Assembly (NCBI RefSeq): GCF_900475275.1
Contig: NZ_LS483364.1
Span: forward strand, 1,550,001-1,614,000
DNA length: 64,000 nucleotides
Origin: Streptococcus sanguinis
Lineage (GTDB): Bacteria > Bacillota > Bacilli > Lactobacillales > Streptococcaceae
Reading direction: 5' to 3'
Made by a program: the position numbers and the translations under genes. The notes beneath the pieces are model-generated. The model ran no database searches, was not told the DNA's origin, and saw only the letters and a program-made list of their open reading frames with translations. The first letter of the stretch is position 1, and each line of letters opens with the position of its first letter. Shown here one piece after another: positions 1-64,000 of this stretch.

Positions 1-8851: not shown

Positions 8852-10537
8852 TTATCTAGTCTTCTTTTGAAGAAAGACATAGCTTCCAAAGCCAACTAAG
8901 ATTGCCAAACCTGCAACTGACAGCCAAAGTGTAGTTTCTTGACCAGTCTTAGGCAGAACTTTTTTGTTGCCTCCTGCAGCACCCGGATCATTGGTACCAT
9001 TGTTTGAATTGTTATTTCCATTTCCTGGATTGTCTGTTCCACCCTTTGGATTATCGGAACTGTTACCAGGGGTATTGTTACCATTACCTGGGGTATTATT
9101 CGGATTATTGTTAGGATTGTTGTTAGGGTTGTTATTTGGATTGTTTGGATTGTTGTTATTTCCAGGGTTAGGTGGCTGAACTGCCTTGCCTGGATCATTA
9201 CCTCTATAGGTATTTGTAAAGACAGGATCCAAATCATATTTAACAGAACCCAAAAACTCACCATTCACATCTTTAACAGTAACTGTCAGCTGAGCTTCCT
9301 TGTCATCATAGATGTAGTTAGCATCATTGCCCGGAATTTCCTTAATGCTGTAGCGGTAGTCACCAGCTGCATTATAGTTCAAGGCTTTGAAATTGATAGA
9401 ACCATCAGCTTCATTGGTAGCTGTTTGAAGTAAAACACCGTTTTCGTCAAAGAGACCAAAGGTAAATTGACCCTTCTCTAACACTTTATTGACAAGTTTT
9501 TTCTGTGCCTGAATCTTCACATCTTTTGCTAGCACAGCGCTTCCTTTACCAGAGCCCTCTTCCAAGCGGACTGACTTAGTAATAGTGCGTTCTGGGAAGC
9601 CTTTTGCTGTCCAAGACAGGGTGTTGTTAACCACATCCCCCACTTTAGTACCTTCTGGTACACGAGTAGAGTACTCGATGTACATTGGCCAGTTGTAGTT
9701 ATCGCCAAAGTTAATGGTAAAACCGTTAGCATCGCCATTAGCGTTTTGAGTTAGAACTGCCTTGTTAGTAAAGTTATCAACTACTGGCAGAGTCAGGATA
9801 TGAGCTTCATTGCGAATACCACCTGCAACAGGAGCATAACGAACTGCACGTAGAGTACCCGGTACCAGTGTCAGACCATCACCAAAGTTGTCTGAAATTA
9901 CCATGTTGCGAAGCATGTCCTGTCTTGCATTCAGGATAATGCGCCATTTAACAATACTCGGATCAGTGCTGTCCTGGTAGCCATATTTCATTTCATACTC
10001 ACCAGCAGTTCCTTCTTCTTTCTGGTATTGGAAAGAAAAGTCTGTCTGGCCAAATTTGAAGGAAACAGGACCTGTTTCTTTGACTTTTTCGTTATTGATG
10101 CGAACGTTAAAGCCCAAAGATAGCTCTTTCTTTTGGGTATAGTTTGTAAAGTAGTTACTGAAAGTCACTGTAACTGACTGAGTCGCCGGGTCAGTTTGAG
10201 CTGTACCGACTAACTCTCCCGTATGATTAACAACATCATAGACATCGAAGTTTAAGGCAGTAATCAGACTTAATTCTTCCGGAAGTTTAAAAGTCAGGGT
10301 ATCCCCTTCAGCTATATTTTGAGCCGCTGGAAATGTGAAGTTGGTTGTTACAGACAAGGTTTCATTAGTCTTAACAGTTGAGTCACTTGTTAATGGCTCA
10401 CCATCCTTAGTAATGCTGGTTTGCTGACTGTATTCAGTTACTTCAGAAGCCTGAGTTCGAGCAGCAAAACCTAAACCTGTAACAATAGCTGTTAATAAGA
10501 TAAGAATTTTAAAAATAATTGTATTTTTATTTTTCAT
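8852..10537 (-). CDS. LPXTG-anchored surface protein with collagen-adhesin/pilin-type isopeptide domains
   Basis: A 561-residue secreted protein, probably a host- or matrix-binding adhesin covalently linked to peptidoglycan by sortase A. The signal peptide covers residues 1 to about 29 (cleavage near RTQAS/EV). The N-terminal half is a beta-sandwich like Cna/collagen-binding adhesins (DTLTFKLPEELSL, TQSVTVTFSNYF). A streptococcal pilin isopeptide domain follows (KGQFTFGLFDENG ... YRYSIKEIPG ... LTVTVKDVNGEF ... FTNTYRG). Then comes an Asn/Pro/Gly-rich linker, LPKTG, a hydrophobic span and KKTR. Two adjacent ATGs exist; 10537 has the better spacing to AAAGGAG. It lies between housekeeping genes and has its own promoter and terminator. 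Confidence 0.88.
   Translation of the reverse strand: MKNKNTIIFKILILLTAIVTGLGFAARTQASEVTEYSQQTSITKDGEPLTSDSTVKTNETLSVTTNFTFPAAQNIAEGDTLTFKLPEELSLITALNFDVYDVVNHTGELVGTAQTDPATQSVTVTFSNYFTNYTQKKELSLGFNVRINNEKVKETGPVSFKFGQTDFSFQYQKEEGTAGEYEMKYGYQDSTDPSIVKWRIILNARQDMLRNMVISDNFGDGLTLVPGTLRAVRYAPVAGGIRNEAHILTLPVVDNFTNKAVLTQNANGDANGFTINFGDNYNWPMYIEYSTRVPEGTKVGDVVNNTLSWTAKGFPERTITKSVRLEEGSGKGSAVLAKDVKIQAQKKLVNKVLEKGQFTFGLFDENGVLLQTATNEADGSINFKALNYNAAGDYRYSIKEIPGNDANYIYDDKEAQLTVTVKDVNGEFLGSVKYDLDPVFTNTYRGNDPGKAVQPPNPGNNNNPNNPNNNPNNNPNNNPNNTPGNGNNTPGNSSDNPKGGTDNPGNGNNNSNNGTNDPGAAGGNKKVLPKTGQETTLWLSVAGLAILVGFGSYVFLQKKTR
9010..9178. repeat. Low-complexity Asn/Pro/Gly-coding repeat tract
   Basis: Short imperfect repeats of the kind GGATTGTTGTTAGGGTTGTTATTT encode the wall-spanning linker (PNNNPNNNPNN and PGNGNN units) of the LPXTG protein. 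Such tracts tend to change length by slippage. Confidence 0.7.
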
Positions 10538-10558
10538 CATTTTCTCCTTTCGTAGCTT

Positions 10559-10587
10559 ATTATACCAAGAGTATTGCAATTTATCAA
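10559..10587 (-). promoter_or_regulatory. Promoter of the LPXTG surface protein gene
   Basis: Minus strand TTGATA (10582-10587), 17 bp spacer, extended -10 TTGGTATAAT (hexamer 10559-10564), about 20 bp before the start codon. Confidence 0.7.
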
Positions 10588-10593
10588 CATTTT

Positions 10594-10601
10594 TATTCGT
10601 A
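10594..10601 (-). promoter_or_regulatory. TACGAATA sequence matching the ComX cin-box
   Basis: Exact 8-mer match to the streptococcal competence sigma-factor -10 element on the coding strand, just upstream of the sigma-A promoter and 57 bp before the start codon of the LPXTG gene. The same 8-mer also occurs inside genes in this window, so chance is a real possibility. Confidence 0.35.
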
Positions 10602-10625
10602 GTGTTTAAAAATTCATAACAATGT

Positions 10626-10653
10626 AAAAAAACCAAGACGTTGTGTCTCAGTT
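10626..10653 (-). terminator. Terminator of glmM
   Basis: On the minus strand AAACTGAGAC-ACAAC-GTCTTGGTT followed by a long T run, 14 bp after the glmM stop. Confidence 0.6.
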
Positions 10654-10666
10654 TCTTTACGTTTTA

Positions 10667-12019
10667 TTACTCAATTCCAATTTCATCTCGAACAACATTG
10701 GCAATGGTATCTACATAGTAATTAACTTCTTCGTCAGTCGGTGCTTCAGCCATGACCCTCAGCAGAGGTTCTGTTCCGCTCGGACGAACCAAAATCCGGC
10801 CATTGCCAGCCATTTCGGCTTCCATTCTCTCAATCACCGTCTTGATAGCTGGGACTTCCATCGCCTTGTCCTTCATACTGTTTTCCACACGGATATTGAC
10901 TAGTTTCTGCGGATAGATGGTTACTTCGGCAGCCAATTCAGATAGCTTCTTACCTGTTTCCTGCATAACCTTGGTCAATTGCACAGCTGAAAGCTGACCG
11001 TCACCTGTCGTATTGTAGTCCATGATGATAACATGTCCAGACTGCTCACCACCAAGATTATAACCATTCTTCCGCATTTCCTCTACTACATAGCGGTCAC
11101 CAACTGCTGTCACAGCCTTTTGGATGCCTTCCCGATCCAAAGCCTTATGGAAGCCTAGGTTGGACATGACAGTCGTAACAATGGTATTCTGCGCCAGCTC
11201 ACCTTTCTCAGACAGGTACTTACCGATGATGTACATAATCTTGTCACCATCTACCAGTTCACCATTTTCATCCACAGCAATGAGGCGATCGCTATCTCCA
11301 TCAAAGGCCAGACCAATTGCTGCACCAGACTCACGGACAACTTCCTGCAGAGCTTCTGGATGCGTAGACCCGACATTCAGATTGATATTGAGGCCGTCTG
11401 GATTTTCTCCGATAATGGTCAACTGTGCGCCTAGATCCGCAAAAATCTGACGGGCGCTGGTAGAAGCCGCACCGTTGGCCGTATCTAAGGCTACATGCAT
11501 TCCTTCTAGTTCCAAACCAGTTGAAACTAAGTATTGTTGGTACTTGCGCAGTCCTTCTGGATAATCCACCAAGTCACCCAAACCTTCGGCGCTCGGACGT
11601 GGCAAGGTATCTTCTGCTGCATCCAACAAAGCCTCGATTTCCAACTCACGCTCATCATCCAGTTTATAGCCGTCACCACCAAAGAATTTGATACCATTAT
11701 CCAAAGCCGGATTGTGGCTGGCAGAAATCATGACTCCGGCGCTAGCTTTCTCTGACTTGACCAGATAAGCCACACCAGGCGTTGCAATGACACCCAATTT
11801 ATAGACATGAATCCCAACGGACAAAAGTCCTGCAACCAAGGCGCTTTCCAGCATTTCTCCTGAAATTCGAGTATCCCGGCCAACAAAGACCCGAGGAACT
11901 TCACTTTCGTGCTGGCTCAGAACATAACCACCAAAGCGACCGAGTTTAAAGGCCAATTCTGGCGTTAATTCCACATTTGCTTCTCCGCGAACACCATCGG
12001 TTCCAAAGTATTTACCCAT
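10667..12019 (-). CDS. glmM: Phosphoglucosamine mutase GlmM
   Basis: A 450-residue cytosolic enzyme that converts glucosamine-6-P to glucosamine-1-P for peptidoglycan precursor synthesis. The phosphoserine loop is SASHNP (Ser at residue 101), the metal loop is DGDSDR and the phosphate-binding motif is [12 protein letters not shown] near the C-terminus. It is the third gene of the conserved cdaA-cdaR-glmM operon, in which GlmM is known to bind and restrain CdaA. Confidence 0.97.
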
Positions 12020-12113
12020 TATAAATAGTTTCCTTTCATAAGACCTGGATGTAAAGATTTAGGCTGCAAGCAAGGCAGACCGCTTTAATCCAAGTTTATT
12101 TTCAAAATTTTAT

Positions 12114-12869
12114 TTAGTTTTTATTTGATGAGCTCGTATTCGAGCTGCTGTTAGAGGAGGACGAGCCAGAGTTTTCTGCTGTTTTAGTGTTGACACGCAT
12201 AGTTGTCTCAAATGGTGTCACCACGCTTGGCATGACATTTCCCTGTCCATCAACCGCCTGCAGCGGTACTGTCCCGCTGTAGTTGCCAGTGATAATGACA
12301 TTGGTCGGGAGAATAGCTACGACAGACTCAATCTTAGAAAGGGTCTCCTCGTCACTAGTTACTGTAGCTTCCTTGTTTTCCAAGGTCACACCGCTAATAG
12401 ACACATTTTCAGCCACCTGGCTGTCTGTGATGAGGTAGCGGACCTCAACTTTCTTGCTGGCTTTTTTACCAATCTTAACCGAAATCTTTTGCGGAGTGAC
12501 TGTAGCAGTCAGACCGCTTGGCAGATTTTCAACCTTTAGTGGGATTTCTACAGTGCCTTCTGTAGCCTTTGAAAGATCAGCTACAACTCGAAACTTCCGA
12601 GTACTTTCCTGCATTTCACTGGCTAGATTGACCCGGTTGGAGCCTGTCAGGGCGACGGAAACTTCAGAAGTGAAGCCGCTGATAAAGTAATTCTCGCTGT
12701 CATATTTGATGTCAATTGGCACATTGGAAACCGTATTGGTATAAGTTTCAGATGTGACCTGTCGAACTCCAGTATTGTTTTGATAACTGCTAGAGGTTGC
12801 ATAGACAAAAAGCACTAGGGCAAAGAAAAACGAAGAGATGATATAAAGAATTTTTTTACGTTTTTTCAT
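12114..12869 (-). CDS. cdaR: CdaR, YbbR-domain regulator of the diadenylate cyclase
   Basis: A 251-residue extracellular protein anchored by one N-terminal helix (ILYIISSFFFALVLFVYATSSS). YbbR repeats follow (YFISGFTSEVSVALTGS, ENLPSGLTATVTPQKISVKIG) and the tail is Ser/Asn-rich. It modulates CdaA activity at the membrane. The ATG at 12869 overlaps the cdaA TGA (ATGA) and is correctly spaced from GGGAGG. The ATG three codons upstream touches that ribosome site and is rejected. Confidence 0.93.
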   Translation of the reverse strand: MKKRKKILYIISSFFFALVLFVYATSSSYQNNTGVRQVTSETYTNTVSNVPIDIKYDSENYFISGFTSEVSVALTGSNRVNLASEMQESTRKFRVVADLSKATEGTVEIPLKVENLPSGLTATVTPQKISVKIGKKASKKVEVRYLITDSQVAENVSISGVTLENKEATVTSDEETLSKIESVVAILPTNVIITGNYSGTVPLQAVDGQGNVMPSVVTPFETTMRVNTKTAENSGSSSSNSSSNTSSSNKN

Positions 12870-13714
12870 TTCTTCCATCCTCCCATGAAGCGTTTTTTCA
12901 AACCTACTGGCTTGTCCTGCTCTGATAAGAAGACCTTTCTCAGCTCTATCTCAAACTCATCCAAAGTCAAATCATGCTTGAAAATTCCATTGTGTGTAGT
13001 GGAAATACCGCCGGTTTCTTCGGAAACGACAAAAGTAAACGCATCTGATACTTCAGACAGGCCAATAGCTGCGCGATGCCGAGTTCCAAACTCCTTAGAG
13101 ATGCCGCTGCTTTCTGTCAGAGGCAGGTAGGCACAGGAAGCCGCAATCTTATTGTTTTTTATGATGACAGCTCCATCATGCAATGGCGTATTGGGGATAA
13201 AAATGTTGATTAGCAGCTCTCCGGACACATCTGCATCCAAGGGAATCCCTGTCGCAATATACTCCTGCAAGGTAGGGGTTCCCTGAATGGCTACCAAAGC
13301 CCCGATTTTCCGCGGACTCATATAGGCAACAGACTTGACAAAGGCCTGAACCATTTTTTCTTCGTTACTGATGGGCGTTGTAGAAAAGATATCCGTTGCT
13401 CGGCCAAGTTTTTCCAATCCTGCCCGAATCTCAGGCGAGAAAATCACCACGGCCGCAATAACCCCGTAAGTGATGACCTGATTGATCAACCAAGAAATGG
13501 TAGTCAAGCCGATGATATTGGCAAAAAACTGTGCCAAGATAAAGAAGAGCACACCTCGGACCAAAATCATAATCTTGGTACCAGCAATGGCCTTGATTAG
13601 ATAATATAGAATCCATGCGACGATAGCGACGTCAATAATATTAATTACAATCCTCCAAGGGTCAGAAAACAAACTGGCCCAATATTGGAGATTGGTTAGT
13701 TGTTGAAAATTCAT
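12866..13714 (-). CDS. cdaA: Diadenylate cyclase CdaA
   Basis: A 282-residue membrane enzyme that makes the essential second messenger c-di-AMP from ATP. Three N-terminal transmembrane helices (about residues 20-95) precede the DAC domain with LHDGAVII (DGA) and GTRHRAAIGLSE (RHR). The frame runs 17 codons further upstream, but the ATG at 13714 (MNFQQLTNLQYWASL) has GGAGTAGGAAG upstream. It is the first gene of cdaA-cdaR-glmM. Confidence 0.96.
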   Translation of the reverse strand: MNFQQLTNLQYWASLFSDPWRIVINIIDVAIVAWILYYLIKAIAGTKIMILVRGVLFFILAQFFANIIGLTTISWLINQVITYGVIAAVVIFSPEIRAGLEKLGRATDIFSTTPISNEEKMVQAFVKSVAYMSPRKIGALVAIQGTPTLQEYIATGIPLDADVSGELLINIFIPNTPLHDGAVIIKNNKIAASCAYLPLTESSGISKEFGTRHRAAIGLSEVSDAFTFVVSEETGGISTTHNGIFKHDLTLDEFEIELRKVFLSEQDKPVGLKKRFMGGWKK

Positions 13715-13841
13715 ACTTAGACTTCCTACTCCTCTACAAGCAAAATCAAACAGCTGTAGCAACAAATCGAACTTATTAAATCCAGTATCAGCCTGATTTT
13801 ATCTTGTACTTAGAGTTTACTCAATTAACTTCTCTCTTTTT

Positions 13842-13847
13842 ATTATA
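13842..13847 (-). promoter_or_regulatory. Probable -10 box of the cdaA operon
   Basis: TATAAT on the minus strand about 130 bp upstream of cdaA. A second TATAAT lies at 13882-13887. Neither has a strong -35 at ideal spacing, so which one is used is open. Confidence 0.4.
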
Positions 13848-13946
13848 CAGTGGGTCTTAATGCTTAAAGACTTACCAACCCATTATATCACGTTTGTCAA
13901 TATTTTTCTGTAACCTTCTTTACTTTTTTATGATAAAATATTTCTT

Positions 13947-15290
13947 ATGAAGATAAATACAGCATTGGGCCTCTTGGCAGGCAAGTCCTCCCACTTTGTT
14001 CTCAGCAAAATGGGACGCGGTTCGACTCTGCCAGGGAAAATTGCCCTGACATTTGACAAAAATATTTTACAAAATCTAGCGAAGAACTATGAGGTCGTGG
14101 TTATTACCGGAACCAATGGGAAAACTCTGACTACAGCTCTGACAGTAGGCATTCTCAAGGAAGCCTTCGGAGAAGTGGTGACCAACCCCAGTGGTGCCAA
14201 TATGATTACCGGGATTACCACAACCTTCCTGACTGCTAAAAAAGGCAAATCTGGCAAACATATCGCTGTGCTGGAAATAGATGAAGCCAGCCTATCTCGG
14301 ATTTGTGATTATATCAAGCCTAGCCTCTTCGTTTTTACCAATATTTTCCGAGACCAAATGGATCGCTATGGGGAGATCTACACGACCTACCAGATGATTC
14401 TGGATGCTGCAGCTAAAGTGCCTGAAGCGACTGTACTCATGAATGGTGACAGCCCCCTCTTTAACTCAGTCAGCCTGAAGAATCCTGTCCGCTACTATGG
14501 ATTTGATACCGAGAAAGGCCAGGCTCAGCTGACTCACTACAATACAGAGGGCATTCTCTGTCCCAAGTGCGAGCATATCCTCAAGTATGAGCTCAATACC
14601 TATGCTAATCTGGGAGCTTATATCTGTGAGGACTGCGGCTTCAAGCGTCCTAAGCTTGACTACAGCCTGACCGCTCTAAAAACGCTTGAGCATAACCGCT
14701 CTGCCTTTACCATTGATGGTCAAGACTATCAAATCAATATCGGTGGCCTTTATAATATCTACAATGCCTTAGCCGCTGTATCAGTAGCTCAGTTCTTTGA
14801 TGTCGAGCCGGCTACTATTAAGGCTGGCTTTGACAAGAGCCGAGCTGTCTTTGGCCGTCAGGAAACTTTCAAAATCGGCGATAAGGAATGTACCTTAGTC
14901 TTGATTAAAAATCCGGTTGGGGCGACCCAAGCACTGGATATGATTGGACTGGCACCTTTTGACTTTAGCTTGTCCGTTCTGCTCAATGCAAACTATGCAG
15001 ACGGCATTGATACCAGCTGGATCTGGGATGCTGATTTTGAGAGGATTTTAGAGATGGAGATCCCTCATGTCATTGCTGGCGGTGTCCGCCACTCTGAGAT
15101 TGCTCGTCGACTGCGGGTAACGGGCTATCCAGCAGATCAGATTACCGAAGTCAAAGATTTGGAAGCAGTCTTTAAGGCCATTGAACAGCAAGAAACCAAG
15201 CATGCCTATATCTTAGCAACTTATACTGCCATGCTGGAATTCCGTGAGTTGCTGGCAGAACGACAAGTGGTCAGAAAGGAGATGAACTAA
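13947..15290 (+). CDS. murT: Lipid II isoglutaminyl synthase, MurT subunit
   Basis: A 447-residue Mur-ligase-like ATPase that with GatD amidates the D-Glu of lipid II. Seen are the P-loop [15 protein letters not shown] (about residues 49-63), [10 protein letters not shown], the MurT-specific zinc ribbon (CPKCEHIL ... YICEDCGF near residues 205-230) and the C-terminal Mur ligase domain (DUF1727). The upstream region has no clear Shine-Dalgarno and a -10-like TATGATAAAAT ends within 10 bp of the ATG. The stop overlaps the gatD start. Confidence 0.96.
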
Positions 15291-16075
15291 TGGTATACAG
15301 ATCCCTCACTTCTCCTGAAAACCAGGACTATCGCTACGAAGTAAAGATTGCCCACCTCTATGGCAATCTCATGAATACCTACGGCGACAATGGCAATGTC
15401 CTCATGCTCAAGTATGTGGCTGAAAAGCTAGGCGCTAGAGTTAAAGTCGATATCGTTTCTCTAGAAGATGACTTTGAAAAGGACAGCTACGACATCGTCT
15501 TCTTTGGCGGAGGTCAAGACTATGAGCAAACGATCGTGGCTCGTGACCTGCCAGCTAAAAAAGAAGCTTTGGAAAGCTTTATTAATGAAAACGGCGTAGT
15601 GCTAGCCATCTGTGGTGGCTTCCAACTCTTAGGCCAATACTATATCGAAGCTTCTGGCCGTCGAATTGAAGGTCTGGGCATCATGGGTCACTATACCCTC
15701 AACCAGACCAATAATCGCTATATTGGTGATATTAAGATTCATAATGATGAATTCGATGAGACCTACTACGGCTTTGAAAATCACCAAGGACGGACTTTCC
15801 TCTCGGACGATGAAAAACCTCTGGGCAAAGTCGTCTATGGAAATGGCAACAACCAAGAGGATGGTTGCGAGGGTGTTCATTATAAAAATGTCTTTGGCTC
15901 CTACTTCCATGGCCCTATCTTGTCCCGCAATGCGAACTTGGCCTACCGTCTGGTGACCACTGCTCTGAAAAACAAGTATGGCTCAGATATTCAACTAGCC
16001 GCTTATGAAGATATCCTAGCCCAAGAAATCCCAGAAGAATATGGAGATATCAAGAGCAAAGCTGAGTTTGAATAG
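15290..16075 (+). CDS. gatD: Lipid II isoglutaminyl synthase, GatD glutaminase subunit
   Basis: A 261-residue class-I glutamine amidotransferase (CobB/CobQ-like) that supplies ammonia to MurT. The nucleophile elbow is [13 protein letters not shown] (Cys near residue 107), with [17 protein letters not shown] at the N-terminus and a late His in [10 protein letters not shown]. It starts at the A of the murT TAA (TAATG), so the subunits are translationally coupled. Confidence 0.96.
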
Positions 16076-16093
16076 ATAAACAGGAGAATCACT

Positions 16094-16351
16094 ATGAAAG
16101 AAAAATTGCACTATATTCTGCTTTTAATTACCATTCTATTGGTGGCTGGTATTTCCTTGGCCAATATGCAGAGTGTCAATGTTAGCTTTATCTTGTTCAG
16201 CTTCAAACTACCCTTGATTATATTGATTTTAATTTCAGTGCTCCTGGGTTCTGTCACGACTTTTCTCATCAGCATGGTGAAAAATTTCTCACTGAAAAAA
16301 GAGCTTAAGAAAACCAAAGAAGCACTTAAAAATTCCCATACAGAAAACTAG
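16094..16351 (+). CDS. LapA-domain small membrane protein
   Basis: An 85-residue protein with two transmembrane helices (YILLLITILLVAGISLA and LPLIILILISVLLGSVTTFLI) separated by NMQSVNVSFILFSFKL, then a lysine-rich cytoplasmic tail. This is the DUF1049/LapA layout. It follows gatD by 18 nt with AGGAGA upstream and is probably the third gene of that operon. The function in streptococci is not known. The stop codon lies in the 5' arm of the terminator. Confidence 0.8.
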   Translation: MKEKLHYILLLITILLVAGISLANMQSVNVSFILFSFKLPLIILILISVLLGSVTTFLISMVKNFSLKKELKKTKEALKNSHTEN

Positions 16352-16381
16352 GTTGGAAATCACTCCAGCCTAGTTTTTTTG
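16346..16381 (+). terminator. Terminator of the murT-gatD operon
   Basis: A 12 bp stem AACTAGGTTGGA / TCCAGCCTAGTT (one G-U) with loop AATCAC and seven T residues. Confidence 0.9.
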
Positions 16382-16391
16382 TATTTTCTTT

Positions 16392-17051
16392 TTATAAAAT
16401 TTTATTGTATCTATTCTTTCTATATCTTTCAACAGCCATAAACCATCTAACCATATTGTTTTGCCATAATAACAGAACTGCTGCAGCTGGTAAAATACCC
16501 ATAAAGCTTAAAGTGATAATCTCACTGCCGATAGGTGTCCCTATCATATTAAAAACTAGAATAGATATGACTAAAATTGGACCAATCAGTCCCATTAAAG
16601 CCATAAATACTGTGAAAATCCAAGCGAATATCTTCTTGCCAAGAGTAACCTTCTTATCGCCAAAATTACCCCAAATAAGATTAGTATCAACTGCCCGTCT
16701 AAAATTTTCTTTACTGGTTGGCTGTGCCAACTTAACATTCTTATAAAGGGCTCGCTCTACTATGACCAGCAAAAGAGTACCTTCCAGAAACCAAACAATT
16801 AGAAAATAAACCAAAGTACCATAGCCATAGACACCACCAAACAATCGTGTCTCAGGAAAAAGCTGCATCACACCACTAAAAGCAATCAGAAATGATGTAA
16901 TTAAAATGATTTGTTTCCGATTGCCACGCGATGCCTCTGTATTCAATAGTTTACTTTTAGGAGCTGCTAAGGGGTCTCTTGGCTTTTCTACATTTACATA
17001 AATAGCCTGACCATCACTTTCCCCTATATAAATAACTTTCCTAAAAAACAT
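16392..17051 (-). CDS. Uncharacterised four-span membrane protein, family A paralogue 3
   Basis: 219 residues. The N-terminal cytoplasmic segment MFFRKVIYIGESDGQAIYV ... DPLAAPKSKLLNTE is shared with the genes at 20071 and 20833. Four hydrophobic spans follow (KQIILITSFLIAFSGVM, LVYFLIVWFLEGTLLLVIV, FAWIFTVFMALMGLIGPILVI, IITLSFMGILPAAAVLLLW), with a basic C-terminal tail. There is no catalytic signature. It is the last gene of the minus-strand membrane cluster. The layout recalls tandemly duplicated multi-span families such as DUF443, but I cannot confirm that. The ATG follows GAGGAAAGG. Confidence 0.65.
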   Translation of the reverse strand: MFFRKVIYIGESDGQAIYVNVEKPRDPLAAPKSKLLNTEASRGNRKQIILITSFLIAFSGVMQLFPETRLFGGVYGYGTLVYFLIVWFLEGTLLLVIVERALYKNVKLAQPTSKENFRRAVDTNLIWGNFGDKKVTLGKKIFAWIFTVFMALMGLIGPILVISILVFNMIGTPIGSEIITLSFMGILPAAAVLLLWQNNMVRWFMAVERYRKNRYNKIL

Positions 17052-17109
17052 CCTTCATCCTTTCCTCTCTATATACCAACAATTAAAACAAGTCAGGTTG
17101 ATATAGTTC

Positions 17110-18092
17110 TCAGCACTTTCTTTTCTTCCTCTTTTTAAACTGATAATAAATAAAACTCCCCGTAGCATCCAAGACAATCGTATAGCCAAAAATTCTTATA
17201 AACCATATTAGCCAAATCGGACTATTTTCAGCATCTATATGCAATAATTGCAAACAAACAATAATACCAAGAAATAGAATTACCTCTGTAATCAAACGAG
17301 GCTTAGTCTTTTTGAAATCTAAAGTTTTTAAAAAACTCTGATTATATAATTCTTCTGGTACTTCTTCCCAGTAAGTCTTATCTTTCGCTCTCAATTTAAG
17401 TAAATATCCGACTTCAACAATGAGTCTCGAGAAAGCTGATATAAACACTAGATTACCAAAAATACCTAATATTTGCTTATAATAGCCGGTTATCAAACCA
17501 ACCATCATTCCCCCAAGCAAGGTAGCTCCTAGAATTATCCAAATAGAGGGTTTACTATAGACACTCGAAGCAGCAACATAGTTGGCATTAGTCCGTTGCT
17601 CGGAAAAGTCTGTTTCTAATTGTTTCTTTAGCCATCTTACATTATAAAGGATTAAACCCCAAAATAGAATCAGAGAACTAAGCCCAAAAATAATGGTATA
17701 TATAAAAGAATTTCTCAATAAATTATTAGTGAGTACAACAATAACATAATCGGTCAAAACTAATGACAGAAGTAATCCATTAATCATTGCAAAAAGCATG
17801 GCTGTACCAAAAAATTGATGTCTATAAATCAATTTTTGATTGAAAGAAATAACTTGACATATCAGCATAAAAAGAAGGTATACGCAAAAAAATAGGAATA
17901 TAAGATTAGAAAAGGGATTCAATTTGAGTTGATCTTTTATAAAATAATACACATGCGACAAGGCAATACTTAAGGCAAATATACCGGACCAGGCCAAACC
18001 AAGCATCCCAACAGAAGCTCGTGTCGCACCTAGTGATTGAAAGTAGTTCTTGTTTAATTCTTCTGGTCCTAAAACTATATTTTTTCACTCAT
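17110..18092 (-). pseudogene. Multi-span membrane protein gene with a 5' frameshift at an A6 tract (family B)
   Basis: The body (17110-18006, 298 residues, about seven spans) has no ribosome site at its first ATG. An ATG at 18092, preceded by GAGGTAGAAA, reads MSEKI and then stops. Adding one base to the A6 run (18080-18085) joins it in frame as MSEKNIVLGPEELNKN...SVG-MLGLAW, 327 residues in all. That N-terminus resembles MKKISIFGADFERSKK of the intact gene at 18996. It is either a frameshifted gene or one switched by slippage at the A tract. Confidence 0.6.
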
Positions 18093-18124
18093 TTTCTACC
18101 TCAAAAAATTTGGCCTTTGTATCT

Positions 18125-18232
18125 CTAAAAGCATTTTTTTAATTCTGCTAGACATACAGACATTACATGGTTTGATCTCAACTGGTTTATGACAACCGAA
18201 CCAATTGGTAAAATAGGGTTATTATTTTCCAT
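18125..18232 (-). CDS. Short ORF in the membrane cluster, possibly degenerate
   Basis: 35 codons beginning MENNNPILPIGSVVINQ and ending AELKKCF at an A7 run. It overlaps the end of the preceding gene (stop at 18222), as in coupled translation. One extra A would extend it to ...LKKMLLEIQRPNFLR. The ILPIGSVV start superficially resembles DUF4176 small proteins of type VII secretion loci, but the remainder does not. It may be a remnant, and the function is unknown. Confidence 0.3.
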   Translation of the reverse strand: MENNNPILPIGSVVINQLRSNHVMSVCLAELKKCF

Positions 18233-19003
18233 TTTCATTCTCCAATTCATAATTTAATTTATCTAAAATTTTATTATTTATAACAGTTTTGACTATGCCA
18301 TTCCATATAATATTTGGAACCAAAGAAAGTAGTATAGCAAGTACAACTAATTTTATTATAAACTCTATAATTGTACTTGGCATAAAATAAAACCAATAAA
18401 CAAAAGGAATAACTGCAAAGACAATAAACAACACTACTAAAATGTTTGCAAGATAAGATGTTTTTATCTGTTTCAAAACATCATTATGTTTTAAAGTTAT
18501 ATCGTGTATAACTTCAAAATATTCTTTCTGGACAGTACTACTAGGAGCTTCAATCAAAGGATAAGTATTTCTAATTGAAATCATCCATAATTCAAAAAGT
18601 ATAAAAAACCAGATTCCTAAGATCATAGGTAACAGAAAAGAAAAAAGACCGAACTCTTTTTGAGGAACAATGTAATTATCAGAATAACCAGCGATAAAAG
18701 CCATAATCGGGACAATCAAAAATGGCGAAGACATCCAAGTTAATCTGCCAATTTTCTTAGCTATGTTTTGGTGATTCCCTATTTTTTCCTTATCGAGCCT
18801 TCTCCAAACAATATCTCCTGATAAAAAATAGTACTCTGCAGCTAAGCCTGTTCCTTTTAAATTAGTTCCCATCCCATTATCAACAGCAAATAATAATCTT
18901 ATCTTTTTCACAATGGACAGCTCCATATTAGCTTTTTAGACTTAATATTTCGATCTAGTTCTTTATTGACATCACTTCCTAAAAGCAATAATTTTTTACT
19001 CAT
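18222..19003 (-). pseudogene. Membrane protein gene with a 5' frameshift at an A5 tract
   Basis: The ORF at 18222-18926 (234 residues, about four spans, LAAEYYFLSGDIVWRR near the start) lacks a ribosome site. A well-placed GGAGAAGAAA-ATG at 19003 opens MSKKLLLLGSDVNKELDRN..., which stops at 18908. One extra A in the A5 run (18933-18937) fuses both frames into a 260-residue protein (...NIKSKK-ANMELSIVKK...). The start overlaps the stop of the upstream gene by 8 bp, which argues for 19003 as the ancestral start. Confidence 0.6.
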
Positions 19004-19901
19004 TTTCTTCTCCATTCTCTTGTGTTGTTTCTTCTTTTAGCTTGCCACTTTTGACCAGCTTTTTATAATATCGTTTGCTGTACCATTCTCGGTCTGAAAT
19101 CTTTAAGTAGGATTTATACTCTTCTGGGTACTTGTGGATATAATAGGCTTGAAAAATATGCACATTCATCATAAAAGCTATAAAATAACCGCTAATGACA
19201 AACCAAACCACCAAAAATAATCCAAACATATAAAAATACCAAAGGACCGGAAGTTGATTCATTAGATGATAGACCAGTGATACCGGAAAGAGCACTACCA
19301 TCGTTCCGACTGTAATCATCATCACTTTCTTAAGAATTGACTTTTCTTCTTCATCGTTCAGTCTCCTTTTCAGATTCTGGATACTATTCGTAATAATCCA
19401 GAAAAAGAGAACGATTCCTAAGACGAACTGAAACCAGAATCCCACCAATGTATAAGCGTCGTAAGCTACCGCACTGGCAAAGTATAACCCTGATATAAAA
19501 GCACAAATTGACATTGAAAAATAAAAAGGAAAGTAAGTCCATAACTGACTGCTCAAGCGTTTCTTGGGCCAAAAAACAGGGATAGAACCAAAGAGGAAAA
19601 TCAGATAGAAAACAATACTGATTGGTCGCATTATTTCCCCAATTGTTTGAAACAAAGAAACCGATTGATGAGAAAGATAGTGTACTTCGCCACTTTGACC
19701 TACACTACTTGGCAAAGCAATTAATAGAAAGTAAACCATAATTCCAAAGAAGATAAATATGCAAAATAAGACCGTAAACAGCCGATTGATCATCCCCATA
19801 TGAATGGGATTTGGCATACCAGAGGTTAAGGCAAACTTTCCGTTCGTTACGATTTTCTTACTTCGTTCAAAGTCTGCACCAAAAATACTGATTTTTTTCA
19901 T
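18996..19901 (-). CDS. Uncharacterised multi-span membrane protein (family B)
   Basis: 301 residues and intact. The short N-terminal cytoplasmic segment (MKKISIFGADFERSKKIVTNGKF) is followed by six hydrophobic spans between about residues 38 and 240, then a charged C-terminal tail (YSKRYYKKLVKSGKLKEETTQENGEENE). There is no recognisable enzymatic or transporter motif. The start resembles the reconstructed starts of the two frameshifted genes downstream, suggesting a family with a common targeting or interaction segment. GGAGATTAAAA precedes the ATG. Confidence 0.6.
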   Translation of the reverse strand: MKKISIFGADFERSKKIVTNGKFALTSGMPNPIHMGMINRLFTVLFCIFIFFGIMVYFLLIALPSSVGQSGEVHYLSHQSVSLFQTIGEIMRPISIVFYLIFLFGSIPVFWPKKRLSSQLWTYFPFYFSMSICAFISGLYFASAVAYDAYTLVGFWFQFVLGIVLFFWIITNSIQNLKRRLNDEEEKSILKKVMMITVGTMVVLFPVSLVYHLMNQLPVLWYFYMFGLFLVVWFVISGYFIAFMMNVHIFQAYYIHKYPEEYKSYLKISDREWYSKRYYKKLVKSGKLKEETTQENGEENE

Positions 19902-19921
19902 TTTTAATCTCCAAATTTCAT

Positions 19922-20070
19922 CTAGTAGAAAGGCTCATATTCTTGGGAATCTTCCATTTGAGGATAGGAGACAAATTGTGTCACAAAACAGCAACTGTCG
20001 CAACAACTACTCCTCGCTCCGTTAAAGATATAGCACTTGCTTTCTGCGATTCGACTGTTTTACCTAACAC
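19922..20070 (-). pseudogene. Small disrupted ORF, about 49 codons when repaired
   Basis: A GTG directly abutting the stop of the upstream gene opens LGKTVESQKASAISLTERG then VVVATVAVL and stops (19981). The next frame continues VTQFVSYPQMEDSQEYEPFY to a TAG at 19922. One extra T in the T4 run (19985-19988, plus-strand A4) joins them into a single-span small protein. Coding status is inferred only from the reconstructed frame and coupling. Confidence 0.35.
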
Positions 20071-20742
20071 CTAGTTACAAGTTTCGCTCTCTGTTTCTTT
20101 CTTAAACAGGATTTTCCCTTGGCTGTATAGCTTCATAATCTTCACAAAACGAATCGGGTTGTTTTGGTTGTACAACAAAAAGAGCATGAAGAACATTAAA
20201 CCTGCTCCCCAAAAATCATAGCCTTGTTCAATCGGTTGCCCGAATTTTTGAGTGCAGTCGTAAAAAACATACAAATAATAGATCGCAAAGGCAAGTATGA
20301 TGTAACGAGTGATTCGATAAATCGTAGCAGATGCCTCAGCTGGATCAAAGTGTTCGTCCCTCACCATCAAATTATGTGACACTGCATAATAAAACACCTT
20401 CTCTGTTGTCGGCTTAGCCTTGCGCACATTTTTATAAAGTCCTCGCTCAAGAATTGCGGTAAACAATAGAAACTCAGCCAGCCACAATAGTAACACATAG
20501 CTCAAACTAGTCCAGTTATAGACACCAATATCCAAGGCTGAAAGGAGGCCATAGAGACCAGGTCCACCTGCCATCAGAAAGATAACCATTTCAGGAATGT
20601 AGGCATTGGTCTTATAAGCACCTTCCGTATTGAGCAGAAAACTTTTGGGAGCTGCTAAAGCCTCTCTAGTCTGCTGGTCATAATAGACCGCCTGACCATC
20701 ACACTCGCCAATAAATACTCGACGACGTCTAAGAAAAAACAT
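20071..20742 (-). CDS. Uncharacterised four-span membrane protein, family A paralogue 2
   Basis: 223 residues from MFFLRRRRVFIGECDGQAVYYD. The N-terminal segment ends LAAPKSFLLNTEG and four hydrophobic spans follow, the last near LMFFMLFLLYNQNNPIRFV. The frame extends 23 codons upstream, but the ATG at 20742 has GGAAAGAGG at the proper distance and matches the paralogue start. The upstream 48 bp are clearly homologous to those before the gene at 20833-21585, so the pair arose by tandem duplication. Confidence 0.65.
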   Translation of the reverse strand: MFFLRRRRVFIGECDGQAVYYDQQTREALAAPKSFLLNTEGAYKTNAYIPEMVIFLMAGGPGLYGLLSALDIGVYNWTSLSYVLLLWLAEFLLFTAILERGLYKNVRKAKPTTEKVFYYAVSHNLMVRDEHFDPAEASATIYRITRYIILAFAIYYLYVFYDCTQKFGQPIEQGYDFWGAGLMFFMLFLLYNQNNPIRFVKIMKLYSQGKILFKKETESETCN

Positions 20743-20832
20743 TCTAACCTCTTTCCAATTACTTATTGAAGTTCTGTTACTAAACTTTATAATCTCTACT
20801 GCTTCACTCACTTTTATTTAATTTCAAATCAG

Positions 20833-21585
20833 CTAAGCCCCAGCTTTATAATCATGTAGCTCTTTTGTCAAAATAGCTCCATCTGTTCCAACGCTCACTT
20901 CTAAATATACATCAGAGTTTTCATCGTCTCTACATACTACTCTTAATTTTCCAGACTCAAATTTTTCTGTTATGTCTAAAATACCAGAAATATTATTCTG
21001 ATTATATATAACAAAAGCAATTCCTAACAAAAGCCCTGCAAATATAATCTTAAAAATCTCACCTCCAATTGGTTGCCCCAAAAAATCTTTGAAATGAAAA
21101 ATAAAATCATAGACATAGTAGAAACCTACTGCAGGAATAGTGAACAACAAAGCGTTAAATAAATAAGTATTATTGCGCTTCTCTTTTTCGCTCAAGTTCT
21201 TTTCTTTTAAATCCTCTGAATCACAAATAGTAAAAAGGCTGACCGTTTGAGTAGTCACTTGCGCTCTATTGACATTTCGATACAAGGCCCGTTCTACGAG
21301 GATAGTGATAAAAGTAAACTCTCCTAGCCAAATAAGAATAACACTCCAAAAAGTAGTCATGCTATAAGTTCCTTGTAAAAATAGACTAAAGAAGGAAGAA
21401 ATGCCACTTCCACTAGCTATAAAGAGAACAACTAATAAAGGAATATGCCTGTTCATTTTACTTGATTTCTCTGTGTCTAATAATTTGCTTTTTGGCGCTT
21501 CTAATACTTCGTGGGTCTTACGATCAAAATAAATAGCTTTGTCATAATATTGATTTAAATACATACGCCGTCTTCTAAAAAACAT
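20833..21585 (-). CDS. Uncharacterised four-span membrane protein, family A paralogue 1
   Basis: 250 residues: MFFRRRRMYLNQYYDKAIYFD ... EAPKSKLLDTEKSSK, four spans, and a soluble C-terminal extension (DITEKFESGKLRVV ... YLEVSVGTDGAILTKELHDY) absent from the other two paralogues. The conserved RRRR start and APKSKLLxTE motif define the family. An inward orientation of the basic N-terminus is likely. No function can be assigned. Confidence 0.65.
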   Translation of the reverse strand: MFFRRRRMYLNQYYDKAIYFDRKTHEVLEAPKSKLLDTEKSSKMNRHIPLLVVLFIASGSGISSFFSLFLQGTYSMTTFWSVILIWLGEFTFITILVERALYRNVNRAQVTTQTVSLFTICDSEDLKEKNLSEKEKRNNTYLFNALLFTIPAVGFYYVYDFIFHFKDFLGQPIGGEIFKIIFAGLLLGIAFVIYNQNNISGILDITEKFESGKLRVVCRDDENSDVYLEVSVGTDGAILTKELHDYKAGA

Positions 21586-21652
21586 TCTAAGCTCTTTCTA
21601 ATTAACTATATACTTCCTATTACCAAATCTCTGAATTGAAAACCGGGAAGAC

Positions 21653-22210
21653 TCATTTTGCGTTTGCAATATAAGCCAATTTCTCAATTCTCTCATGAAT
21701 CGTTTCTACATTCAAGTTTTCTCGAAGGTATTCACAGAGCACTCCATTTTCATAAAACATTTGCTCTAAAAGCTGACCTTTTGGTGCATCGGGGCACTGA
21801 ATCATAACAATACTGAATACACCACCGGGACCAGAATTCTCAATTGAATTCCCCTCAAAATGATAGGTGAAAGCCCGAAATTGAGAACCATTGTAGCTAC
21901 CTGAAATTACATAGGCAACTTTTACCATATTTCCACGACCAAATGGATAATGACTAAAATGAGCATATTTTTCTACATACGGATTCTGGGAAAGTTTTAG
22001 TGTGAGATCATTACTTGTTTTTTGCTTGGAATAATCTCTGTAATAGTCATTACCTTGTGCTTTGTCAAATTGATAGCCGTGCTCGGAAGCAAAGGCTTGA
22101 TATTCTTTGTTCTTTTTAGCAGAACGACTAATCGCCCAATAAACTATCCAACCGACAAAAGCAAAAATTGCTAGCATTGCAATCATAAATATTACTAGAA
22201 AATCCATCAT
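21653..22210 (-). CDS. Membrane-anchored protein of unknown function, first gene of the cluster
   Basis: 185 residues with one N-terminal transmembrane helix (FLVIFMIAMLAIFAFVGWIVYWAI) and a cytoplasmic or extracellular mixed alpha/beta domain (EYQAFASEHGYQFDKAQG ... MVKVAYVISGSYNGSQFRAFTYHFEG). There is no domain I recognise. It begins two adjacent ATGs after AAGGAGATA. It is separated from the ABC-F gene upstream by a hairpin and from the next gene by 67 bp, and is likely the promoter-proximal gene of the cluster. Confidence 0.6.
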   Translation of the reverse strand: MMDFLVIFMIAMLAIFAFVGWIVYWAISRSAKKNKEYQAFASEHGYQFDKAQGNDYYRDYSKQKTSNDLTLKLSQNPYVEKYAHFSHYPFGRGNMVKVAYVISGSYNGSQFRAFTYHFEGNSIENSGPGGVFSIVMIQCPDAPKGQLLEQMFYENGVLCEYLRENLNVETIHERIEKLAYIANAK

Positions 22211-22234
22211 TATCTCCTTTTTTTCCTTAATAAA

Positions 22235-22279
22235 GTGCTTCAGTTATCAAAATCCTAACGAGCATAATAACTGAAGCAC
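22235..22279. repeat. 13-bp perfect inverted repeat between the ABC-F gene and the membrane cluster
   Basis: GTGCTTCAGTTAT (22235-22247) and ATAACTGAAGCAC (22267-22279) with a 19 nt loop. The T run on the minus strand is weak (TTTATT), so it could be a terminator for the ABC-F gene or an operator. Confidence 0.5.
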
Positions 22280-22383
22280 ACTGAGTACGATCTTTTCCTG
22301 ATGTTTACTACAGACTCTATAAAGCTCATTCCTCATGGAAACTGCTCACTCCTGCAGGTTGCTCGTCTGATTCTATTCTTTTC

Positions 22384-24279
22384 CTACACCTTCTCCGCCA
22401 GCTCTTCCCACTCTAGCATGGCTTCTTCTTGGGCGGCGGTCAGCTGGTCGATTTGCTGCTGACTCTCCATGAGTTCGGCGGCATCATTAGTGGCCTGCAT
22501 GGCTTCCTGAAGCTGACTGATCTGGCTGTCCAAGTCCTCGATTTGCGCTTCCAGTTGTTCTAGGCGACGGGCCAGACGGCGCTGTTCTTTCTGGTTTTCC
22601 TTTTGGATTTGATAGTCATTGGCAGGTGCTGGCTTATCAGAATCGACCTGCTCCGTCTCTTCACGCAAGGCTTCCTGTTCTGCCTTTTTCTCCAGATAGT
22701 AGTCATAATCACCCAGATAAAGAGTGGAACCTGTTTCAGAAAGCTCGATGATCTGAGTGGCCACGCGATTGATAAAGTAACGGTCATGGCTGACAAAGAG
22801 CAGGGTGCCGTCAAAGTCAATCAGGGCATTTTCCAGTACTTCCTTGCTGTCAATATCCAGGTGGTTAGTCGGCTCGTCTAGGATAAGGAAGTTGTTGTTT
22901 TCCATAGACAGCTTGGCTAGAAGCAGCCGCGCCCGCTCTCCACCCGATAGCATGCCGACAGACTTCTTGACATCGTCTCCCGAGAAGAGGAAAGCGCCTA
23001 AGCGATTGCGAATCTCGACCTCTGGTGTCAGCTTGAAGTCATTCCATAGCTCATCGAGAACCGTATTGCTAGCAGTCAGTTTGCTCTGGGTCTGGTCATA
23101 GTAGCCCACTTCCACATTAGCTCCCAGCTGCTCCTTGCCTCTGATGAAGGGCACTTGCCCGATTAGTGATTTAATCAAGGTCGTCTTTCCAATCCCATTT
23201 GGTCCGACGATAGCTACCGCATTAAACTTGCGAATATCCAGGTTAATTGGCTCCGACAGGACTTCCTCTCCGTAGCCAATAGCCGCATCTTCCAAGGTCA
23301 GAACAACATTGCCCGAAACCTTATCGGATTTGAAGGTCATATTAGCCGAGCGATTGCCGGTCTCCGGCCTGTCCAAACGCTCCATCTTTTCCAGCTGCTT
23401 GCGGCGGGACTGAGCCCGCTTGGTAGTGGAGGCTCGAACTAGATTGCGATTGACAAAGTCCTCTAGCGCAGCAATTTCTTTCTGTTGCTTTTCATAGTTC
23501 TTGGCTTCAGTGGCCAGCTTCTGCTCCTTTTGGACCACAAAGCTAGAGTAATTACCCACATAGCGATCCAAGGAATGCTTGGTCAAATCCAGCGTGATGG
23601 TTGCAACCTTATCTAAGAAATAGCGGTCGTGGCTGACGATGATCAGGGCACCGCTGTAGTTGACTAAGTAAGTCTCCAGCCAGGCAATGGTCTCAATATC
23701 CAAATGGTTGGTCGGCTCGTCCAAGACCAGCAGTTCTGGCTTTTCCAAAAGCATCTTAGCCAGAGCCAGACGGGTATTCTGCCCGCCTGACAGCTCAGAA
23801 ATCTTCATCTGCCACATGGACTGGTCAAACTTGAAGCCATTCAAAATAGCTCGAATATCGGCCTCGTAGGTAAAACCACCTTTCTGGCGAAAGTCCTCTG
23901 ACAGCTGATCGTACTGGGTCATGAGAGCAGTCAGATCTTCCCCTGACAATTCTCCCATTTGCAGCTCCATCTGCCGCAAGCGCTTCTCCTGCTGACGCAG
24001 ACTATCAAAGACCATCAGCATCTCGTCGTAGATAGTATTCTCCGACTCAAAGCGGCTATCCTGAGCCAGATAGGACAGGGACAGGTCTCGTTTTTTATTG
24101 ATCTGACCAGAAGTAGGCTCTTCCTCACCCACCAAAATCTTGAGCAGGGTTGACTTCCCAGCTCCGTTTTTACCGACGAGGGCAATCCGGTCTACCTCAT
24201 CCACCTGCAGGTTAATATTGTCAAAAAGAAGCTCCCCTGCAAAAGAGCGTTCAATCTTGCTTGCTTGTAAAATAATCAT
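22384..24279 (-). CDS. ABC-F family ATPase, YdiF/Uup-like
   Basis: A 631-residue soluble protein with two ATPase domains and no membrane spans, of the kind that acts on ribosomes as a translation factor or in antibiotic protection. Domain 1 has GKNGAGKST and SGGQNTRLALAKMLLEKPELLVLDEPTNHLD. The interdomain linker is rich in Lys/Gln (VQKEQKLATEAKNYEKQQKEIA). Domain 2 has GPNGIGKTT and SGGERARLLLAKL. A C-terminal coiled coil (about residues 545-631) is as in Uup/YdiF. The ATG at 24279 (MIILQASKIERSF) is the family start. No specific resistance signature was identified. Confidence 0.9.
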   Translation of the reverse strand: MIILQASKIERSFAGELLFDNINLQVDEVDRIALVGKNGAGKSTLLKILVGEEEPTSGQINKKRDLSLSYLAQDSRFESENTIYDEMLMVFDSLRQQEKRLRQMELQMGELSGEDLTALMTQYDQLSEDFRQKGGFTYEADIRAILNGFKFDQSMWQMKISELSGGQNTRLALAKMLLEKPELLVLDEPTNHLDIETIAWLETYLVNYSGALIIVSHDRYFLDKVATITLDLTKHSLDRYVGNYSSFVVQKEQKLATEAKNYEKQQKEIAALEDFVNRNLVRASTTKRAQSRRKQLEKMERLDRPETGNRSANMTFKSDKVSGNVVLTLEDAAIGYGEEVLSEPINLDIRKFNAVAIVGPNGIGKTTLIKSLIGQVPFIRGKEQLGANVEVGYYDQTQSKLTASNTVLDELWNDFKLTPEVEIRNRLGAFLFSGDDVKKSVGMLSGGERARLLLAKLSMENNNFLILDEPTNHLDIDSKEVLENALIDFDGTLLFVSHDRYFINRVATQIIELSETGSTLYLGDYDYYLEKKAEQEALREETEQVDSDKPAPANDYQIQKENQKEQRRLARRLEQLEAQIEDLDSQISQLQEAMQATNDAAELMESQQQIDQLTAAQEEAMLEWEELAEKV

Positions 24280-24357
24280 AAGACCATTATAGCAGATTTC
24301 CAGAAGCACAGCTATTAGAATTCAAGAGAAAGCGAACTCAGCTCCCCAAAAGAAAAA

Positions 24358-24534
24358 GAGAGTGGGACAGAAATCGGTAATTCGTTAGAATTCGATTTCG
24401 TCGTCCCACCTCCGCACAGTTGAGTAGGGCTGTAAAAGCTGATGAAATCAGCGTAGTAGAGCCCACTCAACCACTGCGTCTTGCTCGACAATCCAAAGAC
24501 AATTGAGAGGCTAGGACTTATGTCCCAGCCTCTA
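24358..24534. repeat. Structured streptococcal intergenic repeat (three nested hairpins)
   Basis: Three consecutive inverted repeats. GAGTGGGAC...GTCCCACCTC has inner AAATCG/CGATTT arms. GTTGAGTAGGGCT...AGCCCACTCAAC has an inner GCTGATGAAATCAGC hairpin. GAGAGGCTAGGAC-TTAT-GTCCCAGCCTCT closes the element. It ends on the stop codon of the small membrane gene. I recall near-identical sequences between genes in other oral streptococci, so it is likely a dispersed element with terminator ends. Confidence 0.7.
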
Positions 24535-24897
24535 CATAAAACTATTGAGAATAGATTGATTCTGCAAAATCAGATAAATTCCCAGCAGAATCAGAACCGC
24601 AAAGACAACAAATTTAATCATTCCCTTGATCAGACGAATAACCAGAAGGATAATCATGGACCCGACTAGCCACATAAAGGCGGAATTGTGAAAAAATCCC
24701 TGAACTGCCTCAATATTCTGGCCGAAGAAGAGCTGAATGGGCGCCGGAACATGATTTTCCCAAGCCGCTGTCACTCCTAGCTGGTTGGCAATCTCATTGC
24801 CGCTTTTCCATAGCCAGACAAAGATTCCTGAGTTAAAAACAAAGAGAAAAACTTGCTCTGGAAAGTGTCGAATCAAGTAAAAAATAGATTTTAACAT
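24532..24897 (-). CDS. Small membrane protein cotranscribed with the matrixin protease
   Basis: 121 residues. Three hydrophobic segments are visible (QVFLFVFNSGIFVWLW, SAFMWLVGSMIILLVIRLI, FVVFAVLILLGIYLIL) separated by a polar loop. There is no domain I recognise. It begins 4 nt after the protease stop, so the two genes form a unit. A role in handling or anchoring the protease is possible but not shown. Confidence 0.65.
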   Translation of the reverse strand: MLKSIFYLIRHFPEQVFLFVFNSGIFVWLWKSGNEIANQLGVTAAWENHVPAPIQLFFGQNIEAVQGFFHNSAFMWLVGSMIILLVIRLIKGMIKFVVFAVLILLGIYLILQNQSILNSFM

Positions 24898-24901
24898 AGG
24901 C

Positions 24902-25621
24902 TTACAATTGATACAAGTCTTTTACAGCCTGGATATCTGTCGGCTGGATACTGTAAAATGAGCCTGCTGACTGCATCACTGATTCCTCCTCATTATGGTC
25001 TAATCCTATAGCATGGCCCAATTCGTGCGCTGCTGTATTGACAATCCGCTCATGAGAATAGGCATAGCGACTGTCCAGCAGGTAGTAACTATTAAGGCGA
25101 ACCGTGACATGGGTAAACCGCTTGGTTAGGAGATTGGTCTGCGACTCAGCTTCACCAGCCGCACTGATGTTGCCATCATTCATCTCCGTTGCAACAATGT
25201 CCGCCTTGTCTTTGTCGTTGATGATTTGAAAGGTGAAGGCACCTGTTTGATTCCAAGAATCAATGGCCTCCTTATAGGCTGAACGGAAGGTTTCATTATT
25301 TGTATCGATATAAATGGTGGCACTAGGCTGATCCCAACGAGCCCCTGTTGTTGCATGCTCATCTGTCAGCTGATCCGTCTGCGTCTCCTGACTGCTGTGA
25401 AGCCCCGTGGAAATGCCTTGGTGATTTAAAAATTGATCCACTCTGCCAACAGCAGTCTGAACAGCCTGCGTCAATCCCTCTGTACCCGGTTCTGTCGAAG
25501 TGGTAAAATAGAAAATTCCGACAATAACCATAAAGCTCAGGACAAAGGACCAGGCAAGTCCCCAAACCACGCGCCCAATCAGACGCATGAGGAACCGGAT
25601 GCTTTTAAAAATAAGTCCCAT
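24902..25621 (-). CDS. Membrane-anchored matrixin-type zinc metalloprotease
   Basis: 239 residues. An N-terminal transmembrane anchor (LAWSFVLSFMVIVGIFYFTT, about residues 18-40) and a linker lead to a catalytic domain with HELGHAIGLDHNEEESVM: the HExxHxxGxxH zinc site and following Met turn of M10/M12-like matrixins. ATIYIDTNNETF and ADIVATEMNDG are typical of the matrixin fold. It acts outside the membrane on an unknown substrate, and no propeptide Cys switch is seen. The ATG at 25621 has AAAGGAGG; the longer frame lacks one. Confidence 0.85.
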   Translation of the reverse strand: MGLIFKSIRFLMRLIGRVVWGLAWSFVLSFMVIVGIFYFTTSTEPGTEGLTQAVQTAVGRVDQFLNHQGISTGLHSSQETQTDQLTDEHATTGARWDQPSATIYIDTNNETFRSAYKEAIDSWNQTGAFTFQIINDKDKADIVATEMNDGNISAAGEAESQTNLLTKRFTHVTVRLNSYYLLDSRYAYSHERIVNTAAHELGHAIGLDHNEEESVMQSAGSFYSIQPTDIQAVKDLYQL

Positions 25622-25798
25622 TGCAACCTCCTTTACTAGATTGTAAGAGAACGTTGATTTTACCACCGCTTTCTTAAAGAAGACTGAAAAATTAGCCTTC
25701 TTTCTATCTATTAGTATAAAAGAAAATGACTACAAATCTGCAACCATTTCTTTTCATTCTAATGAATACTCTTTGCAAATCTATTTTTGAGTATAAAA

Positions 25799-26659
25799 TT
25801 AAGAACCTCTATCCAGACTGACCCTGCCACTATTATAGTCCAGGTGAATCCCTTTTTGCACATTCGGGATAAAGACATTGAATTCCAGACTACCATCGCT
25901 GGACTTGGCCTCTAAATGTGACCCAACCGGTACTAAATCCGTCTCCGTGGCATAAATCAAGGTTACCCGGTAGCGCACCCGCTTGTTCTTATCCAAAGCC
26001 TTACGGATCTTTGTCTCATAGTAATTCTGCCCTGTCGAATCCGCCTCATTGGCTTGGTTGGACCAGGCCGTCTGCACAGCGATATTGGCAGGATTGCTGG
26101 TGGAGGCATCAAAGCCCTTCAAACCACCAATCAGTGAATAGGCCAAGAGATGTCCGCGGTCCACAGCATGATTGTACTCACCAGAGAGGTTCTTGAGTTG
26201 ATGCCAGCCTGCCGGTACCCATGAAGTGTTGGCATTTCCAGTTTCTTCCCGTTTTTTGTACTGGCGGGTAGACTTGGATAAAAAGGCATTCGCCACCGTC
26301 GGAATAGCTTGCCCTTGTACAAACTTGGTCTTATTGTCAGCGTAGGGTTTGCTAGAAATCCCCGCATCCAAGTCTGTCCTATTCCCATTCACGATAAAGG
26401 CGCCAGCTCCATTCCATTCAATGCTGCCTTTAAGCTGAGCTCGGACAGCATCCGTCAGAACGCTCTCAGCCAGTTCCTGACTAGGGGTGCCCTGATCTTG
26501 GACTTGCCCAACTCTGATTTCTGAATTTGGACTCTGAAGTGGCTGCTGACCGTCCTGTCCCCAGAAATAGCCAGCCAGAGCTAAAATCAAAGCCAGAGTC
26601 AGCCCAGCCCAGCCTTGCAGGCTCTTAGAATTCCTTTTCTGACTAGTCTTTCTTTTCAT
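25799..26659 (-). CDS. endA: DNA/RNA non-specific endonuclease EndA
   Basis: A 286-residue membrane-bound nuclease. An N-terminal anchor ([17 protein letters not shown], residues about 18-34) precedes a beta-beta-alpha-metal domain with DRGH at 167-170 and the Asn-bearing helix [18 protein letters not shown]. In pneumococcus EndA degrades one strand during DNA uptake and cuts neutrophil DNA traps. The order murA-epuA-endA matches pneumococcus. No cin-box was seen upstream, in line with constitutive expression. Confidence 0.92.
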
Positions 26660-26717
26660 CTTCTTTCTTTCAACTTAGCAAACTGGATTCATTTCAGCCA
26701 GTCTGTTCGACTAGGAG

Positions 26718-26900
26718 CTAGTTTCCAGTAAACTTCCCGATTAATTCTTGCCAGGTTTCTGGTGAAAAAACTGATCCCTTACCGTTTCCGATAATGTTAT
26801 AGCCAATCATCAGAGACACGAAAAAGAGAATCACTGCTATCAGGAGAACCAACAGAACAAGGCCAATTTGCCGACCTAAATATTTTAGATTTTCACTCAT
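26718..26900 (-). CDS. epuA: EpuA-type small membrane protein
   Basis: 60 residues with one transmembrane helix ([23 protein letters not shown]) and a short extracellular tail. This is the EpuA family, often labelled as an RNA polymerase beta-subunit-like protein because of fusion partners. It sits between murA and endA as in pneumococcus. The ATG overlaps the murA stop by 8 bp, indicating coupling. Confidence 0.88.
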
Positions 26901-28173
26901 CGTCTTCTTCCTTTACACGCTTCACTTTGGCTCCCAAGGCTGCCAATTTCTCATGGAATTTATAGTAGCCTCGGTCTAAGTGTACCAGCTTGCTGACCTT
27001 AGTCTCGCCTTCAGCAATCAAGCCCATCAGAATCAAAGTCGCACTGGCCCGAAGGTCAGTTGACATGACTTCAGCTCCCTGAAGACTGCCACCGCCCCAG
27101 ATACGAGCTGTATCACGCATGATATCAGAGTGCAGCCCCATCCGACGCATTTCCTCCAGATGCTGGAAGCGGTTCTCAAAGACAGTCTCAATCATCGTAG
27201 ACTCGCCCTTGGCCATGGCCATGAGCGCCGTAAACTGAGCCTGCATGTCGGTAGGGAAGCCCGGATAAGGAAGAGTCTTGACCGCAACCGGTCTAAGTTT
27301 CGAAACATCGGAACGAATCCGAATCCCTTCATCTTCCTCTGTCACTTCCACTCCCATTTCCTGCATTTTGGAAAGCAGGGGACGATTGTGCTCCCAAATG
27401 GCATCCTCAATCAGCAAGTCACCGCTGGTCATAGCTGCAGCAACCATAAAAGTTCCTGCTTCGATACGGTCTTGAACCACATTATGCTTGGCACCTCGCA
27501 GCTGGTCCACTCCGACAATCGTCAGAGTCTCAGTACCTGCCCCTCTGACTTTGGCTCCCATTTCATTCAAAAATAGGGCTAGATCAACGATTTCAGGCTC
27601 CCGAGCAGCATTTTCAATCACTGTCGTTCCTTGAGCCAGCGTTGCAGCCATCATGATGTTTTGCGTTGCTCCCACACTAGGAAAGTCCATGTAAATGTGA
27701 GCACCCTTGAGCCGATCTGCCTTCGCTTCGATATAACCCGCTGTCTGGGTAATCTGAGCGCCCATGGCTTCTAAGCCCTTCAGGTGCAAGTCAATAGGCC
27801 GGCTGCCAATCGTACAGCCGCCTGGCATGGAAACCTTAGCATGACCATTACGAGCTAGAACTGGCCCCAAAACAACGATAGACGCCCGCATTTTGCTGAC
27901 ATATTTGTAAGGCGCCTCCTCAGACAAAGGCTGGGTGGCATCCACAACAACTGTATTTTCTTCCTGATTAAAATCCACCTGAGTGTTTAAACCGCGGACC
28001 ACATTGTTCATGGTAAAGACATCAGACAAGACCGGAACATTTTTCAGCACAGACTGGCCCTCGCTAGCCAAGACTGTCGCTGCTAAGAGAGGCAGGACCG
28101 CATTTTTTGCTCCTTCAATCTTGACCTTTCCGACCAAGCGATTATCTCCACCTTGAATAATAATTTTTTCCAT
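26893..28173 (-). CDS. murA: UDP-N-acetylglucosamine 1-carboxyvinyltransferase MurA
   Basis: A 426-residue enzyme for the first committed step of peptidoglycan synthesis, transferring enolpyruvate from PEP to UDP-GlcNAc. The active-site Cys lies in [24 protein letters not shown] (near residue 117, fosfomycin target). [16 protein letters not shown] and [15 protein letters not shown] are typical. Streptococci usually carry two murA copies; only this one is in the window. Confidence 0.96.
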
Positions 28174-28212
28174 ACCGATTCCTTACTCTAAATTTTTAAA
28201 ATCATCCATACT

Positions 28213-28226
28213 ATCATACCATAAAA
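28213..28226 (-). promoter_or_regulatory. Probable extended -10 promoter of murA
   Basis: Minus strand TATGGTATGAT, with the hexamer at 28213-28218, about 40 bp before the murA ATG. The -35 is poor, as often seen with extended -10 promoters. Confidence 0.45.
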
Positions 28227-28240
28227 TCAAAAATATGACC

Positions 28241-28471
28241 TTATAAAGTACCATTAAAAATCGCCCGGCTCATATCGTAAATACCAATGAAGAAAAGGCT
28301 GACTAAATAGCCCAAGGCAATGCTAAACAAGAGAATCAAAAAGCGAATCTTCATCGCATTATCGGCATTGACCTTGAAAAACCTCTCCCACTCAACAACT
28401 GTTGACAACAGATGAAAAGCAAAGAAAATAAAGAGCAAATGACTGCATAATTTAAATATAACTTCTACCAT
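28241..28471 (-). CDS. DUF1146 (YwzB-like) membrane protein
   Basis: 76 residues with two transmembrane helices (LCSHLLFIFFAFHLLSTVVEW and MKIRFLILLFSIALGYLVSLFFIG). This is the small DUF1146 protein usually found directly after the ATP synthase operon in Firmicutes, as here. The function is unknown. No Shine-Dalgarno precedes the ATG, and a TATAAT box lies only 7 bp upstream, suggesting a leaderless transcript. Confidence 0.82.
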   Translation of the reverse strand: MVEVIFKLCSHLLFIFFAFHLLSTVVEWERFFKVNADNAMKIRFLILLFSIALGYLVSLFFIGIYDMSRAIFNGTL

Positions 28472-28478
28472 AACTTTT

Positions 28479-28487
28479 ATTATACCA
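28479..28487 (-). promoter_or_regulatory. Extended -10 box abutting the DUF1146 start codon
   Basis: TGGTATAAT with the hexamer at 28479-28484; the start codon begins at 28471. Initiation about 7 bp downstream would fall on or next to the ATG. Confidence 0.5.
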
Positions 28488-28541
28488 CAAGACTCGAGTA
28501 AGAGACGAACTAAACAGTCCTTCCCTTTTTCTTTGGAAAAG

Positions 28542-28569
28542 AAAACTGAGACAGTTCTGCCTCAGTTTT
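28542..28569 (-). terminator. Terminator of the ATP synthase operon
   Basis: A 9 bp stem AAAACTGAG / CTCAGTTTT with a 10 nt loop; on the minus strand it is followed by CTTTTCC. It lies between atpC and the DUF1146 gene. Confidence 0.65.
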
Positions 28570-28645
28570 GCGTATTCAGTTTGTATTCATGAAAGCATCC
28601 TACCAGATGATGAATGGCTTCCATCAATCTAGGCAAAATAGCTTC

Positions 28646-29065
28646 TTATAATCTTGTTCCGACATTGATCCGGTTAATCGCCCGCTGCAGGGCAATCTTA
28701 GCCCGGCGTTCTTGGTCAATCAAATGCTTATCATGTGCTTCTTCGATTTCTTGCTCAGCTCGGAGCTTAGCTCGCTCAGCCCGACTAATGTCTATATCTC
28801 GCTCACGCTCAGCTGAATCCGCCACAATGGTAATGACATTATCTGCAATTTCAATGATTCCGCCATTAACCGCAATCCAGTCGATATGCTTGTCATCATC
28901 AATCCGGCGCACCTTAACCTGATCCACTTCTAAAACAGCGATGGTATTGATGTGGCGGGGCAAAATCCCCAGCTCACCATCAATGGTCTTTACGGAAACA
29001 AATGCAGCATGGTGATCATAAATAAGACCATCCGGTGTCACGATTTGTACTGTCATTTGAGCCAT
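28646..29065 (-). CDS. atpC: F1Fo ATP synthase subunit epsilon
   Basis: 139 residues of the F1 central stalk that regulate catalysis. The N-terminal beta barrel ([15 protein letters not shown] ... [17 protein letters not shown]) and C-terminal helical hairpin ([22 protein letters not shown]) are complete. Two adjacent ATGs exist; 29065 is better spaced from AGAGGTGA. It is the last gene of the operon. Confidence 0.95.
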
Positions 29066-29075
29066 CATTCACCTC

Positions 29076-30503
<1,428 letters not shown>

Positions 30504-30520
30504 CTAATTCATTTGTGGCC

Positions 30521-31402
30521 TTATTCTAGGGCACTTGCACCCGCCACGATTTCAGTAATTTCCTGCGTAATGGCAGCCTGCCGAGCGCGGTTGTACTGAA
30601 TAGTCAAATCACTGATGACCTTTTTAGCATTGTCTGTCGCTGTCTGCATAGCAGTCATGCCGGCAGCATTCTCAGCCGTCTTGGCATCAATAATGGCACC
30701 GTAAATCATGCTCTCCGCAAACTGGGGCAGCAGTTGATCCAAGATAGAATCCCGACTGGATTCCAGTTCCAGATTCAGTGTATAATCTTCATCAGCTTCA
30801 TTGGGATCCAAGTCAATGATTGGCAGCATCTGCTCCACCCGCATCTGACTGGTCAGACTGTTGACATGGTGGTTATAGCAGACATAGAGCTCATCAAAGA
30901 GCTCATTCTGATACATCTCAATGGTCTTGCTAATGATTTTACGGACCTCATCAAAGCTAGGCTGGTCGGCTAGACCACGCAGTTCATAAACTGGCTGAAT
31001 CCCCCGAGCTCGGAAGAAATCAGCACCGACGCTTCCGATACAGATGACTTCAAAGTCCTCTCCAGTCGGATGGTACTCAGCTTTCAGCTCCATCAAAGCC
31101 TTGAGAATGGTTGCGTTATAACCGCCTACCAGACCGCGGTCAGAAGTAATGACGATATAGGCTGATTTCTTAACTGGCCGACTGATTAACATCGAGTGAT
31201 GACGGGCATTTTCTGCCTCGTGGCCATGCAGCATATCCGTAACTAACTTACGCACTTTCTGGGCATAGACCTGAAAGTTCTTAGCTGCTTCCTCAGACTT
31301 TCCCAGCTTAGCAGCAGAAACCATCTGCATGGCATTGGTGATTTGACTGGTGTTTTTCGTGGATGCAATTTTATTTTTAATATCATTTAATGAAACTGCC
31401 AT
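30521..31402 (-). CDS. atpG: F1Fo ATP synthase subunit gamma
   Basis: A 293-residue rotor shaft. The N-terminal helix [30 protein letters not shown] and C-terminal helix [35 protein letters not shown] form the coiled coil. [11 protein letters not shown] marks the Rossmann-like middle. Order and spacing are standard. Confidence 0.97.
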
Positions 31403-31417
31403 CTGACACCTCTATTC

Positions 31418-32926
<1,509 letters not shown>

Positions 32927-32938
32927 TCACACCACTTT

Positions 32939-33475
32939 CTATTTCAATTTTTCTTTTACGACTTGCAATTGACGTTTTATGCTTGCATCAATTGTTTTGT
33001 TATTAGCAGAGATGACAAAGCCGCCAATCAAGCTGCTGTCCAATTCTTCCTTGAGCGAGCGGACTTTTAGACCCATCTTCTGCTCAATAATCGGTCGAAT
33101 CTTCTCCTTCTGACTGGCTGTCAAAGGCTGAACAGAGCGCAGCGTCACCTCAAACTCATTGCTGATTTTTTCAAGCTGGTGCTGACTCTCCAGTACAATC
33201 TCATAAAAGAGATCCTCACGATGATTGAGAATGACAATTTCAATCAGATTATCAAGCAGCTGGGAGCCTGAGTTTTGAAAGAGCCGCAGACTCTTTTCTT
33301 TCTCGTGGTCACTGATGCCGATATGTGACAAAAAGTCAGCAAGGCCGGTCTCCGCGAAAACAGCCTTAATCTGACTCAGTTTTTCAAAAACATCTTCTTG
33401 CTGACCTTTTTCAAAGACCGTCTGAACAAAAGGCAAAGCATATTTCTCAATGATTGCATATTGCTTCTTATCCAT
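32939..33475 (-). CDS. atpH: F1Fo ATP synthase subunit delta
   Basis: A 178-residue peripheral-stalk connector (OSCP-like) with an N-terminal helical bundle (YALPFVQTVFEKGQ) and the family C-terminal signature VRSLKEELDSSLIGGFVISANNKTIDASIKRQL. It overlaps the atpF stop by one base. Confidence 0.96.
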   Translation of the reverse strand: MDKKQYAIIEKYALPFVQTVFEKGQQEDVFEKLSQIKAVFAETGLADFLSHIGISDHEKEKSLRLFQNSGSQLLDNLIEIVILNHREDLFYEIVLESQHQLEKISNEFEVTLRSVQPLTASQKEKIRPIIEQKMGLKVRSLKEELDSSLIGGFVISANNKTIDASIKRQLQVVKEKLK

Positions 33476-33969
33476 CAGGCATCTCCTAACTGTTTGATAT
33501 AGCGGTCAATGAGCTCGCTCTGAGCGTCCTTATCCAGCTCCTGACTCAAAATCTTACTAGCCAGAGTTACTGTCAAGTCGGCTACTTCTCCTTTGATGCT
33601 GCTCATAGCCTCTGCCTTATTTTGGGCAATTTCCTGATTGGCTTTAGCCTTCAAGCGCCCTGCTTCTTCTGCTGCATTAGCTAGGATTCCAGCCTTGTTC
33701 TTTTCAGCCGTCTCTTTAGCAGTCTCAACGATAGAAACTGCTTCGACCCGACTGCCTGCTAGAGCTTCCTCACGCTTTTGCGCCAAGTCTTCAGCTTTCT
33801 GACGTGCAGCTTCTGCACCATCAATATCTTCTGAAATCTTTTGAGCACGCTGATCTAAAATCCCGATAATATTGCCCCAAGCAAACTTCTTAATGAGAAA
33901 TACTAAAAGAAGAAAGGAGCCGGCAATCAAGATAAAGTTGCCAATAATTTCACCTACGGTTATATTCAT
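33475..33969 (-). CDS. atpF: F1Fo ATP synthase subunit b
   Basis: A 164-residue peripheral stalk with one N-terminal membrane helix ([23 protein letters not shown]) followed by a long Ala/Glu/Lys-rich coiled coil ([26 protein letters not shown]...). Confidence 0.96.
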
Positions 33970-33987
33970 TTTATCTATCCTTTCTTT

Positions 33988-34704
33988 TTATTCTACCTCA
34001 CCATTAATCTTTTTACCAAGATACATAGATGTTAGCATGGTAAAAACATAGGCTTGGATACAGGAAATAAAGATGGAAAAACCAGTCCAAACCATGTTCA
34101 TAATAAAGGCAATCGGATACCAATACGCTGCTTGATGTGCCCAAGTCAAGAGCAAACCAGCCAATACTTCACCTGCAAAAATATTCCCATAAATCCGCAA
34201 GGCTAGCGAAGCAAAATTGGTAAATTCTTCCAAGATATTCATGGGTGTCATGATACCTGGAGTCACAAAACCTTTTAGATATCCTTTTATCCCTTGACGT
34301 CGGACTCCTTCGACATGACAGAATACCGTCACTAAAAGAGAGAAGCCTAGGTCAAAAGCGAGATTGGCTGTCGGCGATGTCCAGAGATTGAAACCATTGG
34401 TTGTCTGAACCTTAGCCATTAATCCCAAGTTATTCGCCACAGCAACGAAAAGAAAGAGGGAGAATAGAAAAAGCGAGTAATTCTTCATATAATGCTCGCC
34501 AACGTTTCCCTTGGTAAAATCAATGACAAAGTCATAGATATATTCCAAAGCATTCTGCTTTCTTGACGGCTTAATCGTCATCTTTCGACTTGCCCAATAA
34601 ACAAGTCCAAAAGTTACAAACACCGTTAGCAGAGTCATGGCCAGCAGGGTCAAATCAAAGGTCACAGGACCTATATTGATAGTTGGATTGATACTTTCTT
34701 CCAA
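33988..34704 (-). CDS. atpB: F1Fo ATP synthase subunit a
   Basis: A 238-residue membrane subunit that forms the proton half-channels with the c ring. Multiple spans are present, with the conserved Arg helix [21 protein letters not shown] and [16 protein letters not shown] before it. Confidence 0.96.
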
Positions 34705-34739
34705 CAGATGACACCCCCTTTTCTAAAGAGAATCCTTTC

Positions 34740-34940
34740 TTATTTGATAACAAAGGACATAGCCAGCGTTACAAAGAAAGTACCTTCAACAAAGGCTACT
34801 CCCAAGATTAGGAGGCTTCGCAATTGACCGATAATTTCTGGCTGACGAGCTGCTGCCTTAAATAGATTACTCATAATCATACCTTCAGCAATTGATACGC
34901 CTAAGCAGGCCAAACAAAGTCCTAAATATGTTAAATTCAT
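34740..34940 (-). CDS. atpE: F1Fo ATP synthase subunit c
   Basis: A 66-residue helical hairpin forming the rotor ring. The proton-binding Glu is in [18 protein letters not shown] (helix 2), and the polar loop is KAAARQPE. The start without a long N-terminal extension is the usual streptococcal form. It is the first gene of atpEBFHAGDC. Confidence 0.95.
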
Positions 34941-34977
34941 GATGACTTCTCCTTTATATTTTAAAATTTACTTCCTT

Positions 34978-35006
34978 AGTTTACTCCTAAAATATCGAAT
35001 AGTCAA
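34978..35006 (-). promoter_or_regulatory. Promoter of the ATP synthase operon
   Basis: Minus strand TTGACT (35001-35006), 17 bp spacer, TAAACT (34978-34983), about 40 bp before atpE, which has AAGGAGAAG. Confidence 0.7.
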
Positions 35007-35020
35007 TCTTTTGCCACCAT

Positions 35021-35034
35021 TGTAAGCGTTTTTT
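35021..35034. promoter_or_regulatory. Possible CcpA cre-like site upstream of the atp promoter
   Basis: TTGTAAGCGTTTTTT matches the cre consensus WTGNAANCGNWNNCW except for the final conserved C. It lies about 15 bp upstream of the -35, a position where CcpA could activate rather than repress. Confidence 0.4.
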
Positions 35035-35203
35035 GTTTCATTCTTTTGATTTATAAATTTTCCTGTCAAAACAATTGAATTATTGTTGATATACAAACTA
35101 TTCTGCTATATAAATAAGAAGAAAGTAATTAAAATTTCACTATTTCATATGTTTTTTAAAGAAAAAAGAGCAAAGTGATTATTTGCTCTTGATTTTCCTA
35201 TAG

Positions 35204-36145
35204 TTATGGATGGCTGACAATCAGCTGCAAATCTCCTGACAAGGTCCATTCTTTGACATCACTAGGCAGGATGAAATGCCCCCCTTTTTCAAGAGGATAA
35301 ACTGCCCCACCAACTTCTAGCTCACCGACACCTTCCAAGACACTGACCAAGCTATAGTCTGCTGTCTTTTTAAAATTAACCGAACCAGCGATATCCCACT
35401 TGTAAACAGCAAAGAAGTCATTGGCCACCAAAAGAGTAGAAGTCAAACTATCTGCCTGAATGGTATCAGGACGGCTATTGGCTGGCTCACCGATAGTTAA
35501 AACATCAATCGACTGCTCCAAATGCAGCTCACGAAGATTACCAGCATCGTCCTTACGATCAAAGTCATAGACACGGTAGGTCGTGTCACTGGACTGCTGA
35601 GTTTCTAAAATCAGAATCCCCGATCCAATGGCATGCATGGTGCCACTTGGTACATAGAAGAAGTCACCAGCCTTGACTGGGATTTTGGTCAGAAGATGGT
35701 CCCAGTCCTTGCTCTCAATCTGCTGGCGCAGCTCTTCCTTGCTCCTGGCATTGTGACCATAAATAATCTCTGCTCCTTCGTCTGCAGCAATGACATACCA
35801 GCATTCAGTCTTACCTAGCTCCCCTTCGTGCTCTAGTCCATAGGTATCATCAGGATGGACCTGAACACTGAGCCAGTCATTGGCATCTAAAATCTTCGTC
35901 AAAAGCGGAAAGACTGGCTCTGGGCGATTGCCAAAAAGCTCACGGTGCTTGGCATAGAGAACATCTAACTTCTGGCCTGCAAAGCGTCCATTCTTGACAG
36001 TTGACACACCATTAGGATGAGCCGAGATAGCCCAGTACTCCCCTACATGGTCGCTGGGAATCTCATAGCCAAAGACATCGCGCAGCTTGGTCCCACCCCA
36101 AATCTTCTCCTGCATCACAGACTGTAGAAATAATGGTTCTGACAT
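35204..36145 (-). CDS. manA: Mannose-6-phosphate isomerase, class I
   Basis: A 313-residue zinc enzyme that interconverts mannose-6-P and fructose-6-P, linking mannose PTS uptake to glycolysis. The cupin zinc ligands are in NDWLSVQVHPDDTYGLEHEG and the following GKTECWYVI; GDFFYVPSGTMHAIGSGILILETQQSSDTTYRVYDF is characteristic. A longer frame exists, but the ATG at 36145 (MSEPLFLQS) follows GGAGAATACC and gives the normal length. Confidence 0.95.
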   Translation of the reverse strand: MSEPLFLQSVMQEKIWGGTKLRDVFGYEIPSDHVGEYWAISAHPNGVSTVKNGRFAGQKLDVLYAKHRELFGNRPEPVFPLLTKILDANDWLSVQVHPDDTYGLEHEGELGKTECWYVIAADEGAEIIYGHNARSKEELRQQIESKDWDHLLTKIPVKAGDFFYVPSGTMHAIGSGILILETQQSSDTTYRVYDFDRKDDAGNLRELHLEQSIDVLTIGEPANSRPDTIQADSLTSTLLVANDFFAVYKWDIAGSVNFKKTADYSLVSVLEGVGELEVGGAVYPLEKGGHFILPSDVKEWTLSGDLQLIVSHP

Positions 36146-36270
36146 GGTATTCTCCTTAAATATTTTTAACATCCAGCAAGGAATAACCCTTGGTGTCGAA
36201 ACGGTTATTACTGCTTCTATTATAATATAGCTGGAAGTCCTTTGTCTACTCTCTACTGAAATCAAGCCTT

Positions 36271-36771
36271 TTATAGTAAAAAAAGTAAAGCTCCCCAGCA
36301 AATGCCGCAAAGATAGCCTACCAGCACATCCTTTGGATAGTGCACTCCGCCAATCACGCGCACTACGGCCAGCACTGCTGAAAGCAAGAGGCAGATAAGC
36401 CCCGGCAGCCAGAAAAAGTAGAGCAAGCACATGGAAATCACTGTCGCCGAAAAGACATGGCGGCTGGGCATGGATTTACCTGATGTATCCTTGGCCAGCA
36501 AGGGTTGAATATCCCATTTTTCGTAAGGACGTGCTTGATTCAGTCGTTTACGAATAGCTGACAACAGACCAAATCCAATCGCTGGCAGGAAGAAAAAAGC
36601 AAGCAGACCTTTCCAGCCTTCCGTCAGAAAGGCACTGATTAGAACGAGACCATAAACAATAGGTATGAAGAGGGTCATTCCCCGATTGAAGTAAACCAGT
36701 CCTTTCAGCCACTGAGGGCGACTGCGAAAGGGAGTTGTTAATTGTTGATAAAAAATCGTGTAGTCTTTCAT
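36271..36771 (-). CDS. PAP2-family membrane phosphatase
   Basis: 166 residues with several membrane spans and the three PAP2 motifs: KRLNQARPYE, PSRH (usual PSGH) and RVIGGVHYPKDVLVGY. Likely substrates are undecaprenyl pyrophosphate (lipid carrier recycling) or phosphatidyl phosphates. The Arg in place of Gly in motif 2 occurs in some homologues. Confidence 0.88.
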   Translation of the reverse strand: MKDYTIFYQQLTTPFRSRPQWLKGLVYFNRGMTLFIPIVYGLVLISAFLTEGWKGLLAFFFLPAIGFGLLSAIRKRLNQARPYEKWDIQPLLAKDTSGKSMPSRHVFSATVISMCLLYFFWLPGLICLLLSAVLAVVRVIGGVHYPKDVLVGYLCGICWGALLFLL

Positions 36772-36856
36772 ACTTGCTTACCCTGCTTTTCTAAAAGTTG
36801 GACTCTCATACTTTCTCTACTATAGCATATTTCTAGACAAGATGGTAGATGGATAG

Positions 36857-36888
36857 CAAAAGAGACTGAGACCCCAGCCCCAATCTCT
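36857..36888 (-). terminator. Terminator of the glycogen operon
   Basis: On the minus strand AGAGATTGGGG-CTGG-GGTCTCAGTCTCT followed by TTTTGC; an imperfect stem of the common streptococcal GGGAC/GTCTC type, 25 bp after the glgP stop. Confidence 0.55.
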
Positions 36889-36913
36889 AATTGTTCATGT
36901 TTTCTCAGGAGTA

Positions 36914-39310
36914 TTATTTCTCCAAGTTCCAGATTTCCTTGGCATATTGCTCAATGGTATCGTCTGAGGTGAACTTGTCAGATGTAGCGATATTAATCAA
37001 GCTCATGCGGGCCCATTTTTCTTTGTCACGATAGAGGGCATCAATCTTCTCTTGAGCTTCTACATAGGAGTGGAAATCTTCCAAGAGGAAATATTCATCA
37101 TTGTGGGTGATGAGGGCTTCGTAGATTTCAGAGCCTTCTTCACGAACGTTTGGAATAGTGCCATTGACAAAGGTGTCGACCACCCGGCGAATGTCTGGAT
37201 TGCTTTCATAGACACCGCGTGAGTAGTAATCGTGGCGGGCATAGTGCTCGTAAACTTGGTCCTTGTCCATCCCGAAAATGACAATGTTGTCGTCACCCAC
37301 CTCGTCCTTGATTTCGATATTGGCTCCGTCCAGTGTAGCTAGGGTAATGGCACCTGTCATCATGAACTTCATGTTGGAAGTGCCAGAAGCCTCCTTGGAA
37401 GCCAGAGAAATCTGCTCTGATACATCTGCTGCAGGAATGATGAGCTCAGCCAGGCTGACGCGGTAGTTTTCCAAGAAGACAACCTTGAGTTTGCCTTGCA
37501 GGCTTTCATCCTTGTTGACCAGATTGGCTACTTCATTGATCAACTTGATAACAGACTTAGCAAAGTGGTAGCCTGGAGCAGCCTTGGCACCGAAGATAAA
37601 GACGCGCGGTACCATGTCCTTGTCAGGATTGTCCTTGAGGTCCCAGTAGAGCTTGATGATATGAAGCAGGTTGAGCAGCTGACGCTTATAAGCATGGAGG
37701 CGTTTCACCTGGACATCAAAGATAGCTTCTGTAGAAACTTCTACTCCAGTTGATTCCTTGATGAAGTCAGCCAGACGAGCCTTGGCTTCCTGCTTCACTC
37801 GGTAGAAATCACCCAGCACTTGCTGATTGTCCTTGAATTCCAAAAGCTTACGCAGCTCATGGATATCACTTCTCCAGCCCTTACCAATTAGTTTATCAAT
37901 CTCAGCTGACAGAGGCTGGTCCGCAATTTGCAGCCAGCGGCGCTGGATAATGCCATTGGTCTTGTTATTAAACTTCTCTGGATAAATGCTGTAGAAATCA
38001 CGCAAAGTATCTTCTTTAAGCAATTCGGTGTGGAGTTTGGCAACACCATTGATTGAATGACCACCGATGATAGCCAAGTGAGCCATGTGGATTTGATTGT
38101 CCTTGACGATCCGAGTGTTTTCGATGACTTGCGGATCAAGGCTGCGTCCAGCCATTTCAGCCACATAGCGGTTGTCGATTTCTAGGATAATCTGATAAAC
38201 CCGCGGCAGGACATTCTTAAAGAGCTCCGCATCCCATTTTTCCAAGGCTTCTGACAAAATGGTATGGTTGGTGTAGCTCATGGTTTTAACCGTAGCATTC
38301 CAAGCATCTGCCCATTCCAGATCGTACTCATCCACCAAGAGACGCATAAACTCAGCCGGTGCGACAGCTGGGTGAGTATCATTGATATGGACAGAGACCT
38401 TCTCATGAATATCTTTGAGCGGACGACCTTGCTTGAGGTAGGATTTAATAATGGTCTGCAGACCTGCACTGGTCATGAAGTATTCCTGGATCAAGCGCAG
38501 CTCTTTTCCTTCGTAGCTAGAGTCGTCTGGATAGAGAATGGCAGTGATGTCTTGCACCCGGCGACGAGCTTCAATGGTCGGATAGTCCAGTTCATACTCC
38601 TCTGGAATTTCAACATCCCAAAGCCGGAGATTGTTGACATTGTCATTTCCAAAGCCAATCTGCGGCACATCGTAAGGAACGGCCCGCAAGATTTTGGAAT
38701 TCTCATAAAGTGGCACAATCCGGCCCTTTTCATTGGCATGGAGGGAAACATTTCCGAAGATTTTAACATCAACAATATCATGGTCCTTACGGGTCTCCCA
38801 GACATTGCCTAGACTGCCAAACCAAGCATCAGGAATTTCTACCTGATAGCCATCTACGATGCGTTGCTTAAAGAGGCCATAGCGATAGCGAATCCCATTT
38901 CCAAATCCTGGATAGCCAGTGGTTGCCAGCGAGTCCATGAAGGCAGCCGCCAAGCGACCCAGACCGCCATTGCCCAAAGCCATGTCATACTCAGCATTCT
39001 TGACATCCTCAAAGTCAACGCCCAACTCAGCAAAGCCTTCCTTGACCGTATCGAGGATACCTAAGTTGAGCAGATTGGTTTCCAGCATGCGTCCTGGAAG
39101 AAACTCAATAGAAAAGTAATAAGCTGTCTTTTGCTGCTGCTCAATCAACTGATTGCGACGCTCCAGCCAAAGGGGCGTGATATACTTGCGGACAGTGCTG
39201 GCCAAAGCCTGAAAAAGCTCCACTGAAGTCGCGTCAGCAACCTTAATCAGCTGTCTTTCATGTAGAATGTCCTTAAAATCTCTAATAAAACGTTCTTTTG
39301 TTAGTTCCAT
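36914..39310 (-). CDS. glgP: Glycogen phosphorylase
   Basis: A 798-residue PLP enzyme that releases glucose-1-P from glycogen or maltodextrin. Seen are DMALGNGGLGRLAAAFMDSLATTGYPGFGNGIRY near residue 110 and the PLP-lysine region EASGTSNMKFMMTGAITLATLDGANIE near residue 645. The length is typical of the shorter bacterial enzymes. It closes the operon glgB-C-D-A-P, allowing storage and retrieval from one transcript. Confidence 0.96.
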   Translation of the reverse strand: MELTKERFIRDFKDILHERQLIKVADATSVELFQALASTVRKYITPLWLERRNQLIEQQQKTAYYFSIEFLPGRMLETNLLNLGILDTVKEGFAELGVDFEDVKNAEYDMALGNGGLGRLAAAFMDSLATTGYPGFGNGIRYRYGLFKQRIVDGYQVEIPDAWFGSLGNVWETRKDHDIVDVKIFGNVSLHANEKGRIVPLYENSKILRAVPYDVPQIGFGNDNVNNLRLWDVEIPEEYELDYPTIEARRRVQDITAILYPDDSSYEGKELRLIQEYFMTSAGLQTIIKSYLKQGRPLKDIHEKVSVHINDTHPAVAPAEFMRLLVDEYDLEWADAWNATVKTMSYTNHTILSEALEKWDAELFKNVLPRVYQIILEIDNRYVAEMAGRSLDPQVIENTRIVKDNQIHMAHLAIIGGHSINGVAKLHTELLKEDTLRDFYSIYPEKFNNKTNGIIQRRWLQIADQPLSAEIDKLIGKGWRSDIHELRKLLEFKDNQQVLGDFYRVKQEAKARLADFIKESTGVEVSTEAIFDVQVKRLHAYKRQLLNLLHIIKLYWDLKDNPDKDMVPRVFIFGAKAAPGYHFAKSVIKLINEVANLVNKDESLQGKLKVVFLENYRVSLAELIIPAADVSEQISLASKEASGTSNMKFMMTGAITLATLDGANIEIKDEVGDDNIVIFGMDKDQVYEHYARHDYYSRGVYESNPDIRRVVDTFVNGTIPNVREEGSEIYEALITHNDEYFLLEDFHSYVEAQEKIDALYRDKEKWARMSLINIATSDKFTSDDTIEQYAKEIWNLEK

Positions 39311-39463
39311 AGTGGATGGTTATCTCCCTTTCTTAATAGCGGGAAGCAGATTTAAACGTAGAAATACTTTTTTCAATCAAGATGGGAAGCACTCACTTCA
39401 GCCATAAGCTAAAAACAGAGCTCCAACACAGTATGATAATATATAAAAATGTAATTCTCACGG

Positions 39464-39498
39464 AAATCCTCCCTTGTCCAATGGGCAAGAGAGGATTT
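39464..39498. repeat. Hairpin in the glgA-glgP intergenic region
   Basis: AAATCCTC (39464-39471) pairs with GAGGATTT (39491-39498), with an inner CTTG/CAAG. No T run follows on either strand, so it is more like an mRNA-processing or stability element than a terminator. Confidence 0.5.
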
Positions 39499-39523
39499 GC
39501 TTATACTGATTCCAAAGTAAATG

Positions 39524-40954
39524 TTATAGGAGTGATTGATATAAATCACTATATGCCTTGCTGGCTGTATCCCAAGAGAAGTCTCTCTCCATCGCCTGCT
39601 TTTGCAGAGATTTCCAAGCTTCCTTGTCATCGGCATAAAGCCTGAGTGCTTCCTTGAAGGTCCAAGTCAGCCAGTAGCCAGAAAAGTTATTGAAGCTAAA
39701 GCCAGTTCCCTGTCCTGTATAGACATTGTAAGGCTCCACGGTATCACGCAGACCGCCCACTTCATGCACCAAAGGCAGGGTTCCGTAGCGCATAGCCATC
39801 ATTTGTGACAAGCCACAAGGCTCGAAGCGGCTTGGCATGAGGAAAATATCGCTGGCAGCATAAATCTCCTGAGCCAAGGTCACATCAAAGAGGATGTTGG
39901 CTGAAAGCTTATCAGGATAGGCATGACCAAACCAAGCTAAAGCCTGTTCAAAAGCTGGATCCCCTGTTCCCAAGAGGATAATCTGCACATCTTCCTGGAG
40001 GAGATTGTGCAGCTCTTCCACTACCAAATCAAAGCCTTTCTGACGTGTCAAGCGGGAAACAATCCCAACAACAGGCACATCATCACGCACAGGCAGGCCA
40101 ACTCGCTCTTGCAAAGCCCGCTTGTTTTCTAGTTTACCAGATAAGTCAGATTTGTCAAAGTGGTGGGCTAATAGCGGATCCGTTTCTGGATTATAGATAT
40201 CCGTATCAATACCGTTGACAATTCCGACCAGCTTACCGGACTCCATCCGCAGGATTTGATCCAAATTGCAACCAAATTCTGGTGTACGGATTTCACCTGC
40301 ATAGCTTGGTGATACAGTTGTCACTCGGTCTGCATAGAGAATACCAGCCTTCATCCAGTTGAGACAGTCATTCCAACGCAGGGTTCCGTCTGCATAGCGC
40401 TCATAGCCTACTCCAAATAGTTCCCAAAGCATGCTGTCAGGGAATTGACCTTGGAATTCCAAATTATGAATGGTCAAGACGGTTTTGATATTCTGATATG
40501 CTTGAATCCAATGGTATTTTTCCTTAACCAAGAAAGGAATCATAGCTGTATGATAATCGTGAACATGCAGAACATCCGGAATGAAATCAATCCGCTCCAT
40601 CAGCTCAACCGCTGCTAACTGGAAGTAAGCAAAGCGCTCACCATCATCAAAGTCTCCATAAACATGACCGCGGAAGAAATAATGCTGATTGTCAATAAAA
40701 TAGAAGGACACACCATTCAAGACTAGGCGCTTAACCCCAACGTACTGGTGACGCCAGCCAACGCTGACTTCAAAGTAGAAAAGGTCTTCCACCTGGTCGC
40801 CAAATTTGGCATGGGTCATGTCATAGTAAGGCAGAATAACACCAACTTCATGGCCAGCCTTGACCAGTGATTTGGGGAGAGCGCCGATAACGTCTCCCAA
40901 ACCACCTGTCTTAGAAAATGGAGCTCCTTCTGCTGCTGCAAATAAAATCTTCAT
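39524..40954 (-). CDS. glgA: Glycogen synthase (ADP-glucose type)
   Basis: A 476-residue GT5 enzyme extending alpha-1,4-glucan from ADP-glucose. [16 protein letters not shown] (residues about 15-30) is the ADP-glucose-binding motif, with [17 protein letters not shown] and [18 protein letters not shown] in the C-terminal Rossmann domain. The ATG overlaps the glgD stop as ATGA. Confidence 0.97.
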
Positions 40955-42090
40955 CGAATTATGTCCTCTGTAACTTTTTGGCTCTTCTTGACTACGATTG
41001 GGTCTTCTGCAGTTCCGCGAATCACCACTCCTTCGCCAATTTCAACACCCTTGTCCACAATCGCGTACTCGACAGTTGCATTTTCTCCAACTTTCACTCG
41101 AGGGAAGAGAACACTGGATTTAACACTGCTTCCAGTCTTAATCTTGGTATTCCGTGAAATCACAGAATCGATGACCTCACCTTCCACAATGCTTCCTGAC
41201 GCAAACTGGGAGCGAGATACTTTTGAAGACTCAGCATAGTAAGTTGGCTCTTCATTCTTAACCTTGGTGTAAATCTTTTGGTTCGGACTGAAGAGAGAGT
41301 AGAATTTCTTACTTTCAAGCATATCGATATTGGATCTGTAGTAGGTCTCTACAGAATAGATATTCGCCAGATAGCCTGTATATTCGTAGGCAAATGCCCC
41401 TTCCTGAGTTGCTAAATCACGCAAGACATAGCGCAGTTTTTGCGGGTGCTCTTTCTTAGCTTCTTCTTCCAGTTTTTCAATCAGCCATGGAGTATCTACC
41501 ACAAAGATGTCTGTGGACATATTGAAGAGCTCAGCATCTTCTCGGCCATCAAAGAGTTTATGCCCTCTAACATGGTCCGTTTCGTCAATATCTAGGACAG
41601 CATTCACATCCGAAATATTTTCCTTATGCAATTTCTTATAGACAACTGTAATAGGCTGCTCTGTTGTATTGTGCAAGTGGAAAACTTGATTGAGGTCAAT
41701 ATTAACCAGGATATCGCAGTTAAGTGCAACCGTTTGGTTGGAACCGGAACGTTTCAGGTAGGTCAAAAGCTGATCATAGTATTCCTCACCGACTGTAGAA
41801 CTTTCTACACGGGTATTGTAGATTCCCAAGTAATAGTGGCTGAGCAAGGTAGACAGACCCCACTCACGACCAGAACGAATATGGTCAAAAACAGAGCTGA
41901 TATTGTCCTGCTGGAAGATACCAAAGACACTGCGGATACCAGCATTGGCAAGACTTGAAAGCGGGAAGTCAATCAAGCGGTATTTCCCACCGAATGGCAA
42001 GCTGGCTACTGGACGATGATTTGTCAGAGTTGACATATCATGGAAGCCGACTGTGTTTCCTAAAATTGCTGAGTATTTATCAATCTTCAT
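40951..42090 (-). CDS. glgD: Glucose-1-phosphate adenylyltransferase regulatory subunit GlgD
   Basis: 379 residues related to GlgC but lacking an intact catalytic loop ([21 protein letters not shown] in place of GGQGTRL). In Firmicutes GlgD pairs with GlgC and modulates ADP-glucose synthesis. The start [12 protein letters not shown] at 42090 overlaps the end of glgC by 11 bp; a longer upstream frame lies inside glgC and is not used. Confidence 0.93.
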
Positions 42091-43222
42091 CTTTTGGTAC
42101 CCCCACTTTCTCGTTGTATCCGACAACATATACTTCCTCTGTACCATCAATCTCTACACCATCAGAGATGATAGCACCTTCGCCGATAATGGCCCGCTTG
42201 ATCTTAGCGTCTTTGCCAATAACAGCTCCACTCATGATAACAGAGTCTTCAATGACTGCCCCCTTTTTGACCTGAGCACCAGTAGAAAGAATAGAGTGTT
42301 TTACTGTACCGTCAACGAAACAGCCATCAACGACCAGCGAGTCTTCCACGTGGGAATTTTCACTGATGAAGTTTGGCGGAGAAATCAAGTTGCGAGAATA
42401 AATTTTCCAGCGACGATTGCGGCTATCCAGAGCATTTTCTGGGCTGATGTATTCCATGTTGGCTTCCCAAAGAGACTCTACTGTACCAACGTCTTTCCAA
42501 TAGCCTTCAAAATCATAAGCATAAACGCTTTCGCCAGATTCAAGGTAGTTAGGGATAACATTCTTACCAAAGTCAGACATATCCACATTGCTCTTTTCAG
42601 CAGCTACCAGCATATTGCGCAGACGCTGCCAGTCAAAGATATAAATCCCCATAGAAGCCTTGGTTGACTTAGGATTTTCTGGTTTTTCCTCAAATTCAAC
42701 AATCCGATTATTAGCATCTGTATTCATGATGCCAAAACGGCTGGCTTCTTTGAGAGGCACATCCAAAACGGCAACTGTCAGGCTGGCATTGTTGTCCTTG
42801 TGAGATTGAAGCATGTCATCGTAGTCCATCTTATAGATATGGTCCCCAGACAAAATCAGGACATATTCAGGATTAATGCTGTCGATATAGTCGATATTTT
42901 GATAAATCGCATGGCTGGTACCTTCAAACCAGCGATTTCCTTCGCTCGCAGAATAAGGCTGAAGAATGGACACGCCTGAGTTAATACCATCAAGCCCCCA
43001 GCTAGAACCATTTCCGATGTGACTGTTCAGAGCTAATGGCTGGTATTGAGTAATGACACCGACATTGTGAATACCGGAGTTGGCACAGTTAGACAAGGCG
43101 AAGTCAATAATACGATAGCGGCCGCCAAACTGTACCGCAGGTTTTGCGATACTCTGTGTGAGCTTTCCAAGACGAGTTCCTTGCCCGCCGGCAAGAATCA
43201 AAGCTAGCATTTCATTCTTCAT
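42080..43222 (-). CDS. glgC: Glucose-1-phosphate adenylyltransferase catalytic subunit GlgC
   Basis: A 380-residue enzyme making ADP-glucose from glucose-1-P and ATP, the committed step of glycogen synthesis. Seen are the nucleotidyltransferase loop [58 protein letters not shown] and a C-terminal left-handed beta helix. Confidence 0.97.
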
Positions 43223-43228
43223 AGACTA

Positions 43229-45139
43229 TTACTCCTTTGTGGAATCTTTTTTAACATTTTTACGAGCAATCCGACGCTTGATCTTCCAGATGCTGGCTCC
43301 AAGAGCTGGCAGTGTAAAGGTCAAGGTCTGTGGATAATCTTTCCAAAGTCCTTCTTGAGACTGAACTGTTTCGTTATGTTCCTTCCAAACACCTCCCCAT
43401 TCTTCTAATTCAGTGTTCCATACTTCTTCATAAATGGCTTCCACTGGAACACCAATGGTAAAGTTCTTCCGCTCTACCGGCGCCATATTAAATACACAAA
43501 CTAACATATCTCCTTTTTCCGTCTTACGGATGAAGGAGAGGACACTTTGATCGGTATTATCCGCATCAATGATTTCGATACCATCATAGCTCAGATCAAT
43601 TTCCCAAAGCGGACGATTGTCTTTATAAAAGGCATTGAGTGCAGCAGTGAAGCCCTGCATCTTCTTGTTCATCTGATCGTCCAGATTCGACCATTCTAGT
43701 TGCTCTTCCGACTTCCATTCTAAGAACTGACCAAATTCTGAACCCATAAAGAGCAATTTCTTGCCCGGATGGCAAATCTGATAGGTCAGCAAGTTGCGGA
43801 GACCTGCAAATTGATTGTAACGGTCACCCCACATCTTGTGCATGAGACTCTTCTTACCGTGAACCACTTCGTCGTGCGAGAATGGCAGGAGGAAGTTTTC
43901 AGAGAAAGCGTACATAAAGCTAAAGGTCACCAGATTAAAATCGTACTTACGATAAATCGGATCTTCTTCGTAGAAACGAAGGATATCATTCATCCAGCCC
44001 ATATTCCACTTGTAGTCAAATCCAAGACCACCCAGCTCTCTCATACCAGTAATCTTGGTCTCTGAGGAACTTTCCTCTGCAATCATCATGACATCAGGAT
44101 GGGCTAGCTTGATAACCGTATTGAGGCGTTGCAGGAAGTAATAGCCTTCATAATTGCGATTGCCGCCATCTTTATTTGGCTGCCATGGACCACTGTCATA
44201 GTCCAGATAGAGCATATTGCTGACAGCATCAACCCGAATCCCATCCAGATGGTAAAAATCAATCCAGAATTTAATGCTGGAAATCAAGAAAGACTGAACT
44301 TGATTTTTACCCAAATCAAAGTTGAGAGCACCCCAGCCATAGTTATGAGCCCGATCGTGATCCTGATACTCGAAAGTCGGTGTCCCGTCATAGTAGGCCA
44401 GAGCATCATCATTAATAGTAAAGTGACCTGGTACCCAGTCCACAATGACACCAATATTGTTCAAGTGACATTCTTCGACGAAGTCTTGAAATTCCTCAGG
44501 TGTGCCATAGGTATGCTCAAAGGCAAAGTAGCCCATGAGCTGATAGCCCCAGCTAAGTCCCAGCGGATGAGCCATAAGCGGCATGAATTCCACATGCGTG
44601 TAGTTCATCTCCACCAGATACGGAATCAAGTCTTCTTTTAACTGGGCAAAGCTATAAGGACTGCCGTCTTCATTGCGTTTCCACGAGCCGGCATGCACTT
44701 CATAGATATTGACCGGCCGAGAGAAGAAGCCCCAGCGCTTCCGGCGTGCCAGCCAAAGACCGTCTTTCCACTTCTTCTCAGGAATAGTGCGAATAACTGC
44801 TCCAGTACCCGGACGCTCTTCCAGATAGATAGCCAGCGGATCAATTTTTAAAATTTCCTGACCACTGCTACGCTTGATATTGTACTTGTAAATATCTCCT
44901 TCCTTAGGCAGCTCCGTGAAGACTTCCCAAACGCCCGCTTCATTTCGGACCATAGGAATCTGCTCTTCATACCAATTGGTGAAATCTCCAATCAAATGGA
45001 CACTCTGAGCATTAGGCGCCCAAACGCGGAAAGAGTAGCCAGACTTGCCGTCCACTTCATCCTGATGCGCCCCTAGATAATGCTGCAAATGAAAGTTTTC
45101 ACCTGTTGTAAAGGTTCTTAATGCTTCGTTCTTATCCAT
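43229..45139 (-). CDS. glgB: 1,4-alpha-glucan branching enzyme
   Basis: A 636-residue GH13 enzyme that introduces alpha-1,6 branches. The N-terminal CBM48 ([26 protein letters not shown]) is followed by the catalytic barrel with [31 protein letters not shown] (nucleophile Asp), MIAEESS (acid/base Glu) and [18 protein letters not shown]. It is the first gene of the glycogen operon, with a cre site between promoter and start codon. Confidence 0.97.
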
Positions 45140-45155
45140 GTAATCACCTTTCTAT

Positions 45156-45170
45156 TTGTAAGCGTTTTCT
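45156..45170. promoter_or_regulatory. cre site (CcpA operator) in the glgB leader
   Basis: TTGTAAGCGTTTTCT matches every defined position of WTGNAANCGNWNNCW. It lies about 9 bp downstream of the -10 box, where CcpA binding would block the glycogen operon. Confidence 0.75.
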
Positions 45171-45178
45171 ATAATACT

Positions 45179-45207
45179 ATTCTACATTATTTTTATCTCT
45201 TTTTCAA
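45179..45207 (-). promoter_or_regulatory. Promoter of the glycogen operon
   Basis: Minus strand TTGAAA (45202-45207), 17 bp spacer, TAGAAT (45179-45184). GAAAGGTGATTAC is the ribosome site before the glgB ATG. Confidence 0.7.
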
Positions 45208-45493
45208 GTAAATTTCAAATATCCTTACGGAAAATCACTAAAACCGAACATTAGCTAAAATTAGTAATAAATGAGAGAGAAAACACTGCATTTTGTGCCT
45301 CTAAGTATGTTTTTATTCCTTTTTCGCTAAATATAGGAGCTATCCAAAACAAGAAAAAGATGAAAATTTTCATAAAGATATAGACCAATATGTAAATTTA
45401 CATTTTAAAATAATAAGCAATTAAACATATAAATGCTTGATTCTTTTCAAATCATGAGGTAATCTTATTAGATTTACAAGTTCATCAATGTAA
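45208..45493. other. AT-rich intergenic region between glgB and gapN
   Basis: Beyond the glgB promoter I see no convincing gene, tRNA or structured RNA here. There are short AT palindromes such as GTAAATTTAC. Confidence 0.5.
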
Positions 45494-45497
45494 GAAA

Positions 45498-45520
45498 AAA
45501 GGCCGCACAAAGCCGCCTTT
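45498..45520 (-). terminator. Terminator of gapN
   Basis: AAAGGC / GCCTTT arms with an inner GC-rich loop; on the minus strand TTTTTT follows. It starts 4 bp after the gapN stop. Confidence 0.65.
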
Positions 45521-45524
45521 CTCA

Positions 45525-46949
45525 TTATTTCACATCAAACACGATGGATTTCACTTGTGTCATCGCTTCGATACTGTAACGAATCCCTTGCACTCCTGCT
45601 CCAGATCCCTTAACTCCAAGGAATGGGAAGTTATCTGGACCACGTTGGGTCTTATTATTGATATGTACAGTACCCACTTCCAGTTTCTCAGCAATTTCAA
45701 ATGCTTTAGGGAAATCATTTGTAAAGACTGAAGATTGAAGACCAAACTCTGACTGGTTACAGATCTGAATAGCCTCTTCAACGGAAGTCACACGAATAAT
45801 CGGAAGAACAGGACCAAATGGCTCTTCCCAAGCTAATTTCATATCCAGTGTCACATGGTCAAACAAGGCAGGCCAGATGAGATTTGCTTCACGTTTGATT
45901 TCTGTCAAGGCTGACGCTCCCTTTTCCTGAGCATCTTCAATCAAGCCCCAGATGAAATCTGCTGATGCATTATCAATGACTGGTGTGATATCCGCATTAT
46001 CAAAGGGATCCCCAACCGTCAGTTTCTCTACCTCTGCCTTAATCAGCGCCGCTAATTTGTCTGCTACGCTCTCCATGACAATGACACGTTTAATAGCCGT
46101 ACAGCGCTGGCCAGAATAACTGTATGCCCCGCCAACAATCTGCTTAGCTGCATGCTCCAAGTCAGCATCTTCCAGCACAACTGCAGCATCCTTACCACCC
46201 AATTCTAACATAATTGGACGCATACCAGCTAACTTCCCGATGCGCTCACCGATTGGGGTGGAGCCAGTAAAGTTAATGTAGTTTACTTCCTTATGCTCAA
46301 TGATGTAATCCCCGATTTCTGAACCACGTCCTGTGATGGTATTGAAAACTCCAGCAGGCAGACCAGCCTCAGCAAAAGCTTGAGCCAGGAGCAGACCAGA
46401 AATTGAACCTTGAGTAGGTGGCTTAAACATCACGACGTTTCCGCCGATAAGGGCAGGAGCAATTTTGGAACCAGACAGGTTGACTGGGTAGTTAAATGGC
46501 GCAATGGCCAGTACAACTCCTACAGGCTCACGACGAACCACAGCCAGTTTTTTCTTACTGGCAGCTTCAAAGCCGCCACCTTCCATAACCTGACCGTGAA
46601 TACGAATGCCTTCTTCAGCCGCATAGCGAATCAAGTCTGCTGTCCGGACTACCTCTCCGACTGCCGCTTTGATCCCCTTGGCAACTTCTTTTGCAAGAAT
46701 TTCGCCAATCTTCTCCTGATCACGCTCCAAAATATCCGCAACCTTATGCAAATAAGCTGCACGTTCAACTGCTGAAAGAGCTCGCCAAGCTGGCAAAGCC
46801 GCACGAGCGCTTGCCATCGCATAGTCAACCTCTGCCTGAGTCATGGCAGGCACAGTTCCTAAAATCTCATTGTTGATAGGAGATGAGATGGTAATTTCAT
46901 TTTCAGAAACTTTCCACTCTCCATTTATATAGTTTTTATATTGTGTCAC
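45525..46949 (-). CDS. gapN: NADP-dependent non-phosphorylating glyceraldehyde-3-phosphate dehydrogenase
   Basis: A 474-residue aldehyde dehydrogenase that oxidises G3P directly to 3-phosphoglycerate and supplies NADPH, important in streptococci that lack the oxidative pentose phosphate route. The catalytic Cys is in YSGQRCTAIKR and the catalytic Glu in MLELGGKDAA; PFNYPVNLSGSKIAPALIGGN and GRGSEIGDYI bind cofactor. The start codon is GTG at 46949, supported by TTGGAGGGG. Confidence 0.95.
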   Translation of the reverse strand: MTQYKNYINGEWKVSENEITISSPINNEILGTVPAMTQAEVDYAMASARAALPAWRALSAVERAAYLHKVADILERDQEKIGEILAKEVAKGIKAAVGEVVRTADLIRYAAEEGIRIHGQVMEGGGFEAASKKKLAVVRREPVGVVLAIAPFNYPVNLSGSKIAPALIGGNVVMFKPPTQGSISGLLLAQAFAEAGLPAGVFNTITGRGSEIGDYIIEHKEVNYINFTGSTPIGERIGKLAGMRPIMLELGGKDAAVVLEDADLEHAAKQIVGGAYSYSGQRCTAIKRVIVMESVADKLAALIKAEVEKLTVGDPFDNADITPVIDNASADFIWGLIEDAQEKGASALTEIKREANLIWPALFDHVTLDMKLAWEEPFGPVLPIIRVTSVEEAIQICNQSEFGLQSSVFTNDFPKAFEIAEKLEVGTVHINNKTQRGPDNFPFLGVKGSGAGVQGIRYSIEAMTQVKSIVFDVK

Positions 46950-46978
46950 TTGTCCCCTCCAAAATGTTATTAAATATT

Positions 46979-47006
46979 ATTTTACCAAATTTTCTGAAAA
47001 TTTCAA
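46979..47006 (-). promoter_or_regulatory. Promoter of gapN
   Basis: Minus strand TTGAAA (47001-47006), 16 bp spacer, extended -10 TTGGTAAAAT (hexamer 46979-46984). Confidence 0.6.
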
Positions 47007-47141
47007 CCAAAAGTTATAAATTTAAAGAATTTTTTCACAATTAAGATAGATTGTCTAAGTTTGTTCATATTATATCTGATTATTTCTATTTTCTTTGATT
47101 TCAACTTTCTGAACAAACTTCACTATGCCTTTGAAGAAAAC

Positions 47142-47172
47142 TAAAAAAGACCAGGAAAAACTCCCTGATCTT
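47142..47172 (-). terminator. Terminator of ptsHI
   Basis: Minus strand AAGATCAGG ... CCTGGTCTT then TTTTTAG, 11 bp after the ptsI stop. Confidence 0.75.
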
Positions 47173-47182
47173 AATTTTCAGA

Positions 47183-48916
47183 TTAATCGAAGTCCAGATA
47201 TTCTTTTTCAAGCTCAAGAACTTCTTCCATCGTTGCACATTCAGTCAGTGCACGCTGAGCCAGTTCTTCCATCTTCTTCGTATCCAGCTTCTTCATGAGG
47301 CTACGAGTCCGAAGGACAGAAGTCGCACTCATAGAGAATTCATCCAAGCCCATACCTACGAGCAATGGCACCGCTGTTTGGTCGCCGGCCATTTCTCCAC
47401 ACATACCCGCCCACTTGCCTTCAGCATGAGCTGCTTTGATAACATTGTTAATCAAGCGAAGGATAGATGGGTTGTAAGGTTGATAGAGGTAAGAGACTTG
47501 CTCATTCATCCGGTCAGCTGCCATAGTGTACTGGATCAAGTCGTTGGTACCGATAGAGAAGAAGTCTACTTCCTTGGCAAATTGATCCGCCAACATAGCT
47601 GCTGCTGGGATTTCAATCATAATCCCCACTTGGATATTGTCTGCTACTGCAACGCCTTCAGCTTGCAGCTTAGCTTTCTCTTCGTCATAAACCGCTTTAG
47701 CTTTGCGGAATTCTGTTAGAAGGGCTACCATTGGGAACATGATGCGCAATTGTCCATGTACAGAAGCACGCAAGAGAGCGCGGATTTGTGTACGGAACAT
47801 AGCATCGCCAGTTTCAGAGATAGAGATACGCAAAGCACGGAAACCAAGGAATGGGTTCATTTCATGCGGCATATCGAAGTAAGGAAGCTCCTTATCTCCA
47901 CCAATATCCATCGTACGAACAACAACTGGTTTTCCATTCATGCCTTCAAGCACAGCCTTGTATGCTTCATACTGCTCATCTTCTGTCGGGAAGTCTTGAG
48001 AATCCATATAAAGAAACTCAGTCCGGTAAAGACCAACTGCTTCTGCACCGTTAGCATTGACACCTTCAACGTCTTTTGGTGTACCGATATTGGCAGCCAA
48101 TTCGAAGTGCTTGCCATCTGCAGTCACAGTCTGAGCATCCTTAAGCAATTCCCATTCAGCTTTTTGCTTAGCATAAGCCTCACCAGCTGCTTTAAATGCT
48201 GCGATTTGCTCTTCAGTTGGGTTGATAATCACTTCACCGGTGATACCGTTAGCTGCGATCACATCGCCGTCTTTTACAAGTTCAGTAATGTTATTAGTTC
48301 CCAATACTGCTGCGATTTCAAGCGTACGTGCCATGATAGCAGAGTGGCTTGTCCGTCCGCCGATATTGGTTACAAAAGCTTTAACAAATTTCTTATCCAG
48401 CTGTGCTGTATCAGAAGGAGTCAAGTCATGAGCAATCACAACTGATTCTTCATTGATAGACGCTGGGTTTGGCAATTTCTTGCCCAAAAGGTTAGCAAGA
48501 ACACGTTTTGTCACGTCGCGGATATCTGCCGCACGTTCCTGCATATATGGATTGTCGTCCATGTTTTCAAAGAGAGTGATAAACATGTCCGTTACTTCTT
48601 TCAGACCAGCTTCTGCATTGGTCTTTTTCGCACGGATTGTTTCTTTGATTTGCCCAACCATTTCAGGGTCAGCAAGTACCATTAAGTGAGCGTCAAACAC
48701 CTGAGCGGCTTCCTCACCAAGGCTATCTACTGCTTTCTCACGGATAACAGAAAGCTCGTTCTGTGAAGCTTCAAGAGCTGCATCCAAACGAGCCTCTTCT
48801 GCATTCGTATCTTCGACTGAAACAGTCTCAAATGATAAATCCGGTTGAACTAATAGATATGCCTTAGCAACGGCAACACCGTCAGATGCTGCAATTCCTT
48901 TAAGCATTTCTGTCAT
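47183..48916 (-). CDS. ptsI: Phosphoenolpyruvate-protein phosphotransferase, enzyme I
   Basis: A 577-residue general PTS enzyme transferring phosphate from PEP to HPr. The active His is in [14 protein letters not shown] near residue 190, and the PEP-binding region includes [21 protein letters not shown] and [19 protein letters not shown] longer frame reaches into ptsH, but the ATG at 48916 lies one base after the ptsH stop and gives the exact family length. Confidence 0.97.
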
Positions 48917-48917
48917 A

Positions 48918-49181
48918 TTAAGCCAATCCTTCTTTTTCCATTGTTTCAGAGATTGCAGCGATAGCATCGTCTGCATCTGCACCTTCAGCTGAGATCTTAA
49001 CATCAGCTCCTTGGCCAACACCGAGACTCATAACACCCATGATAGATTTCAAGTTTACTGATTTACCTTTGTATTCAAGCGTGATGTCTGAAGCGAATTT
49101 GCTAGCAGTTTGAACCAACAAAGTTGCTGGACGTGCGTGAATACCTGTTTCTGCTACAATGTGGAAATCTTTAGAAGCCAT
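48918..49181 (-). CDS. ptsH: Phosphocarrier protein HPr
   Basis: 87 residues. His15 is in ETGIHARPA (phosphorylated by enzyme I) and Ser46 in [11 protein letters not shown] (phosphorylated by HPr kinase to recruit CcpA). It is first in ptsH-ptsI. Confidence 0.98.
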
Positions 49182-49221
49182 AGTTAGACTCTCCTTTTAA
49201 ATAATTCTTTTTGAGTTATTG

Positions 49222-49235
49222 TGATAACCCTTACA
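49222..49235. promoter_or_regulatory. cre-like palindrome in the ptsH leader
   Basis: On the minus strand TTGTAAGGGTTATCACAA; TGTAAGGGTTATCA has one mismatch to the cre consensus. It sits just downstream of the -10 of ptsH. Confidence 0.4.
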
Positions 49236-49242
49236 AGTTGAT

Positions 49243-49271
49243 ATTATATCACCTTTTGAAATCTTTTTCAA
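49243..49271 (-). promoter_or_regulatory. Promoter of ptsHI
   Basis: Minus strand TTGAAA (49266-49271), 17 bp spacer, TATAAT (49243-49248); near-consensus, about 60 bp before ptsH. Confidence 0.85.
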
Positions 49272-49637
49272 GAATTTTATAGCCCGCTTACAAAATATTT
49301 CTTAGGAAATGAAAACTCTTCTTATTATATTGAAGGTGGAATTTCCAAGCAAAAGCCCCTATCTTTCAGCTTTTATTCAAACATTTCTTCCAGCAAGTTT
49401 TCAATCATAAATTTCTTATTTTTATATTCTTAATTTCCATAAATTAAGAATATAAACTCCTCCCTCCACTCCTGCTAGTGATTCCCTAAATTCTGTAACA
49501 CAAGATATTGGATTTTGGTTTTTGGGAGGAAAAGCCACCAGTCATTTGTCTAAAGTTTTAAGACTTGTTTAAGCATTGCCGCATCAGCATTTTGCTCCTT
49601 TTCTGCAATTTTTCACTTCTTTTCATTGTTTATGTAA
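49272..49637. other. AT-rich divergent intergenic region between ptsH and nrdH
   Basis: No supported gene. It contains a perfect 15-bp inverted repeat at 49422-49455 and ends with the nrd regulatory region. A plus-strand frame at 49565-49768 spans the NrdR boxes and promoter and is not believed. Confidence 0.5.
49422..49455. repeat. Perfect 15-bp inverted repeat
   Basis: TTATATTCTTAATTT (49422-49436) and AAATTAAGAATATAA (49441-49455) around CCAT. It is AT-rich, without a T tract typical of a terminator. Confidence 0.6.
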
Positions 49638-49695
49638 ACACTATATATTGTATTGTAATCTATCCTATAACAAAATATCACACAATATTTAGTTC
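49638..49695. promoter_or_regulatory. Two NrdR boxes upstream of nrdH
   Basis: ACACTATATATTGTAT (49638-49653) and ACACAATATTTAGTTC (49680-49695) fit the NrdR box pattern ACACWATATATWGTGT. The 42 bp start-to-start distance places them on the same face of the helix. NrdR with bound dATP would repress the operon. Confidence 0.75.
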
Positions 49696-49702
49696 AAAAC
49701 TA

Positions 49703-49731
49703 TTGACATTCTATTTTCTTTTAGATATACT
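49703..49731 (+). promoter_or_regulatory. Promoter of the nrd locus
   Basis: TTGACA (49703-49708), 17 bp spacer, TATACT (49726-49731), directly after the second NrdR box. Confidence 0.8.
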
Positions 49732-49779
49732 AGTTTCGTATTATTTAAAAGAAAAAACGAAAGTTTAGAGGAATTTTTA

Positions 49780-49998
49780 ATGGTAACTATTTACTCAAAA
49801 AACAACTGCGTTCAGTGCAAAATGACCAAGCGCTTCTTAGATACTAATCATGTAGAATACCGCGAAATCAACTTGGATGAACAGCCAGAATTCATTGACC
49901 ATGTCAAAGATCTTGGTTTCAATGCTGCTCCTGTGATTCAGACAGCAACTGAGGCATTTTCTGGTTTCCAACCTGGTAAATTGAAAAAACTGTCTTAA
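49780..49998 (+). CDS. nrdH: Glutaredoxin-like NrdH redoxin
   Basis: 72 residues with the redox pair in NNCVQCKMTKRFL and the cis-Pro/Gly end AAPVIQTATEAFSGFQPGKL. It is the electron donor for class Ib ribonucleotide reductase. Start supported by AGAGGAATTTTTA. Confidence 0.95.
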   Translation: MVTIYSKNNCVQCKMTKRFLDTNHVEYREINLDEQPEFIDHVKDLGFNAAPVIQTATEAFSGFQPGKLKKLS

Positions 49999-50071
49999 TG
50001 TAGTTTATTTTGAGGGCAGCACGCCTTGATTGGGAGATAAACTAAAAGACAGATTATCAGGGCAAACTGCA

Positions 50072-50101
50072 GCTCCTATGCTCATAGGGGCCGTTTCTTT
50101 T
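50072..50101 (+). terminator. Hairpin with T tract between nrdH and nrdE
   Basis: A 9 bp stem GCTCCTATG / CATAGGGGC followed by CGTTTCTTTT. It would end a share of transcripts after nrdH and so adjust the NrdH:NrdE ratio. Confidence 0.6.
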
Positions 50102-50158
50102 GTAAGGCGGATATTTTTCCGCTAGCTAATTATCTTATTTATATAGAAAAGGAAAAAC

Positions 50159-52318
50159 ATGGGACTCAAACATTTAGAGGATGTGACATACTTCCGACTC
50201 AACAACGAAATCAACCGTCCAGTTAATGGTCAGATTATGCTTCATAAAGATCAAGAAGCCTTAAAAGCTTTTTTTAAAGAAAACGTTGAGCCAAACACCA
50301 AGCAATTTTCTTCTATCACAGAAAAAATTAAATATTTAATAGAAGAAAACTATTTGGAGAAGGAATTTATTGAACTTTATTCTCCGGAATACATCGAGGA
50401 GCTGACTGCTTTTATCCATGCTCAAGATTTCAAGTTTAAATCTTTCATGGCAGCTTATAAGTTCTACAACCAGTATGCACTGAAGACCAATGATGGTGAA
50501 TACTATCTGGAAAGCATGGAAGATCGGGTACTCTTCAACGCCCTCTACTTTGCCAACGGAGATGAAGCCATTGCCAAGGATATTGCCAATGAGATTATCC
50601 ACCAGCGCTATCAACCGGCGACACCAAGCTTCCTCAACGCTGGTCGGGCTCGTCGCGGTGAATTGGTTTCTTGCTTCCTCATCCAAGTAACAGATGACAT
50701 GAACTCAATCGGCCGCTCCATCAACTCTGCCTTGCAACTCTCTCGTATCGGTGGCGGGGTCGGTATTTCCCTCAGCAATCTACGGGAAGCTGGAGCACCT
50801 ATCAAGGGTTATGAAGGAGCTGCATCTGGCGTTGTACCTGTTATGAAACTCTTTGAGGACAGTTTCTCCTACTCTAACCAGCTGGGCCAACGTCAAGGAG
50901 CTGGGGTTGTTTACCTCAATGTCTTCCACCCAGATATCATTGCCTTCCTTTCTACTAAGAAAGAAAATGCTGACGAAAAAGTTCGGGTTAAAACCCTCTC
51001 ACTCGGTGTTGTCATTCCGGATAAGTTCTATGAATTAGCGCGCAAGAATGAAGAAATGTACCTCTTCAGCCCCTATTCTGTTGAACGCGAGTATGGAGTG
51101 CCATTTGCCTACCTTGACATCACTGAAAAATACGATGAATTGGTCGCTAATCCAAATATCACTAAGACCAAGATCAAGGCCCGTGATTTGGAAACAGAAA
51201 TTTCCAAACTCCAACAAGAATCTGGCTATCCTTATGTCGTAAACATTGATACGGCCAACCGTTCAAATCCAATCGACGGTAAAATCGTCATGAGTAACCT
51301 TTGCTCTGAAATCCTGCAGGTGCAAGAGCCTAGCCTTTTGAATGATGCGCAAGAGTATCTTCACCTAGGAACAGATGTGTCATGTAACTTAGGCTCTACT
51401 AACGTTGTCAATATGATGACTTCACCTGACTTCGGAAAATCTATCCGAACTATGACACGCGCTTTGACCTTTGTCACAGACAGCTCGCACATCACAGCTG
51501 TGCCTTCTATCGACAATGGTAACAGTCTGGCGCATACCTTTGGTCTGGGAGCTATGGGACTGCACAGCTACTTGGCACAGCAGCTGATCGATTATGGATC
51601 AGCGGAAGCTGTAGAGTTCACTAGCATCTACTTTATGCTTATGAACTACTGGACTTTAGTTGAGTCTAACAATATCGCTCGCGAGCGTGGCGTGACCTTC
51701 CATAACTTTGAAAAATCTGACTATGCTAACGGAACTTACTTTGACAAATACCTGACAGGTGAATTTGTACCTAAGTCTGACCGTGTCAAAGAACTCTTCG
51801 CAGGCATCTTTATCCCATCTGCAGAGGATTGGGCAGAGTTGCGTGACAAGATCAAGGCTGATGGTCTCTACCACCAAAACCGCTTGGCCGTTGCACCAAA
51901 TGGCTCTATCAGCTACATCAATGACGTTTCTGCTTCAATTCATCCAATTACTCAACGGATCGAAGAACGTCAAGAAAAGAAAATCGGTAAAATCTATTAT
52001 CCTGCTGCTGGTCTGTCAACTGAGACTATCCCTTACTACACCAGCGCCTATGACATGGATATGCGCAAAGTTATCGATGTTTATGCAGCCGCAACTGAGC
52101 ACGTGGACCAAGGTCTTTCCCTGACTCTCTTTATGCGCAGCGATATCCCTAAAGGCCTCTACGAATGGAAAAAAGAAAGCAAGCAGACGACCCGCGATCT
52201 TTCTATCCTGCGCAACTATGCCTTCAACAAGGGTATCAAATCCATCTACTACGTCCGTACCTTCACTGACGATGGTGGCGAAGTCGGTGCCAACCAATGT
52301 GAAAGCTGTGTCATCTAG
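50159..52318 (+). CDS. nrdE: Class Ib ribonucleoside-diphosphate reductase, alpha subunit
   Basis: A 719-residue catalytic subunit. Seen are RYQPATPSFLNAGRARRGELVSCFLIQV (N-terminal redox Cys), GVGISLSNLREAGAPIKG, NLCSEIL (thiyl Cys region) and the C-terminal shuttle CESCVI. It reduces NDPs to dNDPs aerobically. Confidence 0.97.
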   Translation: MGLKHLEDVTYFRLNNEINRPVNGQIMLHKDQEALKAFFKENVEPNTKQFSSITEKIKYLIEENYLEKEFIELYSPEYIEELTAFIHAQDFKFKSFMAAYKFYNQYALKTNDGEYYLESMEDRVLFNALYFANGDEAIAKDIANEIIHQRYQPATPSFLNAGRARRGELVSCFLIQVTDDMNSIGRSINSALQLSRIGGGVGISLSNLREAGAPIKGYEGAASGVVPVMKLFEDSFSYSNQLGQRQGAGVVYLNVFHPDIIAFLSTKKENADEKVRVKTLSLGVVIPDKFYELARKNEEMYLFSPYSVEREYGVPFAYLDITEKYDELVANPNITKTKIKARDLETEISKLQQESGYPYVVNIDTANRSNPIDGKIVMSNLCSEILQVQEPSLLNDAQEYLHLGTDVSCNLGSTNVVNMMTSPDFGKSIRTMTRALTFVTDSSHITAVPSIDNGNSLAHTFGLGAMGLHSYLAQQLIDYGSAEAVEFTSIYFMLMNYWTLVESNNIARERGVTFHNFEKSDYANGTYFDKYLTGEFVPKSDRVKELFAGIFIPSAEDWAELRDKIKADGLYHQNRLAVAPNGSISYINDVSASIHPITQRIEERQEKKIGKIYYPAAGLSTETIPYYTSAYDMDMRKVIDVYAAATEHVDQGLSLTLFMRSDIPKGLYEWKKESKQTTRDLSILRNYAFNKGIKSIYYVRTFTDDGGEVGANQCESCVI

Positions 52319-52353
52319 CAAGAGATTTTAGAAAAAGAAAAGGAAATTCGACC

Positions 52354-52464
52354 ATGTCATAATTTTACTTTCCTCATTATGGACAGGAAGGTAAAATCGT
52401 GGAGTATTGGGGTAGTATCCAAGAAGTGATAGCTGATACCCCATCAGGTCGTACCATCTACTAA
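52354..52464 (+). pseudogene. nrdK: nrdK-like small ORF with an early stop codon
   Basis: Between nrdE and nrdF, an AGGA-spaced ATG reads Met-Ser-stop and the same frame then stays open: FYFPHYGQEGKIVEYWG ... TPSGRTIY, ending 10 bp before the nrdF ATG. Sanguinis-type streptococci are known to carry a small gene nrdK at this spot (nrdHEKF). No alternative start exists after the TAA, so the gene looks nonsense-mutated at codon 3. Symbol given from position and memory of the operon. Confidence 0.55.
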
Positions 52465-52474
52465 AGGAGAAAGA

Positions 52475-53434
52475 ATGCAAACTTACTACAAAGCCATTAA
52501 CTGGAACGCTATCGAAGATGTCATCGATAAGTCCACCTGGGAAAAACTGACTGAGCAATTTTGGCTGGATACGCGGATTCCCTTATCCAATGACCTGGAT
52601 GACTGGAGAAAGCTGTCCCACAAGGAAAAAGACCTAGTCGGCAAGGTCTTCGGTGGCCTGACCCTGCTGGATACCCTCCAGTCTGAGTCTGGTGTGGATG
52701 CCCTGCGCAAGGATGTCCGCACAGCCCACGAAGAAGCTGTCTTCAACAACATCCAATTTATGGAGTCCGTTCACGCCAAGTCCTACTCTTCTATCTTTTC
52801 TACGCTCAACACCAAGTCAGAAATCGATGAAATCTTTGACTGGACCAACACCAATCCATACCTGCAAAAGAAAGCTGAGATTATCAATGAGATTTACCTG
52901 AACGGTACAGCTCTGGAAAAGAAAATAGCCAGCGTTTTCTTGGAAACCTTCCTCTTCTACTCTGGTTTCTTCACTCCGCTCTACTATCTGGGTAATAACA
53001 AACTGGCCAACGTTGCTGAAATTATCAAGCTGATTATCCGTGACGAGTCTGTCCATGGAACCTATATCGGCTACAAGTTCCAGCTAGCCTTTAACGAGCT
53101 GCCAGAAGACGAGCAAGAAAAACTCAAAGAATGGATGTACGACCTGCTCTACACCCTCTATGAAAATGAAGAAGGCTACACTGAAAGCCTCTATGACACA
53201 GTCGGCTGGACTGAAGAAGTCAAGACCTTCCTGCGCTACAATGCCAACAAGGCTCTGATGAATCTAGGGCAAGATCCGCTCTTCCCTGACTCAGCAGACG
53301 ATGTCAATCCTATCGTCATGAACGGTATCTCAACCGGTACTTCCAACCATGACTTCTTCTCCCAAGTGGGTAACGGCTACCTGCTAGGCGAAGTTGAAGC
53401 CATGCAGGATGACGACTATAATTACGGTTTATAA
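52475..53434 (+). CDS. nrdF: Class Ib ribonucleoside-diphosphate reductase, beta subunit
   Basis: A 319-residue dimetal (Mn or Fe) tyrosyl-radical subunit. Metal ligands are visible in helical segments such as NNIQFMESVHAKSYSSIF and IKLIIRDESVHGTYIGYKFQ. The C-terminal tail docks on NrdE. AAAGGAGAAAG precedes the ATG. Confidence 0.97.
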   Translation: MQTYYKAINWNAIEDVIDKSTWEKLTEQFWLDTRIPLSNDLDDWRKLSHKEKDLVGKVFGGLTLLDTLQSESGVDALRKDVRTAHEEAVFNNIQFMESVHAKSYSSIFSTLNTKSEIDEIFDWTNTNPYLQKKAEIINEIYLNGTALEKKIASVFLETFLFYSGFFTPLYYLGNNKLANVAEIIKLIIRDESVHGTYIGYKFQLAFNELPEDEQEKLKEWMYDLLYTLYENEEGYTESLYDTVGWTEEVKTFLRYNANKALMNLGQDPLFPDSADDVNPIVMNGISTGTSNHDFFSQVGNGYLLGEVEAMQDDDYNYGL

Positions 53435-53437
53435 GAC

Positions 53438-53478
53438 AAAGACCCCCTCTTTCCAAAATACGGAAAGAGGGGGTCTTT
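53438..53478. terminator. Strong bidirectional terminator after nrdF
   Basis: A perfect 17 bp stem AAAGACCCCCTCTTTCC / GGAAAGAGGGGGTCTTT with a 7 nt loop, between convergent nrdF and the gene at 53493. Confidence 0.85.
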
Positions 53479-53492
53479 GACTGACTATTAAT

Positions 53493-53798
53493 CTATTGAC
53501 TATCATAGATATATTCTTCCAGATGTTCTGCGACTGTAATCTCAACTCCAACATCAGATGTTAGATAAATCACGGTACAGTCATGAGCTGGGACAATAGG
53601 AAATAAAAAGGGCTTCATATTTTGATAAATTCTATACATCCGCCTTTGACTCGTTGGATTTTCAAGATAAAGCTTGCTGTCACCACCAGAAAAGTCAGCT
53701 GGCAGAAGGGCATAATAAGCTACCAAAGCTCCATTTTCATCCAATACTCTAGTCTTATTTAAATCCTCAGCTATTTTTTTCATCATTAAAGTAGCCAT
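53493..53798 (-). CDS. Protein of unknown function, 101 residues
   Basis: A soluble, mixed composition protein (KKIAEDLNKTRVLDENGALVAYYALLPADF ... FPIVPAHDCTVIYLTSDVGVEITVAEHLEEYIYD) with no signal peptide or membrane span. I do not recognise a domain. GGGAGG sits before the ATG and a terminator separates it from the lipoprotein gene upstream. Confidence 0.65.
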   Translation of the reverse strand: MATLMMKKIAEDLNKTRVLDENGALVAYYALLPADFSGGDSKLYLENPTSQRRMYRIYQNMKPFLFPIVPAHDCTVIYLTSDVGVEITVAEHLEEYIYDSQ

Positions 53799-53831
53799 CT
53801 TTTCCTCCCTTCATGTTTTTTATCCAAATAA

Positions 53832-53866
53832 AGGTGGAGCTAGGAACATCATCCCTAACTCCACTT
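53832..53866 (-). terminator. Terminator of the lipoprotein gene
   Basis: Minus strand AGTGGAGTTAGGGA-TGATGT-TCCTAGCTCCACCTT with TTTATTT after it. Confidence 0.7.
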
Positions 53867-53875
53867 ATGCAGTCA

Positions 53876-54490
53876 CTAATTAGATACGCGATAATACGGA
53901 TGCTGGGAAGCAGTGATAGCATCTTGTCCAACTCGAATCTGTGCTTTAGGATTCTCGTTTCCAGTATCAGGCAAAACAGCTCCTTCTGGAATTACTAAAA
54001 AGGTTGCGCTACTGCTACCAGCAGTATAAGCAAGAGTAGATACATAACTACCATCGCTTACTTGACCTTTTAGTAAAGTATAATCGCTGGATTCTTTTCC
54101 ATTCAGAGTATGAGAAACGACCCCTTGATTATTCAATACTATCGCATCCCCCAAATCATTTTGCCAAGTACCGGCTACAGTCGAAAAATCTCCTGCTGCC
54201 AAAGCATTGACATCGATACCCGCTGCTGGAGTGGCTGGGTCTTTCGTGTCAGACTTTGTTTCATTTTTAGGCTGAGCTTCAGAAGATACTGACGCTGCAT
54301 CAGTTTCATCTGGGCTAGCTGATGGAACAGCTTTCGCTTCAGACTTAGAATCTGATTTAGAAGTTTGAACTGTTTGGCTAGAGCTATTACTTTGAGATGT
54401 TTGCTTGTCCTGCTGTTTACTGCAAGCACCAAGCAAGATAATGGAAGAAGTGAGTGCAGTCGCAAGAAACATTAATTTTGCATTTTTCAT
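53876..54490 (-). CDS. Lipoprotein with DUF6287-type domain
   Basis: 204 residues. A type II signal peptide with lipobox LLGAC (Cys at residue 23) and a Ser/Thr/Glu-rich linker (residues 25 to about 90) lead to a small beta domain: DFSTVAGTWQNDLGDAIVLNNQGVVSHTL, the pattern of the streptococcal DUF6287 domain. Anchored on the outer membrane face. The function is unknown. It has a good promoter of its own. Confidence 0.8.
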   Translation of the reverse strand: MKNAKLMFLATALTSSIILLGACSKQQDKQTSQSNSSSQTVQTSKSDSKSEAKAVPSASPDETDAASVSSEAQPKNETKSDTKDPATPAAGIDVNALAAGDFSTVAGTWQNDLGDAIVLNNQGVVSHTLNGKESSDYTLLKGQVSDGSYVSTLAYTAGSSSATFLVIPEGAVLPDTGNENPKAQIRVGQDAITASQHPYYRVSN

Positions 54491-54531
54491 AAAAGAGGCC
54501 TCCTCATGAATTAATACCTTTTTGTAATCTT

Positions 54532-54560
54532 ATTGTAACATTTTGAATTAATAAAATCAA
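54532..54560 (-). promoter_or_regulatory. Promoter of the lipoprotein gene
   Basis: Minus strand TTGATT (54555-54560), 17 bp spacer, TACAAT (54532-54537). GAGGAGG precedes the ATG. Confidence 0.7.
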
Positions 54561-54584
54561 TAATCATATTGAAATATTATAAAA

Positions 54585-57008
54585 TTAATTTATTGCTACA
54601 TAACGACGGCTACCACTATACCCAACATAGCTAATCCACTGATGACCATCTGCAATAAAAGTTTGATCATAAAAGACTGTGCTCCCTTTGTCAAAGTTTG
54701 CTAGTTCTGGACTTGATATTTTAGCTTCAGACCGAATAGAAGCATAGCCTTGAAAAACGTAATTCCCTTTTGATGGAATAGATATAGTTGGTAATGCGAC
54801 TTCCGTAGTAGCTGAGCCGGCACCTACAAGTTTTCCATCATCCTGAACGTAGTACAGGTGGACGTTGTATTTCCCTGTGGAATTTTTATGATCACTTACT
54901 TTAATAGTCTGTTTGTAAGTCCCATCTGGTTGCTTGCTAGCAGTGTACCAAACCACGTCATCCTGGTCATTGGCAGCAGACCATGTAGGTACCTTTACTT
55001 CTTTTACACCACCAGGATTAGAAACATTAGACACAATAATATCAAAGGTACCTGTCTTTGAAGTATTATTCCGAATAGTAATAGTTCCTGTCGGCCGGAT
55101 TAATTCCTTATCCAAGGAGACTTCTGTCGTCGTTCCTGTTACACAAATCATTTGGCCATTATTTTGAACATAGTATAAATGCACATTATATTTTCCAGTG
55201 GAATATTTATGATCGCTAGCCTTTATTGTCAATTTGTAAGTGCCATCCGATTGTCTTTTAGGAGTATACCAAATAATATCATCTTGATCATTCGCACTAG
55301 ACCATGTAGGTACTTTTACTTCTTTTACACCACCAGGATTGGAAATGTTAGATATAACAACATCAAAGGTTCCTGTTTTTGAATTATTATTTTGAATAGT
55401 AATTTTCCCTTCAGGCTTCTTAATAGAAACGGTAGTCTTCGTTCCCCCAGCTCCAACCATTTCCCCATTATTTTGAACATAATATAGATGGATATTATAC
55501 TCTCCCGTAGAACCTTTATGTTTATTTGCATTGACAGTTATTTTATATGTTCCATTAGGCTGTTTAGCAGCAGTGTACCAAACAATATCATCTTGTCCAT
55601 TTTCACTTGACCAAGTTGGTAATTTCACTTCTTTCACACCATACGGGCTAGAGACATCAGATACAATGACATCAAAAGTCCCTGTCTGAGCATTATTGTT
55701 TTGGATAGTCAAGGTTCCCTTTAAAGGAGCCTTTGTCTTTGTTACTCCAATGGCAATATATCTACGATTTCCAGCAAAGGAGAGATAGCTAATCCATTGA
55801 TGGCCATCTGCTTCCAATTTACGATCATATGTAACAGTTTGTCCTGCATCATAATAAGCTAATTCAGGACTAGACATCTTAGGCTCAGCTTTAATGGAGG
55901 CTCTTTGAGTGAAATGATACACTCCACTGGCAGGGATTCCTTGATTATCAGAAGGCTGGGAAATCGGTGTGGATGTACCTCCAATGATATCTTTAAAATG
56001 TATAAAGCCTGAGATTGAACTTGCAGCAACTACTCTGCGATTATAACTTTTACTCCAAGCATAGTTATATTCTTCAATTTCTACATTATTTCCCAATACA
56101 TTGGACACCCATGCTACATGTCCGTAACTTCCATCATCAATCCAAGCGACTGAGCCAAGAGCTGGATGATTATCTACCCTGTATCCTTCTCTTCTTGCCC
56201 GATATCCCCATTCACCGCCATTTCCGTACGCACGAGGAATGTTAAAACCATTAACTGAACTTAATCTATAAGCAGTAAATGAAGTACAATTTTTAACAAT
56301 AAGTCCCCAATCGTCCGCAGCATAATCAGGGAGATTTTTAAACCTTACTGGATAATCATCGCCTCGAGCGATTGAACCATTCCCTGTAGCCAGTAAAGTC
56401 GTATGTCCAGTCCCGTTTGCAACTTTACCAACAGTTGTTTTGAGAGTTGTTTTTTCTTCTTTAGTTGCACGGCGGCGGCTGACATCATTAACAATTGAGG
56501 TGGCTGGCTTATCTACATTCGAAGCGGCATAGCCACGTGTTACTAAATGTTTAGGATTAGTAGGATCATCTATAACTGGATTTATTTCAACAGTTTTCTG
56601 TTTTTCATTAACTGTTGAAGTTTGATCAGAAACAGGCTCAGTGTTGATTGGAATATCATTTGCATTTGTCGCTTTATTTTCAGTTTCTAGTGGTTCAGGA
56701 ACTTCAGAAGTTACTCCATTTTCAATACTAACTAAATTGTTATTTACAGCATTTTTTGTTTCCGATTCAATATCAGAACTTACTGTTGCATTTGACTTTT
56801 CTGAAACACTCTGATTTGTGTCCACAGCTATGTCAGAAGGTGCTGTAGAAACTACTGAATCAGTACCAGTTGGCGAAATTACTTGATCAGCAGCAACTGT
56901 TTGAGTCCCTGCAAATAATAATGTTCCTAGAAGCACTGAAACTGCTCCTAGAGAATATTTACGAATAGAAAAACGTTGAACCTGCTTATTAAAAAATTGA
57001 TTTTTCAT
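54585..57008 (-). CDS. Secreted CHAP-domain cell-wall hydrolase with SH3 and Bsp-like repeats
   Basis: 807 residues. A YSIRK-type signal (FSIRKYSLGAVS, residues 13-24) and a low-complexity linker to about 200 are followed by a CHAP amidase/endopeptidase domain (about 215-340; Cys241 in KNCTSF, His297 in YGHVAW, EIEEYNY after it). Then come an SH3b domain (about 360-425), three GBS-Bsp-like repeats (about 430-530, 535-632, 640-740) and a second SH3b domain (748-807). There is no LPXTG, so it is released or wall-bound by the SH3/Bsp modules. The layout recalls lytic fratricins such as CbpD or LytF. It follows a 15-codon ORF and an RRNPP regulator. Confidence 0.88.
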   Translation of the reverse strand: MKNQFFNKQVQRFSIRKYSLGAVSVLLGTLLFAGTQTVAADQVISPTGTDSVVSTAPSDIAVDTNQSVSEKSNATVSSDIESETKNAVNNNLVSIENGVTSEVPEPLETENKATNANDIPINTEPVSDQTSTVNEKQKTVEINPVIDDPTNPKHLVTRGYAASNVDKPATSIVNDVSRRRATKEEKTTLKTTVGKVANGTGHTTLLATGNGSIARGDDYPVRFKNLPDYAADDWGLIVKNCTSFTAYRLSSVNGFNIPRAYGNGGEWGYRARREGYRVDNHPALGSVAWIDDGSYGHVAWVSNVLGNNVEIEEYNYAWSKSYNRRVVAASSISGFIHFKDIIGGTSTPISQPSDNQGIPASGVYHFTQRASIKAEPKMSSPELAYYDAGQTVTYDRKLEADGHQWISYLSFAGNRRYIAIGVTKTKAPLKGTLTIQNNNAQTGTFDVIVSDVSSPYGVKEVKLPTWSSENGQDDIVWYTAAKQPNGTYKITVNANKHKGSTGEYNIHLYYVQNNGEMVGAGGTKTTVSIKKPEGKITIQNNNSKTGTFDVVISNISNPGGVKEVKVPTWSSANDQDDIIWYTPKRQSDGTYKLTIKASDHKYSTGKYNVHLYYVQNNGQMICVTGTTTEVSLDKELIRPTGTITIRNNTSKTGTFDIIVSNVSNPGGVKEVKVPTWSAANDQDDVVWYTASKQPDGTYKQTIKVSDHKNSTGKYNVHLYYVQDDGKLVGAGSATTEVALPTISIPSKGNYVFQGYASIRSEAKISSPELANFDKGSTVFYDQTFIADGHQWISYVGYSGSRRYVAIN
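54789..55718 (-). repeat. Three tandem Bsp-like repeats in the hydrolase gene
   Basis: About 300-bp units coding for TGTFDV(I/V)(V/I)S ... GVKEVK(V/L)PTWS ... DD(I/V)(I/V)WYT ... HLYYVQ. Units 2 and 3 are most alike at the DNA level, suggesting recent duplication. Confidence 0.8.
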
Positions 57009-57056
57009 TTTATTTGCTCCCTTTATTAATCTTTGTGCACGACAACATTTAATTTC

Positions 57057-57104
57057 CTAAAGCCAAAACCAAATCATGGCGAGATAATAAGAAATCCTAA
57101 ACAT
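57057..57104 (-). CDS. 15-residue hydrophobic peptide ORF, candidate pheromone or leader peptide
   Basis: MFRISYYLAMIWFWL, 15 residues, preceded by AAAGGAGAGAATCAC (near-ideal ribosome site) and a TATAAT box about 40 bp upstream. It lies between an RRNPP-type regulator and the CHAP hydrolase gene, all on the minus strand. One basic residue near the start and an aromatic, Trp-rich C-terminus recall short hydrophobic peptides and the tryptophan-containing ComS/XIP class. The alternative is a leader peptide of the hydrolase transcript. Confidence 0.45.
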   Translation of the reverse strand: MFRISYYLAMIWFWL

Positions 57105-57144
57105 GTGATTCTCTCCTTTCCTATTTAACTTTTTCCATGTTTCA

Positions 57145-57150
57145 ATTATA
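57145..57150 (-). promoter_or_regulatory. -10 box of the peptide/hydrolase transcript
   Basis: TATAAT on the minus strand, about 40 bp upstream of the 15-codon ORF. The -35 position reads TGTTTT, a poor match, as expected for an activator-dependent promoter. Confidence 0.5.
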
Positions 57151-57165
57151 GACTCAATTACAAAT

Positions 57166-57189
57166 AAAAAACAGGACATAGATGTCCTG
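57166..57189 (-). terminator. Terminator of the RRNPP regulator gene, alternatively its operator
   Basis: Perfect palindrome CAGGACAT-AG-ATGTCCTG (57172-57189) followed on the minus strand by TTTTTT. It is read first as an intrinsic terminator. Its GACA...TGTC core and its position next to the poor -35 also fit a ComR-type activator box, so both uses are possible. Confidence 0.55.
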
Positions 57190-58125
57190 CTAGCCTTGAT
57201 GATAGAGCCGAAGTTCTTTATTCCACTCCTCAGCCATTTTTTTAGATAGAAAAGTATGACCTAACAATCTTGCCAGTGTCAGTCCCTCTTCATAGTATTG
57301 TTGAGCTTTTTTCTCGTCCTTGTGTACGAAAAGCTCATATTCTCCCTCTAACATTCTTATCAGCGGTTTCTTTTGATAGTCCTCTGTCAATTCCATGATT
57401 ACATTAAGTTTGTTGAGCGTATCTTTTGTATAAATGAACTCTTTTCGCTCGCACTCAATACCTGGGATTGTCAGTAGAGCATCTCGCATGAGAAAGAGAT
57501 ATTCATTTGGAATATAGTCAACTGACTGCAGTAATCGCTGAGCGATTCTTGCATATAATTCCTTATCAAACTTAGCTGACCGAATCTCCTCTTCATCTCC
57601 CACATAGATCTGATAGAGCTGGATGTAGAGTAAATCATTCACGTCATAATGCTTTTTACTCTGCAAATCGTCCAAATGCTGGGCAAAGAGAGTCATTCCA
57701 TACTTATGGAATTTCTCAGAAGTATAAGTATAAATCTTTGATTGCAAGATATCCATTACATTCTGCTCAGCTTCTGGCAAATCATCATAATAAACTTCAA
57801 AAATTTCATCTATGATATGCTCCAATTCGAACAAAGCTTCGGTATTGCCATAAGTGGTCGTCCGAATCAGCTTATACTTCAAGCGCTGATAGTCAGTAGG
57901 TAGAGCTACATCTTCTTTTTTACTTCCTGTCAAAGTTGTCAAATCGACCTCTAGACAGAAAGCCAGATATTCTAAAGTAGAAAGAGTAGGCTGGGAAATG
58001 CCTGACTCCAAACGGGTTAACTGCCGTATAGAAAGCTTTGACTCATCACCACACAATTGCTCCTTAGTCCAGCCCCTATTTAATCGAAGCTGTTTCAAAT
58101 GCTGTCCAAATTCTTTTCCTTGCAT
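57190..58125 (-). CDS. RRNPP-family transcriptional regulator (ComR/PlcR/TprA-like)
   Basis: 311 residues. An N-terminal HTH (about residues 6-60; HLKQLRLNRGWTKEQLC ... LSIRQLTRLESGISQPTLSTLEYLAFCLEVDL) carries the xRQLxRxExGxSxPTL signature of peptide-sensing ComR, TprA and PlcR. A long helical C-terminal part consistent with TPR repeats (YEEGLTLARLLGHTFLSKKMAEEW at the end) would bind a peptide. The ATG at 58125 has GGGAGGGG; the TTG two codons earlier is rejected. The short peptide ORF immediately downstream is the natural candidate ligand. Confidence 0.82.
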   Translation of the reverse strand: MQGKEFGQHLKQLRLNRGWTKEQLCGDESKLSIRQLTRLESGISQPTLSTLEYLAFCLEVDLTTLTGSKKEDVALPTDYQRLKYKLIRTTTYGNTEALFELEHIIDEIFEVYYDDLPEAEQNVMDILQSKIYTYTSEKFHKYGMTLFAQHLDDLQSKKHYDVNDLLYIQLYQIYVGDEEEIRSAKFDKELYARIAQRLLQSVDYIPNEYLFLMRDALLTIPGIECERKEFIYTKDTLNKLNVIMELTEDYQKKPLIRMLEGEYELFVHKDEKKAQQYYEEGLTLARLLGHTFLSKKMAEEWNKELRLYHQG

Positions 58126-58188
58126 CGTCAATCCCCTCCCAAATAAATCAGGAAACTTTTGGTTATGTTATCATGTTATTCTAGATTT

Positions 58189-58197
58189 ATTATAGCA
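58189..58197 (-). promoter_or_regulatory. Promoter of the RRNPP regulator
   Basis: Extended -10 TGCTATAAT (hexamer 58189-58194). Two direct copies of ATGTTAT lie just downstream (58165-58179) and could be an autoregulatory site. Confidence 0.45.
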
Positions 58198-58260
58198 TAA
58201 TTGGAAAGATTTTACTAATAAAATTCCAAAAAGATTACTTCCTTTTCTCAGTGATGAAAT

Positions 58261-58321
58261 CTACCTAACTGTTGCAACAGTTAGGTAGAGCGGAGCTATT
58301 GAGACCTTAGGCTCAATAGCT
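58261..58321. repeat. Two adjacent palindromes in the regulator-lipid kinase intergenic region
   Basis: CTACCTAACTGTTG/CAACAGTTAGGTAG (58261-58288, perfect 14-bp arms without spacer) and AGCTATTGAG/CTCAATAGCT (58294-58321, 8 nt loop). The surrounding 350 bp hold no gene I can support. It looks like a small mobile-element remnant or structured RNA. Confidence 0.55.
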
Positions 58322-58408
58322 AGTCATGGAACTCTGCAGGAGGTCGCTGACATCCGCCATCACTTGAGAAAAGCATGTAAATCTAAAAATTAGTATATTA
58401 CAAGTATT

Positions 58409-58442
58409 AAAGGACCCCAAACTTAAAAGTTTAGAGTCCTTC
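58409..58442. terminator. Terminator of the lipid kinase gene
   Basis: AAAGGACCCCAAACTT / AAGTTTAGAGTCCTT imperfect stem, with a T-rich flank on the minus strand, 35 bp after the kinase stop. Confidence 0.65.
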
Positions 58443-58476
58443 TACCATATTCTTTTTTGAGTCTAAACACAAAAAA

Positions 58477-59364
58477 CTAGCAATACACATTCAAGTGAGA
58501 TGGCAAGACACGAATCGTTACTGGCAATTGGTCACCCTCATCTCCGTCAACGTTGACGCTGAGCTCTGCCTTGTCATCAGCCAACTCAACTGTGATTTCC
58601 CTAAAGGTCAGATACTCGATATTATCACTTTCTTCTCCATTGCCCGAAATCAAATCCGGCACAGAAACCAAGGTGTCCAAGAGATTTTTATCCTTAAGAT
58701 ACAAAAGATGGAGCAAGCCGTCATTGACAGTAGCTTCAGGGAGAATGCTCTCGAAACCTCCGATAGAGTTGGTAGAGCCAATCAAGAGTGTACTGCTCTT
58801 TATCGTACGCTCTTCTCCATCAATATTTAAGTGAAATTCGTAAAAACTAGTATCCATCAACTGCTTGAAACCAGAGATAAAGTAGGCAAACTTGCCCCAC
58901 TTGGTCTTGTCTTCTGAATCTACGTTGTTGATTGACTCAGGAATAGTTCCAATGGCAACCACATTCATAAAGTACTGGTCATTAATCTTGCCGATATCAA
59001 GTGGCTTGACTTTGTTGATATCCAGATTCTGAATGGCTTCTTCAGCGTCTAGAGGAATGCCGAGAGCACGCGCCAAATCATTGACTGTACCAAGTGGAAA
59101 GAAACCAAAAGTCGGACGATAGTCTAGTTCAGCCAGGCCGCTGATTCCTTCATTGACTGTTCCATCGCCGCCCATGACAAAGACGCTATCATAATGGTCT
59201 TCTGCTGCTTGCTTAGCAAAAGCTGCTGCGTCTCCGCCTTTTTCAGTATGCTTGACCACTACCTCATCGAAACATTTTGCCAGCTTTTCCCTTGCCAAGT
59301 CTTCATAGGACTTGGCTTTTTCGCCTCCCGAGCTAGGGTTGACAATTAATAGGACTTTAGACAT
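58477..59364 (-). CDS. Diacylglycerol kinase-family lipid kinase (YegS/DgkB type)
   Basis: 295 residues with the catalytic glycine loop VFVMGGDGTVNEGISGL (about residues 60-76), the N-terminal LLIVNPSSGGEKA, and FFPLGTVNDLARALGIP. It phosphorylates diacylglycerol or a related lipid; in Firmicutes DgkB recycles DAG from lipoteichoic acid synthesis. The ATG at 59364 follows GAGG; a longer frame is ignored. Confidence 0.9.
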   Translation of the reverse strand: MSKVLLIVNPSSGGEKAKSYEDLAREKLAKCFDEVVVKHTEKGGDAAAFAKQAAEDHYDSVFVMGGDGTVNEGISGLAELDYRPTFGFFPLGTVNDLARALGIPLDAEEAIQNLDINKVKPLDIGKINDQYFMNVVAIGTIPESINNVDSEDKTKWGKFAYFISGFKQLMDTSFYEFHLNIDGEERTIKSSTLLIGSTNSIGGFESILPEATVNDGLLHLLYLKDKNLLDTLVSVPDLISGNGEESDNIEYLTFREITVELADDKAELSVNVDGDEGDQLPVTIRVLPSHLNVYC

Positions 59365-59554
59365 AAGGAAACCTCTTTTCATTTGATAGCTCATTATACC
59401 ATCTGGAAAACACTTTCACAACTATTTGAAACTGCTGGCTTTAGAAAAACCAGAAAAGCAGTTTGGTATTTAAACTCTATTCCACAGAAAAACACTTCCG
59501 CCATTAGATTGTCAAGTTAACTTGAGAAGTGCTGTCTTATATTTAGTTTTTCTA

Positions 59555-60208
59555 TTAAAAGAAGACAATGAGAACAAAGGCAATGAGGTTATTGGCCAGA
59601 TGTAAGGCCATTGAGTGGCGCAGATCCTTTTTAGATAGATAGCCTAAGCCAAAGATTGCCCCCAAGATGAAGTAAACCAGAAACTGGACTAGATTGCCCG
59701 GCATGTGCAGAAGAGAGAAGAAGCTGGCAGATACAGTTAAATAGAGCATGATTTTCGCCAAACTATTTTGGTCGGGAAAGAGAAACTTAGCCAAAAATCC
59801 TCGTGTCAGCAACTCCTCAAGAATAGGAGCAAAGATTACCATGTATAGGAAGGCAAAGACTGGCTGCTGCTGAATCAACTGCACAGCAGCATTCTGATTG
59901 GCAGAAGATTCAATAGGAACGAGCTGCTGGAAGATAATAAAAGCAAGCAAGAGGGCGCTGGGAAGCCAGATAGAACTGGTCAGCTTGGTATTTTTGATTT
60001 CCAGTTTCAAATCTTTCTGGTACCATTTCCACATGGCAAAAGAATAGAGACTCGCAAGTATGACAAAAATCAGCAAAATCAATAATTGAGAAAGTCCTCC
60101 TGTCAGGGAACCTATAGTGAAGACAACTATAGCCGAAAAGATATAAAAATAGGCCAAGAGGACAAGAATATAAAGGCCAAAATTAGTAAAGAAAGTTTTT
60201 AATTTCAT
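59555..60208 (-). CDS. CPBP-family intramembrane metalloprotease (Abi)
   Basis: 217 residues, about six to seven spans. The catalytic motifs are EELLTRGFLAKFLF (EExxxR), SLLHMPGN and HSMALHLANN. Family members serve in bacteriocin self-immunity or peptide processing. It is the last gene of a five-to-six gene membrane operon. Confidence 0.85.
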   Translation of the reverse strand: MKLKTFFTNFGLYILVLLAYFYIFSAIVVFTIGSLTGGLSQLLILLIFVILASLYSFAMWKWYQKDLKLEIKNTKLTSSIWLPSALLLAFIIFQQLVPIESSANQNAAVQLIQQQPVFAFLYMVIFAPILEELLTRGFLAKFLFPDQNSLAKIMLYLTVSASFFSLLHMPGNLVQFLVYFILGAIFGLGYLSKKDLRHSMALHLANNLIAFVLIVFF

Positions 60209-60229
60209 AGTGATTCCTTATAGATTGAT

Positions 60230-60931
60230 TTACTTAAACATAGCTAGCAGCAGTATTATAGCCATGGGGAGATTGTTCAGGATATGCACCAACATGGAAT
60301 CTTTTATATTCCCCCGACGAGCATAGGACAAATAAAGAACCAGTCCAAGTGCAAAATAAATTGGGAACTCTGTCAATTGGGTGATATGAGGCAGAGTGAA
60401 GACCACAGAAGTCACAATAGCAGGCAAAACTTTTTGATTATTTTTGAAAAAGAAGGCAGTTCCAAAACCGCGGAAAATTAATTCTTCCATGATAGGAGCA
60501 ATAAAAGCAATCGTTGCAACAAAGAGCAAAGCAAAGAAGATATGCTGCGAAGACATCATTCCCCCTAGCCCTTGTATGGCACTGTCATTACTGGTCTGGG
60601 AATTGCCGCTCAGGATGAGATTAAGATAAACACCAACAATAGCAGCCACTCTGGCAAGGAAAAAGAATAGAAAAGCAAAACCGATGTCCTTGCCAGACAG
60701 TTTAAATTTTTTCTTTTCTTCAGGTACATGCTTTTGGTATCGCCGCCATAAGCTACGAAAAATAAGGAAAACTAAAACCAGATACAAGGCTACCAATAAG
60801 ATTTCTGCATAAATAGGTAAACTCTTCCCGAGCCTTAAGAATAGCATCGGAGCAACATTTATAAGGAGGCTAAGAGCAATTAAGCCTATCCATTTTACAA
60901 GTCCTAAAGCAGTTGATTTGAAGTTGTTCAT
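60230..60931 (-). CDS. CPBP-family intramembrane metalloprotease (Abi), second copy
   Basis: 233 residues with EELIFRGFGTAFFF, TLPHITQ and DSMLVHILNNLP. It diverges well from the neighbouring CPBP gene, so this is not a recent duplicate. The ATG overlaps the stop of the DUF3267 gene (ATGA). Confidence 0.85.
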   Translation of the reverse strand: MNNFKSTALGLVKWIGLIALSLLINVAPMLFLRLGKSLPIYAEILLVALYLVLVFLIFRSLWRRYQKHVPEEKKKFKLSGKDIGFAFLFFFLARVAAIVGVYLNLILSGNSQTSNDSAIQGLGGMMSSQHIFFALLFVATIAFIAPIMEELIFRGFGTAFFFKNNQKVLPAIVTSVVFTLPHITQLTEFPIYFALGLVLYLSYARRGNIKDSMLVHILNNLPMAIILLLAMFK

Positions 60932-61470
60932 TTTGTATTCTCCTTTTGATAAATATTAATACCGACTTCCGTATCCTCAACAGCTATATCACCCTTCTGC
61001 CGAAGAATAGCGACAGCCAGAAAAAAATCTCCTGCACAGCCGGCTGCATGGAAGCTAGCAAGAACGATATAAGAAGCCGCAGTTAAAATATGCAAGCCAT
61101 AGATCAAGGTCAGGGCTAGGCTAATCAGAAAGAAAGGTGCCAGGATAATGACGAGCATCCTTTTCTGACTGTAACGACTGCCTGGGCTGGTCGCATAGGC
61201 CATGCCGCTTTTAAAACCAAACTTGACCTTGGTATTTTCATCCCCCAAGACCTTGAAGAAAAAGCCGTGGATCAGTTCATGGATGACCATTAGAACAAGG
61301 AGGTAGAATAAATCAAAGAAATGAAAAACTTCGCTGCCCTTGCCATACATCAGAATGGCAATCCAAGTAAAGAGGGCTAGAAAAGGGAAGATCAGCAGCA
61401 CGGCCGTTATATTCAGAGCCAGATTGACCTTTTTATTATGGATAAAATCAAGTTCTTTCAGTAGTTTCAT
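60928..61470 (-). CDS. DUF3267 membrane metalloprotease-like protein
   Basis: 180 residues with about four spans and a zinc-protease-like HELIHGFFFK motif in the second half of the first helix pair. This is the DUF3267 layout. It is the middle gene of the operon; AAAGGTTGAGG precedes the ATG. Confidence 0.8.
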   Translation of the reverse strand: MKLLKELDFIHNKKVNLALNITAVLLIFPFLALFTWIAILMYGKGSEVFHFFDLFYLLVLMVIHELIHGFFFKVLGDENTKVKFGFKSGMAYATSPGSRYSQKRMLVIILAPFFLISLALTLIYGLHILTAASYIVLASFHAAGCAGDFFLAVAILRQKGDIAVEDTEVGINIYQKENTK

Positions 61471-61498
61471 AGCCTCAACCTTTCATTGAAAAATAAAC

Positions 61499-62263
61499 TT
61501 ATTTGAAATATTTTCTTACCATTGGATAATACATAAGATTGATATAGATATGGATTACCACTAGGATGACAAAACCGGAAACGACATTGAGGGGTGTGAA
61601 GACTCCCACTATCCCTAAAATAACATAGAGGGCTGGCAGAAGTCTCTGATTTACATTGAAGAGAATGAGATAGCACTGTTCATAATTGGCTTGCAGCTCT
61701 GACTCATCATAAGAGAGGGCAAATTCTTTTATTTCCTCAGTAGTCGGAAAGGCTGATAGCTTATAGTGCCGCACCTTCTGAACTGTCTTTAAAAAGACAA
61801 CTTGCAAAATAATATAAAGAAAGGCAATCGCATAATCTATAAAACTCCACTGAAGAGGGCTCTTATGATTAGTAATATTTCCAATAAAAACAACTCCAAC
61901 TAAAATCGTAAAAAGAACGATAGCACTGCTGATATTAAAGACAATAGTCGCATATTCCAGATTTTTAAAGGTTAGCCGGTACCATTCATAATTCTTATCC
62001 TCATCTGCTTCTTTTTCATAGGCTTCATTGTATTTACGAGTCCGATAAATCAAGAAAAAGACCAAGGGATAGAGGATGATAAGGCTGGCCCTACCTAGCT
62101 GGCGCAGCAGTTGAACAGAAAAAATAGTCGACCAACTGATGTTTTTTAGCAGACCAGTTTCAGAAAACAAAATAGACAGACCACCTATTAAAGCTCCAGC
62201 TAGAAATATAAGGACATTATATAAAACTCTTTTCTGTGTAGATATACGTTTTTGCTCTTTCAC
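61499..62263 (-). CDS. DUF3169-family membrane protein
   Basis: 254 residues with about six spans and the internal soluble stretch RTRKYNEAYEKEADEDKNYEWYRLTFKNLEYA. DUF3169 proteins usually sit directly after a small HTH repressor, as here. The start codon is GTG at 62263, preceded by AAAGGAGAAGAAGTC and overlapping the stop of the 34-codon ORF. Confidence 0.82.
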   Translation of the reverse strand: MKEQKRISTQKRVLYNVLIFLAGALIGGLSILFSETGLLKNISWSTIFSVQLLRQLGRASLIILYPLVFFLIYRTRKYNEAYEKEADEDKNYEWYRLTFKNLEYATIVFNISSAIVLFTILVGVVFIGNITNHKSPLQWSFIDYAIAFLYIILQVVFLKTVQKVRHYKLSAFPTTEEIKEFALSYDESELQANYEQCYLILFNVNQRLLPALYVILGIVGVFTPLNVVSGFVILVVIHIYINLMYYPMVRKYFK

Positions 62264-62364
62264 GACTTCTTCTCCTTTATTTTTTTACAATAGATGATAC
62301 AAGAATGCTGAGGCTGAAGGACTGTTTTAGCTCCTGTTGAAATGAATCTTAATTGGTTCTTCAT
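62260..62364 (-). CDS. 34-residue ORF coupled to the HTH and DUF3169 genes
   Basis: Starts MKNQLRFISTGAKTVL and ends KKIKEKKS, with two Cys in HSCIIYC. GGAGGAAGCAGA gives a strong ribosome site. Its ATG overlaps the HTH stop (ATGA) and its TGA overlaps the GTG of the DUF3169 gene, so it fits exactly between the two. No domain is recognised. The function is unknown; a basic, amphipathic small protein. Confidence 0.55.
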   Translation of the reverse strand: MKNQLRFISTGAKTVLQPQHSCIIYCKKIKEKKS

Positions 62365-62570
62365 TCTGCTTCCTCCACCAGCCGAAAGACATTCTCAACG
62401 TTTTCATTGAAAATATGGGCAATCTTAAGGGCAATCACAATCGACGGGGTATATTCGCCTCTCTCTATAAGGCTGATTGTCTGCCTGGAAACACCGGCCA
62501 GCCTAGCCAGTTCTGTCTGGTTGAGACCGTCACGCGCCCTCAACTCCTTGAGTCGATTTCTAAGCTGCAT
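62361..62570 (-). CDS. Small HTH repressor (Xre family)
   Basis: 69 residues, essentially one HTH domain: LRARDGLNQTELARLAGVSRQTISLIERGEYTPSIVIALKIAHIF. It probably represses its own operon through the repeats at 62631-62673. Two adjacent ATGs exist; 62570 is better spaced from AAGGAG. Confidence 0.88.
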   Translation of the reverse strand: MQLRNRLKELRARDGLNQTELARLAGVSRQTISLIERGEYTPSIVIALKIAHIFNENVENVFRLVEEAE

Positions 62571-62609
62571 CATAAACTCCTTATTTATTATTCTCCCTTG
62601 GATAAAATC

Positions 62610-62673
62610 ATTGTAACAGATTCTTTTCTTTTTGACAAGTATCTTTGTCAAAAAAATAATAATCATTGTCAAA
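62610..62673 (-). promoter_or_regulatory. Promoter and operator of the HTH-DUF3169 operon
   Basis: TTGTCA (62633-62638), 17 bp spacer, TACAAT (62610-62615). The -35 lies inside the inverted repeat TTTGACAA-GTATC-TTTGTCAAA (62631-62652), and a third half site TTGTCAAA is at 62666-62673. This layout suggests autorepression by the small HTH protein. Confidence 0.7.
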
Positions 62674-62691
62674 TGCGCTATTATCATAGAC

Positions 62692-62723
62692 AAAAAAGAA
62701 TCCAGCTCAAACTGAATCCTTTT
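62692..62723 (-). terminator. Terminator of argD (arg operon end)
   Basis: Minus strand GGATTCAG-TTTGAG-CTGGATTC with a TTTTTTG run; imperfect stem immediately after the argD stop. Confidence 0.55.
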
Positions 62724-62726
62724 CCT

Positions 62727-63869
62727 TTATTCATCTACTTCTGAAAATACCTCTTTTAAAACAGCAATCCCCTGCTGGATTTCCTCCATGCTGATAGTCA
62801 ATGGTGGCAGGAGACGGATAACATTCTCTCCGGCGGTCAGGATAATCAAGCCTTTCTGACGAGCGGCTTCAACAATCTTTGACAGACTGGCGCTTGTTTC
62901 AATCCCGATCATCATGCCCAGGCCTCGAACAGCAGAAATCTTTGGATGATTCTGAAAAGCAAGCTGCAGCTGCTCCAATAAGATATCACTCTTAGATCTG
63001 ACTTCTTCTAGAAAACCCGCTTCTTTCATGATATGCAAGGTCTCCAAGGCGGCTGCCATGGCTAATTTATTGCCACCAAAGGTAGAACCATGACTGCCAG
63101 GTCCAAAAGCGGAAGCCAAGCTGGATTTTCCTAATAGAGCACCTGCGGGCAGGCCATTGGCCAGACCCTTAGCCAGAGTCACAATATCCGGTATAATCCC
63201 ATAGTGCTCAAAGGAATAAAGCTGACTCGTACGCCCCATACCTGTCTGGACCTCATCAACAATCAGCAAAATCCCCTCTTGTTGGCAAAAATCAGCCAAG
63301 TTTTTGACAAAAGCTGCTTCTGCTGGACAAACCCCCGATTCTCCTTGGACCAATTCCAGCATGACAGCTGCCGTATCCTGATTGGCCAAGTCTTCTACGC
63401 TGGCCAGATCATTGTAAATCGCATAGCTGAAATGGGGAACCCCATCACCAAATCCTTCCTTAATCTTATCCTGTCCTGTTGCGGCCATAGCGCCAAAGGT
63501 TCGACCGTGAAAGGATTGCTGAAAAGTGATAATGCCTTGCTTGCCAGTAGCTTTGCGGGCTAGCTTAATAGCTGCTTCATTGGCTTCTGCTCCGCTATTG
63601 CAGAAAAAAGCCAAATAATCATAAGAACCAGCCAGTTCCTGAGCCACCTGCTCTTGCAGAGAGCTAAGATAGAGATTGGGACTGTGCCAGATGCGCCCTG
63701 CTTGCTGGATCAAAGCCTGCTGGATCTGCGGGTGAAAGCCAAGATTGGTTACACCAATCCCCGATGAAAAGTCCAAATAAGCCTTTCCCTCATTGTCAAT
63801 CAGATAGGAGCCCTCTGCTTTAACAAACTCAATGGGTGCCCTCTTGTAGTTTTCAAATAAATAAGTCAT
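62727..63869 (-). CDS. argD: Acetylornithine aminotransferase
   Basis: A 380-residue class-III PLP enzyme converting N-acetylglutamate semialdehyde to N-acetylornithine in arginine synthesis. Seen are FCNSGAEANEAAIKLARKATG, LLIVDEVQTGMGRTSQLYSFEHYGIIPDIVTLAKGLANGLPAG (PLP Lys in LAKGL) and GSHGSTFGGNKLAMAAALETL. It starts 2 bp after the argB stop and is the last gene of the arginine operon here. Confidence 0.94.
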   Translation of the reverse strand: MTYLFENYKRAPIEFVKAEGSYLIDNEGKAYLDFSSGIGVTNLGFHPQIQQALIQQAGRIWHSPNLYLSSLQEQVAQELAGSYDYLAFFCNSGAEANEAAIKLARKATGKQGIITFQQSFHGRTFGAMAATGQDKIKEGFGDGVPHFSYAIYNDLASVEDLANQDTAAVMLELVQGESGVCPAEAAFVKNLADFCQQEGILLIVDEVQTGMGRTSQLYSFEHYGIIPDIVTLAKGLANGLPAGALLGKSSLASAFGPGSHGSTFGGNKLAMAAALETLHIMKEAGFLEEVRSKSDILLEQLQLAFQNHPKISAVRGLGMMIGIETSASLSKIVEAARQKGLIILTAGENVIRLLPPLTISMEEIQQGIAVLKEVFSEVDE

Positions 63870-63871
63870 CG

Positions 63872-64000
63872 TTATCCCTCTGCTATCAAGGTGCCCGTCA
63901 AAAGATTGTCACCAATCAGAACCTGTCCGACACCGGAAAGCACAGTCTGAACAGCACTCTCAATCTTAGGAATCATGCCGCCCTTGATGACACCTGTCTG
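63872..64000 (-). CDS. argB: Acetylglutamate kinase, C-terminal end (cut by the window)
   Basis: The last 42 residues: TGVIKGGMIPKIESAVQTVLSGVGQVLIGDN ... GTLIAEG. The GGMIPKI motif is typical of the ArgB C-terminal lobe. The order argB-argD with a 2-bp gap is the usual argCJBD arrangement. Confidence 0.88.
   Translation of the reverse strand, partial: QTGVIKGGMIPKIESAVQTVLSGVGQVLIGDNLLTGTLIAEG

What the first reader, a model, noticed from the sequence alone, without database searches (positions are those of the whole stretch)
57057..58125. Undescribed-looking RRNPP regulator with a 15-residue peptide gene and a cell-wall hydrolase
Seen: a ComR/TprA/PlcR-type regulator, then on the same strand a 15-codon ORF (MFRISYYLAMIWFWL) with a near-perfect ribosome site and its own -10 box, then a secreted CHAP hydrolase. 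Known: ComR-ComS, PlcR-PapR and similar pairs encode the peptide directly downstream of the sensor, and several streptococcal pheromones are Trp-rich and hydrophobic. Inference: the peptide, or its C-terminal IWFWL part, may be exported, re-imported by the oligopeptide permease, and activate the hydrolase as a predation or fratricide switch. The peptide is shorter than most ComS or SHP precursors, so a leader peptide is the main rival explanation.
Basis: partly seen in the sequence, partly recalled or inferred. Interest (0 to 1): 0.8.

Follow-up and report, generated by a model that had tools for sequence, protein, structure and literature searches.

The report
Pheromone-like switch for a killing enzyme
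Some strains of an oral streptococcus carry an optional block of genes in which a peptide-sensing switch sits in front of a tiny peptide gene, a cell-wall-cutting enzyme and a lipoprotein that looks like its antidote, which suggests that the cells may decide together when to attack their neighbours.

Summary
The regulator (57190-58131, minus) is of the ComR family. The 15-codon ORF follows with a 7-nt Shine-Dalgarno match. It is identical in the 3 S. sanguinis-type genomes found with the hydrolase, and Streptococcus sp. DD10 has MNFWCLLSAWFKF at the same distance. Against a simple pheromone pair: two S. sanguinis genomes keep regulator and box without peptide or hydrolase; other clade loci have weak or no peptide frames; and the residue that clamps XIP's C-terminus (K100) is L or M in all 11 clade rows. 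The larger finding lies outside the given coordinates. The locus is an optional island, absent in 6 of 12 S. sanguinis-type genomes examined. Strain 2908 has divergent alleles of the CHAP catalytic domain and of the DUF6287 lipoprotein behind it, while the compared rest of the hydrolase is 97% identical. Some CHAP-less strains keep the lipoprotein. I read this as a ComR-controlled, polymorphic hydrolase/immunity module. Pheromone role and immunity are inferred, not shown.

The parts
57190..58131 (-). ComR-family regulator (313 aa from TTG; 311 aa from the likelier ATG at 58125)
57172..57189 (-). ComR-box CAGGACATCTATGTCCTG; also scores as a terminator of the regulator gene
   Evidence: GACA-N4-TGTC just after the stop; such a site in 12 of 12 clade loci and 14 of 19 other loci scanned; terminator-like
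57145..57150 (-). -10 hexamer TATAAT, 21 nt after the box palindrome, behind a T-rich spacer
   Evidence: 25 of 26 boxes have TANNNT 23-24 nt after TGTC (the exception is L008); shuffles mean 2.8, maximum 10; no -35-type hexamer listed for it
57112..57119 (-). Shine-Dalgarno AAAGGAGA of the 15-codon ORF
   Evidence: read from sequence; 7-nt match
57057..57104 (-). 15-codon ORF MFRISYYLAMIWFWL, candidate pheromone precursor
   Evidence: 0 of 48 nt changed in G063 and G105; DD10 counterpart MNFWCLLSAWFKF at the same +85 position with a 5-nt Shine-Dalgarno match
54585..57008 (-). Secreted peptidoglycan hydrolase: YSIRK signal, CHAP, SH3_5, three Bsp repeats, SH3_5 (807 aa; place of the first SH3_5 read from the sequence)
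55914..56372 (-). Exchangeable block (residues 213-365) holding the CHAP catalytic domain
   Evidence: G105 vs window: synonymous divergence 0.667 inside, 0.034-0.071 outside; boundaries in 20-nt steps
53876..54490 (-). DUF6287 lipoprotein (204 aa), candidate immunity protein
   Evidence: Pfam PF19804; lipobox cysteine C23 invariant in alignment A2; related gene behind hydrolases of this type in 7 of 13 fetched loci
53921..54145 (-). Variable C-terminal part of the lipoprotein (residues 116-190), within a predicted beta-barrel from about residue 90
   Evidence: G105 vs window: synonymous 0.694 and nonsynonymous 0.451, 0 in residues 191-204; model pLDDT about 80-90 there, 58 in one block
53493..53798 (-). 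101-aa protein of unknown function at the end of the island
   Evidence: no Pfam match; homologue in the loci of G040, G053, G083, G114, G180 and G090

Best explanation
The locus is an optional island in which a ComR-family, peptide-responsive regulator activates one promoter (ComR-box, T-rich spacer, -10). That promoter drives an autoinducer-like peptide gene, then a secreted CHAP hydrolase, then a DUF6287 lipoprotein. Proposed working: the 15-residue peptide is exported and trimmed to a Trp/Phe-rich C-terminal piece (about IWFWL to AMIWFWL), re-imported, and bound by the regulator, which then raises peptide, hydrolase and lipoprotein together. The hydrolase attacks neighbours that lack the matching lipoprotein, and the lipoprotein protects the producer. 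Shown by computation: regulator family, box and promoter geometry, conservation of the peptide region, the optional nature of the island, and coupled exchange of the CHAP domain and the lipoprotein in one strain. Inferred: processing, transport, binding, activation, attack and immunity.
For: ComR family by sequence and predicted fold. DNA-reading residues R35 and R39, which contact the GACA half-sites in ComR (PMC5131891, passages read), are kept in 32 of 32 rows. Box and -10 spacing fixed in 25 of 26 loci; PMC6703854 (passages) describes the same architecture for ComR-type promoters. In all 14 non-clade loci with a box, an ATG frame with Trp and a Shine-Dalgarno match of 6-8 nt starts 66-76 nt after the regulator's stop; the window's starts at +85 with 7 nt, DD10's at +85 with 5 nt. 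Window and DD10 peptides share [AI]WF[KW][LF] at the C-terminus though the regulators are 45% identical. The one non-clade row without K or R at position 100 (G130, V) has a peptide ending IWWFR, close to IWFWL. Intergenic stretch 2 of 181 nt changed in G105, against 48 of 942 in the regulator and 165 of 2424 (plus 12 gaps) in the hydrolase gene. CHAP catalytic domain 73% identity against 97% for residues 60-180 plus 350-530, and the lipoprotein exchanged in the same genome. CHAP-less loci keep the lipoprotein in two lineages: G182 and G257 beside G000; G083 and G114 beside G180. A related lipoprotein follows the hydrolase in 7 of 13 fetched CHAP loci, against 0 of 21 short CHAP loci, and four of the seven sit behind other signalling or sensory regulators.
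Against: Two S. sanguinis genomes keep an intact regulator (dN/dS 0.08-0.13 against the peptide-bearing genomes; 0.28 on few changes between the two) and the box without the peptide, so either the regulator has another ligand or these strains respond without signalling. No Trp-containing frame stands behind the box in G053 (two copies), G083 and G114; G040 and G180 have only GTG frames with 4 and 0 nt of Shine-Dalgarno match. K100, which binds the peptide carboxylate in ComR, is L or M in 11 of 11 clade rows and K or R in 20 of 21 others. Conservation covers the whole intergenic stretch, not the codons alone. Coupled exchange of CHAP and lipoprotein rests on one strain (G105), whose lipoprotein signal peptide differs too. 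In G063 the CHAP allele is the same, yet the N-terminal half of the lipoprotein differs. The lipoprotein fold has no clear PDB match. 6 of 13 fetched CHAP loci have no such lipoprotein.
Confidence: 0.5

Rival explanations
1. The 15-codon ORF is a translated leader of the hydrolase gene, for example coupling or timing its translation, and not a signal. The ComR-like regulator senses some other molecule.
For: In S. sanguinis-type genomes the ORF occurs only with the hydrolase, not in the two that keep the regulator without it. The whole intergenic stretch is conserved, not the codons alone. The carboxylate clamp K100 is lost.
Against: No attenuator-like fold (z 0.37) and no Rfam match on it. It has its own strong Shine-Dalgarno, and the hydrolase has a separate start 48 nt on. 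It sits close to where comS-like frames sit in 14 of 14 other boxed loci. The DD10 ORF shares the WF C-terminal pattern although its sequence differs otherwise.
Confidence: 0.25
2. The regulator's ligand comes from elsewhere, for example from the signal peptide of the DUF6287 lipoprotein, as enterococcal sex pheromones come from lipoprotein signal peptides (recalled). The lipoprotein is the only partner kept in every intact locus of the clade that I surveyed.
For: A DUF6287-type lipoprotein follows, directly or behind the hydrolase, in 11 of 11 clade loci with an intact regulator. In G182 and G257 the box promoter drives it directly, with no room for a peptide gene.
Against: Signal peptides of these lipoproteins differ between strains with near-identical regulators (G105 vs the others). 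Lipoproteins of this kind also follow CHAP genes behind unrelated regulators.
Confidence: 0.12
3. The hydrolase serves the producer's own wall (remodelling, separation, DNA or vesicle release). The lipoprotein tunes it, and allele exchange reflects immune or phage pressure on surface proteins.
For: YSIRK, Bsp and SH3_5 domains are common in streptococcal wall proteins (recalled). LytF of S. sanguinis SK36 was reported not to act as a fratricin (PMC13192262, abstract and passages).
Against: The island is absent in 6 of 12 S. sanguinis-type genomes, so it is dispensable. Within the hydrolase the exchange hits only the catalytic block, not the Bsp and SH3 repeats. Some CHAP-less strains keep the lipoprotein.
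Confidence: 0.25
4. The palindrome is only the terminator of the regulator gene, and the regulator acts elsewhere.
For: It scores as a terminator-like site, and another perfect GGACA-N4-TGTCC in the genome looks like a terminator.
Against: The fixed distance to a -10 hexamer in 25 of 26 loci is not expected of a terminator. The GACA/TGTC inverted repeat is the operator core of ComR in the literature.
Confidence: 0.06

Closest known systems
ComR/ComS (XIP) competence systems of mutans, pyogenic, bovis, suis and salivarius streptococci
   Same: Regulator family, ComR-box with T-rich spacer and fixed -10, short peptide gene with good Shine-Dalgarno behind the regulator, aromatic C-terminus
   Different: Separate clade (99/99); K100 and the PTY motif altered; the neighbouring target is a hydrolase/lipoprotein operon. 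S. sanguinis is described as using ComCDE for competence (PMC13192262 passages)
ScuR and SarF, ComR paralogues of S. salivarius (PMC6703854, passages)
   Same: Extra ComR-type regulators tied to predation rather than competence
   [quoted passage not shown] here there is one. Targets there are bacteriocins, here a hydrolase
RopB/SIP leaderless peptide systems (PMC10518010, passages)
   Same: Very short Trp-containing hydrophobic peptide beside its regulator (and, for SpeB, a secreted enzyme)
   Different: The regulator here is ComR-type, not RopB/Rgg; the peptide gene is co-oriented behind a ComR-box; the internal MIWFWL start has no Shine-Dalgarno match
LytF and CbpD, competence-linked murein hydrolases
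   Same: CHAP hydrolase with Bsp repeats (LytF), proposed attack on relatives
   Different: CHAP comes before the Bsp repeats here, YSIRK signal, own regulator, lipoprotein partner; LytF has N-terminal Bsp and C-terminal CHAP (PMC13192262 passages)
Polymorphic toxin/immunity systems and bacteriolysins with immunity genes (recalled)
   Same: Exchangeable catalytic domain, co-varying neighbour gene, orphan neighbours in strains without the effector
   Different: Candidate immunity is a DUF6287 lipoprotein, which I have not seen described as such (2 papers name DUF6287, listing only); one exchanged pair only

Membership tests
ComR family of RRNPP regulators | ComR-type TPR domain above the curated cut-off | tested here: met
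   PF18710 199.7 bits, cut-off 26.5; ComR chains lead the structural comparison
ComR family of RRNPP regulators | R35 and R39 that read the GACA half-sites | tested here: met
   R36 and R40 of the window protein; 32 of 32 rows
ComR family of RRNPP regulators | K100 (or R) that binds the peptide carboxylate, and the PTY motif | tested here: not met
   L103 in the window; L or M in 11 of 11 clade rows; motif TTY in the window. This lowers the claim of XIP-like docking, not family membership by domain
ComRS pheromone pair | ComR-box promoter with fixed spacing in front of a short ORF behind the regulator | tested here: met
ComRS pheromone pair | Peptide gene present wherever the regulator is | tested here: not met
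   Absent in G182 and G257; no Trp frame in G053 (two copies), G083, G114; weak GTG frames in G040, G180
ComRS pheromone pair | Peptide binds and activates the regulator; control of comX | not testable with these tools
   needs binding and reporter assays
Leaderless communication peptide (RopB type) | Rgg/RopB-type regulator | tested here: not met
   ComR_TPR is the only C-terminal family listed; Rgg_C is not among the Pfam matches
LytF | N-terminal Bsp repeats, C-terminal CHAP | tested here: not met
   CHAP at 233-315, best Bsp stretch at 537-627
Polymorphic toxin/immunity system | Effector catalytic domain exchanged while the rest is conserved | tested here: met
   one strain pair
Polymorphic toxin/immunity system | Neighbour allele co-varies with the effector allele | tested here: inconclusive
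   A/A in G000 and G063, B/B in G105; three linked genomes only
Polymorphic toxin/immunity system | Orphan immunity genes without the effector | tested here: inconclusive
   G182, G257, G083, G114 keep the lipoprotein at CHAP-less loci, but that it is an immunity gene is inferred
Polymorphic toxin/immunity system | Neighbour protein neutralises the effector | not testable with these tools
   needs an in vitro inhibition assay

The most novel reading that the evidence does not exclude
Streptococci use a mobile two-gene weapon, a secreted YSIRK-CHAP wall hydrolase with an exchangeable catalytic domain plus a matching DUF6287-type lipoprotein as immunity, that has been placed behind unrelated peptide-signalling or sensory systems: a ComR-like regulator with its own peptide here and in DD10, an Rgg-type regulator in G006, GHKL-kinase/LytTR systems with similar DWW peptides in G171 and G246, and a HisKA/OmpR pair in G058. 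In S. sanguinis the island splits strains into producers, immune non-producers and strains with neither, which would be a quorum-triggered kin-discrimination locus.
Probability: 0.4. Interest if true: 0.83.

Novelty: new variant of a known kind. Interest (0 to 1): 0.68.

Why it matters
Extra ComR-type regulators are known in S. salivarius, but their peptides are reported as unidentified (PMC12445099, passages). This locus gives a concrete candidate peptide next to such a regulator, outside the salivarius group and in a species described as controlling competence by another route. If the lipoprotein is an immunity protein, the island explains how commensal oral streptococci could tell kin from non-kin with a wall hydrolase, and gives a function to DUF6287. 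The allele pairs make both ideas directly testable with purified proteins and simple deletions.

Full report
What is there. On the minus strand the window holds, in order: a ComR-family regulator (58131 or 58125 to 57190), a palindrome (57189-57172), a T-rich spacer, TATAAT (57150-57145), a Shine-Dalgarno sequence (57119-57112), the 15-codon ORF MFRISYYLAMIWFWL (57104-57057), a YSIRK-CHAP hydrolase with two SH3_5 and three Bsp stretches (57008-54585), a DUF6287 lipoprotein (54490-53876) and a 101-aa protein (53798-53493). The stretch sits between a lipid kinase gene and an nrdF-like gene (named nrdF from recall).

The promoter. Among 31 loci with a ComR-type regulator, 26 have GACW-N4-WGTC near the end of the regulator gene, including all 12 of the clade. 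In 25 of these 26 a TANNNT lies 23-24 nt after the box; shuffles give a mean of 2.8 and a maximum of 10. PMC6703854 (passages) describes the same architecture for ComR, ScuR and SarF targets. The palindrome also scores as a terminator, so it may end the regulator transcript as well. No -35-type hexamer is listed for this -10, as expected of an activated promoter. In the window's own genome, of 3 exact boxes only this one has a -10 behind it, which hints at a small regulon; weaker sites could not be judged.

The peptide. Shuffles show that an ORF of 10-40 codons with a good Shine-Dalgarno arises in 140 of 5000 cases, and with two Trp in 7 of 5000. Stronger evidence comes from position and conservation. 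In 14 of 14 non-clade loci with a box, an ATG frame of 13-21 codons with Trp and a 6-8 nt Shine-Dalgarno match starts 66-76 nt after the regulator's stop; the window's starts at +85. The 15 codons are unchanged (0 of 48 nt) in G063 and G105, and in G105 the whole 181-nt stretch has 2 changes, against 30 of 193 synonymous sites in the regulator (Fisher p 1.2e-7). The constraint covers the promoter as well as the codons, so it does not by itself prove the peptide. In G090 the regulator is 45% identical, the box is present, and MNFWCLLSAWFKF starts at +85 with a 5-nt Shine-Dalgarno match; it shares [AI]WF[KW][LF] at the C-terminus, and a YSIRK-CHAP gene follows. G090 is taken to be Streptococcus sp. 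DD10 because its contig length equals that of P0038. The one non-clade regulator without a basic residue at position 100 (G130) has a peptide ending IWWFR, close to IWFWL and AWFKF; this is a hint, found after the fact, that receptor and peptide change together.

Evidence against a simple pair. G182 and G257 have intact regulators, 95-96% identical to the window's, with the box, but the lipoprotein gene follows at once; there is no peptide and no hydrolase, and neither genome is among those with a CHAP domain of this type at E of 1e-25 or better. Their regulators stay under purifying selection against the peptide-bearing genomes (dN/dS 0.08-0.13); between the two the ratio is 0.28 on 9 synonymous and 10 nonsynonymous changes. 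G083, G114 and both copies in G053 have box then lipoprotein and no Trp-containing frame. G040 and G180 have GTG frames MHALIEWVNMIN (+83, 4 nt of Shine-Dalgarno match) and MHYFLWGF (+81, none), so their place fits but their start signals are weak. Within S. sanguinis the peptide goes with the hydrolase, not with the regulator.

An optional island. I examined 12 genomes of S. sanguinis type (lipid kinase 97-100% identical). 3 have the full set (G000, G063, G105), 2 have regulator plus lipoprotein (G182, G257), 1 has a truncated regulator with other content (G035, SK1), and in 6 (G009, G046, G047, G048, G133, G173) the lipid kinase gene lies next to nrdF with no regulator between.

Coupled exchange of two genes' parts. 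G105 and the window differ by 0-9 per 100 nt across the region, except for two sharp blocks. Inside the hydrolase gene, codons 213-365 have synonymous divergence 0.667 and nonsynonymous 0.194; codons 1-212 have 0.071 and 0.010, and codons 366-807 have 0.034 and 0.007. That block holds the CHAP catalytic domain (73% identity, against 97% over residues 60-180 plus 350-530). The second block is the lipoprotein: residues 116-190 have 0.694 and 0.451, while residues 191-204 are unchanged; its signal peptide region (1-30) also differs (0.456 and 0.300), residues 31-115 less (0.183 and 0.056). G063 has the window's CHAP allele and the window's lipoprotein C-terminus, though its lipoprotein N-terminal half differs. 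Among the database relatives aligned, two discrete C-terminal alleles recur in the close group, with reshuffled N-terminal halves (P0168, P0173), besides more distant versions. G182 and G257 carry the window's C-terminal allele without the hydrolase. The same happens in a second lineage: G180 has regulator-hydrolase-lipoprotein, while G083 and G114 have near-identical regulator and lipoprotein (96-98% nt) without that hydrolase; the YSIRK protein further downstream in them has no CHAP domain. Each of these two genomes does have one weaker CHAP match somewhere (E about 1e-35, place not listed), and G114's regulator is broken. This is what effector and immunity genes look like, but the linked pairs are few (A/A twice, B/B once).

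The module elsewhere. I fetched 13 CHAP loci, chosen from the match lists. 7 have a related lipoprotein as the next gene of size behind the hydrolase: L090, L153, L154, L155, L156, L159 and L163. 6 do not: L157, L158, L160, L161, L162 and L164. Pfam DUF6287 passes its cut-off in 5 of these 7 loci; those in L153 and L155 were recognised by BLAST only. Of 21 short CHAP loci used as control none has such a gene within 1.5 kb. Regulators upstream differ: Rgg_C (L159), GHKL kinase with a LytTR protein (L090, L163), and HisKA with an OmpR-type regulator (L153). In L090 and L163 short similar frames MNAIDWWKLLNGRH and MVYIDWWRLIKGNG lie between kinase and hydrolase on the other strand; in L090 a transposase-like gene appears to interrupt the kinase.

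How it most likely works. I commit to a ComR-type, autoinducing switch on a polymorphic hydrolase/immunity operon. Steps supported by computation: regulator family, operator and promoter, gene order, optional island, coupled exchange. Inferred steps: peptide export and trimming, import, binding without the usual K100 clamp, activation, attack on neighbours, neutralisation by the lipoprotein. My estimates by inference: about 0.85 that the regulator acts through this box, 0.55 that the peptide is the signal, 0.55 that the lipoprotein is immunity.

Known or new. ComR-type promoters, ComS peptides and predation driven by quorum sensing are known. Extra ComR regulators are known in S. [quoted passage not shown] S. 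sanguinis is described as using ComCDE for competence, and LytF has the reverse domain order (PMC13192262, abstract and passages). The parts that I saw of a table of known signal peptides (PMC13361665, passages) contain neither peptide. The locus is therefore a new variant of a known kind, with a possibly new class of hydrolase immunity attached.

Noticed in passing
L090:5024 (minus) and L163:2049 (minus): Short similar frames MNAIDWWKLLNGRH (G171) and MVYIDWWRLIKGNG (G246) with Shine-Dalgarno sequences between a GHKL kinase and a YSIRK-CHAP gene: XIP-like DWW peptides beside a two-component system rather than ComR.
   Followed up: partly
L159:1183-5249: Rgg-type regulator, an antisense 36-codon frame beginning MKKKVTYVILAISLSL, a YSIRK-CHAP hydrolase and a DUF6287 lipoprotein in G006: possibly an Rgg/SHP-controlled version of the same module.
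   Followed up: partly
L026 (G130), 71 nt after the regulator stop: ComS-like frame MFQAFLGSIWWFR beside a ComR-type regulator with V instead of K/R at position 100; its ending resembles the window peptide although the regulator lies outside the window's clade.
   Followed up: no
L083:6444-15097: Streptococcus sp. DD10 (G090) has two YSIRK-CHAP genes and five lipoprotein genes or fragments of this kind around one regulator and peptide.
   Followed up: partly
L084:6385-12959: Tandem duplication of regulator, ComR-box and lipoprotein in G053.
   Followed up: no
L052:5989-8412: In S. sanguinis SK1 (ATCC 10556) the regulator is cut to 159 aa and followed by a 75-aa frame without a Pfam match and an unrelated 433-aa gene in place of the rest of the island.
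   Followed up: no
window 58289-58352 (+): Partial match to Rfam SSRC8_2 (Streptococcus sRNA 8), 44.4 bits against a gathering score of 72, upstream of the regulator.
   Followed up: no
L163:2291-4427 and L090:2535-4901: The YSIRK-CHAP hydrolase of G246 is split into two frames; in G171 a transposase-like gene appears to interrupt the sensor kinase.
   Followed up: no
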